Source of the DNA: an uncultured Prevotellaceae bacterium
GTDB taxonomy: Bacteria > Bacteroidota > Bacteroidia > Bacteroidales > Muribaculaceae
Assembly (NCBI GenBank): GCA_900318345.1
Contig: ONKD01000005.1
Coordinates: forward strand, 127,585 to 191,584
Reading direction: 5' to 3'
DNA length: 64,000 bases
Notes under the pieces: model-generated
What the model was told of the DNA's origin: nothing
The model's database searches: none
Seen by the model: only the letters and a program-made list of their open reading frames with translations
Part shown: positions 1-64,000 of the stretch, piece after piece
How the letters are laid out: every line of letters begins with the position of its first letter
Position numbering within the stretch: the first letter of the stretch is position 1
Position numbers and translations under genes: made by a program

Positions 1-74
1 GTGGCGGCGGCAAGATCGTCTACACGACCATCGACGGCCTGTTGTATGAAATGCAAATCAAGATTCACCAATAA
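1..74 (+). CDS. 3' end of an upstream gene (partial)
   Basis: An open frame enters from the left edge and ends at the TAA at 72-74. It encodes about 23 C-terminal residues (GGGKIVYTTIDG...QIKIHQ). Too little is present to name a family. The frame is 15 bases ahead of the next gene's ATG on the same strand, so the two may be co-transcribed. Confidence 0.5.
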   Translation, partial: GGGKIVYTTIDGLLYEMQIKIHQ

Positions 75-89
75 TACCGCTATACTGCT

Positions 90-2507
90 ATGAAAAAGAT
101 GTTTATACAATCAGTGATGATGGCAGCATTGATGGCGGTGTTTGCCGTGAGTGTGGCCAGCGCCCAGCCCCATGTGTACATCAACCCGGGGCACGGCGGC
201 TATGACAGTGACGACCGCAACATGGTCATCTATCCCTTCTCCCAGGGCGACAGCGCGGGCTCATGGGAGTCCAAGTCTAACCTGCGCAAGGGCCTTGCCC
301 TGCGAGAAATCTTGCAGAACAAAGGTTACAAGACCAGCATCTCGCGCGTGACCAACACGACAGCCGACGACCTGGCGCTGTCGACCATCGTCGCCCTGTG
401 CAACCAGAGCGGTGCCGATGTGTTCTACTCGGTTCACAGTAACGCCACGGGCACCAGCGCGCGCAGCAATTTCCCCATGGTGTTCTACCGCGGCTACACG
501 GGCTCGCCACAGATTGCCAATGCCGACGTGCTAGCCGCCGACCTTGAGCCCTACCTGTATGCCAGCCAGAACACGGTGTGGACCAACAATTACCAGATCT
601 GGGGCGACTGGTCGTTCCGTCCCGAGTGGGGCACTCAGGGCTATGGTGTGTTGCGTGGCAACCGCGCCGTGGCCAACCTGAGCGAGGGCTCCTTCCACGA
701 CTACATCCCCGAGGCCTACCGCCTGCTCAGCTTTTACTACTGCTGGATGGAGGGCTGGAACATCTCGCTTGGAGCCGACAAATACTTTGGCCGCCTGGAT
801 AACTATGACCTGGGCGTGGTGACGGGTAACATCCGCGATGACCGCATCAAGCGCCTCCAGGAGTGTGCCCAGGACTTCCTCATCTATGGCGAGGATATCC
901 TCATGCCCATCCATGATGCCACAGTGCGCCTGCTGGATGAGCAGGGCAACGAGGTGCAGCGGTGCAAGACCGATACTCTGCGCAACGGCATCTACCTCTT
1001 CAAGTATGTGGCGCCGGGCATCTACACCGTTGAGGTGAGCGAGCCCAGCCATTTCACCCAGACCCAAACAGTCACGGTCAACGCCAACGAGCCCACCTAC
1101 CAGAACTTCTACCTCAAGCGCGTGCGTGACACGCCCCCTGTGGTGGTGGACTATTCGCCCGTGTGGAACGAGGGTGACCCTGCCGTGAAATGCAGCGAGC
1201 GGATTGTGCTCAGCTTCAATTGGGACATGGATAGTGTGACCACCTGTGACGCTTTCACCCTTGAACCGGCAGTCGAGGGCACCTTCCGCTGGGAGGATTC
1301 CTATTACCGCCTCATCTTCACGCCCACCGATGCGTTTGACGTGAACACCCTGTACACGCTCACGCTCAAGCGCAGCGCCGAGCATGGCGGTGGCACGCCC
1401 ATGGAGCAAGACTTCACGATGCAGTTCTACACCCAGCCTCGCAACCACTTGAGCGAGCTGGCTGTGTTCCCCTATGAGGGCGCGCAGGTGCACTACACCA
1501 AGCCCACCGTCGAACTGCGTGTGGACTCGCTGCTCGATACTTATAACCTGTTCCAAAAACTGCGTGTATTGGACAGCGAGGGAAACGAGCTGGCATGGAA
1601 CAAACGCAGCATCAAGTATAACAAGAGGGGAGACAACTATGGCTTCATCCGTGTACCGCTCACCAAGGATATCGAGCCCGGTAAGGATTATCAGCTGATT
1701 CTCGACGCTGATATCGCCGACACCGCTGGCATCCACCTGCCCGCTGCCCGCGTCATCAATTTCACTGGCGTTAACGCTGGAGCCGCCAAGCCCGATATGA
1801 CGATGCATGAGGACTTTGATCACGAGAACTACTACTTGGGTCTTTTCTTAAGCCAAGTTAGAGCTGAGAGCCATTTTTCATCAGGTCTGATAGGCAACGC
1901 TATCGTCATCGATTACCAATTCTCAAGTATGGATGGCGAAACTGGGCTATGTTATAATCCTGATTGGGGCTTGGAGGATGATGATTGGGAAAGACCGTTT
2001 GTCCTTGGGGACAAGCTCGGCATGCATGTGTGGGGTGATATGTCTTATAATGACTTGATGGTAGTATTCATTAATTATAAACCCTATTCTCCGTCTGTTG
2101 CCATTCCTGTGTGCAAGATTGATTTCCATGGTTGGAGGTATGTAGAAATAGACTTGAGAAACTTGGAGCCGGGTGTGGATTATTACTTGAAAGAGATTAC
2201 GTTAAAGCCTGGCAGTGAGCTGATGGGCATGACCGGAACGCTCAAACTGGATAATATCATCAGGGGCAAGTCTAGCAGCATCAATGAGGTTCCCATTGCT
2301 GGCTTGAAGGTGAAATGCGACGGTGACTACATCGTTGCTAGTGCTGACACCTACATCCAGGGCGTTGAACTGCTCGATCTCAATGGTCGCATGATCAAGG
2401 CCAATGGTGGAAACTGTATCAACGTCTCGAGTGTTGAACCGGGAATTTATCTCGTGCGCGTCTATATCAACGGCCAAACCACCTCACAGAAGGTCGTTAT
2501 CAAATAA
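90..2507 (+). CDS. Secreted N-acetylmuramoyl-L-alanine amidase-like protein with T9SS sorting tail
   Basis: An 805-residue exported protein. An N-terminal signal peptide ends near ASAQ. An amidase_3-like zinc hydrolase domain follows (about residues 27-235), with the metal-site pattern PGHGG, a later Glu in SWESK and the HSN motif. That family cleaves the amide between MurNAc and the peptide stem. Next come a carboxypeptidase-regulatory-like beta domain (about 275-345), one or two Big_5/Ig-like domains (about 350-570) and a carbohydrate-binding-like region. The C-terminal ~70 residues end in a type A secretion-system sorting domain (LLDLNGR..., PGIYLVRV, final KVVIK). Surface delivery by T9SS is inferred. 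Neighbouring peptidoglycan-recycling genes fit a cell-wall substrate. The stretch 1830-2230 is noticeably AT-richer than the rest of the gene. Confidence 0.85.
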   Translation: MKKMFIQSVMMAALMAVFAVSVASAQPHVYINPGHGGYDSDDRNMVIYPFSQGDSAGSWESKSNLRKGLALREILQNKGYKTSISRVTNTTADDLALSTIVALCNQSGADVFYSVHSNATGTSARSNFPMVFYRGYTGSPQIANADVLAADLEPYLYASQNTVWTNNYQIWGDWSFRPEWGTQGYGVLRGNRAVANLSEGSFHDYIPEAYRLLSFYYCWMEGWNISLGADKYFGRLDNYDLGVVTGNIRDDRIKRLQECAQDFLIYGEDILMPIHDATVRLLDEQGNEVQRCKTDTLRNGIYLFKYVAPGIYTVEVSEPSHFTQTQTVTVNANEPTYQNFYLKRVRDTPPVVVDYSPVWNEGDPAVKCSERIVLSFNWDMDSVTTCDAFTLEPAVEGTFRWEDSYYRLIFTPTDAFDVNTLYTLTLKRSAEHGGGTPMEQDFTMQFYTQPRNHLSELAVFPYEGAQVHYTKPTVELRVDSLLDTYNLFQKLRVLDSEGNELAWNKRSIKYNKRGDNYGFIRVPLTKDIEPGKDYQLILDADIADTAGIHLPAARVINFTGVNAGAAKPDMTMHEDFDHENYYLGLFLSQVRAESHFSSGLIGNAIVIDYQFSSMDGETGLCYNPDWGLEDDDWERPFVLGDKLGMHVWGDMSYNDLMVVFINYKPYSPSVAIPVCKIDFHGWRYVEIDLRNLEPGVDYYLKEITLKPGSELMGMTGTLKLDNIIRGKSSSINEVPIAGLKVKCDGDYIVASADTYIQGVELLDLNGRMIKANGGNCINVSSVEPGIYLVRVYINGQTTSQKVVIK

Positions 2508-2571
2508 TCGCAACAGCATTCAGAACAGCTGGATCATCTAGATGGTCTAGACGAATCAGAGATGACTCTAA

Positions 2572-2606
2572 AAGCCTAAAACTGACATTTTGTCAGTTTT
2601 AGGCTT
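2572..2606 (+). terminator. Strong hairpin after the amidase gene
   Basis: Perfect 16-bp inverted repeat (2572-2587 and 2591-2606) with a 3-base loop, followed by an AT-rich tract. Its position 65 bases after the stop codon fits an intrinsic terminator. Confidence 0.8.
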
Positions 2607-2635
2607 AATTTTGTTTAAAAATCTGACACGCTGTC

Positions 2636-2664
2636 TTTGATTTTTAACAGTAGTTATACTTTCG
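2636..2664 (+). promoter_or_regulatory. Possible promoter of the hsp20 gene
   Basis: A TTTG at 2636-2639 stands 17 bases ahead of TACTTTCG (2657-2664), a near match to the Bacteroidota -7 element TAnnTTTG. Spacing is slightly short. A leader of about 110 bases would follow, with short GC-rich hairpin potential around 2660-2735. Confidence 0.35.
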
Positions 2665-2786
2665 GGTTTTGGCACCCGGTTTGCTAGATAGGGTAGTGAA
2701 CGCAGGGCGCAAGCCCCGCGGGAGAAAACAAGAAACAATTAAAGACTCATAAATAACAAATAAAAAACAATTAGGAGGTAATGACT

Positions 2787-3239
2787 ATGTATTTTCCTGT
2801 AATTCGTAACAATCGCAACAACTGGTTAGACACCGCATTCAACGACCTGTTTGATATGGATTGGACTCCGCGCCACGTGACCACGGCTCCCGCGGTTAAC
2901 GTCAAGGAAAGTGACAAGGCCTTCACCATGGAGGTTGCCGCTCCCGGCCTCAAGAAGGAGTTCTGCAAGGTGAACATCAACAACGAGGGCAACCTGGTCG
3001 TTAAGATCGAGAACAAGTCCGAGCACGAGGACAAATCGTGCAAGGAGGAGGGCGAACAGTTCCACTATGTGCGCCGCGAGTTTGCCTACACCAACTATGA
3101 GCAGACCTACATCCTGCCCGACGAGGTGGACAAGGAGCACATCAGCGCCAAGGTCGAGGACGGCATCCTGTCCATCGAGCTGCCCAAGCTCGCTCCCGTG
3201 CCCGAGAAGAAGTTGGACCGTGCCATCGACATTGCTTAA
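2787..3239 (+). CDS. Small heat-shock protein, Hsp20/alpha-crystallin family
   Basis: A 150-residue holdase chaperone of the Hsp20 family that keeps unfolding proteins soluble in the cytoplasm until ATP-dependent chaperones take over. The alpha-crystallin domain spans about residues 35-140: PAVNVKES, VAAPGLKKE, then the typical VEDGILSIELPK strand. Two ATGs are in frame, at 2781 and 2787. The AGGAGG at 2773-2778 is only 2 bases from the first but 8 from the second, so 2787 is preferred. The gene stands alone between two terminators. Length is normal for bacterial Hsp20. Confidence 0.93.
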   Translation: MYFPVIRNNRNNWLDTAFNDLFDMDWTPRHVTTAPAVNVKESDKAFTMEVAAPGLKKEFCKVNINNEGNLVVKIENKSEHEDKSCKEEGEQFHYVRREFAYTNYEQTYILPDEVDKEHISAKVEDGILSIELPKLAPVPEKKLDRAIDIA

Positions 3240-3290
3240 CAAAGCGCAACCCGGTAAGCGGTACTAAAAGTAAATACATGAATCGACTAG

Positions 3291-3322
3291 CACCTGTCGC
3301 TCATCGCGGCGGGTGTTTTTTT
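3291..3322 (+). terminator. Intrinsic terminator after hsp20
   Basis: 10-bp stem with two G-U pairs (3291-3300 with 3306-3315), 5-base loop, followed by seven T. Confidence 0.85.
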
Positions 3323-3424
3323 CGTAACTAAGCAACTATTACTAACAAATGTTTTTATACGTTAATATTTGCTTATTTTTTGGAATTATATCGAGAATTG
3401 TGCTCTCTTGATTGGGATTTTGCA

Positions 3425-3432
3425 TAACTTTG
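3425..3432 (+). promoter_or_regulatory. -7 element TAACTTTG ahead of the kinase-like gene
   Basis: Exact TAnnTTTG match 69 bases before the ATG at 3501. I see no convincing TTTG at the ideal upstream spacing. Confidence 0.5.
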
Positions 3433-3500
3433 TAACTTTCAATCTGGCTGAAGCCCGATATTAAAAGATTATTAACACAAAAATACACCTATTAACTGCG

Positions 3501-4367
3501 ATGGGAGCTGTAAAAGGTCAAAATATCACACTCATTGCTGAGAGCAGCACGACGCGCACCGAGTGGTCATTGATCGATGGCGGCGAGGTGCTGGCGCACG
3601 CTTTCACGTCGGGTCTGAACCCGTTTTTCATGAGCCGCCGTGAGATCAGCCATAGCATCAGGCTGGAGCTGCCGCCCGAGTTCTTCAAGCGTCGTTGGAG
3701 TCATGTGTATTTCTACGGTGCCGGCTGTTCGGGACCCGAGAAAAACAAGATTATCGAGGGATCGCTGGTTGCTCAGTTCAAGACGCCGGTGACGGTGATG
3801 AGTGACTTGCTGGGTGCCGCTCGCGGCCTGCTGGTGCGTGAGCCGGGCTTGGCCTGCATCCTGGGCACGGGCAGCAACTCGTGTTTCTATGACGGGAATG
3901 ATATCGTCAAGAACGTGCCGGCGCTGGGCTTCATCCTGGGTGATGAGGGCAGTGGTGCCGCTCTGGGCCGTGTGTTCTTGGGCGACGCGCTCAAGGGTCT
4001 TGCCCCCAAGGAATTGACCGAGGCATTCTTTGACAAATACAAGGTCACGCGTGCCGAGGTGCTCGATGCTGTGCTCAATAACCCCGCCGCGACCCGCAAC
4101 CTGCGCGCCTACTCGTTCTTCTTGAGCGAGCATCTTGACAGCCCCTATGTCCACGACATGATTGCCAGGGAGTTCAGGCGCTTCTTTGATCGCAATGTGA
4201 GTCAGTATGACTATAAGAGTTATCCCGTGAGCTTTGTAGGACCCATCGCAACGACTTACAGCGAGATCCTACTTGAGGTGGCCAACGACTTCGGTGCAAC
4301 CATCCGCAAGATTTTGCTCAGCTCCATGCCAGGTCTCGTCGCCTATCACAGCGACCAGCCAGAATAA
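3501..4367 (+). CDS. BadF/BcrA-type ATPase, N-acetylhexosamine kinase-like
   Basis: A 288-residue cytoplasmic protein of the BadF/BadG/BcrA/BcrD ATPase family, which includes GlcNAc and MurNAc kinases. It is clearly paralogous to the MurK-like protein at 18953-19804. Both share YYGAG/FYGAG, the block ACILGTGSNS, LGDEGSGA and a similar C-terminal PGLVAYHS/EGLIKYHS. The family's first phosphate-binding loop (usually D-x-G-x-T-K) reads AESSTTRTEW here, against ADCGSTKINW in the paralogue. The invariant Asp and Gly are thus changed, and activity may be altered or lost. The downstream barrel gene is 46 bases away. Substrate cannot be read from sequence; an amino sugar is likely from context. Confidence 0.8.
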   Translation: MGAVKGQNITLIAESSTTRTEWSLIDGGEVLAHAFTSGLNPFFMSRREISHSIRLELPPEFFKRRWSHVYFYGAGCSGPEKNKIIEGSLVAQFKTPVTVMSDLLGAARGLLVREPGLACILGTGSNSCFYDGNDIVKNVPALGFILGDEGSGAALGRVFLGDALKGLAPKELTEAFFDKYKVTRAEVLDAVLNNPAATRNLRAYSFFLSEHLDSPYVHDMIAREFRRFFDRNVSQYDYKSYPVSFVGPIATTYSEILLEVANDFGATIRKILLSSMPGLVAYHSDQPE

Positions 4368-4413
4368 TGATTGTCATCACAACCAACAAGTATAATTTTT
4401 AACTGGTAGAACA

Positions 4414-4890
4414 ATGAAAAAGTACATTCTTTTGGCCCTTGTGGCTTTAGCGACGGCGTTTGGCGCTAGCGCCGAGGCTGGTGACGTCTCGATAGGTGGT
4501 CAGTTTGCTTATGCCAGCAAGAATTCCATGGCTGGACTTGGCGCCCAGGTGCAATATGAGCCCATTACTAACTGGCGCATTGCCCCCGAGTTTATCTATT
4601 ATTTCGAGAATGATGAGATGAGCGCCTTTAACGTGAACGTCAACATCCACTACATCATCCCCACCAGCGCAACGTTTGCCATCTATCCCATGGCTGGCTT
4701 TACTTATGCCAACTTCCGTTTTGACAATCTTGTCGGACATGAGAACTATGACCGTTGCGGAGCCAACATCGGCATGGGTGCCCAGTACCAGATCAAGGAA
4801 CATCTTCATTTCTTCACCGAGGAGCGTTTCCAAATCCTCAAGGACTGGAACCAGTCGGTGACCTGCCTTGGCCTGAAGTATACCTTCTAA
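4414..4890 (+). CDS. Small outer-membrane beta-barrel protein
   Basis: A 158-residue protein with a clean signal peptide (cleavage near AFGASAEA) followed by alternating amphipathic beta-strands and a terminal aromatic residue (LKYTF), as expected of an eight-strand OmpA/OmpX-like barrel. It probably resides in the outer membrane. No ligand can be inferred. It lies 46 bases downstream of the kinase-like gene with no terminator between, so co-transcription is plausible. Confidence 0.8.
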   Translation: MKKYILLALVALATAFGASAEAGDVSIGGQFAYASKNSMAGLGAQVQYEPITNWRIAPEFIYYFENDEMSAFNVNVNIHYIIPTSATFAIYPMAGFTYANFRFDNLVGHENYDRCGANIGMGAQYQIKEHLHFFTEERFQILKDWNQSVTCLGLKYTF

Positions 4891-4938
4891 CGGCAAATTA
4901 AGGAATAGGCACACCTGGCGTGTGTTGAATTATAGTTG

Positions 4939-4977
4939 ACCTCAAGGGCCGAATGAAAACCCTTGGGGTTGATTTTT
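4939..4977 (+). terminator. Intrinsic terminator after the barrel gene
   Basis: 10-bp stem (4939-4948 with 4960-4969, one G-U pair) followed by TGATTTTTG. Confidence 0.75.
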
Positions 4978-5073
4978 GTTGGAGTCTCTGGGGATATTGT
5001 GGATAAAAGTGTCTAATTATTTGACAGATTTATAAAAAGTATCGGCAGTTATTCAATTTCCTGCCTGTTTTGT

Positions 5074-5105
5074 TTTGTGTAGATAGTCGTTTTATGATAC
5101 TTTTG
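5074..5105 (+). promoter_or_regulatory. Promoter of the large secreted protein gene
   Basis: TTTG at 5074-5077, 20 bases, then TACTTTTG at 5098-5105: a full match to the Bacteroidota consensus, 49 bases ahead of the ATG. Confidence 0.75.
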
Positions 5106-5153
5106 CTTAAACCAAAAAGGAGGGCCATTGTCTAATCAAAAAACAGATTAAAG

Positions 5154-7799
5154 ATGAAAAACCGGATATTTCAGTTGATGATCATGGTGATGATCATTGT
5201 GGTGGGCGCTCGGGCCCAAGATGTCCAGGCCATAGCCGAGCGTCTTGACCTTCAACGCTATGAGTTCCCGCAGGAGAAGATTCACGTGATGACCGATCGT
5301 GGCAGTTACATGAGTGGCGACACCATCAGGTTGCGAGCCTGGGTAGTGGATGCCGCGACCCATCAGCCTGTGTCGGCCAGCAAGTTTGTGTGCATTGAAC
5401 TACTCTCGCCAACTGACTCGGTGTGCATGAGCGTGAAAATCCATCAGGACGAGAACGGTGTCTTTCAGGGCTATATGCCCATACCCGATGATTTGCCCGA
5501 GGGCCGTTACCAGCTCACGGCCTATACACTGTATATGCAAAGTCTCGGGTATGACTACTTCTATCGACAGCCAGTCGAGATTGCGGGCTTGATGTCGTTG
5601 GAACGGCGCATCGCCGCTCAATGTGTGCGGTTTGACGATGAGGTGGAAGTGAGATTGCGCTACACGGATTTATCTGGGGAACCCTGTGAGTTCAGTGACC
5701 TCTATTATCTGAACCAGTATGGATATATGAAATCTCGTGGTGACGGCAACGGTGAGGCCAGCTTCACGCTCAAGGGAAAGGAAGCCGAGGAGCCCGTTGT
5801 GCTCGTTGAGATTGACGGTTACGCCAAGTATATCCCGCTGCCTCCAAGCCACGAGGTGCTGGTTGACTTTTATCCTGAGGGCGGTTATCTGGTGCCCGGA
5901 GTGGAGAATGTGGTGGCGTTCAAGATGCACGATTCTGGTAACCTGATGGTCAAAGCGTCGGGCCAACTGGTTGATGAGCAAGGTGTGGTTGTCTCACCCC
6001 TTCAAGTGGAGCATGATGGCATGGGCGTGGTGAGGTTTACGCCGCGTGTTGATGGTCACTATACAGCCCGGTGGCGTAATAACTTTGATGAAATCACAAC
6101 CTTTGATTTTCCACAGGTTCGCCCTGATGCCACAGTGGTCCAGGTGCGGCATGAGCCTGACGGACAGCTGTCGCTGCAGGCAATCGGTGCCCATGTTGTA
6201 GGGTCAGTGCTGGTGGTGCAGCAGCGTGGTTGCCTGATTGCGGCGTCACAGGATGCCATCACCATGAGCGGTCAAGACTGCTCACCTGGCGTGGTACAGG
6301 CATTGCTGCTAGATGAAAACGGACGTTGCCTGAGCGAGCGTTTGTTTTTTGTCGGACAGGAAACATTGGCGGCCACCCGTGTCGCGACGCCTCGTCCCGA
6401 ATATGGCGACCGCGAGAATGTCCAAGTAAGTGTGGACTTGGGTCAGCTGGCTACAGGAGCCAGTGGTGGTGACTGTGCGGTCGCCGTTGTTGACGATCGT
6501 GCCGCCATCGTCACCGAGAGTGACATTTGGTCCAACCTATTGCTGCAGAGTGACCTGCGCGGGAGCATCCACGACCCGGGATATTACTTTGAACAAGGCG
6601 ACAGAGTGGATATCAGGGAGCGGGGCCGCCATCTCGACATGCTCATGCTCACCCAGGGATGGCGCCGCTATGACATCCCTCGTGTGCTCAAGGGGCTCAT
6701 TGCCGAGCCTCAATATCCCTTTGAGGTCTCGCAGGTAGTGGCAGGCCGTGTCCTGAGCGAGTTTAGCAAGAAGCCTCTTGCTAACGCTCAGGTGGGACTG
6801 ATTATTCCAAAAATAGAATATGCTAATGTGGCCACGACCGACTCGTTGGGTCGCTTCTCCATTCCTGTTCCCTTGATTCCTGATGGTGTTGATTGCGTGG
6901 TGATTGGAATGAATGAGAAGGGAAAGATGCAGCCTAATCTGGAACTGGCTGTTGAGCAATTCCCCGAGAGCTATTATCTGATTGATGCCGGCGCCTCAAA
7001 CGGGCTGACGGCCAATGTGCAGGAAGAACAGGCGTGGCGATTGATCAACGAGGATGACTGGCGGCACATCATGCTCGATGAACTGGTGGTGAAGGCGGCT
7101 CGTCGTCTGCGCAAACCCGTGGTTGAGACAAACAGGTTTTTAACTGCCGATGATATTGCAAGATTGGGTATCACGTCGGTCGAGGGAGTGCTTAATACCA
7201 TAGGGGTGTCTGATATGAGCAAGCTCAATATCATGATTGATGGTGAATCACTCAGGGATCTCTATTTCACTGACAAGGAAACTGTGTTGGAAGCGGCGTC
7301 GCTGAAACTGGCAGGAAATGATACAAAAAATGACAGGCTCAAACGCTTCAACTTCGGGCAATTGAACACGGGGACTGAATATGACATGACTGATGTCTCG
7401 ATTGCTTCTAGCTTTGTTAACATGCAAGATGTCGCTTATATCAGTTATTCGAAAAGCCGTGGAGGAATTAAAACAATCAATTTCAATAGGAAACCTAACT
7501 CGGGCAAAGTGTGGAAGGAGCCTAGCCCATATGTCAAGATTGCTCATCCCGTGGGCGCCCAACTGCCAGTGGAATTTTATTCACCCCGCTACGATCAAGG
7601 GGATTGTGGCATCGAGCCTGGGAGCGATTTGCGTCGACTGCTATACTGGAACCCCAGTGTAAGGGTCGGTGAGGATGGCAAGACCCACTTCGATTTCTAC
7701 AGTAGCGATGCCCGTAACACCACCTATACGATCCTGGTTGAGGGCATAACTGCCGGCGGTGAACTCATCCGCGGTACACACAGGGTTGATAAGAGATGA
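5154..7799 (+). CDS. Large secreted protein with MG2-like and carboxypeptidase-regulatory-like domains
   Basis: An 881-residue protein with an N-terminal signal peptide (to GARAQ). Residues about 30-140 resemble the MG2 domain of alpha-2-macroglobulin-like proteins (DRGSYMSGDTIRLRAWV, LPEGRYQLTAYT). A second beta-rich block follows around 200-330. At about 580-640 there is a carboxypeptidase-regulatory-like repeat (AGRVLSEFSKKPLANAQV). The segment near 690-760 resembles a TonB plug (ITSVEGVLNTIGV), and the last 80 residues form a beta domain. Large proteins of this build are common in Bacteroidales as envelope proteins of unknown role, sometimes annotated as TonB-plug proteins. No barrel follows, so it is not a receptor. 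The gene has its own promoter and no obvious operon partner. Confidence 0.7.
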   Translation: MKNRIFQLMIMVMIIVVGARAQDVQAIAERLDLQRYEFPQEKIHVMTDRGSYMSGDTIRLRAWVVDAATHQPVSASKFVCIELLSPTDSVCMSVKIHQDENGVFQGYMPIPDDLPEGRYQLTAYTLYMQSLGYDYFYRQPVEIAGLMSLERRIAAQCVRFDDEVEVRLRYTDLSGEPCEFSDLYYLNQYGYMKSRGDGNGEASFTLKGKEAEEPVVLVEIDGYAKYIPLPPSHEVLVDFYPEGGYLVPGVENVVAFKMHDSGNLMVKASGQLVDEQGVVVSPLQVEHDGMGVVRFTPRVDGHYTARWRNNFDEITTFDFPQVRPDATVVQVRHEPDGQLSLQAIGAHVVGSVLVVQQRGCLIAASQDAITMSGQDCSPGVVQALLLDENGRCLSERLFFVGQETLAATRVATPRPEYGDRENVQVSVDLGQLATGASGGDCAVAVVDDRAAIVTESDIWSNLLLQSDLRGSIHDPGYYFEQGDRVDIRERGRHLDMLMLTQGWRRYDIPRVLKGLIAEPQYPFEVSQVVAGRVLSEFSKKPLANAQVGLIIPKIEYANVATTDSLGRFSIPVPLIPDGVDCVVIGMNEKGKMQPNLELAVEQFPESYYLIDAGASNGLTANVQEEQAWRLINEDDWRHIMLDELVVKAARRLRKPVVETNRFLTADDIARLGITSVEGVLNTIGVSDMSKLNIMIDGESLRDLYFTDKETVLEAASLKLAGNDTKNDRLKRFNFGQLNTGTEYDMTDVSIASSFVNMQDVAYISYSKSRGGIKTINFNRKPNSGKVWKEPSPYVKIAHPVGAQLPVEFYSPRYDQGDCGIEPGSDLRRLLYWNPSVRVGEDGKTHFDFYSSDARNTTYTILVEGITAGGELIRGTHRVDKR

Positions 7800-7935
7800 T
7801 AGTTTAAAAGTTAGCATTGCCTTTCTTTGTCTTGATGTTGACTTCATAGTTAGCGATTTCTTTTCAGTGATTTTCTTAAAAAATGTAGTTAATTTATAAA
7901 TAATGTTGTAAAACTGGGGTTTAGTGGGGTCTTCT

Positions 7936-7966
7936 TTTGGTTTTTCATTTGGTTTGACTAATTTTG
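7936..7966 (+). promoter_or_regulatory. Promoter of the peptidoglycan-recycling operon
   Basis: TTTG (7936-7939), 19 bases, TAATTTTG (7959-7966): full consensus. The predicted start of transcription is near 7973, 28 bases before the first ATG. No other consensus promoter was seen in the gaps from here to 20.7 kb, so this one may drive the whole run. Confidence 0.8.
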
Positions 7967-8000
7967 TTGCATTAGAATTTGCCAAAAACCGAAAGAGAAT

Positions 8001-11000
8001 ATGATGAAATCAAGAAGAGTATTGTTGACTGCTGTGGCTTTGCTGGCTGCTGTCTTGCCCATGAGGGCACAAGTCATTACCGAAGAGCAGCAGGCGGCAG
8101 TTCAGCAAGTGATTGCCAGTAAATTGCCCGAGCACATGGGCGTGGGTGACCTGAAGGTGCGCTCATTGTCGGTTGAGAACGACACCATCAAGGTCGATGT
8201 GAGCGAGAACTTCGGCGATGTGCCTTTCACCGAGGCAGGTGTGGAGCAGATGCGTGGCGAGATACGCGACGCCCTGGGTGCCGGATATGGTGATTATCCC
8301 GTGCTCATCACCATTGTGGGCAACGACATCAACAAGTACTTTGCCGACTATGAACCCGCCTACAAGCGTTCACACAAGCCCTTCATCAGCGAACTGGACG
8401 CTAACCGCCACTACAAGCATGGCCTGGACGGCAACATCATCGCCATGTGGCCCAGCCACGGCTGGTACTTCGAGCCCCTGCTCAACCGCTGGGAGTGGCA
8501 ACGTGCGCGCCTCATGCAAACTGTCGAGGACATGTACACCCACAGCTATGTGTTGCCGTTCCTTATCCCGATGCTCGAGAATGCGGGTGCCTATGTGTGG
8601 AACGCGCGTGAGCGTGACACCCACAACTATGGCGCCGTGGTCGATAATGACCCGTGTGAATTGGCCCAAAGCGGCTACAGTGAGCACAATGGCAGGCAAA
8701 AGTGGCAGGATGGAGAGGGAACAGGCTTCGCCTTTCTGCGCGACCAGTACAAGGACTTTGAGAATCCCTTCACCGAGGGCACTTACCGCATGGTTAAGGC
8801 CGAGAAGGACAAGAAGAAAGTCTCGACAGCCACGTGGGATGTGGATATGCCCTACAGTGGCGATTATGCCGTCTATATCTCTTATAAATCGTTGCCCAAC
8901 AGCGCGCGTGATGTGACCTATACCATCAACAGCCAGGCAGGTAAGCGCCAGTTCCGCGTTGACCAGACGATGGCTGGCGGTGTGTGGGTCTATGTGGGCA
9001 CATTCCCTTTGGCCAAGGGCATGAATAAGGCGGTGGTTGAGGTATCCAACCTGAGCGAGGACAAGGATGCCGTCATCACGGCCGACGCCATCAAGGTGGG
9101 CGGCGGATACGGCAATATTGTGCGCCGCGTGGCTTTGCCCAGCGAGGAAAATCGCCGCATTGCCGCCGAGCAGGAGAACGAGAAATACCTCGGCAAGGCG
9201 GGTATGGACTATAGCTACATCGGTAGCGGTAACCATCCATGGTTCCACCTGGGCTCGCGTTACTACCTGCAGTGGGCCGGCTTCCCTGACAGCGTCTATT
9301 CCACCTCTCACGGCATCAACGACTACACCGACGACTACCGCAGCCGCGGCGAGTGGGTCAACTACCTGGCTGGCGGCAGCGATGTGCTGCCCGACCGTGG
9401 CGGCTTGAGGGTACCTGTCGACCTGTCATTCTGCCTGCATACCGATGCTGGCGCGACTCCCGACGATGAGATCGTGGGAACCCTGCTGATCTATTGCACC
9501 CGCGCCAACGGAAAACAGTTCGGCAAGTATGCCAACGGCACTCCGCGTGAGCTCTCGCGCCGTTTTGCCAACCTGCTCTCGACCGAGATTGTCAAGGACG
9601 TGCGTGCCAAGTGGGAACCCAACTGGACGCGACGCGGCATGTGGGATAAGAGCTACTATGAGGCACGCGTGCCCGAAGTGCCCGCTGTACTCATGGAGTT
9701 GCTCTCACACCAGAACTTTGCCGACATGAAATATGGCCTGGACCCGATGTTCCGCTTTGACGTGAGCCGCGCCATCTACAAGGGCATGCTCAAGTTTATC
9801 GCCCAGCGTGACCACCGCAGTTACGTCGTGCAGCCGTTGCCCGTCAACAACTTTGCCATCAGCAAGACGGGTAAGGGCCAATACCTGCTCATGTGGGATC
9901 CCACCCATGACGACTTGAGCGACAATGCCGATGCAACGGGCTATATCGTGTGTGAGCGCGTGGGACTGGAGGGTGGTTTCAAGGAAATCGCTACCGTCAA
10001 GGGCTCGCAATATAGCGTGAGCATTAACGATCACAAGATGCACAGTTACCGCATCATCGCCATCAACGATGGTGGCCGCAGTTTCCCCAGTGAGACCTTG
10101 AGCCTGGGAGAGGCCGCTTCGAGCAAGGGCGACGTGCTGGTGGTCAACGGATTTACCCGCGTGAGCGGTCCCGACTGGTTTGAAGACAGCATCCGCGCCG
10201 GTTTTGACGACAACAAGGACCACGGCGTGCCCTACATTCAGCAAATCAATTACCTGGGTTCGCAGTATGAGTTCCGCCGCAGCATCGAGTGGAAAGACGA
10301 TGACTCGCCTGGTTTTGGCGCTAGCCGCAGCGACCACGAGACGATGAATGTGGCGGGTAACACCTTTGACTATCCCGCTGTGCATGGTGATGCGCTGATG
10401 AACGCTGGCTACTCCTTTGTATCCTGCAGCCAGCAGGCGCTGGAGAACGGTTATAACACCGGTGACTACCGCCTGATGGACCTGATCCTGGGCAAGCAGA
10501 AGGAAATCCCGACCGGAAGTGGCTTGAAGCCCACTCGCTTCAAAATATATACTACAGGTCTGATGGACGCTTTGAAAGCCTTCACTGGCCAGGGCGGCAG
10601 TATGGTGATGTCGGGATCCTTTGTGGGAAGCGACTTGTGGGACAACGCCGCTGGCAACAACGACCTGCAGGGTCAGGCCTTTGTCAAGGAGGTGCTCGGT
10701 TTTGAGGGCCTGCAAGGTCGCGCATCGCTCGACGGCACCGTCATCACGGTCGATTGTCCTGACAGCAGTCTGGCCGAGAAAGGTAAGTGTTGGGAGTTTG
10801 TCAACAGGCTGAACGACTATATGTATGCTGTCGAGTCGCCCGATGCCATCCGCGCCAGCGACAATAAGGGCTTCACTTGGCTGCGTTATGGCGAGAACGG
10901 CCTGCCCGCTGCTATTGCCAGCGACCGTGGCGCTTACCGCACTGTTGTGTTGGGCTTCCCGCTGGAGTCCATGACCTATTCCACTGACCTGACTAGCCTG

Positions 11001-11033
11001 TTGGGCCGCATCTTGGACTACCTGCGTCAATAA
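8001..11033 (+). CDS. Secreted amidase-fold protein with golvesin/xanthan-lyase-type domain
   Basis: A 1010-residue exported protein (signal peptide to MRAQ). It resembles the Bacteroidales proteins annotated golvesin C-terminal-like or xanthan lyase. The amidase-type zinc-hydrolase fold is split. PSHGWYF (His153) lies in the first part, and LHTDAG plus VLMELLSH come later, with a beta-sandwich insert at about 260-370 that matches the golvesin/xanthan-lyase binding domain. A fibronectin-like segment (about 615-700) and a Rossmann-like C-terminal part (VLVVNGF..., about 710-1010) follow. The probable substrate is murein or a muropeptide, judged from the operon it heads. An ATG pair at 8001/8004 makes the exact start uncertain by one codon. 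Confidence 0.75.
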   Translation: MMKSRRVLLTAVALLAAVLPMRAQVITEEQQAAVQQVIASKLPEHMGVGDLKVRSLSVENDTIKVDVSENFGDVPFTEAGVEQMRGEIRDALGAGYGDYPVLITIVGNDINKYFADYEPAYKRSHKPFISELDANRHYKHGLDGNIIAMWPSHGWYFEPLLNRWEWQRARLMQTVEDMYTHSYVLPFLIPMLENAGAYVWNARERDTHNYGAVVDNDPCELAQSGYSEHNGRQKWQDGEGTGFAFLRDQYKDFENPFTEGTYRMVKAEKDKKKVSTATWDVDMPYSGDYAVYISYKSLPNSARDVTYTINSQAGKRQFRVDQTMAGGVWVYVGTFPLAKGMNKAVVEVSNLSEDKDAVITADAIKVGGGYGNIVRRVALPSEENRRIAAEQENEKYLGKAGMDYSYIGSGNHPWFHLGSRYYLQWAGFPDSVYSTSHGINDYTDDYRSRGEWVNYLAGGSDVLPDRGGLRVPVDLSFCLHTDAGATPDDEIVGTLLIYCTRANGKQFGKYANGTPRELSRRFANLLSTEIVKDVRAKWEPNWTRRGMWDKSYYEARVPEVPAVLMELLSHQNFADMKYGLDPMFRFDVSRAIYKGMLKFIAQRDHRSYVVQPLPVNNFAISKTGKGQYLLMWDPTHDDLSDNADATGYIVCERVGLEGGFKEIATVKGSQYSVSINDHKMHSYRIIAINDGGRSFPSETLSLGEAASSKGDVLVVNGFTRVSGPDWFEDSIRAGFDDNKDHGVPYIQQINYLGSQYEFRRSIEWKDDDSPGFGASRSDHETMNVAGNTFDYPAVHGDALMNAGYSFVSCSQQALENGYNTGDYRLMDLILGKQKEIPTGSGLKPTRFKIYTTGLMDALKAFTGQGGSMVMSGSFVGSDLWDNAAGNNDLQGQAFVKEVLGFEGLQGRASLDGTVITVDCPDSSLAEKGKCWEFVNRLNDYMYAVESPDAIRASDNKGFTWLRYGENGLPAAIASDRGAYRTVVLGFPLESMTYSTDLTSLLGRILDYLRQ

Positions 11034-11097
11034 AGCCCTTAAGGCCCCTATCAAAGAAATATAATCAATAACAATAATCATTCAAGAAAAAGAAATT

Positions 11098-12582
11098 ATG
11101 GGAAGAATTAATTGCTTTATTCCGTTTGTCAGCGCCGAACAGGTTGCGCAAACCATCGAGCAACTCAAGAGTGAAGAACTGGTGAACAAGATTTATCTGC
11201 TCGCCACGGTGGACAAACCCGCCCCGGTCGAGGGCTGCGAGATGGTGCCGGTCAACGTGCTTTTCTCGACCGAGACCATGCGTGAGATCGCCGCTAGGGC
11301 CGATGCCGATTATGTGCTGTTCTACACCAAGTATGATACCCTCAAGATGGGACCGTTCTCGCTGGAACGTTTCGCCAAGTTGGGCGACGACACCCAGTCG
11401 GGTATGCTTTATGCCGACCACTACAACGTGACCGATAAGGGCGCCGACAAGGCTCCCGTCATCGACTATCAGATGGGTAGCCTCAGGGATGACTTCGACT
11501 TTGGTTCAGTGCTGTTCTTCTGCGGCAAGTGTTTCAAGAAGGCTGTCGAGGCGATGAAGGAGAAATATGAGTTTGCCGGCCTGTATGACCTGCGCCTCAA
11601 GTTGTCGCAGTTCGCTGCCATCACCCACATCAACGAGTTCCTCTACAGTGATGTCGAGCTCGACACGCGCAAGAGCGGCGAGAAGATCTTTGACTATGTG
11701 GATCCCCGCAACCGCGGCCGACAGATCGAGATGGAAAAAGCCTGCACCGAGCACCTCAAGGAAATCGGCGGCTATCTCTCACCCACACGCGAGGAGAATG
11801 GCGAGTTTGTGCCCAATTTCCGTCACATCGAGTTCAGCCAGGGTGAGTTTGAGGTCGAGGCCACTGTGATGATTCCCGTGCGCAACCGCATCCGCACCAT
11901 CCGCGACGCTATCGACTCGGTGCTCAAGCAGAAGTGTGATTTCAAGTTCAACCTGATGGTGGTGGACAACTTCTCGACCGACGGCACCCGTGAGGCCATC
12001 GCCGAGTACAATGACCCGCGCCTGATCCACATCATCGCCGACTACTATGATATGGGCATCGGTGGATACTGGAACCTGGCCGCACACCGCCAGAACGTGG
12101 GCAAGTTCATCGTGCAACTCGACAGCGACGACATGTACAAGGACGAGAACACGCTGCAGACGATGGTCAACGCCTTCTATGAGCAAAATGTGGCAATGGT
12201 GGTGGGCACTTACCAGATGACCGACATCAACCTCAATCCCATTCCTCCCGGCATCATCGACCACAGGGAGTGGTCACCCAGCAACGGCCGCAACAATGCC
12301 CTGCGCATCAACGGCTTGGGCGCTCCACGCGCTTTCTATACTCCCGTGCTGCGCGAGGTGAAGATACCTAACACCAGCTATGGCGAGGACTATGCTCTGG
12401 GCTTGAATATCTCACGCCATTACCAGATTGGCCGCGTGTATGATCCCGTGTACCTGTGCCGCCGCTGGGACGATAACAGCGATGCGTCGCTCGACGTCGA
12501 GAAGATGAACCGTAACAATCTGTACAAGGACCGCATCCGCACTTGGGAACTCCAGGCGCGTATCGCACTCAATAAAAAGTGA
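11098..12582 (+). CDS. Family 2 glycosyltransferase with extra N-terminal domain
   Basis: A 494-residue cytoplasmic protein. The C-terminal half (about 255-480) is a GT-A family 2 transferase: VMIPVRNRIRTIRDAIDSVL, VVDNFSTDGTREAI, the metal-binding LDSDD and a later GEDYAL. The first 250 residues form a separate domain (INCFIPFVSAEQV...) that looks like a second, degenerate GT-A-like fold and that I cannot name. No membrane segment is visible. It sits 64 bases after the amidase and 51 bases before the DUF4922 gene, so it belongs to the muropeptide-recycling run. Acceptor and donor are unknown. Confidence 0.8.
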   Translation: MGRINCFIPFVSAEQVAQTIEQLKSEELVNKIYLLATVDKPAPVEGCEMVPVNVLFSTETMREIAARADADYVLFYTKYDTLKMGPFSLERFAKLGDDTQSGMLYADHYNVTDKGADKAPVIDYQMGSLRDDFDFGSVLFFCGKCFKKAVEAMKEKYEFAGLYDLRLKLSQFAAITHINEFLYSDVELDTRKSGEKIFDYVDPRNRGRQIEMEKACTEHLKEIGGYLSPTREENGEFVPNFRHIEFSQGEFEVEATVMIPVRNRIRTIRDAIDSVLKQKCDFKFNLMVVDNFSTDGTREAIAEYNDPRLIHIIADYYDMGIGGYWNLAAHRQNVGKFIVQLDSDDMYKDENTLQTMVNAFYEQNVAMVVGTYQMTDINLNPIPPGIIDHREWSPSNGRNNALRINGLGAPRAFYTPVLREVKIPNTSYGEDYALGLNISRHYQIGRVYDPVYLCRRWDDNSDASLDVEKMNRNNLYKDRIRTWELQARIALNKK

Positions 12583-12633
12583 TTCCAGGATAACTAGATA
12601 TTCTAGAAAAACCAGATACTCTAGGCCCGAGTA

Positions 12634-13602
12634 ATGATTATGGATTACAGTGTGTTGATAGATAGGCTCTTCACCAAGCAACTGCGTGATTGGGACGTGG
12701 CCGGCGCCAACTATGCGGCGCTGGCTGCTACAGTCACGCGCACGGTGTCGCTGGGCGAGTCCACTGTCACGCTGCAATTCAATCCTGAGCGTAGGCGATC
12801 ATCGGCGGCAAGAGTTGACAAGAAATCGCTGGCAAAGAGAAGTTGCTTCCTCTGTACCGAGAACCAACCTGCCAAGCAGCGTGCCATGTTGTGGGGTAAC
12901 CGCTATAAAATCCAAGTGAATCCTTATCCCATCTTCAGGCGCCATTTTACCATTGCCGACCTGAACCATGTGCCGCAGCACTTGGCTGGTAGAGTAGGGG
13001 ATATGTTATCCTTGGCCAAGGATTTACCCGATTTTGTCATCTTTTACAATGGCCCGCTGTGCGGTGCGTCGGCGCCCGACCATGCCCATTTCCAGGCGGG
13101 TGCCAAGGGGGCGATGCCGTTGTGTGACGAGATCGTTCATGCCACGACCATGCTATTGGCTGACGGCGATGAGGGCTTTATCGGCTTTGTCGATATGCTG
13201 GGACGCAACCTGTTCACGATTGAGACAACAACCCAGCGCGCTGCCGAGCGTTACGCTTTGCGGTTGTTGGACCTCCTGCCGGTGAATGATGGCGCTGACG
13301 AGCCCATGGTAAACGTCCTGTGCTGGTGGGACAAGACTGACCACGCTTGGCGCCTGGTGTTTTTCCCGCGACGCAAGCACCGTCCCGCTTGTTATGGCGA
13401 GGGCGAGGGGCGCCTGCTGCTCAGCCCCGGCACTGTCGATATGGGCGGCCTCTGGGCCGTTCCCGAGCGCAAGGACTTTGACTCTCTCACCCCCGAGATG
13501 ATACAATCCTTGTATAACGAACTCTGTATGAGCCGCAAGGAACTCTCTCCCATCATCAATGGCTTCGGCCAGCATTGGGATGATAACCTAGGACCTATTT
13601 AG
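12634..13602 (+). CDS. DUF4922 protein, HIT/GalT-like nucleotidyl phosphorylase fold
   Basis: A 322-residue cytoplasmic protein. It carries a CFLC zinc-type pair (Cys71, Cys74), NPYPIFRRHFTI, and the active-site pattern DHAHFQ (His150, His152, Gln154). This H-x-H-x-Q triad is typical of the HIT superfamily branch containing GalT, Ap4A phosphorylase and GDP-hexose phosphorylases, where the central His carries the nucleotidyl group. A nucleotidyl transfer or phosphorolysis reaction on a sugar nucleotide or dinucleotide is therefore inferred. No substrate is known to me. The gene lies between the glycosyltransferase and the SpoIID-like gene. The start could also be the second ATG, two codons on. 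Confidence 0.8.
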   Translation: MIMDYSVLIDRLFTKQLRDWDVAGANYAALAATVTRTVSLGESTVTLQFNPERRRSSAARVDKKSLAKRSCFLCTENQPAKQRAMLWGNRYKIQVNPYPIFRRHFTIADLNHVPQHLAGRVGDMLSLAKDLPDFVIFYNGPLCGASAPDHAHFQAGAKGAMPLCDEIVHATTMLLADGDEGFIGFVDMLGRNLFTIETTTQRAAERYALRLLDLLPVNDGADEPMVNVLCWWDKTDHAWRLVFFPRRKHRPACYGEGEGRLLLSPGTVDMGGLWAVPERKDFDSLTPEMIQSLYNELCMSRKELSPIINGFGQHWDDNLGPI

Positions 13603-13651
13603 GGTAAAATAGGGACGCTTCTTTTGATGTGTTTTTTGATGTTAAGTAGCA

Positions 13652-13679
13652 ACTAAGGACTAGTGACTAAAGACTAATA
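13652..13679 (+). repeat. Array of four 7-bp units
   Basis: ACTAAGG, ACTAGTG, ACTAAAG and ACTAATA follow each other without a gap immediately before the ATG at 13682. It belongs to the same 7-bp periodic family seen at five other places in this window. Confidence 0.6.
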
Positions 13680-13681
13680 AT

Positions 13682-15013
13682 ATGGACGAGAAACAGATAC
13701 CGCAAGTGAGTGTGGGCATCATGAATGAGCCCCAGGTGGCATTTGTGCTCAATGGCGCCTATCGTGTGAACGGTGCCGAGTGCACAGGCGACCAGTTGGC
13801 GCAATGTGTCGAGGGTATGGTGGAGTGGAACGGCAACCGCTACGGCGAGTTGATGTTCGAGCCTGCCGACCCCGATACAGCCTCTTTCACGCTCAAGGAT
13901 GTGACCATCGGCGTGAGTTTCCACTGGAAGCGTCAGGAGGACCAGACTTTCAAGGGTGCTCTGCGCTTCATTGTTGAGGACGGAAAACTGACACCGATTA
14001 ACGTGCTCAGTGTTGAGGACTACCTGTTGAGCGTCATCTCTAGTGAGATGAGCGCTAATGCATCCCTTGAACTGCTCAAGGCCCATGCCGTGATTTCCCG
14101 TAGCTGGCTTCTTGCCCAAATCCATGGCATCAAGCCCGATAGCGCCGACCGTAACCCTGATGCTCCAGGCGAGATGATGGATACCCCCGAGGAACTCGTC
14201 AAGTGGTGGGACCGCGACGACCATGTGAATTTCGACGTCTGCGCCGATGACCATTGCCAGCGTTACCAGGGCATCACCCGCGCCACAACTCCTAAGGTGG
14301 AACAAGCCATCAACGCGACTTGGGGCGAGGTGCTCATGCACCATGGCGAACTGTGTGACGCACGGTTCTCCAAATCGTGTGGCGGCGTGATGGAAGAGTT
14401 TGAGAACTGCTGGGAACCGCATCACCACGACTATCTGGAGGCACGGCGCGACAGCGAGAACGAGGAGGATTTCCCCGACCTCACCCGCGAGGACAATGCC
14501 GCCGAGTGGATACTCTCGAGCCCCAGCGCCTTCTGCAATACCACCGACCCCGAGATCCTCTCTCAGGTGCTCAACGACTATGACCAGGAAACTAAGGATT
14601 TCTACCGCTGGAAGGTGGAATACACCCAAGACGAACTCACCCAGCTCATCCACGAGCGCACAGGCATTGACTACGGCCGTATCCGCGACTTGCAACCCGT
14701 AGCGCGCGGCACCAGCGGCAGGCTTTACCGCCTGCGCATCGTCGGCGAGAAGCGTGAGCGCATCATCGGCAAGGAATTGACCATCCGTTACGCCCTGTCG
14801 CCCTCATGCCTGTACAGTTCGGCCTTTGTTGTCGAGAAACACGATGTGGGCGAGGACGGCTATCCCGCCAAATTTGTCCTGCGTGGGGCAGGGTGGGGCC
14901 ATGGTGCCGGCCTATGCCAGATCGGAGCTGCCGTGATGGGCGCCAAGGGCTATGACTACAAGCAAATCCTGCTGCACTACTTTGTGGGTGCCAGCATCGA
15001 GAAACGATATTAA
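13682..15013 (+). CDS. SpoIID/LytB-domain protein (putative murein lytic transglycosylase) without signal peptide
   Basis: A 443-residue protein with the SpoIID domain across about residues 100-440. INVLSVEDYLLSVISSEMS contains the Glu that is catalytic in SpoIID lytic transglycosylases. ARFSKSCGG and the C-terminal GWGHGAGLCQIGA signature complete the fold. SpoIID enzymes cleave glycan strands lacking peptides. The first residues (MDEKQIPQVSVGIMNE) show no signal peptide or membrane helix, so the product appears cytoplasmic, which is odd for a murein-cleaving enzyme. Inside a MurNAc operon it might act on imported oligosaccharides; that is inference. The AmpG-like gene follows after 35 bases. 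Confidence 0.82.
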   Translation: MDEKQIPQVSVGIMNEPQVAFVLNGAYRVNGAECTGDQLAQCVEGMVEWNGNRYGELMFEPADPDTASFTLKDVTIGVSFHWKRQEDQTFKGALRFIVEDGKLTPINVLSVEDYLLSVISSEMSANASLELLKAHAVISRSWLLAQIHGIKPDSADRNPDAPGEMMDTPEELVKWWDRDDHVNFDVCADDHCQRYQGITRATTPKVEQAINATWGEVLMHHGELCDARFSKSCGGVMEEFENCWEPHHHDYLEARRDSENEEDFPDLTREDNAAEWILSSPSAFCNTTDPEILSQVLNDYDQETKDFYRWKVEYTQDELTQLIHERTGIDYGRIRDLQPVARGTSGRLYRLRIVGEKRERIIGKELTIRYALSPSCLYSSAFVVEKHDVGEDGYPAKFVLRGAGWGHGAGLCQIGAAVMGAKGYDYKQILLHYFVGASIEKRY

Positions 15014-15048
15014 CCATAAAGCCGAATAACTAAAAAATAACTTGAAAT

Positions 15049-16377
15049 ATGGCTGCATTAGAGAGATTTAAAAAGAGTCCATGGGCATGGGTCTCGACCT
15101 TGTATTTTATCGAGGGAATACCCTATTTCCTTGTAAACGAGATTTCTGTAATCCTGTTTAAAAAGATGGGTGTACCCAATGGCCAGATGGCGCTGTTCAC
15201 TAGTTTGATTTATATGCCGTGGGTCATCAAACCGTTGTGGAGCCCGTTTGTGGACATTATCAAGAAGAAACGCTGGTGGATCACGACGATGCAGATTCTC
15301 ATGGCGATAACGCTAATCATGCTCACCATCACGCTGCCCTCTCCAGGGGAGGCGATGATACAGGCGGGGACTACTCCCATCAGCATGTTCACCGTGACGC
15401 TGATATTCTTCATCATTACGGCTTTTGCCAGCGCGACGCATGATATTGCGGCCGACGGATTTTATATGCTGGCCTTGTCACAGAAGAACCAGTCTGCTTT
15501 TGTGGGAGTGCGTTCGACGTTCTACCGTTTGGCCAACATCTTCGGCAACGGCGTTCTCGTGTGGATTGCCGGTTACTTGGAGACCAAGACGTCGATACCC
15601 CAGGCATGGAAGATCACTATGGGAATCGCGTCGGCCATCCTGTGCCTGTTCTCGTTGTATCACCTGTTCATCATTCCTCGCCCTGCAAGCGACAAATCGT
15701 CGATTGAGGGCTCATTCAAGTCTAACAGTGCCGCCGTCATGTCGGAGTTCGGGCGTACCATTGCCACCTATTTCACCAAGCCGGGTGTGTGGCTCGCCAT
15801 TGCCTTCATGCTGCTTTATCGTCTGCCCGAGGCCTTCTTGCTGAAGATGTGCAAGCCGTTCCTGCTCGATCCCTCGGATAAGGGAGGCTTGGCCATGACG
15901 ACCCAGGATGTGGGTCTGGCTTACGGCACACTGGGCGTTGCGGCCTTGCTTGCCGGTGGCATCTTGGGCGGCATCTTCTCCTCTAAAGTCGGCCTGAAGA
16001 AAGCCCTGTGGTGGATGGCAGCCTGCATGACCTTGCCATGTCTCACTTTTGTATATCTGTCGATGCAGTTACCGGTCAATTTCTATGTGATTGCCATTTG
16101 CATTATCATTGAACAATTCGGTTACGGATTCGGATTCACAGCCTATATGCTGTACATGATGTACTTCAGTGAGGGCGAGTTCAAGACATCACACTATGCC
16201 ATCTGCACGGCGTTCATGTCATTGAGCATGATGATTCCCGGCATGTTTGCCGGATACCTGCAGGAGTCGATGGGATATGCGGCCTTCTTCTGGCTGTCGT
16301 TCGCCTGCAGCATCGCCACAATCGCGGTGACATTCTTTGTTGACCGCAAGATAGACCCCGACTACGGCCACAAGTAA
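15049..16377 (+). CDS. ampG: AmpG-like MFS permease for muropeptides
   Basis: A 442-residue integral inner-membrane protein of the major facilitator superfamily with about 12 hydrophobic segments. The N-terminus (SPWAWVSTLYFIEGIPYFLVNE) and SATHDIAADGFYMLAL match the AmpG subfamily, which imports anhydro-muropeptides or MurNAc-containing disaccharides. Position between SpoIID- and NamZ-type genes fits a role in murein-fragment uptake. Exact cargo is not visible in sequence. Confidence 0.85.
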   Translation: MAALERFKKSPWAWVSTLYFIEGIPYFLVNEISVILFKKMGVPNGQMALFTSLIYMPWVIKPLWSPFVDIIKKKRWWITTMQILMAITLIMLTITLPSPGEAMIQAGTTPISMFTVTLIFFIITAFASATHDIAADGFYMLALSQKNQSAFVGVRSTFYRLANIFGNGVLVWIAGYLETKTSIPQAWKITMGIASAILCLFSLYHLFIIPRPASDKSSIEGSFKSNSAAVMSEFGRTIATYFTKPGVWLAIAFMLLYRLPEAFLLKMCKPFLLDPSDKGGLAMTTQDVGLAYGTLGVAALLAGGILGGIFSSKVGLKKALWWMAACMTLPCLTFVYLSMQLPVNFYVIAICIIIEQFGYGFGFTAYMLYMMYFSEGEFKTSHYAICTAFMSLSMMIPGMFAGYLQESMGYAAFFWLSFACSIATIAVTFFVDRKIDPDYGHK

Positions 16378-16384
16378 TCATTTA

Positions 16385-16448
16385 TAATGCGAATTCCACG
16401 AATTTAACAAATTAGTGAAATAACGTGGAATTAGCGTAATTCGCATTA
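16385..16448. repeat. Intergenic palindrome (REP-like)
   Basis: Nested inverted repeats: TAATGCGAATT (16385-16395) pairs with AATTCGCATTA (16438-16448), and AATTCCACG (16392-16400) pairs with CGTGGAATT (16424-16432). Related AATTCG-type palindromes occur at 20641 and 52692. It sits inside the operon between ampG and namZ. Confidence 0.65.
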
Positions 16449-16466
16449 AAAGAAAAGAATAGGAAT

Positions 16467-17723
16467 ATGAAAAAGGTAGTTTTGACATTGATAGTGTGTG
16501 TGATGGTGGCTATGACGGCCAGTGCGGTCGTTAAGCCCGGCGTGGAGGTGCTGCGCGATGGCGGCTTTGCCCAGTTGCAGGGCAAGCGCGTGGGACTCGT
16601 GACCAATCCCAGTGGCATCGACAATAACCTCAAGAGCACCGTCGACATCCTCAACGAGGCTCCCGGCGTCAAGCTCGTGGCGCTGTTTGGCCCTGAACAC
16701 GGCGTGCGCGGCAATGCCCATGCGGGCGATGCTGTGGGCGATGCTGTTGACCCGCTGACGGGCATCAAGATGTATTCGCTGTTTGGCAAGACCCACGAGC
16801 CCACTGCCGAGATGCTCAAGGACATCGACGTGCTGGTCTATGATATCCAGGACGTCGGCTGCCGCAGCTACACGTTCTATGCCACCATGGGCGTGTGTAT
16901 GCAGGCCTGTGCCAAGCACGGCAAGCAGTTCATGGTGCTTGACCGTCCCAATCCGCTCGGCGGCAACAAAGTCGAGGGCAACCTGGTCGAGGACGGTTAT
17001 TTCTCGTTCGTGAGCAAGTATGCTATCCCTTATGTCTATGGTTTGACCCCCGGTGAACTGGCCATCTTCCTCAACGAGGAGGGTATCATCGCTAAGGAGT
17101 CCAAGTCGGGCCGCAAGTGTGACTTGACCGTCATCCCCATGGAGGGTTGGACCCGTGACATGAAATTCCGCGACACGGGCATGCCTTGGGTACTGCCCTC
17201 GCCGCAGATTCCCGCTCCCGAGAACGCCTTCTTCTATCCGCTGTCGGGCATTCTGGGCGAGCTGTACATCTTCAACACGGGCATCGGCTACACCTTGCCC
17301 TTCGAGACCTTTGCGGCCTCATGGATCAATGCCGACTCGCTGGCGATGAACATGAACGCCCTGAACTTGCCGGGACTGCACTTCCGTCCCATCAATTACA
17401 AGCCTTTCTTCGCCCTGAGCGTGGCCGTTGACAAGTCGCTGCAGGAGGTGCACGGCGTGCAGACGTACATCACTGATGTCGATGCCGCTAACCTCACGCT
17501 CACCCAGTTCTACTTCCTCCAGGTCATTCACGAGATGTACCCCCAGGTGGAACTGTTTGAGCAGAATCCCAAGCGCTATGCCATGTTTGACAAGGTGTGT
17601 GGCACCAAGGAGATACGCGAGCGTTTCACCCGCCGCTACAAGGTCGAGGACATGGCCGACTATTGGAACAAGGACGCCGACGCTTTCCGTGAGCGCTCCG
17701 CTAAGTATTACCTCTATCATTGA
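16467..17723 (+). CDS. namZ: Exo-beta-N-acetylmuramidase, DUF1343 (NamZ)
   Basis: A 418-residue exported protein (signal peptide to about TASA) of the DUF1343 family. Members characterised as NamZ release terminal MurNAc from murein chains from the non-reducing end. Visible family motifs are VGLVTNPSGID near residue 45, ALFGPEHGVRG near 75 (Glu probably catalytic), VLVYDIQDVGCRSYTFYATM and LDRPNPLGG. Length is normal. The stop codon is 6 bases before the ATG of the DUF5009 gene, indicating tight coupling. It should provide MurNAc in the periplasm for the transporter encoded next. Confidence 0.9.
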   Translation: MKKVVLTLIVCVMVAMTASAVVKPGVEVLRDGGFAQLQGKRVGLVTNPSGIDNNLKSTVDILNEAPGVKLVALFGPEHGVRGNAHAGDAVGDAVDPLTGIKMYSLFGKTHEPTAEMLKDIDVLVYDIQDVGCRSYTFYATMGVCMQACAKHGKQFMVLDRPNPLGGNKVEGNLVEDGYFSFVSKYAIPYVYGLTPGELAIFLNEEGIIAKESKSGRKCDLTVIPMEGWTRDMKFRDTGMPWVLPSPQIPAPENAFFYPLSGILGELYIFNTGIGYTLPFETFAASWINADSLAMNMNALNLPGLHFRPINYKPFFALSVAVDKSLQEVHGVQTYITDVDAANLTLTQFYFLQVIHEMYPQVELFEQNPKRYAMFDKVCGTKEIRERFTRRYKVEDMADYWNKDADAFRERSAKYYLYH

Positions 17724-17729
17724 TTGGTT

Positions 17730-18887
17730 ATGGCAAAAGAGAATAAACGATTGCTGTCGCTCGACATCCTGCGTGGTATCACCATCGCGGGCATGCTGCT
17801 GGTGAACAATCCCGGCACATGGAGTTACCTATATAAGCCACTGGCTCACGCCGACTGGATCGGGCTTTCGCCCACCGACCTGGTGTTCCCGTTCTTCATC
17901 TTCTGCATGGGTGTGTCGATGGCTTTCTCACTGAAGAAGTTCAATTACAAACTGTCTGGCCCGTTGATGTGGAAAATCGTGCGCCGCACGGTCATCCTCT
18001 TCCTCATCGGCTGGGTGGTGCAGTGGTTCGGCCACTTGGTGCGTGGCTTGTGCAAGGGCGACCCCTTCAGCGAGGCGGTCAACAACCTCGACACGCTGCG
18101 TTACCTGGGCGTATTCCAGCGTCTGGCACTGGTCTATTTCTTCGGGTCATTGTGTGTCGTGCTGTTCAGCCGCAAGTTCATCCCGTGGCTCATCGGCATC
18201 ATCCTGGTGGTGTATGCCCTGATTTTGGGCTTGGGCAATGGCTATGACTTCTCGCTGAACAACATCATCGCCCAAATCGACAACAGCGTGCTGGGCACCA
18301 ATCACATGTACCACGAGAGCGCTTATGGCGAGAGCATCTCGTTTGACCCCGAGGGCATCTTGAGCACCCTGCCGTGTATTGCCCATGTGCTCATCGGTTA
18401 CCTGGCGGGCAGGATGATCATCGCGACCCATAACAACACCGAGCGGGTGACCACATTGCTCCTGTGGGGCACTGTGATGCTGCTTGCCGGCTGGTTGTTG
18501 CAATATGGCATCCCCTGTGGCAAGAAGATGTGGTCATCCACCTTTGTGCTCATCACCTGTGGCATGGCGATGTGCATCCAGGCGATGCTCATCTACTTTG
18601 TCGATATCAAGGGGCACAAGCGCTGGGGACGTTTCTTCGAGACCTTTGGCGTGAACCCGCTGGCGCTCTACCTGTTGGGTACGATCCTCGCCATCCTATT
18701 CGGGGCAATTCCCATTGGCCATGATGCCGAGGGTGGCAACATCACGATTCACAGCGCGGTTTATAACTTCTTCCAGTCATTCTGCAATGAGTACACGGCA
18801 TCGGCACTTTATGCCATCGCCTTTGTGATGCTCAACTGGATTGTGGGCCGCGTGCTGTATAAAAAGAAAATTTACATCAAGATATAA
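17730..18887 (+). CDS. DUF5009 / acyltransferase-3-like membrane protein, probable MurNAc transporter (MurT-like)
   Basis: A 385-residue polytopic inner-membrane protein with about 10 helices. It begins MAKENKRLLSLDILRG, the DUF5009/DUF1624 pattern shared with heparan-alpha-glucosaminide acetyltransferase-like proteins (SLDILRGITIAGMLLVN, a later WIGLSPTDLVFPFFIFCMG). A TTG at 17724 could extend it by two codons, but ATG 17730 is preferred. In Tannerella forsythia the membrane protein between namZ/ampG and murK/murQ was reported as the MurNAc transporter MurT, and I believe it is of this family (from memory). The same position here supports that role. An O-acetyltransferase role on amino sugars is the alternative. 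Confidence 0.72.
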   Translation: MAKENKRLLSLDILRGITIAGMLLVNNPGTWSYLYKPLAHADWIGLSPTDLVFPFFIFCMGVSMAFSLKKFNYKLSGPLMWKIVRRTVILFLIGWVVQWFGHLVRGLCKGDPFSEAVNNLDTLRYLGVFQRLALVYFFGSLCVVLFSRKFIPWLIGIILVVYALILGLGNGYDFSLNNIIAQIDNSVLGTNHMYHESAYGESISFDPEGILSTLPCIAHVLIGYLAGRMIIATHNNTERVTTLLLWGTVMLLAGWLLQYGIPCGKKMWSSTFVLITCGMAMCIQAMLIYFVDIKGHKRWGRFFETFGVNPLALYLLGTILAILFGAIPIGHDAEGGNITIHSAVYNFFQSFCNEYTASALYAIAFVMLNWIVGRVLYKKKIYIKI

Positions 18888-18952
18888 TCCCTGGGTTTCT
18901 TTGGGAACCTAAACATTCAAGACAATTAATAACTAAAAAAACATAGAATATT

Positions 18953-19804
18953 ATGATGATTTTGATTGCTGATTGTGGCTCCACCAAGATTAATTGGTGC
19001 CTGCTCAACGGAAAAGAAAAGGTAGCTCAGATTTTTACTACCGGCATGAACGCGCTCTTGCTCACCGAGGAGGAGATGAAGGAACAGATCAAGCGTGAAC
19101 TCATACCACACCTCACTAACTACAAGGTGGATGAGATCTACTACTATGGTGCTGGCATCATCTCTGACGAAATCAAGCAGCAGGTGGTTAATGCCCTGAG
19201 GGCCAACCTGCCCACTGTCGGCAAGGTTGAGGTGGCTAGTGATTTGCTGGCAGCAGCCCGCGCCGTGTGTGGCCGCAAGCCCGGCATCGCCTGCATCCTG
19301 GGCACGGGCAGCAACTCGTGCTATTATGATGGCGAGAAGGTGGTGCAGAACGTGTCACCGTTGGGCTATATCTTGGGCGATGAGGGCAGTGGCGCTGTGC
19401 TGGGCAAGCTGCTCGTGGGCGACGTGTTGAAGAAGCAGTTGCCCCCGCACCTGTGTGACAAGTTCATGAAGGAGTATAACCTCGACTACACCACGATCAT
19501 CACGTCGGTTTACCGCAAGCCTGCAGCCAACCGTTTCCTGGCTCAGTTCGCACCCTTCCTGGAGCACAACATCGACGAGCCATCGATCCACAACATCGTC
19601 TTGCGCTCGTTCACCGATTTCTTTACCCGTAATGTTGCCAGTTACCCCAATTACAAGGAATTGCCTTGTAACTTCGTGGGCTCCATTGCATTATGTGAGA
19701 AGAATGTCCTCAAGGAGGCTGCCGAGCCCCTGGGCATTTCCATCGGCACGATCATGAAGGATCCCATGGAGGGCCTGATTAAATATCACAGCACCGCCGA
19801 ATAA
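18953..19804 (+). CDS. murK: MurNAc kinase-like protein (MurK-like, BadF/BcrA ATPase family)
   Basis: A 283-residue cytoplasmic kinase of the BadF/BcrA family with intact nucleotide loops: ADCGSTKINW (phosphate 1), ACILGTGSNS (phosphate 2) and LGDEGSGAVLG. It probably phosphorylates imported MurNAc to MurNAc-6-phosphate, the substrate of the MurQ encoded 21 bases downstream. GlcNAc is a possible second substrate. It is the normal-looking partner of the divergent copy at 3501-4367. An ATG pair leaves the start uncertain by one codon. Confidence 0.82.
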   Translation: MMILIADCGSTKINWCLLNGKEKVAQIFTTGMNALLLTEEEMKEQIKRELIPHLTNYKVDEIYYYGAGIISDEIKQQVVNALRANLPTVGKVEVASDLLAAARAVCGRKPGIACILGTGSNSCYYDGEKVVQNVSPLGYILGDEGSGAVLGKLLVGDVLKKQLPPHLCDKFMKEYNLDYTTIITSVYRKPAANRFLAQFAPFLEHNIDEPSIHNIVLRSFTDFFTRNVASYPNYKELPCNFVGSIALCEKNVLKEAAEPLGISIGTIMKDPMEGLIKYHSTAE

Positions 19805-19825
19805 ACGACTAAAAAAGGAAAGATT

Positions 19826-20641
19826 ATGGCTTTTGAGAAAATTAGCGAACAACCGTCGCTTTACGATAACCTGGAAAAGAAATCGGTGCATGAAATACTC
19901 ACCGATATCAACCGGGAGGATCACAAGGTGGCCGATGCGGTGCAGAAGACCATACCGCAAATCGAGCGCCTCGTGACCGGCATCGTTGAGCGCATGAAAA
20001 AAGGTGGTCGCATCTTCTATATGGGTGCGGGTACCAGTGGGCGACTGGGTGTCCTCGACGCCAGCGAGATACCCCCCACCTTCGGTATGCCGCCGGGCTG
20101 GATCATCGGTATCATTGCTGGTGGTGATATCGCACTGCGCAATGCCGTCGAGAATGCCGAGGACGACACCGAGCAGGGATGGAAGGACTTGCTGGAGTAC
20201 AAGGTCACGCCGCTGGATACGGTCATCGGCATCGCTGCATCGGGCACCACGCCCTATGTCATCGGTGCACTGCGTGACGCGCGAGCCAACGGCTGCCTCA
20301 CGGCTGCCATAACCAGCAATCCTGGTGCTCCCGTCAGCGAAGCCGCCGAGATCGCCATCGAGATGGTCGTCGGCCCAGAGTATCTCACCGGCAGTTCACG
20401 CATGAAGAGCGGCACGGGTCAAAAACTCATCTGCAACATGATTTCGACCTGTGTGATGATTCAGATGGGACGTGTCAAGGGCAACAAGATGGTGAACATG
20501 CAGCTCACTAACCAGAAGTTGGTGGACCGCGGCACGCGCTGGCTTGTCGATGAACTGAAACTCCCCTATGACGAGGCTAAGCGCTTGCTGTTGCTTCACG
20601 GCTCGGTAAAAAAGGCCATCGACGCCTATCGCGCTTCATAA
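19826..20641 (+). CDS. murQ: N-acetylmuramic acid 6-phosphate etherase
   Basis: A 271-residue SIS-domain lyase that removes D-lactate from MurNAc-6-phosphate, yielding GlcNAc-6-phosphate. The family signature is plain: GAGTSGRLGVLDASEIPPTF near residue 68, then IAASGTTPYVIGAL, ITSNPGAP and YLTGSSRMKSGTGQK, with the C-terminal helical tail. The length suits the shorter Bacteroidota forms. It directly follows the kinase gene, completing the pathway MurNAc to MurNAc-6-P to GlcNAc-6-P. Confidence 0.95.
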   Translation: MAFEKISEQPSLYDNLEKKSVHEILTDINREDHKVADAVQKTIPQIERLVTGIVERMKKGGRIFYMGAGTSGRLGVLDASEIPPTFGMPPGWIIGIIAGGDIALRNAVENAEDDTEQGWKDLLEYKVTPLDTVIGIAASGTTPYVIGALRDARANGCLTAAITSNPGAPVSEAAEIAIEMVVGPEYLTGSSRMKSGTGQKLICNMISTCVMIQMGRVKGNKMVNMQLTNQKLVDRGTRWLVDELKLPYDEAKRLLLLHGSVKKAIDAYRAS

Positions 20642-20715
20642 ACTACGAATTACAAATTAAACAAATTATTTAACCCTGCGTTATCCAATTAGTTAGATTG
20701 ACGTGATTCGTAGTT
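20641..20715. repeat. Intergenic palindrome (REP-like)
   Basis: AACTACGAAT at 20641-20650 and its inverted copy ATTCGTAGTT at 20706-20715 enclose an AT-rich spacer between murQ and the SGNH gene. It shares its core with the copy at 52692-52712. Confidence 0.6.
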
Positions 20716-20722
20716 TGATAAT

Positions 20723-21376
20723 ATGAAAAAGATAGCATTAGTAGTTGTGACGGCACTCATGTGCCTCACCGCCCTGGCTCAGGCCAACCAGGACCCGTAC
20801 TATGCCCGACGCGCGACGCTGTTTGACGAGTTGCCCATCGGCAAGAAAGATATTGTCATGCTGGGCAACAGCCTCACCGACGGCTGTGAGTTCAACGAAC
20901 TGCTGGGGAACCGTCACATCAAGAACCGTGGCATTGTGGGCGATATTGTGCAGGGCCTCATCGACCGCATTGGGCCCATCATCGAGGGGCAACCCAAGAA
21001 GTTGTTCATCATGAGCGGCGTGAACGACATATCTCACGACGTGAGCGCCGACAGCATCGCCCGCGTGATGGAAAAACTCATCGTCATGGTCAAGCAGGGT
21101 AGCCCCAGGACAAAGATTTACCTGCAAAGCCTCTTACCCTTTAACAACGACGTGAGGGAATGGAAACTGCTCAAGGGGCGTGACCACGTCGTGGTCGAGG
21201 CCAACATCTTGCTTGAGCAGGTCGCTCGTCGCCAGGGGGTGACGTGGATTAACCTATATCCGCTGTTTGCCGATGAGCAGGGTAGGCTGCGTGCCGAATT
21301 GACCAACGATGGCCTACACCTCATGGGCAAGGGTTACCTCATCTGGCGTGATGCCATCCGCCCTTATATCAAGTAG
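20723..21376 (+). CDS. Secreted SGNH/GDSL-family esterase
   Basis: A 217-residue exported hydrolase (signal peptide to LAQA). Block I is MLGNSLTDG with the Ser nucleophile, block III is GVNDIS, and block V is DGLHL with the Asp and His. This arrangement matches the SGNH lipase/sialate O-acetylesterase-like group. As last gene of the murein-recycling run it may remove O-acetyl groups from MurNAc or related sugars in the periplasm; this is inference from context. Length is complete. Confidence 0.85.
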   Translation: MKKIALVVVTALMCLTALAQANQDPYYARRATLFDELPIGKKDIVMLGNSLTDGCEFNELLGNRHIKNRGIVGDIVQGLIDRIGPIIEGQPKKLFIMSGVNDISHDVSADSIARVMEKLIVMVKQGSPRTKIYLQSLLPFNNDVREWKLLKGRDHVVVEANILLEQVARRQGVTWINLYPLFADEQGRLRAELTNDGLHLMGKGYLIWRDAIRPYIK

Positions 21377-21414
21377 GTTTTAGGCATTAGGCTTCAGGTA
21401 GCGTCCGCACGCTA

Positions 21415-21444
21415 ACCCCCACGCAAAGACGCCAAGGCGCAAAG
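21415..21444 (+). repeat. Dispersed CGCAAAG-type box
   Basis: CCCCCACGCAAAG followed by ACGCCAAGGCGCAAAG. Related boxes lie at 31725, 37937 and, inverted, at 62893. Confidence 0.55.
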
Positions 21445-21456
21445 ATTATTATAGCA

Positions 21457-21495
21457 AGCATCCGCGTTCCGTTGGTTAGTTGGAATGCGGATGCT
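21457..21495. terminator. Hairpin between convergent genes
   Basis: 14-bp arms (21457-21470 and 21482-21495) with one G-U pair and an 11-base loop. It lies between the SGNH gene (+) and the dockerin-tailed gene (-). There is no strong T tract on either side, so terminator function is tentative. Confidence 0.5.
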
Positions 21496-21512
21496 CATCT
21501 ATTATCTAATAT

Positions 21513-21582
21513 CTGTTAACTATTAACTGTTAACTATTAACTATTAACTATTAACTGTTAACTATTAACTATTAACTGTTAT
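21513..21582 (+). repeat. Ten 7-bp units, CTRTTAA type
   Basis: Perfectly phased CTGTTAA and CTATTAA units (the last is CTGTTAT) fill the gap right up to 3 bases from the stop codon of the minus-strand gene. Confidence 0.85.
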
Positions 21583-21584
21583 CT

Positions 21585-22961
21585 CTACCACTGTCCAGAG
21601 AGCAAGTAGTCAATCAGCGCGGTGACGTCGGCGATGGTCACGTCTGTGTTCAAGTTACAGTCAGCATTGTCCAGGCTGATGCCCGTGCCGTTGCCGCTCA
21701 GCAGGTAGTCGATAAGGGCGGTAACGTCGGCAATGGTGACCTCATTGTTCATGTTCACGTCGCCGCGCAGGCCAGCGGTGGGCATGTCCTCTTCACCCTC
21801 AACCCACATGTAGGCAAACAGGTAACGGTCTGCGACATTGGCCAGACGGGTACCCTCGCCAGTGGTGATGTCCACCTCATAGAACGAAGTGTCATACTTG
21901 CGGTTGGCCTTCCAATTCAAGTCGCTCAGGGGATTCCAGTTGCCCCAGTCATCAAATCCCATACCTGAGTTGTAATAACCCATCCAGTACATCTTGTTGG
22001 GGTCATCCTTGCTGAAGCAGGCTGCCTGGCGCCTCATCTGTGAGCTATAACCGGTACCGGCGCGCTGATCGGCAATCATGAGGCCCGATTGAAGGTCAAA
22101 CTCATACAGATGTGATCCGCTCAGCTGGCCATCGATGTCATAGAGTTTGCCGTCCTCGGCGGGCTCGGCTGCTGTGCCACCTCCGCTGGTCAGGGCAAAC
22201 GCGCGGCCCTCGCTGTTGATGGCAAAGGTGACGAAGTTCTCGTAGTAAAGACCGGGAGTGATTTGGCTGATTTCCATCTTGTCAAGGTCGATGGTGCAGA
22301 TGGCGTAACCGCTGTCGGTCGAGTCGGCTGATTCTTCGGCAAAGAAGTCAGGATCGTTCAGGATCGAGTCGGGCAGGTATTTGTTGGTGATGTGAAACAG
22401 GCCATACACCTTGCCGTCCTTGGGATTCACGGCCATGCCGGCTGATTCCAGGCAGTCCCATGCAGGACGGATCTCGCTCGAGATCAGGTCACCGGTCTGG
22501 GCATCCCATTTGCGCACGGCAAAGCGGGTCGTGTCGTTGGTGACCCAGGTGCCGTCAGGGTTCTGCATGTCGGTGCGTGACATCACTGTGGTGAGGATGC
22601 CATCGGCAATGATGGCGCCCGAGTTGGCATACATCATGTTGAAGTTGGCAGCCCACAGCGCCTTGGCATCATCGGTAAACCTGCCATTGCTATAGAAATC
22701 GGCCTTGTTGACTGCGGGATCCTTTTCGGGCATGGTCAACGTGGAGCCGTTCCATTCCATCTTGTACAGGCCTTGCTGCACGATGAAGATGGCCTTTTGC
22801 AGTGTGTAATTCCATCCCACATACTCGCTGTAAACCCCATTGGGATAATCGTCGTCGCGGCTGGTTTGATACACACCGTGGAAGGTGATGTTTTGTGCCA
22901 TAATACTCAGGCCGAAGCATGCCATAACGGCAAGAATAGTAGTTCTTGTGATTCTTGTCAT
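21585..22961 (-). CDS. Secreted protein of unknown function with dockerin-like C-terminus
   Basis: A 458-residue exported protein (signal peptide to IMAQ). Residues about 25-385 look like a beta-propeller-type or repeated beta fold (KVYGLFHITN, GRAFALTSGGG, LYEFDLQSG) of unknown function. The last ~65 residues hold two dockerin type I-like calcium-binding repeats: DVNMNNEVTIADVTALIDYLL and a second unit DCNLNTDVTIADVTALIDYLL. No cohesin gene is in the window, so the tail is better viewed as a surface or anchoring module. It has its own promoter at 23135-23166. Confidence 0.8.
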   Translation of the reverse strand: MTRITRTTILAVMACFGLSIMAQNITFHGVYQTSRDDDYPNGVYSEYVGWNYTLQKAIFIVQQGLYKMEWNGSTLTMPEKDPAVNKADFYSNGRFTDDAKALWAANFNMMYANSGAIIADGILTTVMSRTDMQNPDGTWVTNDTTRFAVRKWDAQTGDLISSEIRPAWDCLESAGMAVNPKDGKVYGLFHITNKYLPDSILNDPDFFAEESADSTDSGYAICTIDLDKMEISQITPGLYYENFVTFAINSEGRAFALTSGGGTAAEPAEDGKLYDIDGQLSGSHLYEFDLQSGLMIADQRAGTGYSSQMRRQAACFSKDDPNKMYWMGYYNSGMGFDDWGNWNPLSDLNWKANRKYDTSFYEVDITTGEGTRLANVADRYLFAYMWVEGEEDMPTAGLRGDVNMNNEVTIADVTALIDYLLSGNGTGISLDNADCNLNTDVTIADVTALIDYLLSGQW

Positions 22962-23128
22962 TGTTTTTAAATTGTTAAGTGTTTTTAGTAAATAAGGTTA
23001 ATCAATCTCTTGATGTAGTATCCTACTATATAATGTGATGGTAGTCGTGCTCCTGTCCCTAGAACGCAAGGCTGCGATACCGTCACTCGGCATGGCACCT
23101 TCCGTTTTGACTCTATTTTTGACAAAAG
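22962..23128 (-). other. Long leader of the dockerin-tailed gene
   Basis: About 165 bases separate the predicted transcription start from the ATG. An AT-rich part borders the gene. The stretch 23040-23105 is unusually GC-rich for a leader. I recognise no riboswitch class. Confidence 0.35.
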
Positions 23129-23134
23129 CGGTGA

Positions 23135-23166
23135 CAAATGTACAGCAGATAATTCAATTATGCAAC
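23135..23166 (-). promoter_or_regulatory. Promoter of the dockerin-tailed gene
   Basis: On the minus strand, GTTG (23166-23163), 20 bases, TACATTTG (23142-23135), matching TAnnTTTG. Confidence 0.65.
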
Positions 23167-23214
23167 TTTTATTGTGTATATTTTTAAAAAATAAAGCAAA
23201 ATGAAAAATAGCAA

Positions 23215-23241
23215 GGGCAACAAGTATCTAGCCTGTTGCCC
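23215..23241 (-). terminator. Terminator of the ATPase-DUF4435 gene
   Basis: GGGCAACA (23215-23222) pairs with TGTTGCCC (23234-23241). On the minus strand a T-rich stretch follows. Confidence 0.75.
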
Positions 23242-23276
23242 CCTTTACTTTACCTATGTTATTCAATAGGCGTGAG

Positions 23277-24839
23277 TTATGCCTCAATCTCGAAGCATTC
23301 CTTGATAGCAGCACGTATCTTGTGCCCCTCGGCATTATTGCTCTTGAGGATGTTGAGCACGCCGCGAATGTAGTCCTCCTTGTTCTTGTAGCCACACAAT
23401 ACGGCCACGTTGCTCTCGCCAATCATCAGTTTTTGGTTATACACCTTGAGGATGCTGGCATAATCCTCATTGTCCTCATAGGTGTGGAACTCCCGGCACA
23501 GCTGGTCATACATCCCGCGGGGGTTGATCTCGCTCACCAGTTCCACCATGTGCTCCTCAAGGGCGCTGATGTTGCGGAACTTTTGGTCGATGCGCACCTC
23601 CACGTCACGTTTCACGCGGTGGCGCACGTGCATGAGGGCCTGTTGCTTGAGCTCACGGGTGAACATGTCGATAACACGTCTTTTCACCTTGGGGAAAACG
23701 AGGTTCTCGTTGCGGCGCTTGTAGCGCGCCACGGCACGGATGACGCCCTCGAGCATGAACAGGTTCTCGACCTCGGCGACATTGGGCACGAGGATGTTCT
23801 TGTTGCGCAAGTATTCCACCTCAGGGTCGCTGCGGCGGTCGCGGTCCACGATGCCGCGGCTCTCCAGCTGGTGGAATCCCTTGAGGTCGCCAAAGGAGCG
23901 CACGGTCTCGATCACCTTGTTGCAACTGCCCAGCGGCTTGATGGTGTACTCGGGGAAGATGAGCGGGTAAAGCCTGGAATCGATGCTGTGTTTCTCGTCG
24001 CCCTCAACAAACAGGACTGGCTTGCGGCTGCCCAGCAGGTCGAGCATCGCGATGTCCAGGTCGCGGCTTGATGACATCACCTCATAGTCCCACGCCATGG
24101 CCTCGGGGTCAAAGGCCTTGACCCACACGCACTGGTTGTCGGTGCGCGAACTGGCAAATTCCACGTCATGAGTGTTGTAGATAAATGTGCAGTCGGGGCG
24201 CATCTGCTCGAGAATGTTCCACAACGTGCGCATGATGCTGCTGTGGATAAACGTCTCGGGGTCATCGACCAGGATGGCCGCATCGGGCATGGCATATTGC
24301 ACGGCGCCGATGTAGTAGAGAACCGATTTCTCGCCATCGCTCAATCGCCTCAGCGGATACTTGTCCTCAAATCCCTCGCTGGTGAACATGAGTTTGCCGT
24401 TCTCGCGCAGCACTTTGTTCTTGGGGAAAACCTCCTGCCATTTCTTTACTGTGACATCAAGTTTGGTCTTGGGGAACTCCATTTGCTCGCCCATGAGCTT
24501 GTGAGCCTTGAAGTTCATCAGTTCGCGCAACTCATCGTTGAGCATCACGTAGAACAGTTTGTCAAACTCGGTCTCGGCATAGTTCTTGACCTGTGGGTTG
24601 GCCTCGTTCATGCGGTTGAACATTTCCTCGATGGATCCGGGCAACACTTGGCTGTTGGTCGAGGGGAACATCGACTTCAATGCCGAGATGCGGTAGGCCT
24701 TGTCGCCCAGTTCCTCAACCAGCTGTGAGCAAAACCGGCTTTTGCCCGACCCATTGGCACCGATGATGGTAATCTGTCGTGACTCCTCTAGCACGTCGGG
24801 CTCTCTTCCGTCTATCCTTTTTGGTAGTCTAATGTCCAT
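23277..24839 (-). CDS. ABC-type ATPase fused to DUF4435 (TOPRIM-like) domain
   Basis: A 520-residue cytoplasmic protein. The N-terminal ATPase shows Walker A GANGSGKS (27-34), an ABC signature LSDGE (166-170), Walker B AAILVDDPE (187-195) and the H-loop NTHD (His224). From about 270 a DUF4435/TOPRIM-like domain follows: VLFVEGDE with Glu279, then GIVDRDRRSD with the D-x-D pair at 332/334. The same two parts occur as separate proteins in PARIS (AriA/AriB) and, as a related fold, in OLD nucleases, both anti-phage systems. A DNA- or RNA-directed nuclease controlled by ATP is inferred. It could instead be a housekeeping Bacteroidales protein. It stands alone, divergent from the permease gene. Confidence 0.75.
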   Translation of the reverse strand: MDIRLPKRIDGREPDVLEESRQITIIGANGSGKSRFCSQLVEELGDKAYRISALKSMFPSTNSQVLPGSIEEMFNRMNEANPQVKNYAETEFDKLFYVMLNDELRELMNFKAHKLMGEQMEFPKTKLDVTVKKWQEVFPKNKVLRENGKLMFTSEGFEDKYPLRRLSDGEKSVLYYIGAVQYAMPDAAILVDDPETFIHSSIMRTLWNILEQMRPDCTFIYNTHDVEFASSRTDNQCVWVKAFDPEAMAWDYEVMSSSRDLDIAMLDLLGSRKPVLFVEGDEKHSIDSRLYPLIFPEYTIKPLGSCNKVIETVRSFGDLKGFHQLESRGIVDRDRRSDPEVEYLRNKNILVPNVAEVENLFMLEGVIRAVARYKRRNENLVFPKVKRRVIDMFTRELKQQALMHVRHRVKRDVEVRIDQKFRNISALEEHMVELVSEINPRGMYDQLCREFHTYEDNEDYASILKVYNQKLMIGESNVAVLCGYKNKEDYIRGVLNILKSNNAEGHKIRAAIKECFEIEA

Positions 24840-24971
24840 AACAGAATGTGTTTTGTTTTCTAGTGGGTAAAATTAGGGATTTATTTTTATTGCGCCAAGT
24901 ATTTGTGGTCTAAAGTGCCAAAACATGCTTTTTTTAACGTATTTATATTATCTGTTATGCGTTTTTATTGG

Positions 24972-24979
24972 TAATTTTG
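24972..24979 (+). promoter_or_regulatory. -7 element TAATTTTG ahead of the permease gene
   Basis: Exact TAnnTTTG match only 9 bases before ATG 24989, implying a very short or absent leader. No clear -33 box was found. Confidence 0.4.
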
Positions 24980-24988
24980 CCTGCAGTT

Positions 24989-26230
24989 ATGATGGACTAT
25001 GTAAACGCTTTTGTGTCGATGCTCAACGGCATGTCTCCTTACCTGTTGCTGGGCTTTTTCATCGCGGGACTGCTGCATGCCTTTGTCCCGTCGGCAATCT
25101 ATAGCCGTTATCTGGCAGGGACGGGGCTGCGCTCGGTGGCGACAGCGGCCGCCTTTGGCGTCCCGTTGCCCCTGTGTTCATGTGGTGTGCTGCCCACGGC
25201 GGTGGCGTTGCGCCGCAGTGGGGCCTCGCGTGCCGCTTCCACGTCGTTTCTCATCGCCACGCCCCAGACGGGTGTAGATAGCATTGCTGCTACTTTCTCG
25301 ATGATGGGATTGCCGTTTGCCATCCTGCGTCCTGTGGCGGCATTGGTGACTGCCTTGCTGGGCGGCATGGCGGTTGGCCATTGGGAGCGCAAGGGCGCCC
25401 TCGGTGAGGTGGGCGACGAGGGTAACTACGAGTTCAGCGAGTTGCCCAAGGGCTTCTGGAACAAGGTGCTGGAGACATTTAAATATGGCTTCTTTGACAT
25501 GATGCAGAGCATCGGCCGCTGGTTGCTCATCGGCCTGGTGGTGGCGACACTCATCACCGTGTTGCTGCCCGATGATTTCTTCTCGACCTATGCCCGCTGG
25601 CCGCTGTTGAACATGTTCATCATTGTGGCTGTGGCCGTGCCCATGTATGTGTGCGCCACGGGTTCCATTCCCATTGCTGCCGCTCTCATGCTCAAGGGCA
25701 TGTCGCCCGGCTGCGCCCTGGTGCTGCTCATGGCAGGACCTGCAGCCAACTTGGCCTCGATGTTCGTCGTCAACAACGCCTTTGGACGCAAGGCGACCAT
25801 CGTTTATCTGCTGTCGATCATTGGCGGCGCGATAGGCTTTGGCGTGCTGGTGGACTACTGGCCTGGGCTGCGCGAGGTCTTTGTCAACGCCATGCCCCAT
25901 CACGTCATGCATCATGGCATGCATGTCTCGTGGCTCAACACGCTGTGCAGCATCGCCTTAATTGGTATGATTGTTGCCGCCTTGGGCGCAAAATACTGGA
26001 AATCCTATACAATCAAACGTAATAAAACTACTGCAATGAGAGAATTTAAAATCAAGGGCATGATGTGTGCCCACTGCAAGGCTAACGTGGAAAAGGGTAT
26101 TGCCGCACTTCCTGGTGTGGAGAATGTGACCGTTGATCTCGCTAAGGGCACCGCCCTCGTCGAGAGCTCTATCCCCGACCAGATCATCATCGACTGCATC
26201 GAGGACCTCGGCTACCAGTACGTGCCTTAA
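24989..26230 (+). CDS. SO_0444-type permease (Cu/Zn efflux-like) with C-terminal HMA domain
   Basis: A 413-residue inner-membrane protein of the DUF318/SO_0444 permease family with about 8-10 helices. Family blocks are visible: VPLPLCSCGVLPTAVAL, ATPQTGVDS, ATGSIPIAAAL and AGPAANLASM. A His-rich stretch (PHHVMHHGMH) lies near residue 300. The last ~65 residues form a heavy-metal-associated domain with the copper-type motif GMMCAHCKANVE. Export of a soft metal such as copper or zinc is inferred. A TTG at 24968 would lengthen the frame but lies upstream of the predicted promoter element, so ATG 24989 is chosen. Confidence 0.85.
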   Translation: MMDYVNAFVSMLNGMSPYLLLGFFIAGLLHAFVPSAIYSRYLAGTGLRSVATAAAFGVPLPLCSCGVLPTAVALRRSGASRAASTSFLIATPQTGVDSIAATFSMMGLPFAILRPVAALVTALLGGMAVGHWERKGALGEVGDEGNYEFSELPKGFWNKVLETFKYGFFDMMQSIGRWLLIGLVVATLITVLLPDDFFSTYARWPLLNMFIIVAVAVPMYVCATGSIPIAAALMLKGMSPGCALVLLMAGPAANLASMFVVNNAFGRKATIVYLLSIIGGAIGFGVLVDYWPGLREVFVNAMPHHVMHHGMHVSWLNTLCSIALIGMIVAALGAKYWKSYTIKRNKTTAMREFKIKGMMCAHCKANVEKGIAALPGVENVTVDLAKGTALVESSIPDQIIIDCIEDLGYQYVP

Positions 26231-26235
26231 ACGTC

Positions 26236-26277
26236 AGTTAGAAGTTAGAAGTGATAAGTTAGGAGTTTTGAGTTTTT
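26236..26277 (+). repeat. Six 7-bp units leading into the four-helix-bundle gene
   Basis: Units AGTTAGA, AGTTAGA, AGTGATA, AGTTAGG, AGTTTTG and AGTTTTT run in perfect 7-base phase up to the ATG at 26278. They are the inverted counterpart of the array at 26635-26667. Confidence 0.75.
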
Positions 26278-26643
26278 ATGGAAAGTGTTGTACGTGATAA
26301 AAGCAAGATGTTCGCAATTCGCATTGTGAAGTTATATCGTCATTTATGCGAGGAGAAGAAAGAATGGGTTCTATCGAAGCAGTTATTGCGTTGTGGAACA
26401 AGCATCGGAGCTAATATAGTTGAAGCACAAGCGGCTATTAGCAGGAAAGATTTTCTTGCAAAAATGTATATATCATTTAAAGAATGCTGCGAGACCGAGT
26501 ATTGGCTTGAATTGCTTCACGAGACTGGTTATCTCACAAATAACGAATTTGAGTCAATCAATCAAGATAACATTGCTCTGAAGAAGATGCTGAGTAGTAT
26601 CACCTTCACCACTTCCAATAATTTAAAGAATAACAACTCCTAA
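26278..26643 (+). CDS. Four-helix-bundle protein (S23/IVP-like)
   Basis: A 121-residue helical protein of the four-helix-bundle family first seen in 23S rRNA intervening sequences. Typical features are FAIRIVKLYRHLCEEK, LLRCGTSIGANIVEAQAA and FKECCETEYWLELL. Its role is unknown; related Avd proteins work with diversity-generating retroelements, but none is present. Its codons are much AT-richer than those of its neighbours. It is bracketed by inverted arrays of 7-bp units, the downstream one overlapping its 3' end, which suggests a mobile or recently inserted unit. Confidence 0.85.
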   Translation: MESVVRDKSKMFAIRIVKLYRHLCEEKKEWVLSKQLLRCGTSIGANIVEAQAAISRKDFLAKMYISFKECCETEYWLELLHETGYLTNNEFESINQDNIALKKMLSSITFTTSNNLKNNNS

Positions 26644-26667
26644 CTCCTAACTCTTAACTCTTAACTA
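26635..26667 (+). repeat. Four and a half 7-bp units downstream of the four-helix-bundle gene
   Basis: AACTCCT twice, AACTCTT twice, then AACTA. It overlaps the last residues and stop of the four-helix-bundle gene and reaches the stop codon of the minus-strand ubiE. Confidence 0.75.
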
Positions 26668-27411
26668 CTTCACGGCTGTGTAGATGGTGCAGGTGCCTAG
26701 GGTAAGGCGCTTGCAGCAGGTGTCGTGCAGGCCTGCGTTACGCATGAGCTGCAGCATGTCGTCGCCCTGAGGGACGGCGGCAATGCTTTGCGGCAGGTAG
26801 CGGTAGGCGCTCTTGTCGCCGCTTTTCAGCCCGCCAATAGCGGGAATGATGTGCAGGGCGTAAAGGTCATAGAACCAGCGGATGACACGATTCCTGGGTG
26901 TGGACAGTTCCAACACACACAGCATCCCGCCAGGCTTAAGCACTCGGGCCATTTCCTCGTACCCCTGTTGCAAGTGCTCAAAATTTCGAACCCCGAATGC
27001 CACGGTCACCGCGTCAAATGTGCCGTCCTGCATCGGCAGCGCCATGCAGTCGCCCTGCTCAAAGCTGATGGCCCCTTCCAGCCCTTTTTCTTTGACCTTG
27101 CGTCGTGCCTCATCGAGCATCCCCTGTGACAGGTCGATGCCCGTGATGTGGCTTGGATGCAGGGAATCGTGCAACTGGATGGCAAAATCGCCAGTGCCCG
27201 TTGCCACATCGAGAATGGCCTTGGGTTCCAACGGCTTGAGCCGCTTGACCGCGAGCCGGCGCCACCAGATGTCGATGCCCAGCGTCATCGCGCGGTTCAT
27301 GAAGTCATAGGCGGGAGCGATGCTGTCAAACATCTGCCTCACCTGCTCGGTTTTTCCTCCGTTACCATAGGGGGTAACCTGCTCCACGCGGTTGCCGTTG
27401 TCGTTGGTCAT
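26665..27411 (-). CDS. ubiE: Demethylmenaquinone methyltransferase
   Basis: A 248-residue SAM-dependent methyltransferase of the UbiE/MenG family, the last step of menaquinone synthesis. Visible signatures are YDFMNRAMTLGIDIWWRR near residue 35, the SAM loop DVATGTGDFAIQL and FGVRNFEHLQQGYEEMARVLKPGG. Its ATG overlaps the stop codon of phoH by four bases (ATGA), so the two are translationally coupled. Length is normal. Confidence 0.93.
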   Translation of the reverse strand: MTNDNGNRVEQVTPYGNGGKTEQVRQMFDSIAPAYDFMNRAMTLGIDIWWRRLAVKRLKPLEPKAILDVATGTGDFAIQLHDSLHPSHITGIDLSQGMLDEARRKVKEKGLEGAISFEQGDCMALPMQDGTFDAVTVAFGVRNFEHLQQGYEEMARVLKPGGMLCVLELSTPRNRVIRWFYDLYALHIIPAIGGLKSGDKSAYRYLPQSIAAVPQGDDMLQLMRNAGLHDTCCKRLTLGTCTIYTAVK

Positions 27412-28388
27412 GCCTGCTTGTCGTTAGGGTTGTCTTCCCTGAATGCTTTTTCCTCCTCGTGGAAGCGCTCATAGGCCTCGACGATTCTCTGCACCAGGTG
27501 GTGGCGCACGATGTCTTTCTTCTCAAATTCCACCTTGCCGATGCCCTTCACGCCATCGAGCACGCGCAGGGCGTGAATCAGGCCCGATGTCGTGCTGCGC
27601 GGCAGGTCGATTTGGGTGGTGTCGCCCGTGACAATCATCTTGGAACCCATGCCCAGGCGGGTGAGGAACATCTTGATTTGGTGGGTGGTCGTGTTTTGTG
27701 CCTCGTCGAGCACGATGATGGCGTCGTTCAATGTGCGGCCGCGCATGAAGGCCAGCGGCGCGATCTGGATGACATTGTTCTCCATGTACTCCTTGAGTTT
27801 GGCCTGTGGAATCATGTCCTCAAGTGCGTCATAGAGCGGTTGCAGATAGGGGTCGATCTTGTCTTTCATGTCACCCGGCAGGAAGCCCAGTTTCTCGCCA
27901 GCCTCGACAGCGGGGCGCGAGAGGATGATCTTGCGCGCCTCACGGTTCTTGAGGGAGCGCACGGCCAGTGCCACGGCCAAATAGGTCTTGCCCGTTCCGG
28001 CAGGCCCCAGCGCAAAGGTCAGGTCGTTGTCGGTAAACATCTTGACCAGCAGTTGCTGGTTGGGCGTGCGCCCGCTGATGGGTTTGCCGTTCACGCCATA
28101 GACGATGACGTCGTCCATCTTCAGTTGTTTGGGCGGCGTGCCCTTGATCGTGTCGATGATGACGTCCTCGGGCAGAGTGTTGTATTGCTCGCAATAGGAG
28201 GCCAGCGAGTGGATTTTCTCCTCAAACTCGGCCGTCTCACTATCGTCGCCAATGACCGTGATCACGCTTCCCCGTGCTGCCATGCGCAGTTTGGGAAACA
28301 GGTTGCGGATGAGTTGTATGTTGCTGTTGTTCACCCCGTAGAAAGTCACGGGATCTACGTTGTCAATGATAATGTGTCGTTCAATCAT
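27408..28388 (-). CDS. phoH: PhoH family ATPase
   Basis: A 326-residue cytoplasmic P-loop protein. Walker A is GPAGTGKT (near residue 130) and Walker B is IIVLDEAQN, followed by [16 protein letters not shown], all diagnostic of PhoH/YbeZ. Family members are linked to RNA metabolism and ribosome maturation, often next to the YbeY endonuclease gene, which is not here. It is first of a two-gene unit with ubiE. Confidence 0.93.
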
Positions 28389-28550
28389 TCAGTAATGCCA
28401 TAAAATCTACCACAAAATTACAACAATAAATCAATTCCCCAAGCAACTGCACCAATAAATTCTCAACCTCAACCATGCCTGTCAGCAAAAAGTGAGCCTG
28501 TTCCGCTGTTCTTCTGTATCAAAAGTGATACTTATTGCTAAGAAATTCAT

Positions 28551-28558
28551 TATCTTTG
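28551..28558 (+). promoter_or_regulatory. -7 element TATCTTTG ahead of the carboxylesterase gene
   Basis: Exact TAnnTTTG match 25 bases before ATG 28583. Because transcription should start near 28565, the longer frame opening at 28535 is unlikely to be the real start. Confidence 0.5.
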
Positions 28559-28582
28559 CACTGGCAATTAATCATAAGAACA

Positions 28583-30346
28583 ATGAGAACGACTTTTTTA
28601 TCGGCTTTGTTGCTGGCGATGGCGCTTCTGGTCTCGTGTGGCGGCAAGCAGGAGACAGCGCCCGAAAACGAGCAACCGTCCGAGTTGGAACAGCGCATGA
28701 CGGCGCTCTATGGTGAGAATAGCATCATCCAGGGCGATTACCCTGACTCGGTGGCGGTCGAGGTCTCCAATGGCATCTTTGTGGGCACTTGCGAAGATGG
28801 CTTGATGGCTTTTAAGGGCATCCCCTACGCCTTGCAGCCCACGGGTGACCGCCGATGGAGTGAACCCAAGCCCGAGCCCGACAGCCGACTCGTGCGCGAG
28901 GCAAAGTATTTTGGCCACTCATCTATCCAGTTCCGCTTCCAGGGCAATGCCGCGTCGCTTTATCCCCAGGGCGAGGATTGCCTCACGCTCAACGTGTGGA
29001 CCGCTGCCAGCGCCATGCGCACGGCCCATCGCCCCGTGATGGTGTGGATCCATGGCGGCTCCTATGTGAGCGATGGCACGGTCAATCCCCGCAACTGGGG
29101 CGACAAGTTTGTCAAGGCTCACCCCGAGGTCGTTTTTGTCTCCATCAACTACCGCCTGGGCTTACTCGGCTTTTTGGACCTGTCCTCGTTGCCTGACGGC
29201 AAGGCCTTTGCCCGCAGCGGCAACTTGGGCTTGCTGGATCAGGTCGAGGCCCTTCGCTGGGTGAAGAGGAATATCGCGGCCTTTGGCGGCGACCCCGATA
29301 ACGTGACCATCTTTGGCCACTCGGCAGGGGCGGGGAGCGTCTCGCTGTTGGCCAGCATCGATGAGGCACAAGGCTTGTTCCGCCGCGCTATCATGCAGAG
29401 CGGCAGCGTGGCCTTGACCAGCAGCCGCGAGGATTGCCAGAGCTTGACCAAACGCGTCCTCGATGCCACAGGAGCCAAGACCGTGGCCGATCTGCAGGCC
29501 CTCTCGACCGATGAAATCATCGCCCTCAACGACGAGGTGGGCCAGTTCTATCGTTTCCCCGAGCGTGACGGTGCACTCATCCCCGAGGACCCCTATAGCC
29601 GCTTTGACGGCTTCAATGCCGGCATCGACATGCTCGTGGGCACCACTGCCGACGAGTCGCGCTACTGGATTGACGCGATGGGCGGCGAGGAGAATTTTGA
29701 CATGGCCGTGCAGTTGTGGTACCGCTATTTAGCCTTGTCATTTGATAGCATTCAGAGTAAAAATGCTAGCCGTTTTCTTAAGATTGTCCCCGATGGCAAT
29801 CCCTGGCCCGCTGCCGAATTGTTGAACGATCTCATGTTCCGCGGACCCGCCATCGAGATGGCGCAGCGCCATGCGACAGCCGGCGGGCGCACCTATATGT
29901 ATTACTGGACTCATCCCCTCAAGAATCCCATCTATGGCGCGTGCCATGGCTCCGAGGTGTGTTACGTCCTCAACACGGGCCAGCAGATCAAGTCGGGTGA
30001 CGATTACAATCCCGAATTGGCGAGCGAGGTGCAGCAGATGTGGGTCAACTTTGCGGTTAATGGCAATCCCAGCACCCCTGCCCATTACTGGCCCGCCTAT
30101 GAGCCCATGCAGCGTGCGACGATGGTCCTGGGCGATACCGTCTCGCTGGCCAATGATCCGCTCAAGGAGCAACGTGTCCTCATCGCCCCGCTCATGAAGG
30201 AATACATTTCGCCCATCTTCAGCGACCTGCTCGATAAGGCGCCGTGGTATGTCGGCGTCAGTGCCTGTGCTTTGCTGGCCATCCTGTTGCTGTGCGTTTG
30301 GCTCATCGTCAAGTTGCGCCGCCGTCTCAAAAGAAAAAAACAATAA
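28583..30346 (+). CDS. Lipoprotein type-B carboxylesterase with C-terminal membrane helix
   Basis: A 587-residue alpha/beta hydrolase of the carboxylesterase/COesterase family. Residues 1-19 form a lipoprotein signal with lipobox LVSC (Cys19). Family motifs: GEDCLTLNVW, WIHGGSYVSDG (oxyanion hole), NYRLGLLGFLD, LLDQVEALRWVKRNIAAFGGDPDNV and nucleophile elbow GHSAG; a late ACHGSEV holds the probable His. The C-terminus adds a hydrophobic helix (ACALLAILLLCVWLIV) and a basic tail RRRLKRKK, unusual for a lipoprotein. The fucosidase gene follows after 18 bases, so the two probably form an operon acting on a decorated glycan. Confidence 0.88.
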   Translation: MRTTFLSALLLAMALLVSCGGKQETAPENEQPSELEQRMTALYGENSIIQGDYPDSVAVEVSNGIFVGTCEDGLMAFKGIPYALQPTGDRRWSEPKPEPDSRLVREAKYFGHSSIQFRFQGNAASLYPQGEDCLTLNVWTAASAMRTAHRPVMVWIHGGSYVSDGTVNPRNWGDKFVKAHPEVVFVSINYRLGLLGFLDLSSLPDGKAFARSGNLGLLDQVEALRWVKRNIAAFGGDPDNVTIFGHSAGAGSVSLLASIDEAQGLFRRAIMQSGSVALTSSREDCQSLTKRVLDATGAKTVADLQALSTDEIIALNDEVGQFYRFPERDGALIPEDPYSRFDGFNAGIDMLVGTTADESRYWIDAMGGEENFDMAVQLWYRYLALSFDSIQSKNASRFLKIVPDGNPWPAAELLNDLMFRGPAIEMAQRHATAGGRTYMYYWTHPLKNPIYGACHGSEVCYVLNTGQQIKSGDDYNPELASEVQQMWVNFAVNGNPSTPAHYWPAYEPMQRATMVLGDTVSLANDPLKEQRVLIAPLMKEYISPIFSDLLDKAPWYVGVSACALLAILLLCVWLIVKLRRRLKRKKQ

Positions 30347-30364
30347 TAACAATCAATAATAATT

Positions 30365-31678
30365 ATGAGAACTATCGCAATCACAATCCTGCTTGCTGCA
30401 GCATGGCTAGGAGTAGCCGCCCAGCAGTCAACCTATGTGCCCACCGAGGAGAACCTGCGTGCTCGCCAGGAGTTCCAGGACAACAAACTGGGCGTTTTCA
30501 TCCATTGGGGCGTCTATTCGATGCTCGCCGACGGCGAGTGGGTGATGCTCAACAAGAAGATCAACCGCGACGAGTATGCCCAGTTGCCAGCGGGCTTCTA
30601 TCCCTCGCGTTTCAATGCCGATGAGTGGGTGCGCGCCATCAAGGACGCTGGTGCCCGCTACATCACCATCACGTCGCGCCACCACGACGGCTTCTCGATG
30701 TTCAAGAGCGCTGCCAGCGACTACAACATCGTCGATGCCACCCCCTTCAAGCGCGATGTGCTCAAGGAACTCGCCGATGCTTGTCAACGTCACGGCATCA
30801 AGCTGCATTTCTATTATTCCCACCTGGATTGGCACCGCTTGGACTATCCCTTGGGCCGCCACCAGAATGATTTGCCCCACGACCCCTCGACAACCGACTG
30901 GCCTGCCTACTACAAGTTCATGAACACCCAGTTGACCGAGTTGTTGACTAACTATGGTCCCATTGGTGCCATCTGGTTTGACGGCAAGTGGGAGCACGAC
31001 AGTGACCCCGTGCCCTTTGACTGGCAACTCGATGAGCAATATGCCCTCATCCACCGCCTGCAGCCCGCGTGCCTAATCGGCAATAACCACCACGAGGTGC
31101 CCTTACCTGGCGAGGATATCCAGATTTTTGAGCAGGATGTGCCCGGCGAGAACACCGCTGGCTACTCGGGCGAGAACGGCATCAGCCAACTGCCCCTCGA
31201 GACCTGCATGACGATGAACTGGACCTGGGGTTACCGCATCACCGACAAGAATTACAAGAGTGGTGACGACATCATCCGCACCCTCGTGCGCGCCGCTGGC
31301 CGCAACGGCAACCTGCTCATCAACGTCGGCCCCCGACCCGACGGTTGTCTGCCCGACGAGGCCGTTGAGCGCCTGCACCAACTGGGCGAGTGGATGCGCG
31401 TGAACGGCGAGACCATCTACGGCACGCGTGGCGGCATCATCCCGCCTCACGACTGGGGCGTGACCACCCAGCGCGGCAACATCCTCTATGTCCACATCCT
31501 CAACCTCAAGGACAATGCCATCTACCTCCCCTTGAGCGGCAAACGTGTGAAGAAGGCGTGCCTGTTCAGTGACAAGCGCCGCTTGCCCTATACCGCCACG
31601 GGCGACGGCATCACCGTCCAACTGCCCTCGGTCCCCACTGGGGTGGACCTGATTCTGGAACTGACCCTCAACAAGTAA
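30365..31678 (+). CDS. GH29 alpha-L-fucosidase
   Basis: A 437-residue exported glycoside hydrolase (signal peptide to VAAQ). The GH29 barrel is evident: KLGVFIHWGVYSM, YITITSRHHDGFSMF, LHFYYSHLDWH, and GPIGAIWFDGKW, whose Asp is the expected nucleophile. A short C-terminal beta domain follows. It would release fucose from host or dietary glycans in the periplasm or at the surface. Downstream partner of the lipoprotein esterase. Confidence 0.93.
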   Translation: MRTIAITILLAAAWLGVAAQQSTYVPTEENLRARQEFQDNKLGVFIHWGVYSMLADGEWVMLNKKINRDEYAQLPAGFYPSRFNADEWVRAIKDAGARYITITSRHHDGFSMFKSAASDYNIVDATPFKRDVLKELADACQRHGIKLHFYYSHLDWHRLDYPLGRHQNDLPHDPSTTDWPAYYKFMNTQLTELLTNYGPIGAIWFDGKWEHDSDPVPFDWQLDEQYALIHRLQPACLIGNNHHEVPLPGEDIQIFEQDVPGENTAGYSGENGISQLPLETCMTMNWTWGYRITDKNYKSGDDIIRTLVRAAGRNGNLLINVGPRPDGCLPDEAVERLHQLGEWMRVNGETIYGTRGGIIPPHDWGVTTQRGNILYVHILNLKDNAIYLPLSGKRVKKACLFSDKRRLPYTATGDGITVQLPSVPTGVDLILELTLNK

Positions 31679-31724
31679 TATAGGTGAAGGCTTGTCGCTT
31701 CTTGGTTACTATTCAGCAACTCAA

Positions 31725-31752
31725 CCTCACGCTAAGTCGTCAAGGCGTGGGG
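31725..31752 (+). repeat. Partial CGCAAAG-type box
   Basis: CCTCACGCTAAG, then TCGTCAAGGCGTGGGG: a degenerate relative of the boxes at 21415 and 37937. Confidence 0.35.
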
Positions 31753-31862
31753 TCAAACGGCTTAATCGTTACCTCTTTTGGGAGAATTGATAAAATAATC
31801 TCCAAGAAGTGACCACAAGACAGTGACACGTGTTATTTTGTTTAAATCTTTTTGCAGAAGAA

Positions 31863-31894
31863 TTTGCATGAGTGTTTAGTTTTATATATATTTG
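31863..31894 (+). promoter_or_regulatory. Promoter of the secreted-protein gene
   Basis: TTTG (31863-31866), 20 bases, TATATTTG (31887-31894): full consensus. The rest of the 354-base gap holds a ~130-base AT-rich leader and, upstream, the degenerate CGCAAAG box; I see nothing else in it. Confidence 0.75.
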
Positions 31895-32032
31895 CAGCCA
31901 AATTCATGTTGATGATGTCTCTTTAAGAGCACTTGGCGATTGTCAACCATTGGATGATAGGGATTTGCAGTAAATGATAACACGTTTTTATTAACTATAT
32001 TTTTTATTATTAACTTTTTAAAACTTTTTAAA

Positions 32033-33529
32033 ATGAAAAAGCTTACATGTATGCTTATGGCATTGGTCGCTGGCTTTGGTGCCATGCAGATGAGTGCTCA
32101 GGTTGACGCCGTTACGGCTGAGAAGGTAAAGGCTGGTATGGCCGCTAAGAGTGCCGCTATCCACCCTTATCTTCCCTCAGGTTATCAGCAACTTGGTGAT
32201 ACCAAGATTTACTACCACATTGGTTATCACGATGCTGCTAATTTCAATTATTACACAATCGACATCCTGGGTGAGATCAATGGCAGTTATTACTCATCCA
32301 CCTACAATGATTCAGGTTATCTGGGCGCTTTCAGCGTAGATGGTGGCACTGCCGAGTATCTGGACTGCGTGAATGGCACCACGATTAGTGGTGTAAAGGC
32401 AACCGCCAGCATTGAGCCTCAGGGTGAGGTGGCTGCCCGCATCATCTACACGTTCACCAATAACAACAACAGTGAAGTGAAAATTTCAGCTGGTACCTAT
32501 GCTGACGTGATGATCGGCAACAATGACGATGCTCCCATTTCAAAACTGGTTAAGAGTGACGGAAGTGTTTACGGTCTCAAGATGAAGCACAGCACTGCTG
32601 AAGGCGCTCCCCTGCTTTGCGCTCTCTTCGGTGAGGGCATCACTGGTGTTGTGCCTACAGATGACTATTGGTTCGGCTATTGGACTACCAACTACTATGC
32701 ACGTCAGATTGTAGGTAACTATACCTCTGGCTACAATTGGATGCAAGAAGATGGTAACTATGACAGCGGTATGGGTTGGTGCTGGAAGGAGCGTACCATT
32801 GCTCCGGGCGAGACCATCGAGCTCTCATTCCTGATCAGCGTTGGTGAGATTGACTTCGAGGAGCCCATCGTTCCCGGTGAGGACGTATTCACTTACAATG
32901 TTGAGGCTTACAACTTTGAAGGTTGGAATGACCTGGCAGTTGCACATCCCGCACACATCTGGGGTTACTATGAGCACCCCTATGGCCAGGAAGGTTACAT
33001 CGAGTATCAGGTCGATGACGAGAACACTTGGCACCGCATTCCCACCGCTTTGGTTTCTGGTGAGAACTATGACCTGCCCTTCGACATGTTCTTCAACCAG
33101 GAGCGCACTACCGACCACGTGCTCAACCTGCGCTTCACCGACGGTATGGACAACTATACCGAGCTCAATGGTCTGACTTGGACCGACGTTCGTTCTTACA
33201 CTGTTGAGAATGCTATCCCCAGCTTCCCCTTCGATGGTACTCCCAAGACCTTTGAGGTTATCGTAAACGGTGAGCCCGTCCTGATTGGTGGCGATGCTGA
33301 GTATGTAAATCCTGGTGTTTACACTGTTGTTGTTGCTGAGGGTGACTATGATGAGAACACTATCGGTGTGCTGACCATCACCTTCGTTATCGATGATGCT
33401 GTAAGCGTTGAGGAGATTGCTGTAGCTAACGAGAACGGCGCATGGTACACCATCGACGGTAAGGCTGTTGCTGCTCCCAGCATGCCTGGCTTCTACATCC
33501 ACAACGGTAAGAAGTACATCGTGAAGTAA
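32033..33529 (+). CDS. Secreted protein of unknown function with sorting-domain-like tail
   Basis: A 498-residue exported protein (signal peptide to MSAQ). I do not recognise a catalytic family. The body has beta-rich segments with many aromatic residues (WFGYWTTNYYARQIVG, NYDSGMGWCWKERT) and two repeated-looking beta domains around 290-460. The C-terminal ~45 residues (GAWYTIDGKAV..., FYIHNGKKYIVK) resemble the short sorting tails of Bacteroidales secreted proteins. Codon use appears biased in a way often seen in strongly expressed genes. It has its own promoter and terminator. Confidence 0.7.
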   Translation: MKKLTCMLMALVAGFGAMQMSAQVDAVTAEKVKAGMAAKSAAIHPYLPSGYQQLGDTKIYYHIGYHDAANFNYYTIDILGEINGSYYSSTYNDSGYLGAFSVDGGTAEYLDCVNGTTISGVKATASIEPQGEVAARIIYTFTNNNNSEVKISAGTYADVMIGNNDDAPISKLVKSDGSVYGLKMKHSTAEGAPLLCALFGEGITGVVPTDDYWFGYWTTNYYARQIVGNYTSGYNWMQEDGNYDSGMGWCWKERTIAPGETIELSFLISVGEIDFEEPIVPGEDVFTYNVEAYNFEGWNDLAVAHPAHIWGYYEHPYGQEGYIEYQVDDENTWHRIPTALVSGENYDLPFDMFFNQERTTDHVLNLRFTDGMDNYTELNGLTWTDVRSYTVENAIPSFPFDGTPKTFEVIVNGEPVLIGGDAEYVNPGVYTVVVAEGDYDENTIGVLTITFVIDDAVSVEEIAVANENGAWYTIDGKAVAAPSMPGFYIHNGKKYIVK

Positions 33530-33561
33530 TCATTTCACTGGTACATTAATCCGATATCAAG

Positions 33562-33590
33562 GCAGCCCGGCATCTGGTCGGGCTGCTTTT
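33562..33590 (+). terminator. Intrinsic terminator
   Basis: GCAGCCCG (33562-33569) pairs with CGGGCTGC (33579-33586), followed by TTTTG. Confidence 0.85.
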
Positions 33591-33668
33591 GTTATGTCAA
33601 GAGGCATGGAAATCATGAAAATCACTACCTTTTTTATCTAGACTGGTCTGTAAATCGGGAATTATATT

Positions 33669-33676
33669 TAAATTTG
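33669..33676 (+). promoter_or_regulatory. -7 element TAAATTTG ahead of the dipeptidase gene
   Basis: Exact TAnnTTTG, 32 bases before ATG 33708; no good -33 box. Confidence 0.45.
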
Positions 33677-33707
33677 CCCCAGACTAAAACAATGATTGAT
33701 TGACGTT

Positions 33708-35318
33708 ATGAAACACTTCTTTACTGCCATCCTAGTGATGGCCATTGGTTTACTGGCTAGCGCTCAGGACGCTGAGCGCATGACCGAGGCTTGTACAAGC
33801 ATCTTGGTGGGCCGTCAGGCCTCGACCGACGGATCGGTCATTACCTCCCACACCTGTGACGCGCGTTACCGCACGTGGATGGCCATTGTGCCCGCGCGCG
33901 ACTATGAGCGCGACACCGTCACGGCTGTCTATAAGAACCGTTTCCACACCATGTCGGCGGGGGACAGCACGGGAATGCCCCGCTTGGGGGTGATTCCCCA
34001 GGTGCGGCACACCTACCGCTTCCTCGACACGGCCTATCCCTGCCTCAACGAGAAACAGCTGGCTATGGGCGAGACCACCATCTCGGGACGTGATACCCTG
34101 CGCAACGAGAAAGGCCTTTTCATGATCGAGGAATTGGCTCGCATCGCCCTCGAACGCTGCACCACCGCCCGTGATGCTATCCGCCTGATGGGTGAGTTGG
34201 CGACAAAATACGGCTACGGCGACAGCGGCGAGTGCCTCACGATTGCCGACAAGCAGGAAGCTTGGCTCTTTGAGATCTTTGGCGAGGGACCCAAGAGGGT
34301 AGGGGCCGTGTGGGCCGCTGTCCGCATCCCCGATGACGAGATTGCTGTCTCGGCAAACATCTCCCGCATCGGTGAACTCGACCTGAGCGATCCTGACCGC
34401 TACATGGCGTCGGCCAATGTGTTTGATGTCGCCCGTAAACTTAAGCTCTGGGATGGCAAGGAGCCTTTCTGCTTTTGGAAGGCCTATAGCGGTGCCAACT
34501 ACCTCAAGGAGGTCAAGAACTACAGCATCCGCGAGCTCTACATCATGCAGCAGCTTGCGCCCTCATTGAACCTGACCGACACCATCCAGAACCTGCCCGT
34601 GAGCATTAAGCCTGACCACAAGGTCAGCGTCGAGGAGGTTTCGCGCCTGTTGGGCAGCTACTACGAGGGTACACCGCTCGACTTGAGCGGCCGTCACCGC
34701 ATCCCTAATCCCAAGCGCAAGGACAAGCAGGGCAATCTTGTCGAGAATGAGCCCGACAGCATCGTCTCGCCCGTGGCCAACCCCTGGATCACCAATGAGC
34801 AGCTGGCCATGTTCTATGCCATGGGAGACTCGGCAATGAAGTGGACCCGCACGGTGAGTGTCCCCTGGTGCTCTTACAGCACGGTCATCCAACTGCGCTC
34901 GTGGCTCCCCGACGAGGTGGGCGGTGTGGCATGGGTGGCGTTCGACAACCCGGGACAGAGCCCCAGGTTCCCCATCTTTTGCGGCAATACCGACCTGCCC
35001 GCGTCGTTGAAGGTGTGTGGCCACGGTGCCGAGGATGATCACACTGTCCTGTGGCAGTTCCGCAAGGCCAATCGCCTCGCCTCGCTGCGCTGGGGCGTCT
35101 TCCGCAAGACCCTTGAGCCAGCCCGCGACCATTTCCTTGAGAAAGGCCAGCGCGAGCTCCCCATGATCGAGCGCACATGGCAAGACCTGAATGCCCAGGA
35201 CAAGGATAAGGCCGCCCGTTACCTCAACGACCAGACAGCCGACTACCTCGGCGCTGCCGCCTATCGTTGGCAACAGATGGCCCATGACTTCTGGCTCCAA
35301 ACCTGGAAAGGCTTCTAG
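33708..35318 (+). CDS. Secreted C69 family dipeptidase
   Basis: A 536-residue Ntn-type cysteine dipeptidase (peptidase family C69, PepD-like). The signal peptide is followed by the nucleophile block EACTSILVGRQASTDGSV with Cys29. Further family features are RYRTWMAIVPARDY, YGYGDSGECLTIADKQEAWLFEIFG and the C-terminal WRQ/WQQMAHDFW segment. Members hydrolyse dipeptides, including some with D-residues, in the periplasm, which would suit peptide stems released by the amidases in this window. ATG 33708 is used; a TTG four codons earlier is less likely. Confidence 0.9.
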   Translation: MKHFFTAILVMAIGLLASAQDAERMTEACTSILVGRQASTDGSVITSHTCDARYRTWMAIVPARDYERDTVTAVYKNRFHTMSAGDSTGMPRLGVIPQVRHTYRFLDTAYPCLNEKQLAMGETTISGRDTLRNEKGLFMIEELARIALERCTTARDAIRLMGELATKYGYGDSGECLTIADKQEAWLFEIFGEGPKRVGAVWAAVRIPDDEIAVSANISRIGELDLSDPDRYMASANVFDVARKLKLWDGKEPFCFWKAYSGANYLKEVKNYSIRELYIMQQLAPSLNLTDTIQNLPVSIKPDHKVSVEEVSRLLGSYYEGTPLDLSGRHRIPNPKRKDKQGNLVENEPDSIVSPVANPWITNEQLAMFYAMGDSAMKWTRTVSVPWCSYSTVIQLRSWLPDEVGGVAWVAFDNPGQSPRFPIFCGNTDLPASLKVCGHGAEDDHTVLWQFRKANRLASLRWGVFRKTLEPARDHFLEKGQRELPMIERTWQDLNAQDKDKAARYLNDQTADYLGAAAYRWQQMAHDFWLQTWKGF

Positions 35319-35348
35319 CCACCCTAGGGGATATTTGATAAACCTTAC

Positions 35349-35381
35349 AGGCTCACCGATCGTTTTTCGGTGGGCTTTTTT
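35349..35381 (+). terminator. Intrinsic terminator after the dipeptidase gene
   Basis: About 10-bp stem (AGGCTCACCG with CGGTGGGCTT, one G-U) and a run of T. Confidence 0.8.
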
Positions 35382-35388
35382 GCCCAAA

Positions 35389-35473
35389 TTGTTGATTCCA
35401 ATCAACAATTTATTTGGATTTTTGTTGACTCCAATCAACAATTTTTCTGGATTTTGTTGGTTTGAATCAACAA
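35389..35473 (+). promoter_or_regulatory. Three phased operator-like palindromes
   Basis: Three 20-bp inverted repeats of the form TTGTTGAnTnnAnTCAACAA start at 35389, 35422 and 35454, i.e. 33 and 32 bases apart (three helical turns). The first is perfect, with 11-bp arms including flanks. The third overlaps the -33 region and spacer of the promoter below, so a repressor bound there could block transcription. Confidence 0.7.
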
Positions 35474-35487
35474 AATCTATATATTTG
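35457..35487 (+). promoter_or_regulatory. Promoter of the AAA ATPase gene
   Basis: TTG (35457-35459), 20 bases, TATATTTG (35480-35487); 21 bases ahead of the ATG. Overlaps the third palindrome. Confidence 0.65.
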
Positions 35488-35508
35488 CGCCATCAATACT
35501 AGTCAATT

Positions 35509-36714
35509 ATGGATATTCTAGAGCTATATACCAATAGTCATAGGCTTGTTTCTCAGGTGAGTACAAAGAAAAAAAGGTATTTGTACCATCAGTTGCCTTG
35601 GGATGTGAGAATGCTTTGCATACGTGGTTCACGTGGAGTGGGCAAGACAACTTTATTGCTGCAACGCATGGCAGAAACATTTCCTGCGGGAAGTAATCAA
35701 GCCCTTTATGTCTCACTTGATGAACTATGGTTTAATGAGAATCGCTTGATAGATTTAGCTGAATATCATTATACCCATGGCGGTACACATCTCTTCCTTG
35801 ACGAAGTGCATCGTTACCCTCAAGAGAGTTGGGCTCAGGAAATCAAGAACATCTATGACCGCTATCCTGGCTTCCATGTAGTGTTTACGGGGTCATCTAT
35901 CCTTAAAATCGACCAGTCACAGGCCGATTTGTCCCGGCGATGCCTGTTTTTTACAATGCAGGGTCTCTCTTTCAGGGAATACCTGGAGTTTTACGATATA
36001 GCCCGGTTCGATCCTGTCACCCTCGATCAAGTACTGTCTAACCATGTCCAACTTGCCATGCAAATTACCCGTCAAGTTCACGTGTTACAGTATTTTGAAG
36101 ATTACTTGCAGCATGGCTATTATCCTTTTTATCATGAGATGGGCGATGGTTATGGGATGGCTTTGCGCCAAATGGTTGTGAATACCATTGAACAAGATAT
36201 CCCACAAGCCGAATCGGTGGGAACAAACACAATCAATCGCATGAAACGGTTGATTGCTCTTATCGCACGTGTGACCCCATTCACGGTCAACGTGAGCCGT
36301 ATTGCTGACACTCTGGAATGTGATCGTCAAACGGTACACAAATTATTGCGCACTATGCAACGGGCATCGCTCATCAACTTGTTGTTTAAAGGGCACAGCA
36401 ACATGCAACAATTGGTAAAACCCGAGAAAGTATATCTTGAGAATACAAACCTGATGTATGCATTGGCGAGAGAAATCAATTCAGGGAATATCCGTGAGAC
36501 GTTCTTTGCCAATCAGTTATTCAATGCGCATGAGTTAGCCTTTAGTGGTCAAGGGGATTTCCTGATTGACAACGCTCACACAATAGAGGTCGGTGGGCAT
36601 CGCAAGTCGTTTAGTCAAATCAAGGATCTGCCCGACAGTTATCTTGCCATTGATGATATAGAGATTGGCAATGGTAATCGCATTCCCTTGTGGTTATTCG
36701 GCTTCTTGTACTAA
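35509..36714 (+). CDS. AAA_14-type ATPase with DUF4143-like C-terminus
   Basis: A 401-residue P-loop ATPase: Walker A RGSRGVGKTTLL near residue 45, Walker B HLFLDEVHRYPQ near 95 and sensor VVFTGSSIL. The central part (about 230-300) includes a winged-helix segment (TPFTVNVSRIADTLECDRQTVHKLL). The C-terminal part ends in a degenerate restriction-enzyme-like fold (GDFLIDNAHTIEVGGHRKSFSQIKDLPDSYLAIDDIE). Such proteins are multi-copy in Bacteroidales, with no established function. The winged helix may bind the palindromes just upstream. AT-richer than its neighbours, suggesting transfer. A related protein is at 57150. Confidence 0.8.
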   Translation: MDILELYTNSHRLVSQVSTKKKRYLYHQLPWDVRMLCIRGSRGVGKTTLLLQRMAETFPAGSNQALYVSLDELWFNENRLIDLAEYHYTHGGTHLFLDEVHRYPQESWAQEIKNIYDRYPGFHVVFTGSSILKIDQSQADLSRRCLFFTMQGLSFREYLEFYDIARFDPVTLDQVLSNHVQLAMQITRQVHVLQYFEDYLQHGYYPFYHEMGDGYGMALRQMVVNTIEQDIPQAESVGTNTINRMKRLIALIARVTPFTVNVSRIADTLECDRQTVHKLLRTMQRASLINLLFKGHSNMQQLVKPEKVYLENTNLMYALAREINSGNIRETFFANQLFNAHELAFSGQGDFLIDNAHTIEVGGHRKSFSQIKDLPDSYLAIDDIEIGNGNRIPLWLFGFLY

Positions 36715-36787
36715 TTCATTGAAAAACAATATATTATTAATCTATGTTTTGCAATAGCAATAAAAAACATTAAGATCATAGACCAAT

Positions 36788-37891
36788 ATGGATCGTTCTT
36801 CACAGATTATCAGGACCAGTTGGATTGGCATCATCGCCAATGTGCTGCTGGCAGCGTTCAAGGCTGGCGTGGGAGTGCTCGCCAGTTCAGTGGCTATTGT
36901 TATGGATGCGGTGAACAACCTGAGCGACGCCCTGTCGAGCGTTATCACCATCGTCGGAACCAAACTCTCCCAGCGTCCCGCCGACAGGAAACACCCCTTC
37001 GGTTTCGGCCGCATCGAGTACTTCAGTGCCATTATCATCGCTGTGATTGTGCTCACGGCAGGCATTACCTCGCTCATCGAGTCCATCAAGAAGATCATCA
37101 ACCCCACCACGCCGTCCTATAGCACGGTCACACTCATTGTCATCATCGTGGCGATTGTCGTGAAGCTGGTCTTGGGGCAATATGTGAAGAAGAGGGGCGA
37201 GCAGTTGAAGAGCGATGCCCTGATCGCTTCGGGCTCCGATGCCCTGTTTGATGCCATCATCACGTTGGCCACCCTCATCTCAGCCGGTGTGATGCTGCTC
37301 TGGGGCGTTTCGCTCGACGGCATCCTGGGTGCCCTCATCTCCCTGGTCATCATCAAGGCGGGTATCGAGATGCTCGCTTCGCCCGTCAACGAGTTGCTGG
37401 GCGCCAAGGTCTCCCCCGAGCTGCTCTCGCAAATCAAGCGCGAGGTGGCCAGCTTCGACGGCGTGCGCGGTGTGTTTGACATCATCCTGCACAACTACGG
37501 TCCTGATGTGCAAATCGGCTCGCTCCACATCAATGTCCTCGATACGATGGATGCCCATCAGATTCACGGCCTGACGCGCCGCATCAGCGAGGAGATGTTT
37601 GCCCGTCACGGCATCATCATGACCGTCGGTATCTATGCCGTGGCGACGGGCGAGAATCGGCGTGCCGAGCTGCAACACACCGTCATGCAGGCCTTGGCAG
37701 CCAACGAACACATTGAGCAGGTGCACGGGTTCTACTACTTTGCCGACGAACACCGCATCTCGGTCGATGTCGTCCCTGACCTGACTATCCATGACGATGC
37801 AGCCTTTGTTGAGGAACTTAAAGCCGTGATACAGCCCCTCGTCCCCGACGAGCACGTCTCCATCGTCATCGACCACAACTACAGCGAGTAA
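36788..37891 (+). CDS. Cation diffusion facilitator (CDF) transporter
   Basis: A 367-residue inner-membrane metal/proton antiporter. Six hydrophobic segments lie in the first ~210 residues, with metal-site blocks AVNNLSDALSSV, KHPFGFGRIEYFSA and SGSDALFDAIITL. A cytoplasmic C-terminal domain of about 150 residues follows (FDIILHNYGPDVQIGSLHINV). Zinc, iron or manganese export is typical; the ion cannot be fixed from sequence. Confidence 0.9.
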   Translation: MDRSSQIIRTSWIGIIANVLLAAFKAGVGVLASSVAIVMDAVNNLSDALSSVITIVGTKLSQRPADRKHPFGFGRIEYFSAIIIAVIVLTAGITSLIESIKKIINPTTPSYSTVTLIVIIVAIVVKLVLGQYVKKRGEQLKSDALIASGSDALFDAIITLATLISAGVMLLWGVSLDGILGALISLVIIKAGIEMLASPVNELLGAKVSPELLSQIKREVASFDGVRGVFDIILHNYGPDVQIGSLHINVLDTMDAHQIHGLTRRISEEMFARHGIIMTVGIYAVATGENRRAELQHTVMQALAANEHIEQVHGFYYFADEHRISVDVVPDLTIHDDAAFVEELKAVIQPLVPDEHVSIVIDHNYSE

Positions 37892-37936
37892 TCCCTCCCA
37901 GAAGCTGTAGGGCCTCGCCTTGGCCTGGCCGCAACA

Positions 37937-37964
37937 CCCCACGCCAAGACGCAAAGGCGCAAAG
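37937..37964 (+). repeat. Dispersed CGCAAAG-type box
   Basis: CACCCCACGCCAAG, then ACGCAAAGGCGCAAAG. Clear relative of the box at 21415-21444. Confidence 0.6.
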
Positions 37965-38013
37965 CTATTTAAAAATTCGTGTAATTTATGGACAGTTAAG
38001 AGCGCGGATGCCC

Positions 38014-38041
38014 CTCTAAACCCTAACCTTTAACCTCTAAC
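38014..38041 (+). repeat. Four 7-bp units, CNCTAAC type
   Basis: CTCTAAA, CCCTAAC, CTTTAAC, CTCTAAC in phase, ending 25 bases from the stop of the minus-strand gene. A short GCTC-ACTCA-GCGAGC hairpin follows, as in the copies near 59761. Confidence 0.7.
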
Positions 38042-38065
38042 CTGCTCACTCAGCGAGCAAAGTAG

Positions 38066-39262
38066 TTACTTGTAACGGTCGCGGATGTTGTAAATCGCCT
38101 TGAAGATGTTGCGGTCTACCTCGGTGAAGGGGATGTTGCGACGCGCCATCACACGCTCGGCAATGGTGTAGAACGTCTCCAGAGGCACGTCCTTGAAGCC
38201 TGCAGTGGCACTACCCTCCTGGAACGAGGCAACGAAGTTGCGCGGGAAACCGGCGCCATGGATATTCACGCCAACGCCCAGCACTGTGGCTGTGTTGATC
38301 ATGCCATTCACGCCAATCTTGCTGTGGTCGCCCATAAACAGGCCGCAGAACTGCAGGCCCGTGCGCTCAAAGCGCTTGCTGGCATAGTTCCAGAGCTTGA
38401 TCTCGGCGTAGTCGTTCTTGAGGTTGCTCGCCGTGGTGCCGCCGCCGATGTTACACCACTCGCCGATGACCGCGTCGCCCAGGAAACCGTCGTGAGCCTT
38501 GTTGCTGTAGCCGATGAAGACGGTGTTCTCGACCTCGCCGCCAATCTTGACGTGTGGGCCGAGGGTGGTCGCGCCATAGACCTTGGCACCGATGCGCACC
38601 TTGGCATCATGGCAAGCGGCAAAGCCGCCACGAATGCATGCGCCCTCCATCACCTCGACATCCTTGCCGATGTAGATGGGACCAGATTGGGTGTTGAGCA
38701 TGGCGCCCTCGACATAGGCACCCTCCTCGACAAAGATGCGCTTGACATCGCCGATGACGGTATTAGTCGGGGACAGTGGCTGCGACTGGCGGCCAGCTGT
38801 CAGGCGGACAAAGTCCTGTTCCAAGACTTTGCCGTTGTACTCAAAGATGTCATACAAGTGGCGCAGGACCAATGGCTTGCGCTTGGGATATAGCACACGG
38901 CTGTAGTGGCGCGCGTCAAAGTCGTGAGCATTGCCGTTAAAGGCTATCAGTTCCTCGCCCACCATGAGGGCCTCGCCCTCTTGCAAGTCAAGCACCAGCT
39001 GGGCCAACTTGGGTGTTGGAATAACGTGCCCCGCTACCATGAGGTTGCTGCTGCGACGTGCGTGCAGTGGGAACTTCTTCTTGAGGTAGGGAACCGTGAG
39101 GTAGCTGTAAGTGGCCTCGCCCAGCATAGCCTGCCATTTCTCGGCGATGGTGGTGATGCCCACGCGCAATTCGGCCGTGGGACGCGTATAAGTGAACGGC
39201 ATCAGGTGCTTGCGCACCTCGTTGTCGTCAAACAGGATGACATTGAGTGCAGTCTTTTTCAT
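38066..39262 (-). CDS. GlmU-like sugar nucleotidyltransferase / left-handed beta-helix protein
   Basis: A 398-residue cytoplasmic protein of the Bacteroidota GlmU_N family. The N-terminus is diagnostic (ILFDDNEVRKHLMPFTYTRPTAELRVGI). From about residue 175 a left-handed beta-helix of hexapeptide repeats follows (GPIYIGKDVEVMEGACIRGG, AKVYGATTLGPHVKIGGEVENTVFIG). It probably forms an activated sugar such as UDP-GlcNAc. It lacks the canonical pyrophosphorylase G-x-G-T-R start of E. coli GlmU, so bifunctionality is unproven. Confidence 0.8.
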   Translation of the reverse strand: MKKTALNVILFDDNEVRKHLMPFTYTRPTAELRVGITTIAEKWQAMLGEATYSYLTVPYLKKKFPLHARRSSNLMVAGHVIPTPKLAQLVLDLQEGEALMVGEELIAFNGNAHDFDARHYSRVLYPKRKPLVLRHLYDIFEYNGKVLEQDFVRLTAGRQSQPLSPTNTVIGDVKRIFVEEGAYVEGAMLNTQSGPIYIGKDVEVMEGACIRGGFAACHDAKVRIGAKVYGATTLGPHVKIGGEVENTVFIGYSNKAHDGFLGDAVIGEWCNIGGGTTASNLKNDYAEIKLWNYASKRFERTGLQFCGLFMGDHSKIGVNGMINTATVLGVGVNIHGAGFPRNFVASFQEGSATAGFKDVPLETFYTIAERVMARRNIPFTEVDRNIFKAIYNIRDRYK

Positions 39263-39287
39263 CGTGTCGTGATTGATTTATTGGCGA

Positions 39288-39295
39288 CAAAAGTA
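39288..39295 (-). promoter_or_regulatory. -7 element TACTTTTG of the GlmU-like gene
   Basis: Minus-strand TAnnTTTG match 26 bases before the ATG; no -33 box evident. Confidence 0.4.
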
Positions 39296-39315
39296 CTTGA
39301 TTTTCTTGAATTATC

Positions 39316-39346
39316 TTGTATCGATGCATGAAAATGGTTAATTTTG
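39316..39346 (+). promoter_or_regulatory. Promoter of rfbC
   Basis: TTG (39316-39318), 20 bases, TAATTTTG (39339-39346), 29 bases before the ATG. Divergent from the GlmU-like promoter. Confidence 0.65.
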
Positions 39347-39375
39347 CCGATAATTTCATCAACTAATGCCAAGGT

Positions 39376-39933
39376 ATGGATTTCATTGAACAAGACATAA
39401 AAGGGGTTTGGGTCATCCAACCCAAGAAGTTTGGCGATAGCCGGGGATATTTCTGCGAGGTCTTCAAGCAAGCCGAGTTTGATGCCCACGTGGGGCATGT
39501 TGACTTTGTACAGGACAACGAGTCATTCTCGGGGCATGGGGTGTTGCGTGGCTTGCACTTCCAGCGCGGCGAGTTCAGCCAGGCCAAGCTAGTGCGTGTC
39601 TCACAGGGCACTGTGCTTGATGTCGTGGTGGACTTGCGTAAGGGAAGCCCAACTTGGGGAAAGCATGTCGCCGTCGAGCTGAGCGCCGAAACGGGTCGGC
39701 AACTGTTCATCCCACGTGGCTTTGCCCATGGCTTTGTTGTCTTGAGTGATGTGGCACAGTTCCAGTACAAGGTGGATAATCCCTATGCGCCACAAAGCGA
39801 GGCCACCTTGCGCTTTGATGAGCCAGCGCTGGGTATCGACTGGCGCATAGCACCCAATGAAATGCTCTTGAGCGAGAAAGACCTCAAGGGCATGAGCCTG
39901 AATGAAATGACACCAGATTTCCTTGGTTTCTGA
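39376..39933 (+). CDS. rfbC: dTDP-4-dehydrorhamnose 3,5-epimerase
   Basis: A 185-residue cupin-fold enzyme of dTDP-L-rhamnose synthesis. Signatures: GVWVIQPKKFGDSRGYF, SGHGVLRGLHFQ (catalytic His), TGRQLFIPRGFAHGF and YKVDNPYAPQSEATLRFDEPALGIDW. Full length. No rfbA, rfbB or rfbD is adjacent, so the pathway genes are dispersed. It converges on the DUF6056 gene with a 28-base gap. Confidence 0.95.
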   Translation: MDFIEQDIKGVWVIQPKKFGDSRGYFCEVFKQAEFDAHVGHVDFVQDNESFSGHGVLRGLHFQRGEFSQAKLVRVSQGTVLDVVVDLRKGSPTWGKHVAVELSAETGRQLFIPRGFAHGFVVLSDVAQFQYKVDNPYAPQSEATLRFDEPALGIDWRIAPNEMLLSEKDLKGMSLNEMTPDFLGF

Positions 39934-39961
39934 CGCTTCTCTCAAGAGGGGGGCTTTTGTT

Positions 39962-41548
39962 CTACTCCAGGAGCTTGATTTCCTTTAATTGCTGATTCAA
40001 CGAGGCACGCGTCTTGTTGACAATCGCATATTGCTCTCCATCAATAGGCAAAACCCTCACAGCGACAACTTGGCTGTAGGTTGAGCCTGTACATTTGTCA
40101 CAAATCCGATTCATCGGCCACGGCAGCGAACTGAATTTTGAAGGGTGATAAACAAGTTCTGCCTGAATTGGCGTTTGCCCGTCGGTCAATCTCTTGGCGT
40201 AGAAAGGCAACCCCTCAAGCGTGTGGAACTCCTGATAGGCATTGGCGTTAGAGCGCAGGTCGTTGATAAAGATGTCGGGCCAAAAATAGGTCATCCGGCC
40301 GGTGATGCCATAATACTTGGGAATCCAGTCATCCTCGCCAAAATATTTCACCTCGTCAATGCCGGTTTTGATGCCTAGTCCGGCATAATCCAGCACAAAC
40401 CGCCTCACACAGGATGATGGCTCAATGACCTCGGTGGTGATGATGACGCTGTCACCAGCGGCAACCTGGGCCAACTCGGTCTGGGCGACAGCATGGCTTC
40501 TCGCACTAGCCGAAATCGCATAGACCGCAAAAGCCAGCACGCACAAGTTGGCCATTGTCACAATAGCAGTGTTGTTTACTTTATCCCAGTTGATGGTTCT
40601 CAACAGTAATAGTAACGAGAACAGCTCGATGCCAAACCTGGAGTGGGAAAAATAGAAACCGGTGAAGATGATGAAACAGATTGAAATCAACGTCGCCAGT
40701 ATCAGGATTTGCTCTCGCTTGACCCATTCACCGAGCTTCATTTTCCTGAAAACCACCTTGATGAGCACAACAGCAACCAGGATAAAGAAAATACCCAGGT
40801 TTTGCAAGTTTTTCACGCGATCAAGCAGGCTGATGTACTGGGCCGATGTGCTAAGCGCCCTATGGATAGCAGCAGGCGAGAAGACGATGAACAGTGCCCC
40901 CAGATAGAACCCCGCTAACATACACAAGCGATGCTTGGTCAACTGCTCGCGGTGAAAAACGTAGTAGATGAAATAAGCCGCACCTAAGCCAACAATCATG
41001 GCCTCGTTGGTCCAGCCACAGACAAAGCCGAACAGGATTAGCGGCACGTGATATCGCTTGGCAATCTCCTCTTTTTCAATCAGGTGGATGAAAAACAGGA
41101 GAAGTATAGCCATCCACAAATAGTTGCAGGAACCACTCAACCACAGGAAGACATACTTGAACCCCGTCATCACAAGGAACACCAGGATGAATGCCACCGA
41201 CATGATGCTGTAATACTGTTTCTTATCGCGTGATGTGGCGACAGCAAGGGCATACAGGAACACAGCGAAAAAGATCGCGTTGAAGACGTTAAACAGCCCT
41301 TTGCCCAAAATACCGTCAAATAACTGCACGAAAAAATGAGCGACGAAGCGGCCATTGAACGATAAATAATGGTGCCACTGGCTGACCAGAATGTCTCCGA
41401 CAGAACGGATGGGCTCCAGCGTGCCAAAGATGAAAGCATAATGCCAATCGTCGAGAAACAATGGCGTGAAATGATTGAGAAACCACATCACAACGGTGAC
41501 AGCTAGGAGAAGCGCCACACACAAAACTTTATTGGGCAGCTTGTTCAT
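39962..41548 (-). CDS. DUF6056 family membrane protein (copy 2)
   Basis: A 528-residue polytopic inner-membrane protein with about 10-11 helices. N-terminal block FTPLFLDDWHYAFIFGT, then SQWHHYLSFNGRFVAHFFVQLFDG, and GFVCGWTNEAMIVGLGAAYF. The Asp pair in the first loop and overall layout recall GT-C glycosyltransferases; DUF6056 function is unknown to me. It is a tandem duplicate of the gene upstream and its ATG overlaps that gene's TGA, so both are co-translated. Confidence 0.8.
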   Translation of the reverse strand: MNKLPNKVLCVALLLAVTVVMWFLNHFTPLFLDDWHYAFIFGTLEPIRSVGDILVSQWHHYLSFNGRFVAHFFVQLFDGILGKGLFNVFNAIFFAVFLYALAVATSRDKKQYYSIMSVAFILVFLVMTGFKYVFLWLSGSCNYLWMAILLLFFIHLIEKEEIAKRYHVPLILFGFVCGWTNEAMIVGLGAAYFIYYVFHREQLTKHRLCMLAGFYLGALFIVFSPAAIHRALSTSAQYISLLDRVKNLQNLGIFFILVAVVLIKVVFRKMKLGEWVKREQILILATLISICFIIFTGFYFSHSRFGIELFSLLLLLRTINWDKVNNTAIVTMANLCVLAFAVYAISASARSHAVAQTELAQVAAGDSVIITTEVIEPSSCVRRFVLDYAGLGIKTGIDEVKYFGEDDWIPKYYGITGRMTYFWPDIFINDLRSNANAYQEFHTLEGLPFYAKRLTDGQTPIQAELVYHPSKFSSLPWPMNRICDKCTGSTYSQVVAVRVLPIDGEQYAIVNKTRASLNQQLKEIKLLE

Positions 41549-43185
41549 CAGTTTTTACTGTTAGTTGGTGTTTCGCCCATCGCTATGGCTTTTTCTGAGC
41601 CATGTTCTACCAGTTCGATGCTCTTGAGGCGGTGATCCTGTGACGGGCGAGGCCGGCGTATAAAAGCATATTGTTGCCCGTCAACGGTCATGAATTTCAC
41701 GTCCGAGATGTCCCAATCGGTCACATCCATGAATTTCATCACCGTGCGGTTAAGCGGCCAAGGCAGGTTGTTGTATTTTGATGGCTCATAAGTCAACTCG
41801 GCATACCAGATGTTATGGTCAGGGTTGACCCTGATGGCATAGAAAGGCCAGTCGTCCATGGTGCGGAAATCATTGTATAATTCGGGATGGGCATGCAAGT
41901 CATCCACAAAATACTTGGGAATCATATACACCAGTTTGCCATGATTGCCATAATAGTCGGCAATCCAGTCATCGTCACCATAGTATTTTTCCTCATCAAG
42001 TTCACCATGCAGTCCATATCCGTAATAGTCCAGCACAAAGCGGCGCAGGTAGGATGACGTCTTGATGGGATTGGAAGTGAGAATCACCGACTCGCCTCTT
42101 GATGCGGGCTCTAGCTCCTCTTGACCAACCGAGTAGCACTTGGCACACACGGTAACGGCATATATCGCAAAAGCCAGCACACAGACGTTAGCCACAGTGG
42201 CTACGGTGTTACTCAATCTGTCCCAATTGATGGCCCTTAACAGCAGCATAAGTGAGAAAAGCTCGATGCCAAAGCGGGAGTGGACGAGATTGAAACCAGT
42301 CCACAGGATGAACACGAGCGAAACGACAAGGGCAATAATCAGCACTTGCTCTTTCTTTACCCATTGCTTGAAATGCAATTTCCTGAAAGCGGCCTTACCC
42401 AAGATGAACAGCACTAACAAGAAGAAAATCCTCAGATTCTGCATGTTCACCAGTCGGTCCATGGGGGTGATGTTGCGGGCGGTGGTAGTGAGCGCCCTGT
42501 TGATTGCCGCCGGAGAAAAGACTAAGAACAAAGCGCCTATAACGAAACCTGCCAGCAAATAAACCCTATGAGCCTTGAGTTGTTTCCAGTGAGTGATATA
42601 GTAGAAGAAATAGGCGGCACCAAGACCCACAACCATGGCCTCGTTGGTCCAGCCACAGACAAAGCCGAACAGGATTAGCAACACATGGTATTTCTTGGAA
42701 ACCTCCTCTCTTTCCATCAAGCGGAAGAAAATCAGGAGGGGTATCGCCATCCACAGGTAATTACATGCTCCGCTCATCCACAGGAAAACATACTTGAACC
42801 CCGCCATGACCAGTAGCATCAGGATAAATGCCACCGACATGATTTTATAGTATTGCTTCTTATCCCTCGATGTGACTACTGCCAACACATAGAGCAAAAC
42901 AGCAAAGAATATGGCATTGAAGACGTTAAACAGCCCTTTGCCCAGGATGCCGTCAAATAATTGCACGAAAACGTGTGGGATGAAGCGGCCATTGAATGAT
43001 AAGTAATGGTGCCATTGGCTCACAAAGATGTCACCGATGGTGCGGATAGGGGTTTGAGTCCCGAAGAAAAAGCAGTAGTGCCAATCGTCACAGAATATAG
43101 GTGTGAACCGGTTGAAAAAGTACATCACTATTGCAACGACCACGAGAAAAACCGCACACAGGGTCTTATGATTCAGTTTAATCAT
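41548..43185 (-). CDS. DUF6056 family membrane protein (copy 1)
   Basis: A 545-residue protein strongly similar along its length to the following gene product (FTPIFCDDWHYCFFFGT, SQWHHYLSFNGRFIPHVFVQLFDG, FGFVCGWTNEAMVVGLGAAYFFYY). It has about 10-11 membrane helices and a periplasmic C-terminal region of ~170 residues. The two copies have diverged mainly in the C-terminal part. A GT-C-like transferase for a surface glycan is plausible but unproven. First gene of the pair. Confidence 0.8.
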   Translation of the reverse strand: MIKLNHKTLCAVFLVVVAIVMYFFNRFTPIFCDDWHYCFFFGTQTPIRTIGDIFVSQWHHYLSFNGRFIPHVFVQLFDGILGKGLFNVFNAIFFAVLLYVLAVVTSRDKKQYYKIMSVAFILMLLVMAGFKYVFLWMSGACNYLWMAIPLLIFFRLMEREEVSKKYHVLLILFGFVCGWTNEAMVVGLGAAYFFYYITHWKQLKAHRVYLLAGFVIGALFLVFSPAAINRALTTTARNITPMDRLVNMQNLRIFFLLVLFILGKAAFRKLHFKQWVKKEQVLIIALVVSLVFILWTGFNLVHSRFGIELFSLMLLLRAINWDRLSNTVATVANVCVLAFAIYAVTVCAKCYSVGQEELEPASRGESVILTSNPIKTSSYLRRFVLDYYGYGLHGELDEEKYYGDDDWIADYYGNHGKLVYMIPKYFVDDLHAHPELYNDFRTMDDWPFYAIRVNPDHNIWYAELTYEPSKYNNLPWPLNRTVMKFMDVTDWDISDVKFMTVDGQQYAFIRRPRPSQDHRLKSIELVEHGSEKAIAMGETPTNSKN

Positions 43186-43270
43186 GCTTGTTCAGTTCTA
43201 GAGGTTTTAAAACAGCAGGGTCAATCTCTGCTTAAAAATGAGGGATGATACCCACCGTGATAACTGACTG

Positions 43271-43278
43271 CAAAATTA
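43271..43278 (-). promoter_or_regulatory. -7 element TAATTTTG of the DUF6056 pair
   Basis: Minus-strand TAnnTTTG match 86 bases before the ATG at 43185; no -33 box found. Confidence 0.4.
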
Positions 43279-43377
43279 GTGTTTTTCTTTAATACGACAC
43301 TCATGTTTGGGTTGGAAATAAAAAATGTGTGGACGGCAGCTACCGCCCACACATAAGAAAGTTGATATACAAGTGAC

Positions 43378-45966
43378 TCAGTTCTTGAAAATCAAACCGC
43401 TGCTATCGGCATCAATGATAATGGGGTGCTCACGGTTGACCTTTGCAGCAATGATGTCCTTACTCAATTGGTTAAGCACCATACCCTGGATAGCTCGTTT
43501 CACGGGACGTGCGCCAAACTCGGGGTCATATCCAGCTCGAGCGAGCAGGGCGATGGCAGCATCGGTTGCCTCGAGCGTGATACCGTTCTTGGCGAGCATC
43601 TTCTTAAGGCCAGCCAGCTGCATGGTGACGATCTGGCGAATTTGCTCCTCATCGAGAGGCGTGAACATGATGATCTCGTCGATACGGTTCAAGAACTCGG
43701 GTCTGATGGTCTTCTTCAACATCTCCATGACATCATCTCGAGTGCGTCCGATGACTTCATCGCGGTTATCGGCGTTCAAGTGCTCGAAGCGTTCACGAAT
43801 GAGGTTGGAACCCATGTTGCTCGTCATGATGATGATGGTGTTCTTGAAATTGACTGTGCGTCCCTTGTTATCGGTCAAGCGACCGTCGTCAAGTACTTGC
43901 AGCAACACGTTAAACACGTCGGGATGAGCCTTCTCGATCTCATCAAAAAGCACCACCGAGTAGGGCTTGCGCCTAACGGCCTCAGTCAGTTGGCCGCCCT
44001 CGTCATAGCCCACATAGCCAGGAGGCGAACCGATGAGTCGGGTGACTGAGAACTTCTCCTGGTACTCACTCATGTCGATACGGGTCATCATGTTCTCATC
44101 GTTGAACATATAGTCGGCAAGAGCCTTGGCAAGTTCTGTCTTGCCCACACCTGTGGTGCCCAGGAATATGAATGAGCCGATGGGGCGGCGCGGGTCGTTC
44201 AAGCCGGCGCGACTGCGACGCACGGCATCACTGATGGCCTTGATTGCATCGTCCTGGCCCACAACACGCTTGTGCAACTCTTCCTCCAAGTGAAGCAGTT
44301 TCTCTTTCTCGCTCTGCAGCATCTTGGTGACGGGGATACCTGTCCAGCGTGAGACAATCTCGGCGATGTCATCGCTGTCAACCTCCTCTTTGATGAGCGC
44401 TTTATCGCCTTGCATTTCTTTAAGGCGCTGTTGGATTTGCTCGTTCTCGTCTTGTTTCTGCTTAATGAGCGAGTAGCGGATCTCGGCAACCCTGCCGTAG
44501 TCGCCGTTGCGTTCGGCGCGTTCAGCCTCAAAGTTAAGCTGCTCGATATCGATCTTGTTCTGCTGGATGCGGTTGATCATCTCCTTCTCACTCTTCCACT
44601 TGGCGTTGTAATCGCTCTCGCGGTCTTTGAGATTGGCGATCTGTTTGTCCAGGTCGGCAATGCGGTTCTCATCACCATCACGCTTGATGGCGGCACGCTC
44701 AATCTCAAGCTGGGAAATCTTGCGCGAGATCTCATCGAGGCCCTGAGGAACACTATCCATCTCGATGCGCAACTTGGCTGCAGCTTCATCAATCAGGTCG
44801 ATGGCCTTGTCGGGCAAGAAGCGGTCACTGATGTAGCGCTGACTCAGCTGCACGGCGGCAATGATGGCATCATCCTTGATACGCACCTTGTGGTGGTTCT
44901 CATATTTCTCTTTCAATCCGCGCAGGATGGCGATCGAGCTTTCCTCATCAGGCTCATCGACCATGACGATCTGGAAACGGCGCTCAAGTGCTTTGTCCTT
45001 CTCAAAATATTTCTGGTATTCGTCAAGCGTTGTTGCACCAATGCTGCGCAGGTCTCCACGCGCCAGTGCTGGTTTGAGGATGTTGGCGGCATCCATCGCC
45101 CCGCTACTTTTGCCAGCCCCCACAAGGGTGTGGATCTCATCGATGAACAGGATGATTTCACCATTTGCTTGGGTGATTTCGTTGATGACCGACTTGAGCC
45201 TTTCCTCAAATTCGCCTTGATACTTGGCTCCGGCAATCAGTGCGCCCATATCGAGCGAGTAAACCTGTTTCATTTTCAGGTTTTCGGGCACGTCTCCCCG
45301 CACAATTCGCTGCGCCAGCCCCTCGACAATCGCAGTCTTGCCGGTTCCTGGCTCACCAATAAGAATAGGATTATTCTTGGTGCGGCGGCTCAGAATCTGC
45401 AGCACACGGCGGATTTCGTCATCTCGTCCAATGACAGGGTCTAGTTTGCCCTGGCGGGCACGTTCATTCAGGTTGACGGCATACTTACTCAAAGCGTTAT
45501 ACTGTTCCTCGGCGCTCTGTGATGTGGCGTTTTTGCCTTTGCGCAGCTCGTCGATGGCGGCCTTGAGATCATCTCGGGTCATTCCAGCATCCTTCAAAAT
45601 ACTGGAAGCCGTTGACTTGATCTCAAACAATGCCATGAGCAGCGCTTCGACCGTTACATACTGGTCGCCATTCTTGCTGGCGATGTCACCAGCTTTGTCA
45701 ATAACCTGGCTTGCGTAATTGCTCAGGTAAGGCTCACCGCCGCTTACTCGTGGCAGTTTTTGTAAAACCGCTTCAAGAGGACGCTCCACGTTGTTGGCGT
45801 TGATATCCAGTTTCTGGAAAATGAAACGCACAACAGCATCGCCCTCTGTCAGGACGGCTTTCAGCAGATGCTCAGGCTCAATGGCCTGATGACCATTGGC
45901 TCGGGTCAGTTCTACTGACTTCTGCACAACCTCTTGTGCTTTGATAGTGAAATTGTTAAAGTTCAT
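43378..45966 (-). CDS. clpB: ATP-dependent disaggregase ClpB
   Basis: An 862-residue Hsp100 chaperone that rescues aggregated proteins with DnaK. Order: N-domain (1-145), first AAA+ module with [10 protein letters not shown] and [14 protein letters not shown], a coiled-coil middle domain (about 405-530, [12 protein letters not shown]...), second AAA+ module with [15 protein letters not shown] and [14 protein letters not shown], and the C-terminal D2-small domain. All motifs are intact and the length is standard. Upstream AAAGGAGAAAC gives a good ribosome-binding site. With hsp20 it represents the heat-shock set of this window. Confidence 0.97.
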
Positions 45967-46075
45967 ATATTGTTTCTCCTTTCATTCTGTGTGATTGTAC
46001 AATATGAATCTTCAACACTTATGCCAATCAATAATATCTGCCATTTTGTCATGTTTACTAAAAGGGTTCAAAAAT

Positions 46076-46106
46076 AAAGCGACCCACATCGATCGTGAGT
46101 CGCTTT
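46076..46106 (-). terminator. Terminator of the Wza-like gene
   Basis: AAAGCGAC (46076-46083) pairs with GTCGCTTT (46099-46106). On the minus strand it is followed by ATTTTTG. Confidence 0.8.
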
Positions 46107-46126
46107 ACATTGTATGATTCTAATAA

Positions 46127-46933
46127 TTATTTTGCTAACAAGAGGACGAAATTGACAACCGAAACGCCAGCGCCGAAAATACTAACTGCAGCGTTATAGG
46201 TTGGTGGCAAGCTCCAAATTGAACGCTTTTTGTACTTGGTGGGCTCAACATAAAGAATGTCATTCTGCTGCAACTCAAATTCTGGCATGGTCATAAAGTT
46301 GGCGTCGTTCAGATTGATGCGCTTCACGTAACGCTCACCATTTGCATTGGTGCGGATAAGCATGACATTATCACGCAATCCCTGAAGCGTAAGATCTCCA
46401 CTTTGGGCGATCGCCTCAATCAGGTTAAGGCGGCCATTGGATGCTGAGATGACACCTGGATGATTGAATTCACCCACACAAAATACGCGGAAGTTCTGGA
46501 TGCGGCACTCAACAGTTGGAACCTCAGTAAGGTAACGAGGATAAATCAGGTTGGCGATATACTCTTGAAGCGCCGTTTTTGTCATGCCAACAACACGCAG
46601 CTTGCCTAGCACGGGAAAATCAATTACTCCCGCATCGTCAACAAGGTAATACACAACAGAGTAGTCAAGGCCATAAGCTTGACCACTTCCCAATGTCGGC
46701 ACATACTGGATCTTATTAAACGGTTTCACAGCATCAGAATTGGATGCGGCAACATTAATCTGCAACAGGTCGCCAGGCTTGATGGTGAAGTCACCAGCCT
46801 GGGTAGTGGCTGCGCTGAGGGCTGCCGATGGGATTTGATCAATGTTGGTCATGTAGGTGATGTCCTCCTTGGGATTACATGACGCTAGCAGCAAGACGGC
46901 GGCTGCAAGTGATAAAAGGTGATGTAATTTCAT
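46127..46933 (-). CDS. Polysaccharide export lipoprotein, Wza/BexD-like
   Basis: A 268-residue outer-membrane lipoprotein (lipobox LLASC, Cys19). A polysaccharide export sensor domain follows (FTIKPGDLLQINVAASN) and a SLBB domain (FCVGEFNHPGVISASNGRLNLIEAIAQSGDLT). A hydrophobic C-terminal segment (AAVSIFGAGVSVVNFVLLLA) would be the outer-membrane helix of a Wza-type pore. No Wzc kinase or capsule genes adjoin it, so it is an orphan. It is flanked by its own terminator and a -7 element. Confidence 0.88.
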   Translation of the reverse strand: MKLHHLLSLAAAVLLLASCNPKEDITYMTNIDQIPSAALSAATTQAGDFTIKPGDLLQINVAASNSDAVKPFNKIQYVPTLGSGQAYGLDYSVVYYLVDDAGVIDFPVLGKLRVVGMTKTALQEYIANLIYPRYLTEVPTVECRIQNFRVFCVGEFNHPGVISASNGRLNLIEAIAQSGDLTLQGLRDNVMLIRTNANGERYVKRINLNDANFMTMPEFELQQNDILYVEPTKYKKRSIWSLPPTYNAAVSIFGAGVSVVNFVLLLAK

Positions 46934-46967
46934 ATTTTTGTCGTTTAATGATGTTTATTCTATTGTG

Positions 46968-46975
46968 CAAAATTA
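46968..46975 (-). promoter_or_regulatory. -7 element TAATTTTG of the Wza-like gene
   Basis: Minus-strand TAnnTTTG match 35 bases before the ATG at 46933. Confidence 0.4.
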
Positions 46976-47053
46976 GACAAAAATCGCAACAATCAGTATT
47001 TTTTTTGTCAAAAACGCGTCGATGGCACTATTTTTTTCATTTCCTTTGCAGTC

Positions 47054-47629
47054 ATGGACACAAATCATCCCAACATCGAGAGGCATCCATGGCCACCATA
47101 TATCCCTGAAGGAGCAAAATATCTTTTCCTCGGGACCTTCCCGCCTAAACCCGAGCGGTGGTCAATGGATTTCTTTTATCCCAATAAAATCAACGACTTC
47201 TGGCGCGTGATGGGTGTTATCTTCATGAATGATAAAAACGCTTTTTGGGATAGCGGGCAGCAGCGGTTTGATATAAAGGCGATAAAAGCTTTTCTGGACC
47301 GCGAGGGTATTGCCTTGTGGGACACAGCAATGGCCGTGCGTCGCCTTAAAGATAATGCCAGTGACAAGTTCCTGGAGATTGTCACGCCCATTGATTTGGA
47401 GCGCTTGCTAGATGCCCACCCCACAATCAGTCAAGTCGTTACAACTGGCGAAAAAGCGACGAGTGTCGTTGCGGCTCAAGCCGGTATCAATGTTCCTGCT
47501 ATTGGCATACCTGTGGATTGTACCTTAGGGGAACACTCGATCAGATTGTGGCGCATGCCCTCCACGTCAAGGGCTTATCCACTAGCGCTCGAGAAAAAGG
47601 CTGAAGCCTATCGTGCCGTTTTTGATTGA
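47054..47629 (+). CDS. Uracil-DNA glycosylase superfamily protein
   Basis: A 191-residue cytoplasmic protein of the UDG/MUG-like fold. Recognisable are LFLGTFPPKPERWSMDFFYPN near the N-terminus, where the catalytic water-holding loop lies in this superfamily, GIALWDTAMAVRRLKDNASD, and the C-terminal RMPSTSRAYP, similar to the DNA-intercalation loop. It probably removes a damaged or deaminated base. The exact subfamily and specificity are uncertain. Confidence 0.75.
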   Translation: MDTNHPNIERHPWPPYIPEGAKYLFLGTFPPKPERWSMDFFYPNKINDFWRVMGVIFMNDKNAFWDSGQQRFDIKAIKAFLDREGIALWDTAMAVRRLKDNASDKFLEIVTPIDLERLLDAHPTISQVVTTGEKATSVVAAQAGINVPAIGIPVDCTLGEHSIRLWRMPSTSRAYPLALEKKAEAYRAVFD

Positions 47630-47691
47630 TGCTTTGCCCATGGGATTCATGGGATGTTAATATCTTTTCGGCTATGTTTTCGCCCGAAAAT

Positions 47692-47722
47692 TTTGCCATA
47701 AACAGCAAAATGCATACTTTTG
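47692..47722 (+). promoter_or_regulatory. Promoter of the HU-CCDC81-SPOR gene
   Basis: TTTG (47692-47695), 19 bases, TACTTTTG (47715-47722): full consensus. Transcription should begin near 47729, just before ATG 47736. Confidence 0.75.
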
Positions 47723-47735
47723 TATGATGTTTTCG

Positions 47736-48662
47736 ATGATTGAACATATAGAATATCTGTTGACGCGCCATGATTGCGTTGTCATTCCTGACTGGGGAGC
47801 ATTCATTGCCAATTATGATGCTGCTCGTTATGATTCAGGCCATTCGGTGATGGAGCGACCCTGTCGCATCATCAGTTTCAACAATGGTTTAACTCACAAC
47901 GACGGGCTTCTTGCACACTCTCTCATGAGGCGAGAAGGCATGGATTACAAGCAAGCTATGCGTCTGATTGCCGATAGTGTGGCATCATTCAGGAAGCAAC
48001 TTGCTGATAAACGTGAGGTCTCCATGGGTCGTTTGGGTTATTTCCGCTCCAACCAGGACCGTTTAGTGGAGTTTATATCGCTCTATCCTGTCAATAGCTA
48101 TGACCACTTCTATGGTCTTGCCAGTGTGAATATCAATACGGTGGACGCCCTTGAACGAGAGACGGCAACGGTTGAAAACTTGTCGCCTGTTGTGCCTGCA
48201 CATCGCGGACTGTTCTCTCGCAAGGCAACACAAATTGCCGCGTCGATTGTTGCCTTGATTGGAATGAGCATCATGCTCACAACCCCCATTATCGTTGACA
48301 GGAGCCAGCAGGCAAGTATGGCCCTTGAGGTGAAAGCGCCGCAGCAGCAACAGGTCGAACAGACCGTTAGTCAACATGAGGAAGAAGTTGCCCAAACCGT
48401 CCAAGTGGTTGAGGACAAATCGGCGATTGCTCTCGTTGGCAACGAGACCGGTCATTATTATATGGTAATTGCCACGCTGCGCAATCAGCATGAGCTGGAT
48501 TCCTTCAAGAAAAAGTATTCGGCACTGGTGCCTTACATGAAGATCCTGAGCTACAAGGGCATGATGTGTGTTTATGTCGCCCGTAGTGACGATTATAATA
48601 CGTTAATGAACCTGCGGGGTGAATTGCCTGAGCGCTTGCGAGACGTCTGGATCTATAGCTGA
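47736..48662 (+). CDS. HU-CCDC81-SPOR protein
   Basis: A 308-residue Bacteroidota protein. Two CCDC81-like HU domains occupy about residues 1-135 (HDCVVIPDWGAFIANYDAARY; ISFNNGLTHNDGLLAHSL). A membrane helix lies near 175-195 (IAASIVALIGMSIMLTT), then a Gln/Glu-rich linker and a C-terminal SPOR domain (YYMVIATLRNQHELDSFKKKY). SPOR domains bind denuded septal glycan, so the protein may tie DNA or cytoplasmic partners to the division site. ATG 47724 lies before the predicted transcript start, so 47736 is chosen. The 3' end overlaps the convergent gene by 60 bases. Confidence 0.87.
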   Translation: MIEHIEYLLTRHDCVVIPDWGAFIANYDAARYDSGHSVMERPCRIISFNNGLTHNDGLLAHSLMRREGMDYKQAMRLIADSVASFRKQLADKREVSMGRLGYFRSNQDRLVEFISLYPVNSYDHFYGLASVNINTVDALERETATVENLSPVVPAHRGLFSRKATQIAASIVALIGMSIMLTTPIIVDRSQQASMALEVKAPQQQQVEQTVSQHEEEVAQTVQVVEDKSAIALVGNETGHYYMVIATLRNQHELDSFKKKYSALVPYMKILSYKGMMCVYVARSDDYNTLMNLRGELPERLRDVWIYS

Positions 48663-49076
48663 TTTCGGCAGCATGAGGCACGTGTAGCGTTTGCCTTGCA
48701 GCATCAACATTACGACATCCTCTTTTTCAATGAAATAACGCACGTCATCCCAACCGATGGCGTGCTTTTTCATGCGTTCATCGGTGAATGTAAGGGAAAT
48801 GCCTTCGTTGCCAATCACAGCATCCTTTTCCATGATTGACCAACGGGCCTCGGGACTGAAACCGTAGTAGAAATAGAGCAGGGCAAGAATCATGGGAAGC
48901 ACGACAAATAGCACCATGAGTGCCACAATGATGAAACGCACGTCGACAAAGAATGCCACTGCGCCACACAGCGCTACCGGCAACACCATCCACAACCAGT
49001 TGTCGGCCAGGAATATGAGACATAATTCCCTCATGTATTTGCTGGCCGTAACCTGACAAGCCTTGATTTCCACCAT
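48603..49076 (-). CDS. Small membrane protein, YcxB-like
   Basis: A 157-residue protein with two adjacent hydrophobic helices (WLWMVLPVALCGAVAFFV; IVALMVLFVVLPMILALLYFYYGF) and a C-terminal beta domain (GISLTFTDERMKKHAIGWDDVRYFIEKEDVVMLML) typical of YcxB/DUF-type membrane proteins of unknown function. Its 3' end overlaps the convergent SPOR gene by 60 bases. It lies 20 bases after the Ntn-hydrolase gene on the same strand and is probably its operon partner. Confidence 0.75.
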   Translation of the reverse strand: MVEIKACQVTASKYMRELCLIFLADNWLWMVLPVALCGAVAFFVDVRFIIVALMVLFVVLPMILALLYFYYGFSPEARWSIMEKDAVIGNEGISLTFTDERMKKHAIGWDDVRYFIEKEDVVMLMLQGKRYTCLMLPKSAIDPDVSQALRQFTPQVH

Positions 49077-49096
49077 TTAGCCTGGGCTATAATGAA

Positions 49097-50233
49097 TCAA
49101 CGTTTCTTTTTTCCCTTGCTGTAAAGCGCTCGGCGGCGTGCAATCTCCTCATAGCCACGCTTGTAGGCTTTTCGGTTCTTGAGCGTTAACGTTTGGCAGT
49201 AACCCGTACCCTCATTATTATATAGCTTAGAGAGATTCAGGTACTGCTTGCCGTTGCCTCGTTCCACAGGGAAGACTTCAGCCTTGCGCTGGTTCACGCG
49301 GTCGCATTGCACCGAGTGGTTTTCGGCGGTCGTTCCCGTCAGTTCGGGTGCCACGCCATCCTCGCCCACCCACACGGCATAGACCTCGGCACAGGGAGGA
49401 TAGCCCAACGCAATCCACATCGTGGTCAATCGCGGGTCCTCGCCGGGGACAATGCCCTCGATGACAATGCTGGCTGTTGATATGCGCCTGGGGATGAAAT
49501 CCTGATCCACAATCCACTCGTCACCGCTGCGTGTGAAATCTTTGCCCAGTTGGGCATTATAGAAGGTGCGGGACAACTCCTCGGTGAATACTGCCGGAGT
49601 GATGTCTTGGGCCTCAATGTGCGGTTTGAGCAGTGCCTTCTCATTCTTCTCGCGCACGTATCCCATACCCTTGTCTTTCACGCCGCTGTAGCTGTAATTG
49701 GTACGCATGAGGATGCCGTCTTGTGATTCTGCCAGGTCAAATTTCACATATTTATAATTGCCGGTCTCGAAATAAGCGCCGTTGCCTGCTGCGTCAATCA
49801 CGCCGAAGTTGGCTTCAACGCCAAGCGGCTTGGGGAGAGTCTTAAGCAGACTTTCAAAATCATCAACCGTCTTGCAGCGTTCCAGGGCATAGCGCATCAG
49901 CTCGCCCTCGCGGTCCATATTCTTCACACCGTCATCCCCGTTCAGGTTGTAGGATGCCGTGTTCATGATGGCAAATCCCACTTCATTAAACCCCATCCAG
50001 GCGGCGGTGTCGTTCAGGTCACGAGCGTCAAACAAGGCGACAAACTCCATGAGCCCGTCATGTCCCTTGATGCGCTCCACGCGGTTGTTCAGGTCGTTGG
50101 TGTCACGGTTTTTCCACATGAGTGGCCGCCCGTTGGCGGTCAGTTTCCCACTCACGATAGCCGACGTGCAGGCATCACCTGCCATCACAATACCCAAGAC
50201 AGCCACGATGGCCATCAATATCCTTTTTTTCAT
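49097..50233 (-). CDS. Secreted Ntn-hydrolase (linear amide / C45-like acyl hydrolase)
   Basis: A 378-residue exported protein. The signal peptide runs into DACTSAIVSGKLTANGRPLMWKNRDT. Cys22 would be the N-terminal nucleophile, as in choloylglycine hydrolase, C45 and carcinine-hydrolase relatives. Further typical segments are GFNEVGFAIMNTASYN and a later GVIDAAGNGAYFETGNYKYVKFD. Amide-bond cleavage of a small acylated or peptide substrate is likely; bile-salt hydrolase is possible but not supported by specific residues I can see. Confidence 0.78.
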   Translation of the reverse strand: MKKRILMAIVAVLGIVMAGDACTSAIVSGKLTANGRPLMWKNRDTNDLNNRVERIKGHDGLMEFVALFDARDLNDTAAWMGFNEVGFAIMNTASYNLNGDDGVKNMDREGELMRYALERCKTVDDFESLLKTLPKPLGVEANFGVIDAAGNGAYFETGNYKYVKFDLAESQDGILMRTNYSYSGVKDKGMGYVREKNEKALLKPHIEAQDITPAVFTEELSRTFYNAQLGKDFTRSGDEWIVDQDFIPRRISTASIVIEGIVPGEDPRLTTMWIALGYPPCAEVYAVWVGEDGVAPELTGTTAENHSVQCDRVNQRKAEVFPVERGNGKQYLNLSKLYNNEGTGYCQTLTLKNRKAYKRGYEEIARRRALYSKGKKKR

Positions 50234-50263
50234 AGCTATTCACTTTTAAAAGTTCCTTTGCGA

Positions 50264-50294
50264 CAAAGGTAGTGTATTTCTTGCAAACGTGCAA
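50264..50294 (-). promoter_or_regulatory. Promoter of the Ntn-hydrolase gene
   Basis: On the minus strand TTG (50294-50292), 20 bases, TACCTTTG (50271-50264). A 9-bp-arm palindrome (50277-50298) lies across its spacer. Confidence 0.6.
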
Positions 50295-50298
50295 GAAA
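50277..50298. promoter_or_regulatory. Palindrome between divergent promoters
   Basis: TTTCTTGCA, a 4-base centre, TGCAAGAAA: perfect arms. It lies between two TACCTTTG boxes facing opposite ways (50264-50271 and 50314-50321), a good place for a regulator. Confidence 0.45.
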
Positions 50299-50313
50299 AG
50301 GAGTACCTTTGCA

Positions 50314-50321
50314 GGGCGATT
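50314..50321 (+). promoter_or_regulatory. -7 element TACCTTTG before the TPP riboswitch
   Basis: Exact TAnnTTTG match placed just upstream of the riboswitch; no clear -33 box. Confidence 0.5.
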
Positions 50322-50325
50322 CAAT

Positions 50326-50406
50326 GAGTTTGGGGTGCTACCTGGAAAATGGTGGCTGAGAACATACCCATCGGATCTGATCCGGACAATGCCGGCGTAG
50401 AGAACA
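50326..50406 (+). ncRNA. TPP (thi-box) riboswitch
   Basis: The conserved TPP aptamer pieces occur in order: GGGGTGC at 50332-50338, GGCTGAGAACATACCC at 50353-50369, CTGATCCGGACAATGCC around 50376-50393, and GGCGTAGAGAA at 50394-50404. It lies directly before the ATG of the TonB receptor gene, so thiamine pyrophosphate should repress it, probably by hiding the ribosome-binding region. The usual GTAGGGAA reads GTAGAGAA here, a small deviation. Confidence 0.92.
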
Positions 50407-50424
50407 ACTTATTAATTAAAAAAA

Positions 50425-52680
50425 ATGAAGAAGACTTTTTTGTCGGTTGCCGTGACGATGGCAACCCTTGTTGCGGCTGGACAGAATGCCGCAACCGACA
50501 CAGTGCCCTCTGTCGCCTTGAGTGAGGTGGAGGTATTGGGTACACGTGCATCTCAGAGCACACCTGTAGCGTATACTAACATCTCTGGCAAACAACTGGC
50601 TGCCGAAAATCATGGTTTGGACATCCCGTTCCTGTTGACAATGACCCCGTCGGTCATCACGACAAGTGACGCGGGCGCTGGCGTGGGCTACACGTCGATG
50701 CGAGTGCGTGGCACCGATGCCACACGCATCAATATCACAGTCAATGATATTCCGCAAAACGATGCCGAGAGCCACAGCATCTACTGGGTGAATACGCCAG
50801 ATTTCGCATCGTCGGTGCGCGACATCCAGGTGCAGCGTGGTGCGGGCACCTCGACCAACGGCTCGGGTGCCTTTGGCGGCAGTGTGAACATGAGGACTCA
50901 GAGTTTTTCGCACGATCCTTATGCCGAGGTGTCGGGCAGTTACGGTTCATATAATACAAATAAGGAGACCCTGCGTCTGGGTAGTGGCCTGATGGGCGAT
51001 CATTGGGCATTTGAGGCGCGCTTGTCTCACATCAGTAGCGATGGTTACCGTGACCGTGCCAGCAGCGAACTGGTGAGCTACTTTGGCCAGGTGGGTTATT
51101 TTAACGACCGCACTTCGGTGCGCTTCATCACGTTTGGTGGCAAAGAGGATACCTACCACGCTTGGGACGGCATCAGCCGCGATGACCTGAAGGAGAACCG
51201 CACCTACAACCCAAATGGCGAAATCAAGCACGACGGCCAGGTGACGGGCTTTTACAAGGACCAGAAGGATATCTATCGCCAGACCCACTACCAACTGATT
51301 TGGAATCAGACGTTTAATCCCCTGTGGAAACTCAATGTGGCCTTGCATTATACCGATGGCTACGGCTACTATCAGGAATACAAGAATGCCCGCACGCTCA
51401 AGGAGTATGCTTTGCTGCCCGTGGTGACGCCCGAGGGCACTGTCAAGAAAGCCAGCCTGGTGCGCAAGAAATGCGTCGATAGCGGCTTTGGCGGCGGTGT
51501 TTTCTCGCTGCAGTATGGCGGTGACAGGCTGAATGCCACGCTGGGTGGCGGCATCAACCGTTACAGTAACGACCACTTTGGCAAGGTCATCTGGGTGGAG
51601 AATTACACCAACCCGCTGGACCCCGACCACGAGTATTACCGCAACAATGGCCGCAAGACCGATTTCAATATTTACGTCAAGGGCAATTACGTGATCACGG
51701 GCGGCTTGAGCGCCTATGCCGACCTGCAGTACCGCCACATCGGCTACCGCATCACGGGCAATAACGACAAGTGGGACTGGACCGCCGACCCCGAGCGCCT
51801 GCAAGCCCTCGACATTGACGAGCCGTTCAATTTCTTCAACCCCAAGGCAGGTCTCAACTGGCAAGTTAACGCCAAGAACCGCGTGTATCTGTCATTTGCT
51901 GTGGCCCAGAAGGAGCCCACGCGCAACAACTACACCGACGGCCTGTTCCTCGAGCATCCCACCAGCGAGAAACTCTATGACTGGGAGGCCGGTTACGAGT
52001 TCCGCTCGGGCCGTTACCTGTTCAGTGCCAACCTTTACTACATGAACTACAAGGATCAGCTCGTGCTCAATGGCAAGATCAACGAAATTGGCGAGCTCAT
52101 GGCCGAGAACGTGGACAAGAGCTACCGCATGGGTATCGAGTTACTGGCAGGAATGCACTTTACCGACTGGCTGGCTTGGGAAGTGAATGCAACGCTGAGC
52201 CGCAACCGCATCAAGGACTACGTGGGCTATGTGAGCGACTATGATGCCGACAGCTGGGACGACATGTGGACCCAGACCGCCATCGAGAAAGGCAACACCA
52301 CCATCGCCTTCTCGCCCAGCGTGACCTTAGGCAGTATGTTGATGTTGAATTACAAGGGCTTCACTGCCTCGTTGCACTCTCAGTATGTGTCGCGCCAGTA
52401 TCTTGACAACTTCGAGCGCAAGGAGGATTCCCTGGATCCCTATTTCGTCAACAATCTGGATGTGGCCTATACCTTCAAGTTGCCGCACATCCGTAGCATC
52501 ACCGTGGGTGCCGCCATCTACAATCTGTTTGATGAGAAGTATGAAACCAACGGCTACTCACAGACCTGCGCCCTCTATCCTGGCGGAACCAAGGAGAATG
52601 CTTATTCGCTCTACAGCGATCCCCGCTTCTATCCCATGGCGGGCATCAATGCCCTGGGGCACATCACCCTTAAGTTCTAA
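50425..52680 (+). CDS. TonB-dependent outer-membrane receptor, probably for thiamine
   Basis: A 751-residue receptor with signal peptide (to VAAGQ), a plug domain (about 40-160: PSVALSEVEVLGTRA, MRVRGTDATRINITVNDIPQNDAES, QRGAGTSTNGSGAFGGSVNM) and a 22-strand barrel ending in HITLKF. The TPP riboswitch directly upstream and the PnuC-type transporter gene downstream show that its cargo is thiamine or a precursor. No SusD partner is present. Confidence 0.92.
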   Translation: MKKTFLSVAVTMATLVAAGQNAATDTVPSVALSEVEVLGTRASQSTPVAYTNISGKQLAAENHGLDIPFLLTMTPSVITTSDAGAGVGYTSMRVRGTDATRINITVNDIPQNDAESHSIYWVNTPDFASSVRDIQVQRGAGTSTNGSGAFGGSVNMRTQSFSHDPYAEVSGSYGSYNTNKETLRLGSGLMGDHWAFEARLSHISSDGYRDRASSELVSYFGQVGYFNDRTSVRFITFGGKEDTYHAWDGISRDDLKENRTYNPNGEIKHDGQVTGFYKDQKDIYRQTHYQLIWNQTFNPLWKLNVALHYTDGYGYYQEYKNARTLKEYALLPVVTPEGTVKKASLVRKKCVDSGFGGGVFSLQYGGDRLNATLGGGINRYSNDHFGKVIWVENYTNPLDPDHEYYRNNGRKTDFNIYVKGNYVITGGLSAYADLQYRHIGYRITGNNDKWDWTADPERLQALDIDEPFNFFNPKAGLNWQVNAKNRVYLSFAVAQKEPTRNNYTDGLFLEHPTSEKLYDWEAGYEFRSGRYLFSANLYYMNYKDQLVLNGKINEIGELMAENVDKSYRMGIELLAGMHFTDWLAWEVNATLSRNRIKDYVGYVSDYDADSWDDMWTQTAIEKGNTTIAFSPSVTLGSMLMLNYKGFTASLHSQYVSRQYLDNFERKEDSLDPYFVNNLDVAYTFKLPHIRSITVGAAIYNLFDEKYETNGYSQTCALYPGGTKENAYSLYSDPRFYPMAGINALGHITLKF

Positions 52681-52691
52681 CGTGTAAGTTT

Positions 52692-52712
52692 AACTACGAA
52701 TTACGCGAATTT
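52692..52712 (+). repeat. AACTACGAATT-type intergenic repeat
   Basis: AACTACGAATTACG then CGAATTT, a half copy of the palindrome family seen at 20641. AGCATCCGC follows at 52733, a motif also found near 21457 and 62521. Confidence 0.45.
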
Positions 52713-52784
52713 AAATAATTATAGCATCCGCTTGCTTTTATGAACCAAATTATGAAGCAGCATCAATAACCCATGAATTGAAGT

Positions 52785-53378
52785 ATGGAATGGTTCTCGG
52801 CGCATTGGCTTGACATGCTGACAACAGCACTAGGGTTGTTATACATTTGGTTGGAGTATCGCAGCAGTATTGTGCTATGGTTCGTTGGCATTATTATGCC
52901 TGCTCTTGACATTTTCCTGTATTGGGATAAAGAACTGTTTGGCGATTCTTTTATGGCGGGTTACTACACTGTTGCTCATATATGGGGTTTCTTAGTGTGG
53001 AAATTCGGCCTTGGAAAGAAGGATAAGAAGTCGCCTGCAATTGGCCATTTGCCAGTCAATAAGGTTTTGCCTTTAATTGCGATATTTGCTGTTCTGTGGT
53101 ATGCTACTTACTGGGTGCTTGTGAATTACACCAAGAGCACAATCCCCATGGCAGACGCCTTTACAAACGCATTGAGTTTCATTGCCTTGTGGGCATTGTC
53201 ACGCAAGTATGTTGAACAATGGCTGTTGTGGATTGTGGTTGATGCCGTGAGTGTCTACCTATATGTGATTAAGGACGTCCCGTTCAAGGCTGGCCTTTAT
53301 TCCCTTTATATTATTATTGCCGTGCTGGGCTACCGCCAGTGGCTCGGCATGATGCGCCGGCAAGAGACGGCTATTTAG
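52785..53378 (+). CDS. pnuT: PnuC-family transporter, probable thiamine transporter PnuT
   Basis: A 197-residue inner-membrane protein of the PnuC family with about 7 helices (WLDMLTTALGLLYIWLEYR, SIVLWFVGIIMPALDIFLYW, the C-terminal LLWIVVDAVSVYLYVIKDVPF and AVLGYRQW). PnuC proteins are facilitators whose cargo is trapped by phosphorylation. Location after a TPP riboswitch and receptor indicates thiamine. The usual third gene, thiamine pyrophosphokinase, is absent; instead a dockerin gene and a broken second pnuC follow. The gene is AT-richer than the receptor gene. Confidence 0.88.
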   Translation: MEWFSAHWLDMLTTALGLLYIWLEYRSSIVLWFVGIIMPALDIFLYWDKELFGDSFMAGYYTVAHIWGFLVWKFGLGKKDKKSPAIGHLPVNKVLPLIAIFAVLWYATYWVLVNYTKSTIPMADAFTNALSFIALWALSRKYVEQWLLWIVVDAVSVYLYVIKDVPFKAGLYSLYIIIAVLGYRQWLGMMRRQETAI

Positions 53379-53406
53379 AGCAGCGGACAGGGAATTTAAC
53401 AGAAAG

Positions 53407-53449
53407 AACCGCGCCACGCGCTGAATCCAGGTCAGCACGCGGCGCGGTT
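53407..53449. terminator. Long hairpin between convergent genes
   Basis: 18-bp arms with two mismatches (53407-53424 and 53432-53449), GC-rich, between pnuT (+) and the dockerin-tailed gene (-). It could serve both strands. Confidence 0.75.
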
Positions 53450-53486
53450 TAGTCTGTACGGTATCAATTACCAATACTGTTCCCTA

Positions 53487-54530
53487 TTAACTACCGAGCA
53501 GCATGTCGATCAATGCCGTCACATCAGAAATGCTGACGTCACCGTTCCCGTTAACGTCTGCAGCACGCTCGTCATAACGGGCGGGGGGATTCCCCAATAG
53601 GAAGTCGATGAGCGCTGTCACATCGGCGATGGTAACAGCATGGTTAGCGTTCACGTCGCCGAGTAGGTATGCGGGGGCGTCATTCACTTCGAGGTAAACG
53701 ATGTCGGAAGAGTTGCGTACCCCATCGACCGTGTAGTAAACCTGAACGCCAATGCGCCAAATGAACTGTGGGTCATTCAAGAAGTGGATTGCTCCCGGTG
53801 CCAAATAGCCATGGATGAGCGAGAAAGGCAATTCGTCCATGTCGCCGGTCATGCCGCCCAGATAGTCATAGGGGCCATACTCGCTATAGAGGAAGGTGTA
53901 GCGCTCGTTGTAGTCAAAGAAGATGCTGTAGGACACATTGGCCTGCAACAAGGTGTTGCCATCCACGTCAACGGGCGGAATGATGTCAAATTGGAATAAG
54001 GACGACCAATTGGTGCCATCGCCGGCTGCCCAAGTCAGGTCGGTGGCATTAGCGGGCTTGGCGGGATTGACCTGTTCCAGGTAAGTGTAAACGATGTCAG
54101 ACGCGGTCTTGGTGCCGTTGTTGTTATAATAGACCTGAATGCCGATGCGCTGTGTGAAGAAAGGAGGATTCTCTTGGTTTGTGCGGTAGAAAAAAACGAC
54201 AGAATCATTCATGCTGTACTTATTAAAACCGTAGGGGATTTCGGTCATATCCTCAGTGATTCCAGCTATAGAACCATATTCGGCTACAGTGAAGGTGAAG
54301 ATCTGGTCATCATCGGTAAAAATGCTGTAACTGAAATTCTCGGCATCAAGAGGTATGCCAAACGTCGCATCCTTGAGAGAAATCTTGAATTTCAAGTTAG
54401 ACTGGCCAAGAATACTGCTTCCAAAATCCTGCCATTTCACATCAGTAGGATTGGCAGGCTTCAGTTCAAATTGTGCCGAAGCACCAAAAGCCACTGCGAC
54501 AGCAGCAATGAATAGTAACAATTTCTTCAT
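53487..54530 (-). CDS. Secreted two-repeat protein with dockerin-like C-terminus
   Basis: A 347-residue exported protein (signal peptide to ASAQ). Two homologous beta domains of about 130 residues follow each other: the first has FSYSIFTDDDQIFTF... RIGIQVYYNNNGTKTASDIVY, the second VSYSIFFDYNERYTF... RIGVQVYYTVDGVRNSSDIVY. The tail holds two dockerin-like calcium loops (DVNANHAVTIADVTALIDFLL; DVNGNGDVSISDVTALIDMLL), nearly the same as in the protein at 21585. Function unknown. It interrupts the order pnuT - pnuT remnant. Confidence 0.8.
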   Translation of the reverse strand: MKKLLLFIAAVAVAFGASAQFELKPANPTDVKWQDFGSSILGQSNLKFKISLKDATFGIPLDAENFSYSIFTDDDQIFTFTVAEYGSIAGITEDMTEIPYGFNKYSMNDSVVFFYRTNQENPPFFTQRIGIQVYYNNNGTKTASDIVYTYLEQVNPAKPANATDLTWAAGDGTNWSSLFQFDIIPPVDVDGNTLLQANVSYSIFFDYNERYTFLYSEYGPYDYLGGMTGDMDELPFSLIHGYLAPGAIHFLNDPQFIWRIGVQVYYTVDGVRNSSDIVYLEVNDAPAYLLGDVNANHAVTIADVTALIDFLLGNPPARYDERAADVNGNGDVSISDVTALIDMLLGS

Positions 54531-54582
54531 AATGAAAAAGAATGTGGTTAATAAAAGTATTAATATGCATGATTTCTGTTTG

Positions 54583-54590
54583 CAAAGTTA
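54583..54590 (-). promoter_or_regulatory. -7 element TAACTTTG of the dockerin-tailed gene
   Basis: Minus-strand TAnnTTTG match 53 bases before the ATG at 54530. Confidence 0.4.
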
Positions 54591-54702
54591 AGAAATATTT
54601 TTGAGCAAAACACATTTTAGATGGAAAATCGTTCAGCCGACCTATCATTTTCCAGCATTTTCAGGCAATTCACGCATGAGTTAAAGGCCATAGCGGGCCG
54701 GA

Positions 54703-54900
54703 GGCATGGTCGCCCTGTGGGCACTGGCCCAGAAGTATGCCGAGCAGTGGCTCTTGTGGCTTGTCGTTGACCTCGTCTGCACCATTCTCTACATCTACAA
54801 GCAGATACCCTTCACTGCCGCCCTCTATGGCTTCTACACCATCATGGCCGTGCTGGGCTACCGCCAGTGGCTCAAAAATATCCCCTCCACTGCTGATTAA
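54703..54900 (+). pseudogene. 3' remnant of a second pnuC/pnuT gene
   Basis: About 65 codons match the C-terminal third of PnuT: ALWALAQKYAEQWLLWLVVD here against ALWALSRKYVEQWLLWIVVD in the intact gene, then AVLGYRQWLK against AVLGYRQWLG. The first ~130 codons are missing and nothing upstream of 54703 resembles them. GC content is higher than in the intact copy, so it is not a simple recent duplicate. Probably the relic of an older thiamine locus. Confidence 0.8.
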
Positions 54901-54917
54901 AGACAACAGTTGTCAAT

Positions 54918-54994
54918 AAAGAAAACAAGAAATACAACCAATACAATTTATTATCAATTAATAATTTGTGTTTCTTGTACTTCTTGTTTTCTTT
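54918..54994. terminator. AT-rich inverted repeat after the pnuC remnant
   Basis: 18-bp arms (54918-54935 and 54977-54994, one mismatch) built on AAAGAAAACAAGAA. It may terminate the helicase gene on the minus strand or be a repeat relic. Confidence 0.4.
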
Positions 54995-55041
54995 TTATGC
55001 GTTCGCGTAAGCCAATTAGTATAATTCGAGTAATTTGTATT

Positions 55042-56970
55042 TTATTGATTTGTGTGGTCGCGGACCTCTTGGATGTAATCAAATAGTTTTTGGTAGAACG
55101 GGTGGCGCGTTAGGGTGGGGACGTGCCCCACGATGATGAGTTTCATGCGGGCGCGCGTGATGGCGACATTCATGCGGCGCAGGTCGTGCAGAAAGCCGAT
55201 TTGCCCTGCGCTATTGGCACGCACCATCGAGATGAGTATCACATCACGCTCCTGACCCTGGAAGCCATCGACGGTGTTGACCGAGATCAGATGGGCGAAT
55301 GGTTTGAAAAACGGGCGTTTCTTGATCAGGCGCTTGAGGTACTGGACCTGGGCGCGGTAGGGCGAGATGATGCCCACATCAATGCGGTCGTCCAGGACGC
55401 GTTGCTTGCCGATGCGTTGGAAATAGATCTGCAGCAGGCTGACCGCCAAGTGGGCCTCCCCTTTGTTGATGCGGCCAAAAGTCTCACCGACAAATTGTTC
55501 CCTGAAATCAAACTGTTCATCGGGGCCAACGTTGATGGTCGAGGTGTCGAGCCACAGGATGGGTGCGTCGCCCTCGTGGATGAGGCGGTGGGCCACCTCG
55601 GGTGCTGACTGCATTTGGCCATGATAGAAGTAGTCGTTGCTGAACTGCATGATCTCGTCGTTCATGCGGTACTGCACCTGCAGCAGCGAGACGCATTCGG
55701 GCTTGTTCTTGACGATGCGCTCCATGAGCGTGATGCCCAAGCCGCCCTTGATGGCCTCCAGGCTCTTGATGGTGGGAGGCAACTGGCAATGGTCGCCGGC
55801 AAAAATCACGCGGCTGGCGCGGCGGATGGGTATCCAGCACGCCGCCTCGAGCGCTTGGGCCGCCTCGTCGATGAAGAGGGTGCCGAACTTCTTGCCGTCG
55901 AGCAGCTTGTTGCCAGCGCCCACGAGGGTGGAGGCGATGACGCGCACTTGCCCGAAGATGTCGGCGTTGATGCGCACCTCGAGTTCCACGGCGATCTCTT
56001 TGAGCCGATCCATCTTCTGGTGGAAGCGTTCGCCCGACTCGCGTCGCTTGCGCCGCATCTCGCGCATGGTGCGTCTCACCTGCCACAACTTGGGATAGTC
56101 GGGGTGGTCGGCAAAGCGGTGCTCATAGGTGAAACTCAGCATTTTGTCGTTGACACGCGTGGGGTTGCCGATGCGCAATACTGGGATGCCGCAGTCCACC
56201 AATTTCTCGCTGATCCAGTCGACGGCGGTGTTGCTTTGGGCGCACACGAGCACCTGGGTCTCGCGCATGAGTGTCTCGTTGATGGCCTCGACCAGCGTCG
56301 TCGTCTTGCCCGTGCCCGGCGGGCCATGTAGCACGCGCACGTCCTTGGCGCGCAGCACGTCGTTCACCGCCTGTTCCTGACTCTTGTTGAGCCACGGGAA
56401 TCTCATGGCGTTAAACGTGAAGGTCTGGGCGGGCTGGTGGCTGTAGAACAGGTCGCGCAGGTAGGCCAGGCGGGTGCCCTTGGCATTAATCACCCGCTCC
56501 AGTGCATCAAACATCGTTCGGTAGCTCGTCTCGTCAAAGAACAGTTGCACGCCCACTGGCTCTTGTGCGTTTTGCAGCTCAAGCGTGTGCCCCTCGGGGA
56601 TGGCGACGACCATGCGGTCGCCGTCAACATAGGAGATGGTCCCAGTGAGATTAAAGTAGCTGATGCCAGTCGCCTGCTTTAGGTCTCCCTGTGGTGCCGC
56701 GGCCTTGAAGAAGACCACGGGCTTGCCATACTCAAAGTTGTGGTCAATTTCCTCATTGGCCGTTCGGGTCACCTCGATGCAGTACTGGTTGATGGAGTTG
56801 TAGTAGGTGCGGCCCATGCGCAGGGGATACCATGCATTGCCCCGTGTCACCTGGCGCGCCAGACCCATGGTCTCACTGTGCAGGCGATAAGCTTCCTTCT
56901 CCTCTTGGTATTCCAGGCGGAGAAGTTCCCGCTGCCGTTGCAGCTGCGCTATGGGTGAGGTCTGGCTCAT
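55042..56970 (-). CDS. Superfamily 1 (Upf1/DNA2-like) helicase
   Basis: A 642-residue cytoplasmic helicase. Motif I is LHGPPGTGKTTTL near residue 217, Ia CAQSNTAVDWI, II LFIDEAAQALEAA, III VIFAGDHCQLPPTI, IV QYRMNDEIMQF, V VNTVDGFQGQERDVILIS and VI NVAITRARMKLIIVG. This is the UPF1/DNA2/NAM7 set of SF1B. An N-terminal beta-barrel-like domain precedes it. It unwinds DNA or RNA with 5'-3' polarity in characterised relatives; the target here is unknown. No nuclease domain is seen. Confidence 0.92.
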   Translation of the reverse strand: MSQTSPIAQLQRQRELLRLEYQEEKEAYRLHSETMGLARQVTRGNAWYPLRMGRTYYNSINQYCIEVTRTANEEIDHNFEYGKPVVFFKAAAPQGDLKQATGISYFNLTGTISYVDGDRMVVAIPEGHTLELQNAQEPVGVQLFFDETSYRTMFDALERVINAKGTRLAYLRDLFYSHQPAQTFTFNAMRFPWLNKSQEQAVNDVLRAKDVRVLHGPPGTGKTTTLVEAINETLMRETQVLVCAQSNTAVDWISEKLVDCGIPVLRIGNPTRVNDKMLSFTYEHRFADHPDYPKLWQVRRTMREMRRKRRESGERFHQKMDRLKEIAVELEVRINADIFGQVRVIASTLVGAGNKLLDGKKFGTLFIDEAAQALEAACWIPIRRASRVIFAGDHCQLPPTIKSLEAIKGGLGITLMERIVKNKPECVSLLQVQYRMNDEIMQFSNDYFYHGQMQSAPEVAHRLIHEGDAPILWLDTSTINVGPDEQFDFREQFVGETFGRINKGEAHLAVSLLQIYFQRIGKQRVLDDRIDVGIISPYRAQVQYLKRLIKKRPFFKPFAHLISVNTVDGFQGQERDVILISMVRANSAGQIGFLHDLRRMNVAITRARMKLIIVGHVPTLTRHPFYQKLFDYIQEVRDHTNQ

Positions 56971-56993
56971 TACGTGGCGTTGCTTTCCAGCTG

Positions 56994-57001
56994 CAAAGGT
57001 A
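56994..57001 (-). promoter_or_regulatory. -7 element TACCTTTG of the helicase gene
   Basis: Minus-strand TAnnTTTG match 24 bases before the ATG at 56970. Confidence 0.4.
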
Positions 57002-57081
57002 CAATTTATTTTTTCATCTCGTTAAATGCCCTGGCTGTACAATGTCTATATTTTATAAGAGATAAAAGCAGTAAAATGTCT

Positions 57082-57139
57082 AAAAATTTCTTGTATAAAA
57101 GAAATTTTATTATATTTGCGGAAAAATTTCTTGTATAAA
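57082..57139 (+). promoter_or_regulatory. Paired operator-like repeats around the promoter of the AAA_14 gene
   Basis: The 18-bp sequence AAAAATTTCTTGTATAAA occurs at 57082-57099 and again at 57122-57139, exactly 40 bases apart. Copy 1 also forms a palindrome with AAGAAATTTT at 57099-57108. The -7 element TATATTTG (57111-57118) lies between the copies, and the ATG is 11 bases after copy 2. Repression by a bound regulator is suggested. Confidence 0.65.
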
Positions 57140-57149
57140 GCACAAAATT

Positions 57150-58358
57150 ATGGAAGCAATCATTCGTCAGACCTACATTGATAAGATAGAGAAGTACTTG
57201 GGCAAGGAGACCATTGTGGTCATCGTGGGCCAGCGGCGTGTGGGCAAGAGTTACATGTTGCGCCAACTAGTGGAACTGAAATCCAAGGATTTGGCTAACA
57301 ACATTATATATATAGATAAAGAAAAGAGGCAATTTGATGCCATCCAGACTTATCAGGACTTGAATGCCTATATCGAGGAGCATATAGATAGAACCAAGCA
57401 TAATTACATCCTGATTGATGAGGTGCAGGATATCAAGGAGTTTGAACGCAGCATTCGCAGCTACCGCACCGAACCTCACACTGATGTCATCATTACAGGA
57501 TCTAACGCGCGCATGTTGAGCAGCGATTTGAGCACCTTGATAGGCGGCCGCTATAAGGAAATCCACATTTTGCCATTGAGCTATGAGGAATTCCTGATGT
57601 TTCACGCCTTGCCTGATAATGATGACTCGCTGAGCAAATATATCTCATTTGGAGGACTGCCTGGCCTTATTGTGCTGGGCCTGGATGAAGAAGTTGCGAG
57701 AGACTATCAAATGGGTATCTATAACACGGTGTTGCTCAAGGATGTGGTGATGCGTAACCAAATACGTAATGTGCCCTTTCTTGAAGACCTTGTGCGATAT
57801 CTGGCCGACAATACAGGCAAATTGATTTCGGCCAACAACATCTCCAAGTTCATGAAGTCGCAGGGCCTAACGATAACACCCACACTGATCATTAATTATC
57901 TCTCATTCTTGTGCGCTTCCTATATCGTCCAAGAAGTAAAACGGTATGAGGTCCATGGCAAAAAACTGTTTGAGAGCAATGGCAAGTTTTATTTTGAGGA
58001 TCATGGCCTGCGCAATGCCATCGCTGGAGGTGAGCGTGAGGGAGATATCGAGAAAGTGCTGGAAACAGTGGTCTATCAGCACCTCATTCGCATGGGATTC
58101 ACGGTGCGGGTAGGGCAGCTCAAGGCGGGCGAAATTGACTTCGTTTGTAGCAAGAGTGATGGCTCACGGGCTTATGTTCAAGTGGCCTATCTTATAGCCG
58201 ATGACAGCACCTATCAGCGGGAGTTTGGCAACCTCAAGGCCATTAAGGACAATTATCCCAAGTACGTTATCTCGATGTCCCCGTTGGTCAACCGCAGCGA
58301 CGATAATGGCATTACCCACTTGCACCTGCGCCGCTTTCTCACTCAGGGCCTACAATAA
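57150..58358 (+). CDS. AAA_14 ATPase with DUF4143 (PD-(D/E)XK-like) C-terminus
   Basis: A 402-residue P-loop protein: Walker A IVGQRRVGKSYML near residue 25, Walker B NYILIDEVQDIKEF near 90, sensor VIITGSNARML. A helical/winged-helix part (about 190-290, FLEDLVRYLADNTGKLISANNISKFM) leads to DUF4143 with the nuclease-like block GEIDFVCSKSDGSRAYVQVAY, where the usual Glu before Val is Gln. Function of this widespread family is not established. It shares architecture with the protein at 35509, and like it carries repeats around its promoter. Confidence 0.85.
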   Translation: MEAIIRQTYIDKIEKYLGKETIVVIVGQRRVGKSYMLRQLVELKSKDLANNIIYIDKEKRQFDAIQTYQDLNAYIEEHIDRTKHNYILIDEVQDIKEFERSIRSYRTEPHTDVIITGSNARMLSSDLSTLIGGRYKEIHILPLSYEEFLMFHALPDNDDSLSKYISFGGLPGLIVLGLDEEVARDYQMGIYNTVLLKDVVMRNQIRNVPFLEDLVRYLADNTGKLISANNISKFMKSQGLTITPTLIINYLSFLCASYIVQEVKRYEVHGKKLFESNGKFYFEDHGLRNAIAGGEREGDIEKVLETVVYQHLIRMGFTVRVGQLKAGEIDFVCSKSDGSRAYVQVAYLIADDSTYQREFGNLKAIKDNYPKYVISMSPLVNRSDDNGITHLHLRRFLTQGLQ

Positions 58359-58381
58359 TCATGGCGTAAAAAGGGCTCTGT

Positions 58382-59530
58382 CTATTGTGCCTGGTGGTGG
58401 TCGAGTAGCCAGTGCATGAGGTCGAGGCTCATGGCAACGTCGCCCTGGTGGATGAATTTGTCGCGGTCGTTCTCGAGTTTGTGCAGCAATGATTCTGCCT
58501 TGGGCCTGTCTCCCTCCAGGGCGAGGGCTACGGCCATGCCCGTCAACTGCTTGTCGCTCTGGGTGGACGCGTGTTGAGTCACATACTTGGCAATGTCCTC
58601 GGTGTAGTGCTGGCGGGCCTCATCGTCTCGCCCGGTGATGATGCACACTTGGGTCATCAGGTTCTTTACTTCCCACAGGTAAAGTTTCATGTAATCGTCT
58701 TTGTGGCTGAGCGCTGTGGTCAGCAACTGATAGGCGTTTTCCCACTGGTGAAAATCCATCATCCTTGTGGCCGACAGCAACACGGCAGCCACGTGCATGC
58801 TGTTTTTCCAGTCTATGGGCTGGGGCATGGCAAACAGGTGGTCGGGCATATCTTTGTAAGATTGCCCTTCCTGGCTGCGGGCGTTGACGTCAAGAATGTT
58901 GCAGAAACACTGTTTGCTGGCGGGGTCCTTTTCCAGTTGGAACAGGTTGAGGCCGTCGTTGGCCACACCGCCTATCTTCATGGGTATGCCGTTGGTCAAC
59001 GCTGTCAGGAAGTTGATGATGGCCATGATGAGCAACAACACGTTGAGCCACGAGGGCAGGTCAATGAGCCAATACAGCAACAGCGAGACAGCAGCGATGA
59101 GGATGTTGGCCAGCACGCCGCCGGCATTGTACCAGCGCGTGTCGATTTGGTCGATGGGGCGGTCGGGTGGAGCCATCAGGCATTGGCCGCCGGTTCCTGC
59201 CAGCTCAAAGTTGCGCCACCGCAGGCGCCCCTCCTTGTTGATGAGGGTGAAGTTCAGGAAGCGGAACGACACAAAGCGGTAGCCCGTCAGCAGTCCCGCC
59301 ACGAGGTGGCCTCCCTCATGAAGGACGATGTTCAGGATAAAGGCAATTAAAGCGGCGAGGAGCATCCAGGCAATCTCGGCGACATCTGTCAGCGAGAACC
59401 TGCTGATGATTGTTTGGTACACAGTCGAGAGTGACTCGCCCTCGATCAGGGCAATGACAGGGCCGACACAGAGGATGCCGACGCAAATGCCGATGAACAT
59501 ATAACCGATGAGTTTCAACAGGGCTTTCAT
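58382..59530 (-). CDS. M50-like membrane metalloprotease with helical C-terminal region
   Basis: A 382-residue inner-membrane protein. Helices flank the zinc motif IVLHEGGHLVAGL (HEGGH), as in site-2 protease relatives, and about five membrane segments lie in the first 210 residues. The remaining ~170 residues are helical and TPR-like (AVLLSATRMMDFHQWENAYQLL). Intramembrane cleavage of an unknown substrate is likely. The frame is open back to 59611, but the -7 element at 59563-59570 lies inside that extension, so the Met at 59530 (MKALLKLIGYMF) is chosen. Confidence 0.8.
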   Translation of the reverse strand: MKALLKLIGYMFIGICVGILCVGPVIALIEGESLSTVYQTIISRFSLTDVAEIAWMLLAALIAFILNIVLHEGGHLVAGLLTGYRFVSFRFLNFTLINKEGRLRWRNFELAGTGGQCLMAPPDRPIDQIDTRWYNAGGVLANILIAAVSLLLYWLIDLPSWLNVLLLIMAIINFLTALTNGIPMKIGGVANDGLNLFQLEKDPASKQCFCNILDVNARSQEGQSYKDMPDHLFAMPQPIDWKNSMHVAAVLLSATRMMDFHQWENAYQLLTTALSHKDDYMKLYLWEVKNLMTQVCIITGRDDEARQHYTEDIAKYVTQHASTQSDKQLTGMAVALALEGDRPKAESLLHKLENDRDKFIHQGDVAMSLDLMHWLLDHHQAQ

Positions 59531-59562
59531 AGCTGCAAATTGATTTGATGAATTACCATTGG

Positions 59563-59570
59563 CAAAGGTA
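59563..59570 (-). promoter_or_regulatory. -7 element TACCTTTG of the M50-like gene
   Basis: Minus-strand TAnnTTTG match 32 bases before the ATG at 59530. Confidence 0.45.
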
Positions 59571-59622
59571 ATAAGTTTTTTGGAAAAAGAACATGTCCCA
59601 TCTGATGTCACTGCGCGCTAAC

Positions 59623-59777
59623 CCATGGCCTCAACACGGGTAATTCTCGTGATTTTTTCATGAATTAACGGCCAATTAACGACAATTCATGTGAAAAATA
59701 TGTCGTGTCCTTCCCTCAACGCGGTAGCCTCTCTAACCTTTAACCACTAACCTTTAAACTGCGAGCGAAGCGAGCAT
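59623..59777 (+). repeat. 155-bp direct repeat, left copy
   Basis: Identical to 63181-63335 except for three substitutions around 59698-59702, with no gaps. It contains a 7-bp array (CTCTAAC, CTTTAAC, CACTAAC, CTTTAAA at 59731-59758) and ends in a GCGAGC-type hairpin. The two copies flank the methyltransferase and HNH genes. Confidence 0.92.
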
Positions 59778-59863
59778 ATCGTATTTTTTAGCAAATTGTT
59801 GTTCCCCGTGGCTCAAGTTGTCTTTTTTGTTGTCAAAAAGCATGGTTTCCCATTAAAAAACAC

Positions 59864-59871
59864 TATCTTTG
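59864..59871 (+). promoter_or_regulatory. -7 element TATCTTTG before the structured leader
   Basis: Exact TAnnTTTG match; transcription would start near 59878, giving a leader of about 280 bases to the methyltransferase ATG. No good -33 box. Confidence 0.45.
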
Positions 59872-59877
59872 CCCGTG

Positions 59878-60157
59878 GAAATGGAATCGTTTTTTCCTTT
59901 TCCAAGACATTGCGGTATAATATTTAGCGTTGGCTATTATTCAAACGTTCAGAAACTTGCAGGTAGAAGAACAAAATTGCAGAATAATGGTGACGCTCAC
60001 CTTGTGTGGGCGTTCCTTGTCTGTAATTTTAGGTTTCCTGCAAGTACCTTGAACGTTGGACGGGGATTCGTCCACCTTCTGTGTCCCGAGGTACTTGCAG
60101 GATCGTTTTGTTTACTGGCCCAGCGCATTGATAACTTCAAAAATTATTGATGCAGTT
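59878..60157 (+). ncRNA. Candidate structured leader or small RNA with alternative stems
   Basis: The segment 60037-60057 can pair with an upstream stretch (AACGTTC at 59944-59950 and ACTTGCAGG at 59955-59963) or with a downstream one (perfect 12 bp, 60037-60048 with 60090-60101). The two are mutually exclusive. Local hairpins sit at 59992-60014 and 60058-60073. This is the layout of an attenuator or riboswitch-like switch ahead of the methyltransferase. A weak 89-codon frame from 59881 to 60150 runs through it. No known RNA class is recognised. Confidence 0.5.
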
Positions 60158-61321
60158 ATGGCAAACGAATCCCTATCACGGGCCAAGGAGGCCAAAAATG
60201 ACGAGTTTTACACTCAATATCCTGACATCGAGAAGGAGATTAACGCCTATCTCGAGTATAACCCCGACGTGTTTCGTGGCAAGACGGTACTGTTGCCCTG
60301 TGACGATCCCGAGTGGAGCAATTTCACCAAGTTCTTTGCCCAAAACTTTGAGACCTTCGGCTTGAAAAAGTTGATTTCCACAAGTTATGCCCCCGAGAGC
60401 AAGAAGTACAAGTTTGGCTACCAGCCGTCGCTTTTTGAGACCGAGGCGCCACATTATGATGCCGACAAGAGCAAAACCCACGGCAAAATCTTCGTCCTTG
60501 ACCATGACGTGACGGGCGATGGGCGCATCAACGTCGAGGACCTGCAATGGCAATACCTGGAGGGGGACGGCGACTTTCGCAGCCCGGAAATCTGCGCCCT
60601 GCGCGACCAAGCCGACATTATCATCACCAACCCGCCTTTCTCACTGTTCCGCCAATTCCTGCTCTGGATTCTTGAGGCTAATAAACAGTTTGTCGTCATT
60701 GGAAATAAAAATTGTGTTACTTATAAAGAAGTTTTTCCTCTCATAAAAGAGAACAAATTATGGTCTGGTAGACGTGAGTGGTCGGGAGGAATGTGGTTTG
60801 AAACTAAAAACAATGAAGATGTTGATGAAGTCATAGATGGAGTAAACATGAAAAATGTTCCTTCGATTTGGCTTACTAATATTGACCATGGCAGACGCCA
60901 CCAACCATTATCATTAATGACAATGGGTGATAACCTGAAATTTAGCCGCCATAAAGAAATCAAGGGAAAGAGTGCTTATGAGCATTACGATAATTATGAT
61001 GCAATTGAAGTACCCTTTACCGATGCCATCCCTAGCGACTATGATGGTGCTATGGGAGTGCCTATTTCGTTCCTAGATAAATACTGTCCTGAGCAATTTG
61101 AGATATTGGGAATAACAAAAACTTGGTTTGGGATAGCAAATAAAATCTATCCTAACCAAATTCAAGTTGATAAAAACGGGAATAAGAGTAATGTGACAAA
61201 ATTAAATGACGGAGCGACAATAAAGCATTCAACACCACCTATTGGAGAAACCTATTATATTGTAGGAGACAATTTCTATACTCAACTGTACGCCAGAGTA
61301 CTAATCCGCAAAAAGCAATAA
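60158..61321 (+). CDS. Adenine-specific DNA methyltransferase, EcoRI-methylase family
   Basis: A 387-residue cytoplasmic SAM-dependent N6-adenine methyltransferase. Motif IV is NPPF (158-161) in ADIIITNPPFSLFRQF. The N-terminal LSRAKEAKNDEFYTQYPDIEKE and LLPCDDPEWSNFTKFFAQNF are typical of the EcoRI-methylase family. ATG 60158 is used because the upstream extension lies in the structured leader and is unlike the family. The base composition changes sharply near 60690: the first ~177 codons are GC-rich, the rest AT-rich, suggesting a mosaic gene. The DUF262-HNH gene begins 4 bases after its stop, so the two form one unit, probably modification plus nuclease. Confidence 0.88.
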   Translation: MANESLSRAKEAKNDEFYTQYPDIEKEINAYLEYNPDVFRGKTVLLPCDDPEWSNFTKFFAQNFETFGLKKLISTSYAPESKKYKFGYQPSLFETEAPHYDADKSKTHGKIFVLDHDVTGDGRINVEDLQWQYLEGDGDFRSPEICALRDQADIIITNPPFSLFRQFLLWILEANKQFVVIGNKNCVTYKEVFPLIKENKLWSGRREWSGGMWFETKNNEDVDEVIDGVNMKNVPSIWLTNIDHGRRHQPLSLMTMGDNLKFSRHKEIKGKSAYEHYDNYDAIEVPFTDAIPSDYDGAMGVPISFLDKYCPEQFEILGITKTWFGIANKIYPNQIQVDKNGNKSNVTKLNDGATIKHSTPPIGETYYIVGDNFYTQLYARVLIRKKQ

Positions 61322-61325
61322 GACG

Positions 61326-62486
61326 ATGAAAGCGAAACTAAGAACCGATATCACCGTGCGCGACATCTGCGAGGGCTTTGTTTACAATGAGTTGGAGGGC
61401 AAGGGCCTGTTTGGCTTGAGCGGCAAACTGACCATCCAACCCGAATACCAGCGCAACTACATCTATGCCGACGGTAAGAAAGATGTGGCGGTCATCGACT
61501 CGGTGCTGAAAGGCTATCCGCTGGGACTGATATACTTTAACAAGGTGGGCGAACGACTGGAGGTGCTCGACGGACAGCAGCGCATCACCAGCCTGGGCCG
61601 CTTCGTGACCCACAAACTCGCCATCAAGGACAAGAACGGCATGCAGCAGTACATCGACGGCTTGAACGAGGAGGACCGCAACAAGGTGCTTAACACCAAG
61701 CTGCTCATCTACATCTGTGAGGGCACCGAGGGCGAAATCAAGGAGTGGTTCCAGACTATCAACATCGTGGGCGTGGCGTTGAACAATCAGGAGAAACTGA
61801 ATGCCATCTATTCGGGCCCGTTTGTCACCGCCCTGAAAGAGGAATTCAGCAACAGCCAGAATGCCCATATCCAGAAGTGGAGCGCCTATGTCACGGGCTC
61901 GGCCAGTCGGCAGGACTATCTCGAGCGCGCCCTGCAATGGGTCAGCCAGGACAATGTGGAGGGCTACATGAGTCTACATCGCCAGGACACTGCCATCACG
62001 CCCGTCAAGACCTATTTCAACGCGGTGATCGATTGGGCGTCGGGCGTGTTCAGCGACGTGATCCCCGAGATGCGCGGCCTGGAATGGGGACGCCTCTATG
62101 AGCAGTACCACAAGACCCCCTATAACGTGGCGGCCGTGTCACAACGGCTCCACCAACTGCTGGCCGACCCCTATGTGACCAACCACAAGGGCATCGTCGA
62201 GTATATCCTGGGCGGCGAGCAGGACAAGAGCCTGCTGAACATCCGTGTCTTTGACAAGGCGACCATCACCCGCGTCTATGCCAAGCAGACCCAGGCCGCC
62301 AAGGAGAACGGCGTGAGCAACTGCCCCGACTGCGTCTTGCAGCAGGGTAGCAACAGCACCCGCATCTACAAACTCAATGAGATGGATGCCGACCACGTGA
62401 CGGCGTGGAGCAAGGGCGGCGCCACCGACGAGAGCAACTGCCGGATGCTGTGCCGTCACCACAACCGCTCCAAGGGTAACAAGTAG
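61326..62486 (+). CDS. DUF262 protein with C-terminal HNH nuclease
   Basis: A 386-residue cytoplasmic protein. The DUF262 (ParB/GmrS-like) domain shows QPEYQRNYIY (38-47) and LDGQQRITSL (81-90). A helical middle part follows, and the C-terminus is an HNH endonuclease: NCPDC, then DADHVTAWSKGG and NCRMLCRHHNRSKG, with paired cysteines for zinc. GmrSD-type relatives are NTP-dependent restriction enzymes against modified phage DNA. Coupling to an adenine methyltransferase suggests the nuclease half of a restriction-type defence pair. GC-rich, unlike the end of the upstream gene. Confidence 0.88.
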   Translation: MKAKLRTDITVRDICEGFVYNELEGKGLFGLSGKLTIQPEYQRNYIYADGKKDVAVIDSVLKGYPLGLIYFNKVGERLEVLDGQQRITSLGRFVTHKLAIKDKNGMQQYIDGLNEEDRNKVLNTKLLIYICEGTEGEIKEWFQTINIVGVALNNQEKLNAIYSGPFVTALKEEFSNSQNAHIQKWSAYVTGSASRQDYLERALQWVSQDNVEGYMSLHRQDTAITPVKTYFNAVIDWASGVFSDVIPEMRGLEWGRLYEQYHKTPYNVAAVSQRLHQLLADPYVTNHKGIVEYILGGEQDKSLLNIRVFDKATITRVYAKQTQAAKENGVSNCPDCVLQQGSNSTRIYKLNEMDADHVTAWSKGGATDESNCRMLCRHHNRSKGNK

Positions 62487-62589
62487 GAAAATGCTCAATC
62501 AGCAGAGGATGACTTGGTATAGCATCCGCTTAAATGAACGCGGTCGAAGGCCCTCGTGGATTGGTAACAATGTCCCATGACTTTGTAGA

Positions 62590-62681
62590 GGGTGTGTCAT
62601 AATTTTCGCTTGAAACATTGATCGAGCTTCGCTCGCCCGCAGGGCGGTTATAATTCCCGCAGATAAATTATGACACAGCCC
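62590..62681. mobile_element. 92-bp MITE-like element
   Basis: Terminal inverted repeats GGGTGTGTCATAATTT (from 62590) and AAATTATGACACAGCCC (to 62681) differ by one inserted base. The inside contains short GCGAGC/GCTCGC and CCCGCAGGGCGG pairs. No coding capacity. The right-hand ~45 bp recur at 63042-63085 without the left end. The ends look like insertion-sequence termini, but I cannot name the family. Confidence 0.6.
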
Positions 62682-62721
62682 GCCCCCGCATCCATCTGGT
62701 TCCGTATGGCGGGTTGCCAAC

Positions 62722-62787
62722 CCGCCCCCCGCGTCCCCCCGCGTCCCCCCGCGTCCCCTCCGTTCCCTCCGTCTAGTCCCGTGGGCC
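62722..62787 (+). repeat. C-rich tandem repeat array 1
   Basis: Three to four units of CCCCCGCGT followed by CCCTCCGTT-type units. The last 29 bases (62759-62787) are repeated exactly at 63154-63182. The minus strand has several G runs and G-quadruplex potential. Confidence 0.75.
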
Positions 62788-62840
62788 GTGGCTCCGCCAC
62801 GGTTCGTTCCACCCGTTCCACCCGTTCCACCCGTTCCTTC
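62786..62840 (+). repeat. Hairpin and CGTTCCACC repeats
   Basis: CCGTGGC-TCC-GCCACGG hairpin (62786-62803), then tandem CGTTCCACC units of 9 bp to about 62837. No gene. Confidence 0.65.
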
Positions 62841-62892
62841 TGCCCTTCTGCCCATGTGAAATATCTATGATGCAAGTTACTATTAAACAATA

Positions 62893-62929
62893 CCTTAGCG
62901 CCTTAGCGCCTTAGCGCCTTTGCGTGGGG
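62893..62929 (-). repeat. Inverted CGCAAAG-type box with internal tandem units
   Basis: CCTTAGCG is repeated and leads into CCTTTGCGTGGGG, the reverse of the boxes at 21415 and 37937. Confidence 0.6.
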
Positions 62930-63041
62930 TAGTTCCTTCAATCAATTTTAAAATAATAATTTGTTTTAATTTCCCGAAACTTGGCGGCATCTCAGCCATT
63001 GAAGTAAACTTCATGGCCTTCGATTTGCTCAAGTTTTCCCG

Positions 63042-63085
63042 CCCGAAGGGCGGTTATTCCCGCAGATAAATTATGACACAGCCCG
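63042..63085 (+). repeat. Partial second copy of the MITE-like right end
   Basis: Matches 62636-62682 apart from one substitution and a 3-base gap (GCAGATAAATTATGACACAG shared). The left end is missing. Confidence 0.65.
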
Positions 63086-63182
63086 TCCCCTCCGTCCCCT
63101 CCGTTCTCTCCGTCCCCTCCGTCCCCTCCGTTCTCTCCGTCCCTTCCGTTTCATCCGTTCCCTCCGTCTAGTCCCGTGGGCC
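63084..63182 (+). repeat. C-rich tandem repeat array 2
   Basis: About nine units of roughly 9 bp of the types CGTCCCCTC and CGTTCTCTC, running straight into the right 155-bp repeat. No gene. Confidence 0.75.
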
Positions 63183-63335
63183 ATGGCCTCAACACGGGTA
63201 ATTCTCGTGATTTTTTCATGAATTAACGGCCAATTAACGACAATTCATGTGAAAATTGTCTCGTGTCCTTCCCTCAACGCGGTAGCCTCTCTAACCTTTA
63301 ACCACTAACCTTTAAACTGCGAGCGAAGCGAGCAT
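63181..63335 (+). repeat. 155-bp direct repeat, right copy
   Basis: Same sequence and orientation as 59623-59777, offset exactly 3558 bases, with three substitutions. It includes the 7-bp array at 63289-63316. Confidence 0.92.
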
Positions 63336-63440
63336 TGTTTTCTTTTTATAAACTGTTGTCCCTCGTTGTCCCCGTTGTCTTTAAATTGCTAGTGGTCAGG
63401 CTGCGTCGAGACATAAAAAATGAAAAAAACAGTTTTTCAT

Positions 63441-63471
63441 TTTGTTCTGTGCTCGACTTGCACTAACTTTG
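63441..63471 (+). promoter_or_regulatory. Promoter of thrS
   Basis: TTTG (63441-63444), 19 bases, TAACTTTG (63464-63471): full consensus, 65 bases before the ATG. Confidence 0.75.
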
Positions 63472-63535
63472 CAAGTTAAAATATGTTGTGCTGTTGTAGG
63501 GCACAACGCAAACTATTAATTATCAAATACTTAAT

Positions 63536-64000
63536 ATGATTAACATCAAGTTTCCTGACGGCAATGTACGTCAATATGAGGATGGAGTAACCCCTCTGGA
63601 CATTGCCAAGAGCATTAGCGAAGGCTTTGCACGCAACGTGCTGGCCGCATCATTAAACGACGAGGAATGGGATATCTCACGCCCCCTGGCCGAGGCTCTG
63701 CAGGAGCTGTACCCTGGCGTACAGTTCGGTATTGGCCCGGCAGTAGAGAACGGTTTCTACTATGACATCGACACCGGTGGCAACCCCTTGACTGACGCAG
63801 ACTTCGCCAAGATTGAGAAAAAGATGACAGAACTCGCCCAGAAGAATGAGGACGTTGTGCGTGCCGACATCAGCAAGGCCGACGCACTGAAGTTCTTCGG
63901 TGACAAGGGTCAGACCTTGAAGTGCGAGCTCATCAATGACCTGGAAGACGGTCACATCACTACTTATACCCAGGGCAACTTCACCGACCTGTGCCGTGGC
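63536..64000 (+). CDS. thrS: Threonyl-tRNA synthetase, N-terminal part (runs off the window), with internal deletion
   Basis: 155 codons are present. The TGS domain starts normally ([19 protein letters not shown]...[17 protein letters not shown]). It then jumps directly to [26 protein letters not shown]. In ThrRS proteins about 30 residues lie between these points, comprising the end of TGS and the block containing HxxxH, which binds the editing-site metal. Later editing-domain parts ([12 protein letters not shown]) are kept. The reading frame is intact across the junction at about 63686-63691. It charges tRNA-Thr; proofreading of Ser-tRNA-Thr could be lost in this form. An assembly error or a second functional copy elsewhere are alternatives. 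Confidence 0.85.

Follow-up and report, generated by a model that had tools for sequence, protein, structure and literature searches.

A two-gene restriction-modification unit was found in a 64,000-nt stretch of DNA (the window; contig ONKD01000005.1 of assembly GCA_900318345.1, positions 127,585 to 191,584 of the forward strand) from an uncultured Prevotellaceae bacterium (GTDB lineage Bacteroidota; Bacteroidia; Bacteroidales; Muribaculaceae). Its methylase contains two hypervariable segments that, as judged from related loci, are exchanged independently of one another, which is a new observation. The explanation that fits best, and that we consider fairly probable as a whole, is a self-contained, movable restriction-modification cassette made up of promoter, structured leader RNA, methylase and nuclease, in which the methylase would also serve the DUF262-HNH nuclease as its targeting subunit and the leader would control expression. 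A change of segment in the methylase would re-target both marking and cutting with no change in the nuclease, and the nuclease would cut DNA with an unmarked site, nucleotide hydrolysis powering or licensing the reaction. More tentatively, and with our confidence just short of even, such pairs may form a minimal two-protein restriction class in which all targeting of an NTP-using nuclease falls to one methylase with two freely exchangeable recognition segments. The class would be spread through bacteria and archaea as a movable cassette, inserted with duplication of host sequence, and its leader in Bacteroidales would set expression as a member of a large, uncatalogued family of switching RNAs, found ahead of Type III restriction operons and genes for surface proteins too. 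To our knowledge, this would, if true, be the smallest layout known for such joint re-targeting.

Cassette layout and comparison at the thrS site

The original prediction described two same-orientation 155-bp copies, 3558 bp apart with three differences, that bracket an EcoRI-type methylase gene, a DUF262-HNH gene 4 bases downstream, a structured leader and repeat arrays. Sequence comparison agreed with the repeats (98% identity) and Pfam matches with the two genes. The leader region (59930-60140) has a predicted folding energy of -75.4 kcal/mol (z -4.7), a value that none of 200 shuffled sequences reached, and tandem arrays with 8- to 10-bp units were found at 62725-62773, 62805-62837, 62893-62924 and 63083-63168. 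The main features are as follows.

59623..59777 (+): direct repeat copy 1; likeness runs on to 59825
59817..62491 (+): core cassette (promoter, leader, methylase, nuclease), by homology to G048
59924..60157 (+): structured leader RNA; model core 59925-60078
60158..61321 (+): EcoRI-type adenine methylase, 387 aa; Pfam PF13651 (EcoRI_methylase) E 7e-119, PADLOC MTase_II E 1e-81
60749..60895 (+): methylase hypervariable segment 1, aa 198-246; putative target recognition domain
61100..61288 (+): methylase hypervariable segment 2, aa 315-377; putative target recognition domain
61326..62486 (+): DUF262-HNH nuclease, 386 aa; GmrSD_N E 1.5e-19, HNH (PF01844) E 2.8e-7
61431-61811 and 62376-62483 (+): nuclease domains DUF262 and HNH, respectively, from profile matches
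62487..63180 (no strand): spacer with short tandem arrays, without counterpart in G048
63181..63335 (+): direct repeat copy 2; likeness runs on to 63382

The closest relative, G048, has its cassette at the same thrS site and lacks the window's repeats, so the conserved cassette does not include them. The window matches the G048 cassette over 59817-61120 and 61289-62491, and the likeness beyond the cassette restarts only at 63435, ahead of thrS. DNA identity to G048 is 92% in the leader, 91% in the methylase N-terminus and 88% in the nuclease, and within the methylase it is 58% in the segment 1 block and 45% in the segment 2 block, with the part between the segments diverged as well (73%). At 98%, the identity of the two window repeats exceeds that between the window and G048 cassettes.

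Border repeats and insertion

The likeness of the repeat pair is far above chance and extends, at 90.6%, over 203 bp (59623-59825 and 63181-63382). A search of the window's genome gave no full copy beyond these two, and shorter pieces of 29-63 bp match at least 36 places elsewhere in it, a lower bound from the 40 of 61 first-look candidates that were scored; the repeat is thus made up of dispersed intergenic sequence. Repeats occurring widely without cassettes had been named beforehand as evidence against a cassette, and this was borne out by half, for fragments.

Locus-specific flanking repeats, with sequences that differ from the window's, were found in five of 18 sister cassettes. With the window included, 6 of 19 cassettes had them versus 5 of 128 random spans whose intergenic borders were not matched to the cassettes (Fisher p 0.0007), at a threshold of 60 bp and 85% that was fixed after a looser scan had been seen. 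The comparison covered 19 of the 101 distinct loci, namely the window and 18 sister loci taken with wide flanks; at this threshold 13 of the 18 sisters had no flanking repeats, and at the looser setting 10 of 18 had some flanking match. Repeat 2 lies 695 bp from the nuclease gene in the window versus 12-109 bp in the five sister loci, which speaks against the same origin for the window's repeats.

An empty site with one repeat in relatives, which the original prediction had called for, was found for the sister locus G066: genomes G059 and G078 carry the site with a single repeat, and G066 has three repeats around two inserts, the second inserted gene having the repeat in common. Comparison with these empty sites shows that the G066 cassette was inserted with a long target duplication. 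Members of this cassette family can therefore enter intergenic sites and duplicate roughly 90-200 bp of host sequence, as the genome comparison shows for G066; for the window's own repeats such a duplication is likely. Excision of the window unit through recombination between the two copies is plausible. Of the claim that the cassette is removable or exchangeable, the movement as a cassette was upheld by the sister empty site, and the idea that the window's repeats are a constant feature of the cassette was not.

It is possible, though we rate it as the less probable case, that the window repeats, as ordinary dispersed repeats of intergenic DNA, came to flank the cassette by chance and did not arise from its insertion. 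The dispersed partial copies and the repeat-free G048 cassette at the same site would fit this reading. Against it, both full copies in the genome sit here, repeat 1 stops where G048 cassette homology starts, the five sister cassettes have a like layout with other repeat sequences, and the empty site of G013 holds one degenerate 94-bp copy of the window repeat at 82% identity.

Insertion with long target duplication is already known for restriction-modification systems, and Nobusato et al. are said to have described it in 2000 for units in H. pylori. In the portions available of two sources, H. pylori units are described with such insertions and with long, variable direct repeats (PMC1643837, PMC3031569). 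The present case is like these in the repeat-bracketed unit and in the one-copy empty site of G066, and unlike them in its gut Bacteroidales host and in the second inserted gene of G066 with the repeat in common. The G066 site is a clean case of target-duplicating insertion outside H. pylori.

Paired genes and putative recognition segments

The gene pair was surveyed in 110 loci, of which nine were duplicates. A methylase gene lay upstream of the nuclease gene on the same strand in 98 of the 101 distinct loci, from many phyla, and the other three were cut by contig ends; with duplicates counted, it lay within 400 bp in 99 of 107 loci. The nuclease/methylase family is widespread, and the original prediction, which would have been weakened by a pair that never co-occurred in other genomes, gained from this search. 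Every other gene family was present in at most 4 of 71 loci, which argues against a third subunit hidden from view. From this pairing, the two genes are a two-gene restriction-modification system. Among the papers listed in literature searches, and judged by titles and abstract openings, none concerned the methylase/DUF262-HNH pair. In the listed public plasmid and phage records, the nuclease is called only a DUF262 domain-containing protein, an HNH endonuclease or a hypothetical protein, where it is annotated.

Separate, adjacent methylase and nuclease genes were found, as in orthodox Type II systems. For Type I, no third conserved gene was seen in the 71 loci and no helicase domain in either protein; for Type III, PF13651 and DUF262-HNH were found in place of Mod (PF01555) and the Res ResIII helicase; and for Type IV of the GmrSD kind, DUF262 was present, DUF1524 was not found (HNH PF01844 stands instead) and there is a methylase partner. 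The pair had been proposed as a restriction system that lacks a classical enzyme; it is a restriction-modification system, but the DUF262-HNH protein, covered over its whole length by the PADLOC REase_II model, is itself presumed to be the restriction enzyme.

Segment variability was measured in 94 loci, after removal of the nine duplicates (L127-L135), three loci without a methylase and four with a methylase outside 340-520 aa. Mean pairwise identity was 0.35 in segment 1 and 0.15 in segment 2, 0.68 in the methylase scaffold and 0.715 in the nuclease, and the lowest 30-residue window fell to 0.05 in the methylase versus 0.52 in the nuclease. Among locus pairs, 144 had only segment 1 in common, 48 only segment 2 and nine both, and 78 distinct combinations occurred. 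In a second subfamily (nuclease about 40% identical), all 20 loci had the methylase and the variability pattern was similar. Second segments there matched first-subfamily segments in 9 of 20 cases, with six different best partners; first segments matched in 10 of 18, all with one best partner, and so represent one shared allele.

By analogy, the two segments are candidate target recognition domains. Since the exchangeable targeting parts lie in the methylase only, it is probably this enzyme that determines where both act and that also directs the unchanging nuclease. If so, one segment exchange would re-target marking and cutting, and specificities would be readable and recombinable from sequence.

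The nuclease is predicted from family and fold to have a ParB-like NTPase domain, with the DGQQR motif in its DUF262, and an HNH active site. Its structure model matched BrxU (best) and ParB by Foldseek, at low TM-scores of about 0.2. PDB sequence searches with the nuclease and the methylase gave no match, and a Foldseek search with the methylase gave nothing at E 0.001 or better. An unlikely alternative to methylase-directed cutting is an effector nuclease of little sequence specificity that senses modification or is toxic to its own cell and is curbed by the methylase or the mark; segment changes would then alter the mark only. The BrxU match is consistent with this, and in the accessible parts of the sources DUF262 relatives (GmrSD, BrxU) act on modified DNA (PMC4619093, PMC12707154) and SspE works with another DNA-marking system and is said to arrest growth without its partner (PMC12707154). 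Strict pairing with a methylase gene and HNH PF01844 where DUF1524 would be argue against it, and such a nuclease must still read which sites are unmarked. That an orthodox Type II nuclease recognises its target alone and coevolves with the methylase is improbable: PADLOC has both proteins as Type II, and with scaffold controlled a weak residual correlation links nuclease and segment identity (0.10, p 0.003; 0.074, p 0.015; strongest nuclease columns for segment 2 reach z 7.7), leaving some nuclease co-adaptation possible, but neither subfamily has a hypervariable segment in its nuclease, whereas the segments of the methylase have been swapped almost entirely, even in close relatives at one site, and are partly common to subfamilies with nucleases about 40% identical.

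The methylase-directed reading has parallels in known systems, each described here from the parts available of its source. Specificity of Type I HsdS and Type III Mod in H. pylori shifts as recognition domains move between genes (PMC3983042); the present system shares this exchange, but has no S subunit found, no helicase domain and another methylase family. In BREX, the recognition domain lies inside the methylase PglX/BrxX, an enzyme needed for marking as well as restriction (PMC12707154), whereas here there are two genes only and no third conserved neighbour in 71 loci. DUF262 with DGQQR, a ParB-like fold and an HNH-type nuclease are shared with GmrSD, BrxU and SspE (PMC4619093, PMC12707154), but the nuclease here is methylase-paired in 98 of 101 distinct loci and ends in HNH PF01844, not DUF1524. 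Type II systems with EcoRI-family methylases (PF13651, MTase_II/REase_II) have the same protein families in adjacent genes; the differences are a DUF262-HNH nuclease without a hypervariable region and a methylase with two independently exchanged segments.

The leader RNA

The leader contains the following elements.

59955..59963 (+): segment S1, can pair with S2
60037..60049 (+): segment S2, complementary to S1 and S1-prime
60089..60101 (+): segment S1-prime, rivals S1 for S2
60126..60153 (+): hairpin immediately 5' of the methylase start codon; arms kept in a 14-sequence alignment (by eye)

The leader structure is shown by strong covariation across aligned family members, and the family is present in 188 of 297 related genomes, a breadth that, like the two exchangeable methylase segments, goes beyond the original prediction. 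The leader probably governs expression of the operon, through competition of S1 and S1-prime for pairing with S2. It is missing from 4 of 17 close systems and so is not essential. Four weak R1 matches (L218-L221, E about 1e-5) are not due to chance, as model R2, whose own alignment includes L218-L221, and covariation show the same RNA.

Searches against Rfam 15 of 58000-64000 in the window and of L217-L221 gave no leader match up to E 1, only tRNAs, and eight further leader loci gave none up to E 0.1; a known Rfam RNA was ruled out by this lack of a covariance-model match. Among the matches listed, the literature gave no lead on the leader RNA. No consistent link was seen by eye between its variable stem and the methylase recognition segments. 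An IscB-like RNA-guided nuclease with the leader as guide was rejected: the sole IscB likeness is the HNH segment (13.9 bits versus a cut-off of 175), and the leader precedes unrelated genes too.

The leader family precedes two kinds of restriction system as well as secreted-protein-like genes. Of the 30 best matches to the family, 20 stand before other genes, which rules out a restriction-specific RNA and raises the question of what signal could connect genes for secreted proteins with restriction operons in Bacteroidales of the gut. Upstream of the leader, TATCTTTG at 59864..59871 (+) fits, on inspection, the Bacteroidota -7 promoter element TAnnTTTG, and relatives carry the same element ahead of their leader, again as judged by eye.

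Cassette layout and probable target duplication

The locus in the window was a mobile restriction-modification cassette, an already known kind of element. Judged from sequence, it appears to represent a variant in which one methylase bearing two exchangeable recognition segments precedes a segment-free DUF262-HNH nuclease and is led by an uncatalogued RNA; no description of this variant was found in the literature searched for the methylase/DUF262-HNH pair. The following features lay between a gene for an M50-type peptidase (a weak Pfam match, under the curated cut-off) and thrS, with a promoter-like element ahead of the leader and an array-rich spacer behind the nuclease gene.

59623-59777, first copy of the 155-bp direct repeat
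59924-60157, structured leader RNA
60158-61321, + strand, EcoRI-type adenine methylase
61326-62486, + strand, DUF262-HNH nuclease
63181-63335, second copy of the repeat, same orientation

The original prediction of 155-bp direct repeats flanking the two genes was confirmed: the copies were 98% identical over 155 bp (90.6% over an extended 203 bp), and the methylase and DUF262-HNH genes were separated by 4 bases. Only these two full-length copies were found in the window's genome, along with at least 36 matches to shorter stretches of the repeat elsewhere in it. Homology to the cassette of a related genome, G048, had its borders at 59817, shortly before the extended first repeat ends (59825), and at 62491, five bases past the nuclease gene; the window repeats therefore bracket the core unit.

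Flanking repeats were sought in 19 loci with both flanks available (18 sister loci and the window) as direct repeats of ≥ 60 bp and ≥ 85% identity within 2.5 kb on each side. Such repeats were found at 6 of the 19 cassettes, the window included, versus 5 of 128 same-size random spans in the same loci, which were placed irrespective of intergenic borders (Fisher p 0.0007; 0.003 without the window, at a threshold chosen once a looser scan had shown some match in 10 of the 18 sister loci). The repeats of different loci had at most short stretches in common. In five of the six cassettes, 330-366 bp separated the end of the methylase-side copy from the methylase start (832 bp in locus L124); the distance from the nuclease to the nuclease-side copy behind it was 12-109 bp in the five sister loci versus 695 bp in the window.

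Comparison of related genomes for an empty site with one repeat, as originally proposed, gave such a site for another member of the family. G059 and G078 carry the flanking gene, a single repeat copy (83% over 178 bp and 84% over 144 bp, respectively) and metG with no insert, and in G066 the order is repeat, cassette, repeat, a gene for a 388-aa ATPase-like protein, repeat, and metG. This is the pattern of insertion with long target duplication, which passages of two papers report in H. pylori, often with restriction genes (PMC1643837, PMC3031569). The ATPase-like gene of G066 (L111:10548-11714) lies between repeat copies two and three and, since these are copies of the cassette's repeat, resembles a second target-duplicating insertion; G058 has the same gene after the flanking gene and repeat, with no cassette.

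At the window's own site, the comparison yielded only one degenerate copy of the repeat's first 94 bp (82%) at the empty site of G013. Among the best 29 other loci, the feature upstream of thrS was the M50 gene in five, a 642-aa helicase in three, a 347-aa protein in two, and the cassette in one (G048); none of the four was detected within the fetched thrS-upstream flank of the remaining loci. Because G048 holds its cassette at this site without repeats, the window's two repeats resemble each other more closely than the window and G048 cassettes do, and repeat fragments are dispersed in the genome, target duplication at the window's site is rated only as likely.

An in-frame stretch of 28 codons (84 bp) is missing from the window's thrS (63536-64000) after 63685, judged against relatives in which the N-terminus aligned in one piece, and G048 aligned on both sides of the gap; this is either a deletion or an assembly error. 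Aminoacyl-tRNA synthetase genes lie beside several restriction units: thrS (window, G048), metG (G066), an apparent tyrS by the G097 unit, and an apparent proS near the L285 unit (the latter two named by eye, as was thrS). An AAA_14-DUF4143 ATPase gene near the cassette (57150-58358) matched the PADLOC candidate PDC-S01 at E 1e-139.

The gene pair and its variable methylase segments

Relatives of the nuclease were present in 49 of the 101 genomes of the genus. The best 80 of at least 573 loci in a contig scan (66-87% identity, many from MAGs) had record titles including Bacteroidota, Chloroflexi, Saccharibacteria and other Patescibacteria, Bacillota, and archaea. The methylase/DUF262-HNH pairing recurred, with the methylase upstream of the nuclease on the same strand in 107 of 110 loci (9 of the 110 being duplicates) and within 400 bp in 99 of the 107 (duplicates counted); the three exceptions were all cut by a contig end. 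An Enterococcus faecium plasmid and a Flavobacterium phage also hold the pair, with the methylase directly upstream. Among 71 loci searched (≤ 4 kb of flank), any third gene family recurred in 4 at most. Existing PADLOC models already cover both proteins, as a Type II methylase and nuclease. An EcoRI-like methylase adjoined a second nuclease subfamily of the genus in 20 of 20 fetched loci, and the window's own genome holds a member (L285); for a third subfamily, one was seen by eye beside the nuclease in one locus (L289).

Pairwise identity was compared across 94 non-duplicate loci. The mean was 68% for the methylase scaffold and 71.5% for the nuclease, and fell to 35% at methylase residues 198-246 (segment 1) and to only 15% at residues 315-377 (segment 2); the lowest identity over 30 residues was 0.05 in the methylase versus 0.52 in the nuclease. 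With segment 1 counted as shared at ≥ 75%, and segments as different at < 50% (segment 1) or < 40% (segment 2), 144 locus pairs shared segment 1 with a different segment 2, 48 showed the reverse, and 9 shared both. Segment clusters formed 78 combinations among the 94 loci; the two segments are exchanged independently of each other. In DNA, the G048 cassette was 92% identical to the window in the leader, 91% in the methylase N-terminus and 88% in the nuclease, versus 73% between the segments, 58% in the segment 1 block and 45% in the segment 2 block.

The methylase of the second subfamily dipped again (lowest 30-residue identity 0.32), and its nuclease, about 40% identical to that of the first, showed no dip except at a ragged N-terminus (0.54). 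At ≥ 55% identity, 9 of 20 second segments matched segments of the first subfamily, spread over six best partners; 10 of 18 first segments also matched, all to a single best partner, and thus represent one shared allele.

No nuclease column was conspicuously linked to segment 1, the top z being 3.8 (methylase scaffold, 10.5); for segment 2 the highest nuclease z was 7.7 versus 14.6. A weak residual correlation between nuclease and segments was detected by partial Mantel tests (0.10 and 0.074; p 0.003 and 0.015). A self-targeting nuclease should carry a matching variable region, and its absence suggests that the methylase would supply the target for both marking and cutting, as HsdS, Mod and the BREX methylase each do.

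Among structural matches to the predicted nuclease (mean pLDDT 84.7, pTM 0.64), BrxU ranked first (E 8.5e-4), followed by ParB and by weaker matches to HNH nucleases, and every TM-score was low; together with the Pfam domains, these matches fit a putative DUF262 domain that uses NTP, alongside an HNH domain. In the methylase model, with a mean pLDDT of 80.4, segment 2 and the N-terminus were uncertain, and no PDB structure matched it at E 0.001.

The leader RNA

In the window leader, 60037-60049 has two alternative pairing partners, 59955-59963 and 60089-60101, and the methylase start codon is directly preceded by a hairpin. The natural reading is that the leader may act as a switch controlling expression. 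Terminator-like sites on this stretch were only slightly above shuffles and had poor T runs.

The leaders of 12 further close systems were 85-91% identical to it in DNA and that of G097 was 80% identical; 4 of 17 close systems had none. One stem varied almost fully yet stayed paired, holding all of the 8 among 50 pairs that changed on both sides. A second sequence class preceded the genus's more distant methylases, with double changes at 27 of 48 pairs, and in G097 and G004 the leader lay ahead of Type III operons (a PF01555 methylase, then ResIII). Across 23 sequences, 16 of them outside model building, 95.3% of cells were paired versus 81.4% in shuffles and 31-46% in slid alignments, and 22 of 35 pairs had double changes versus 12.3 in shuffles; having been fitted to the model, the alignment is biased in its favour.

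A covariance model built from seven sequences (R2) matched 188 of 297 genomes of the family and 26 of 30 genera at E ≤ 0.001, the E-values being rough. The best 30 loci comprised 10 before methylases (nine of which were of the class, or were the very sequences, used for model building), 14 before a reading frame in which a loose pattern detected a lipobox-like signal, and 6 before neither. A second, weaker copy in the window's genome (L254, G000:C79:49271-49483, E 3e-4) preceded a reading frame that, by eye only, resembles a repeat-rich secreted protein. The leader had no match in Rfam, and the words methyltransferase and restriction are absent from the main texts of two candidate-RNA lists (PMC8040213, PMC2864571), whose supplements may list the family.

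Several family copies (L218-L221, L224-L253) appeared by eye to be followed by a terminator-like hairpin and T run. Locus L046 of G024 holds an intergenic 70-nt piece like the leader's apical part, with no methylase in the fetched stretch. Different-looking structured leaders were seen by eye before the same methylase at loci with Saccharibacteria titles (L150, L152, L155, L172, L176, L184), at two with Alphaproteobacteria titles (L173, L182), and at L136 and L177; the saccharibacterial ones seem, also by eye, to carry a third, competing copy of one helix strand.
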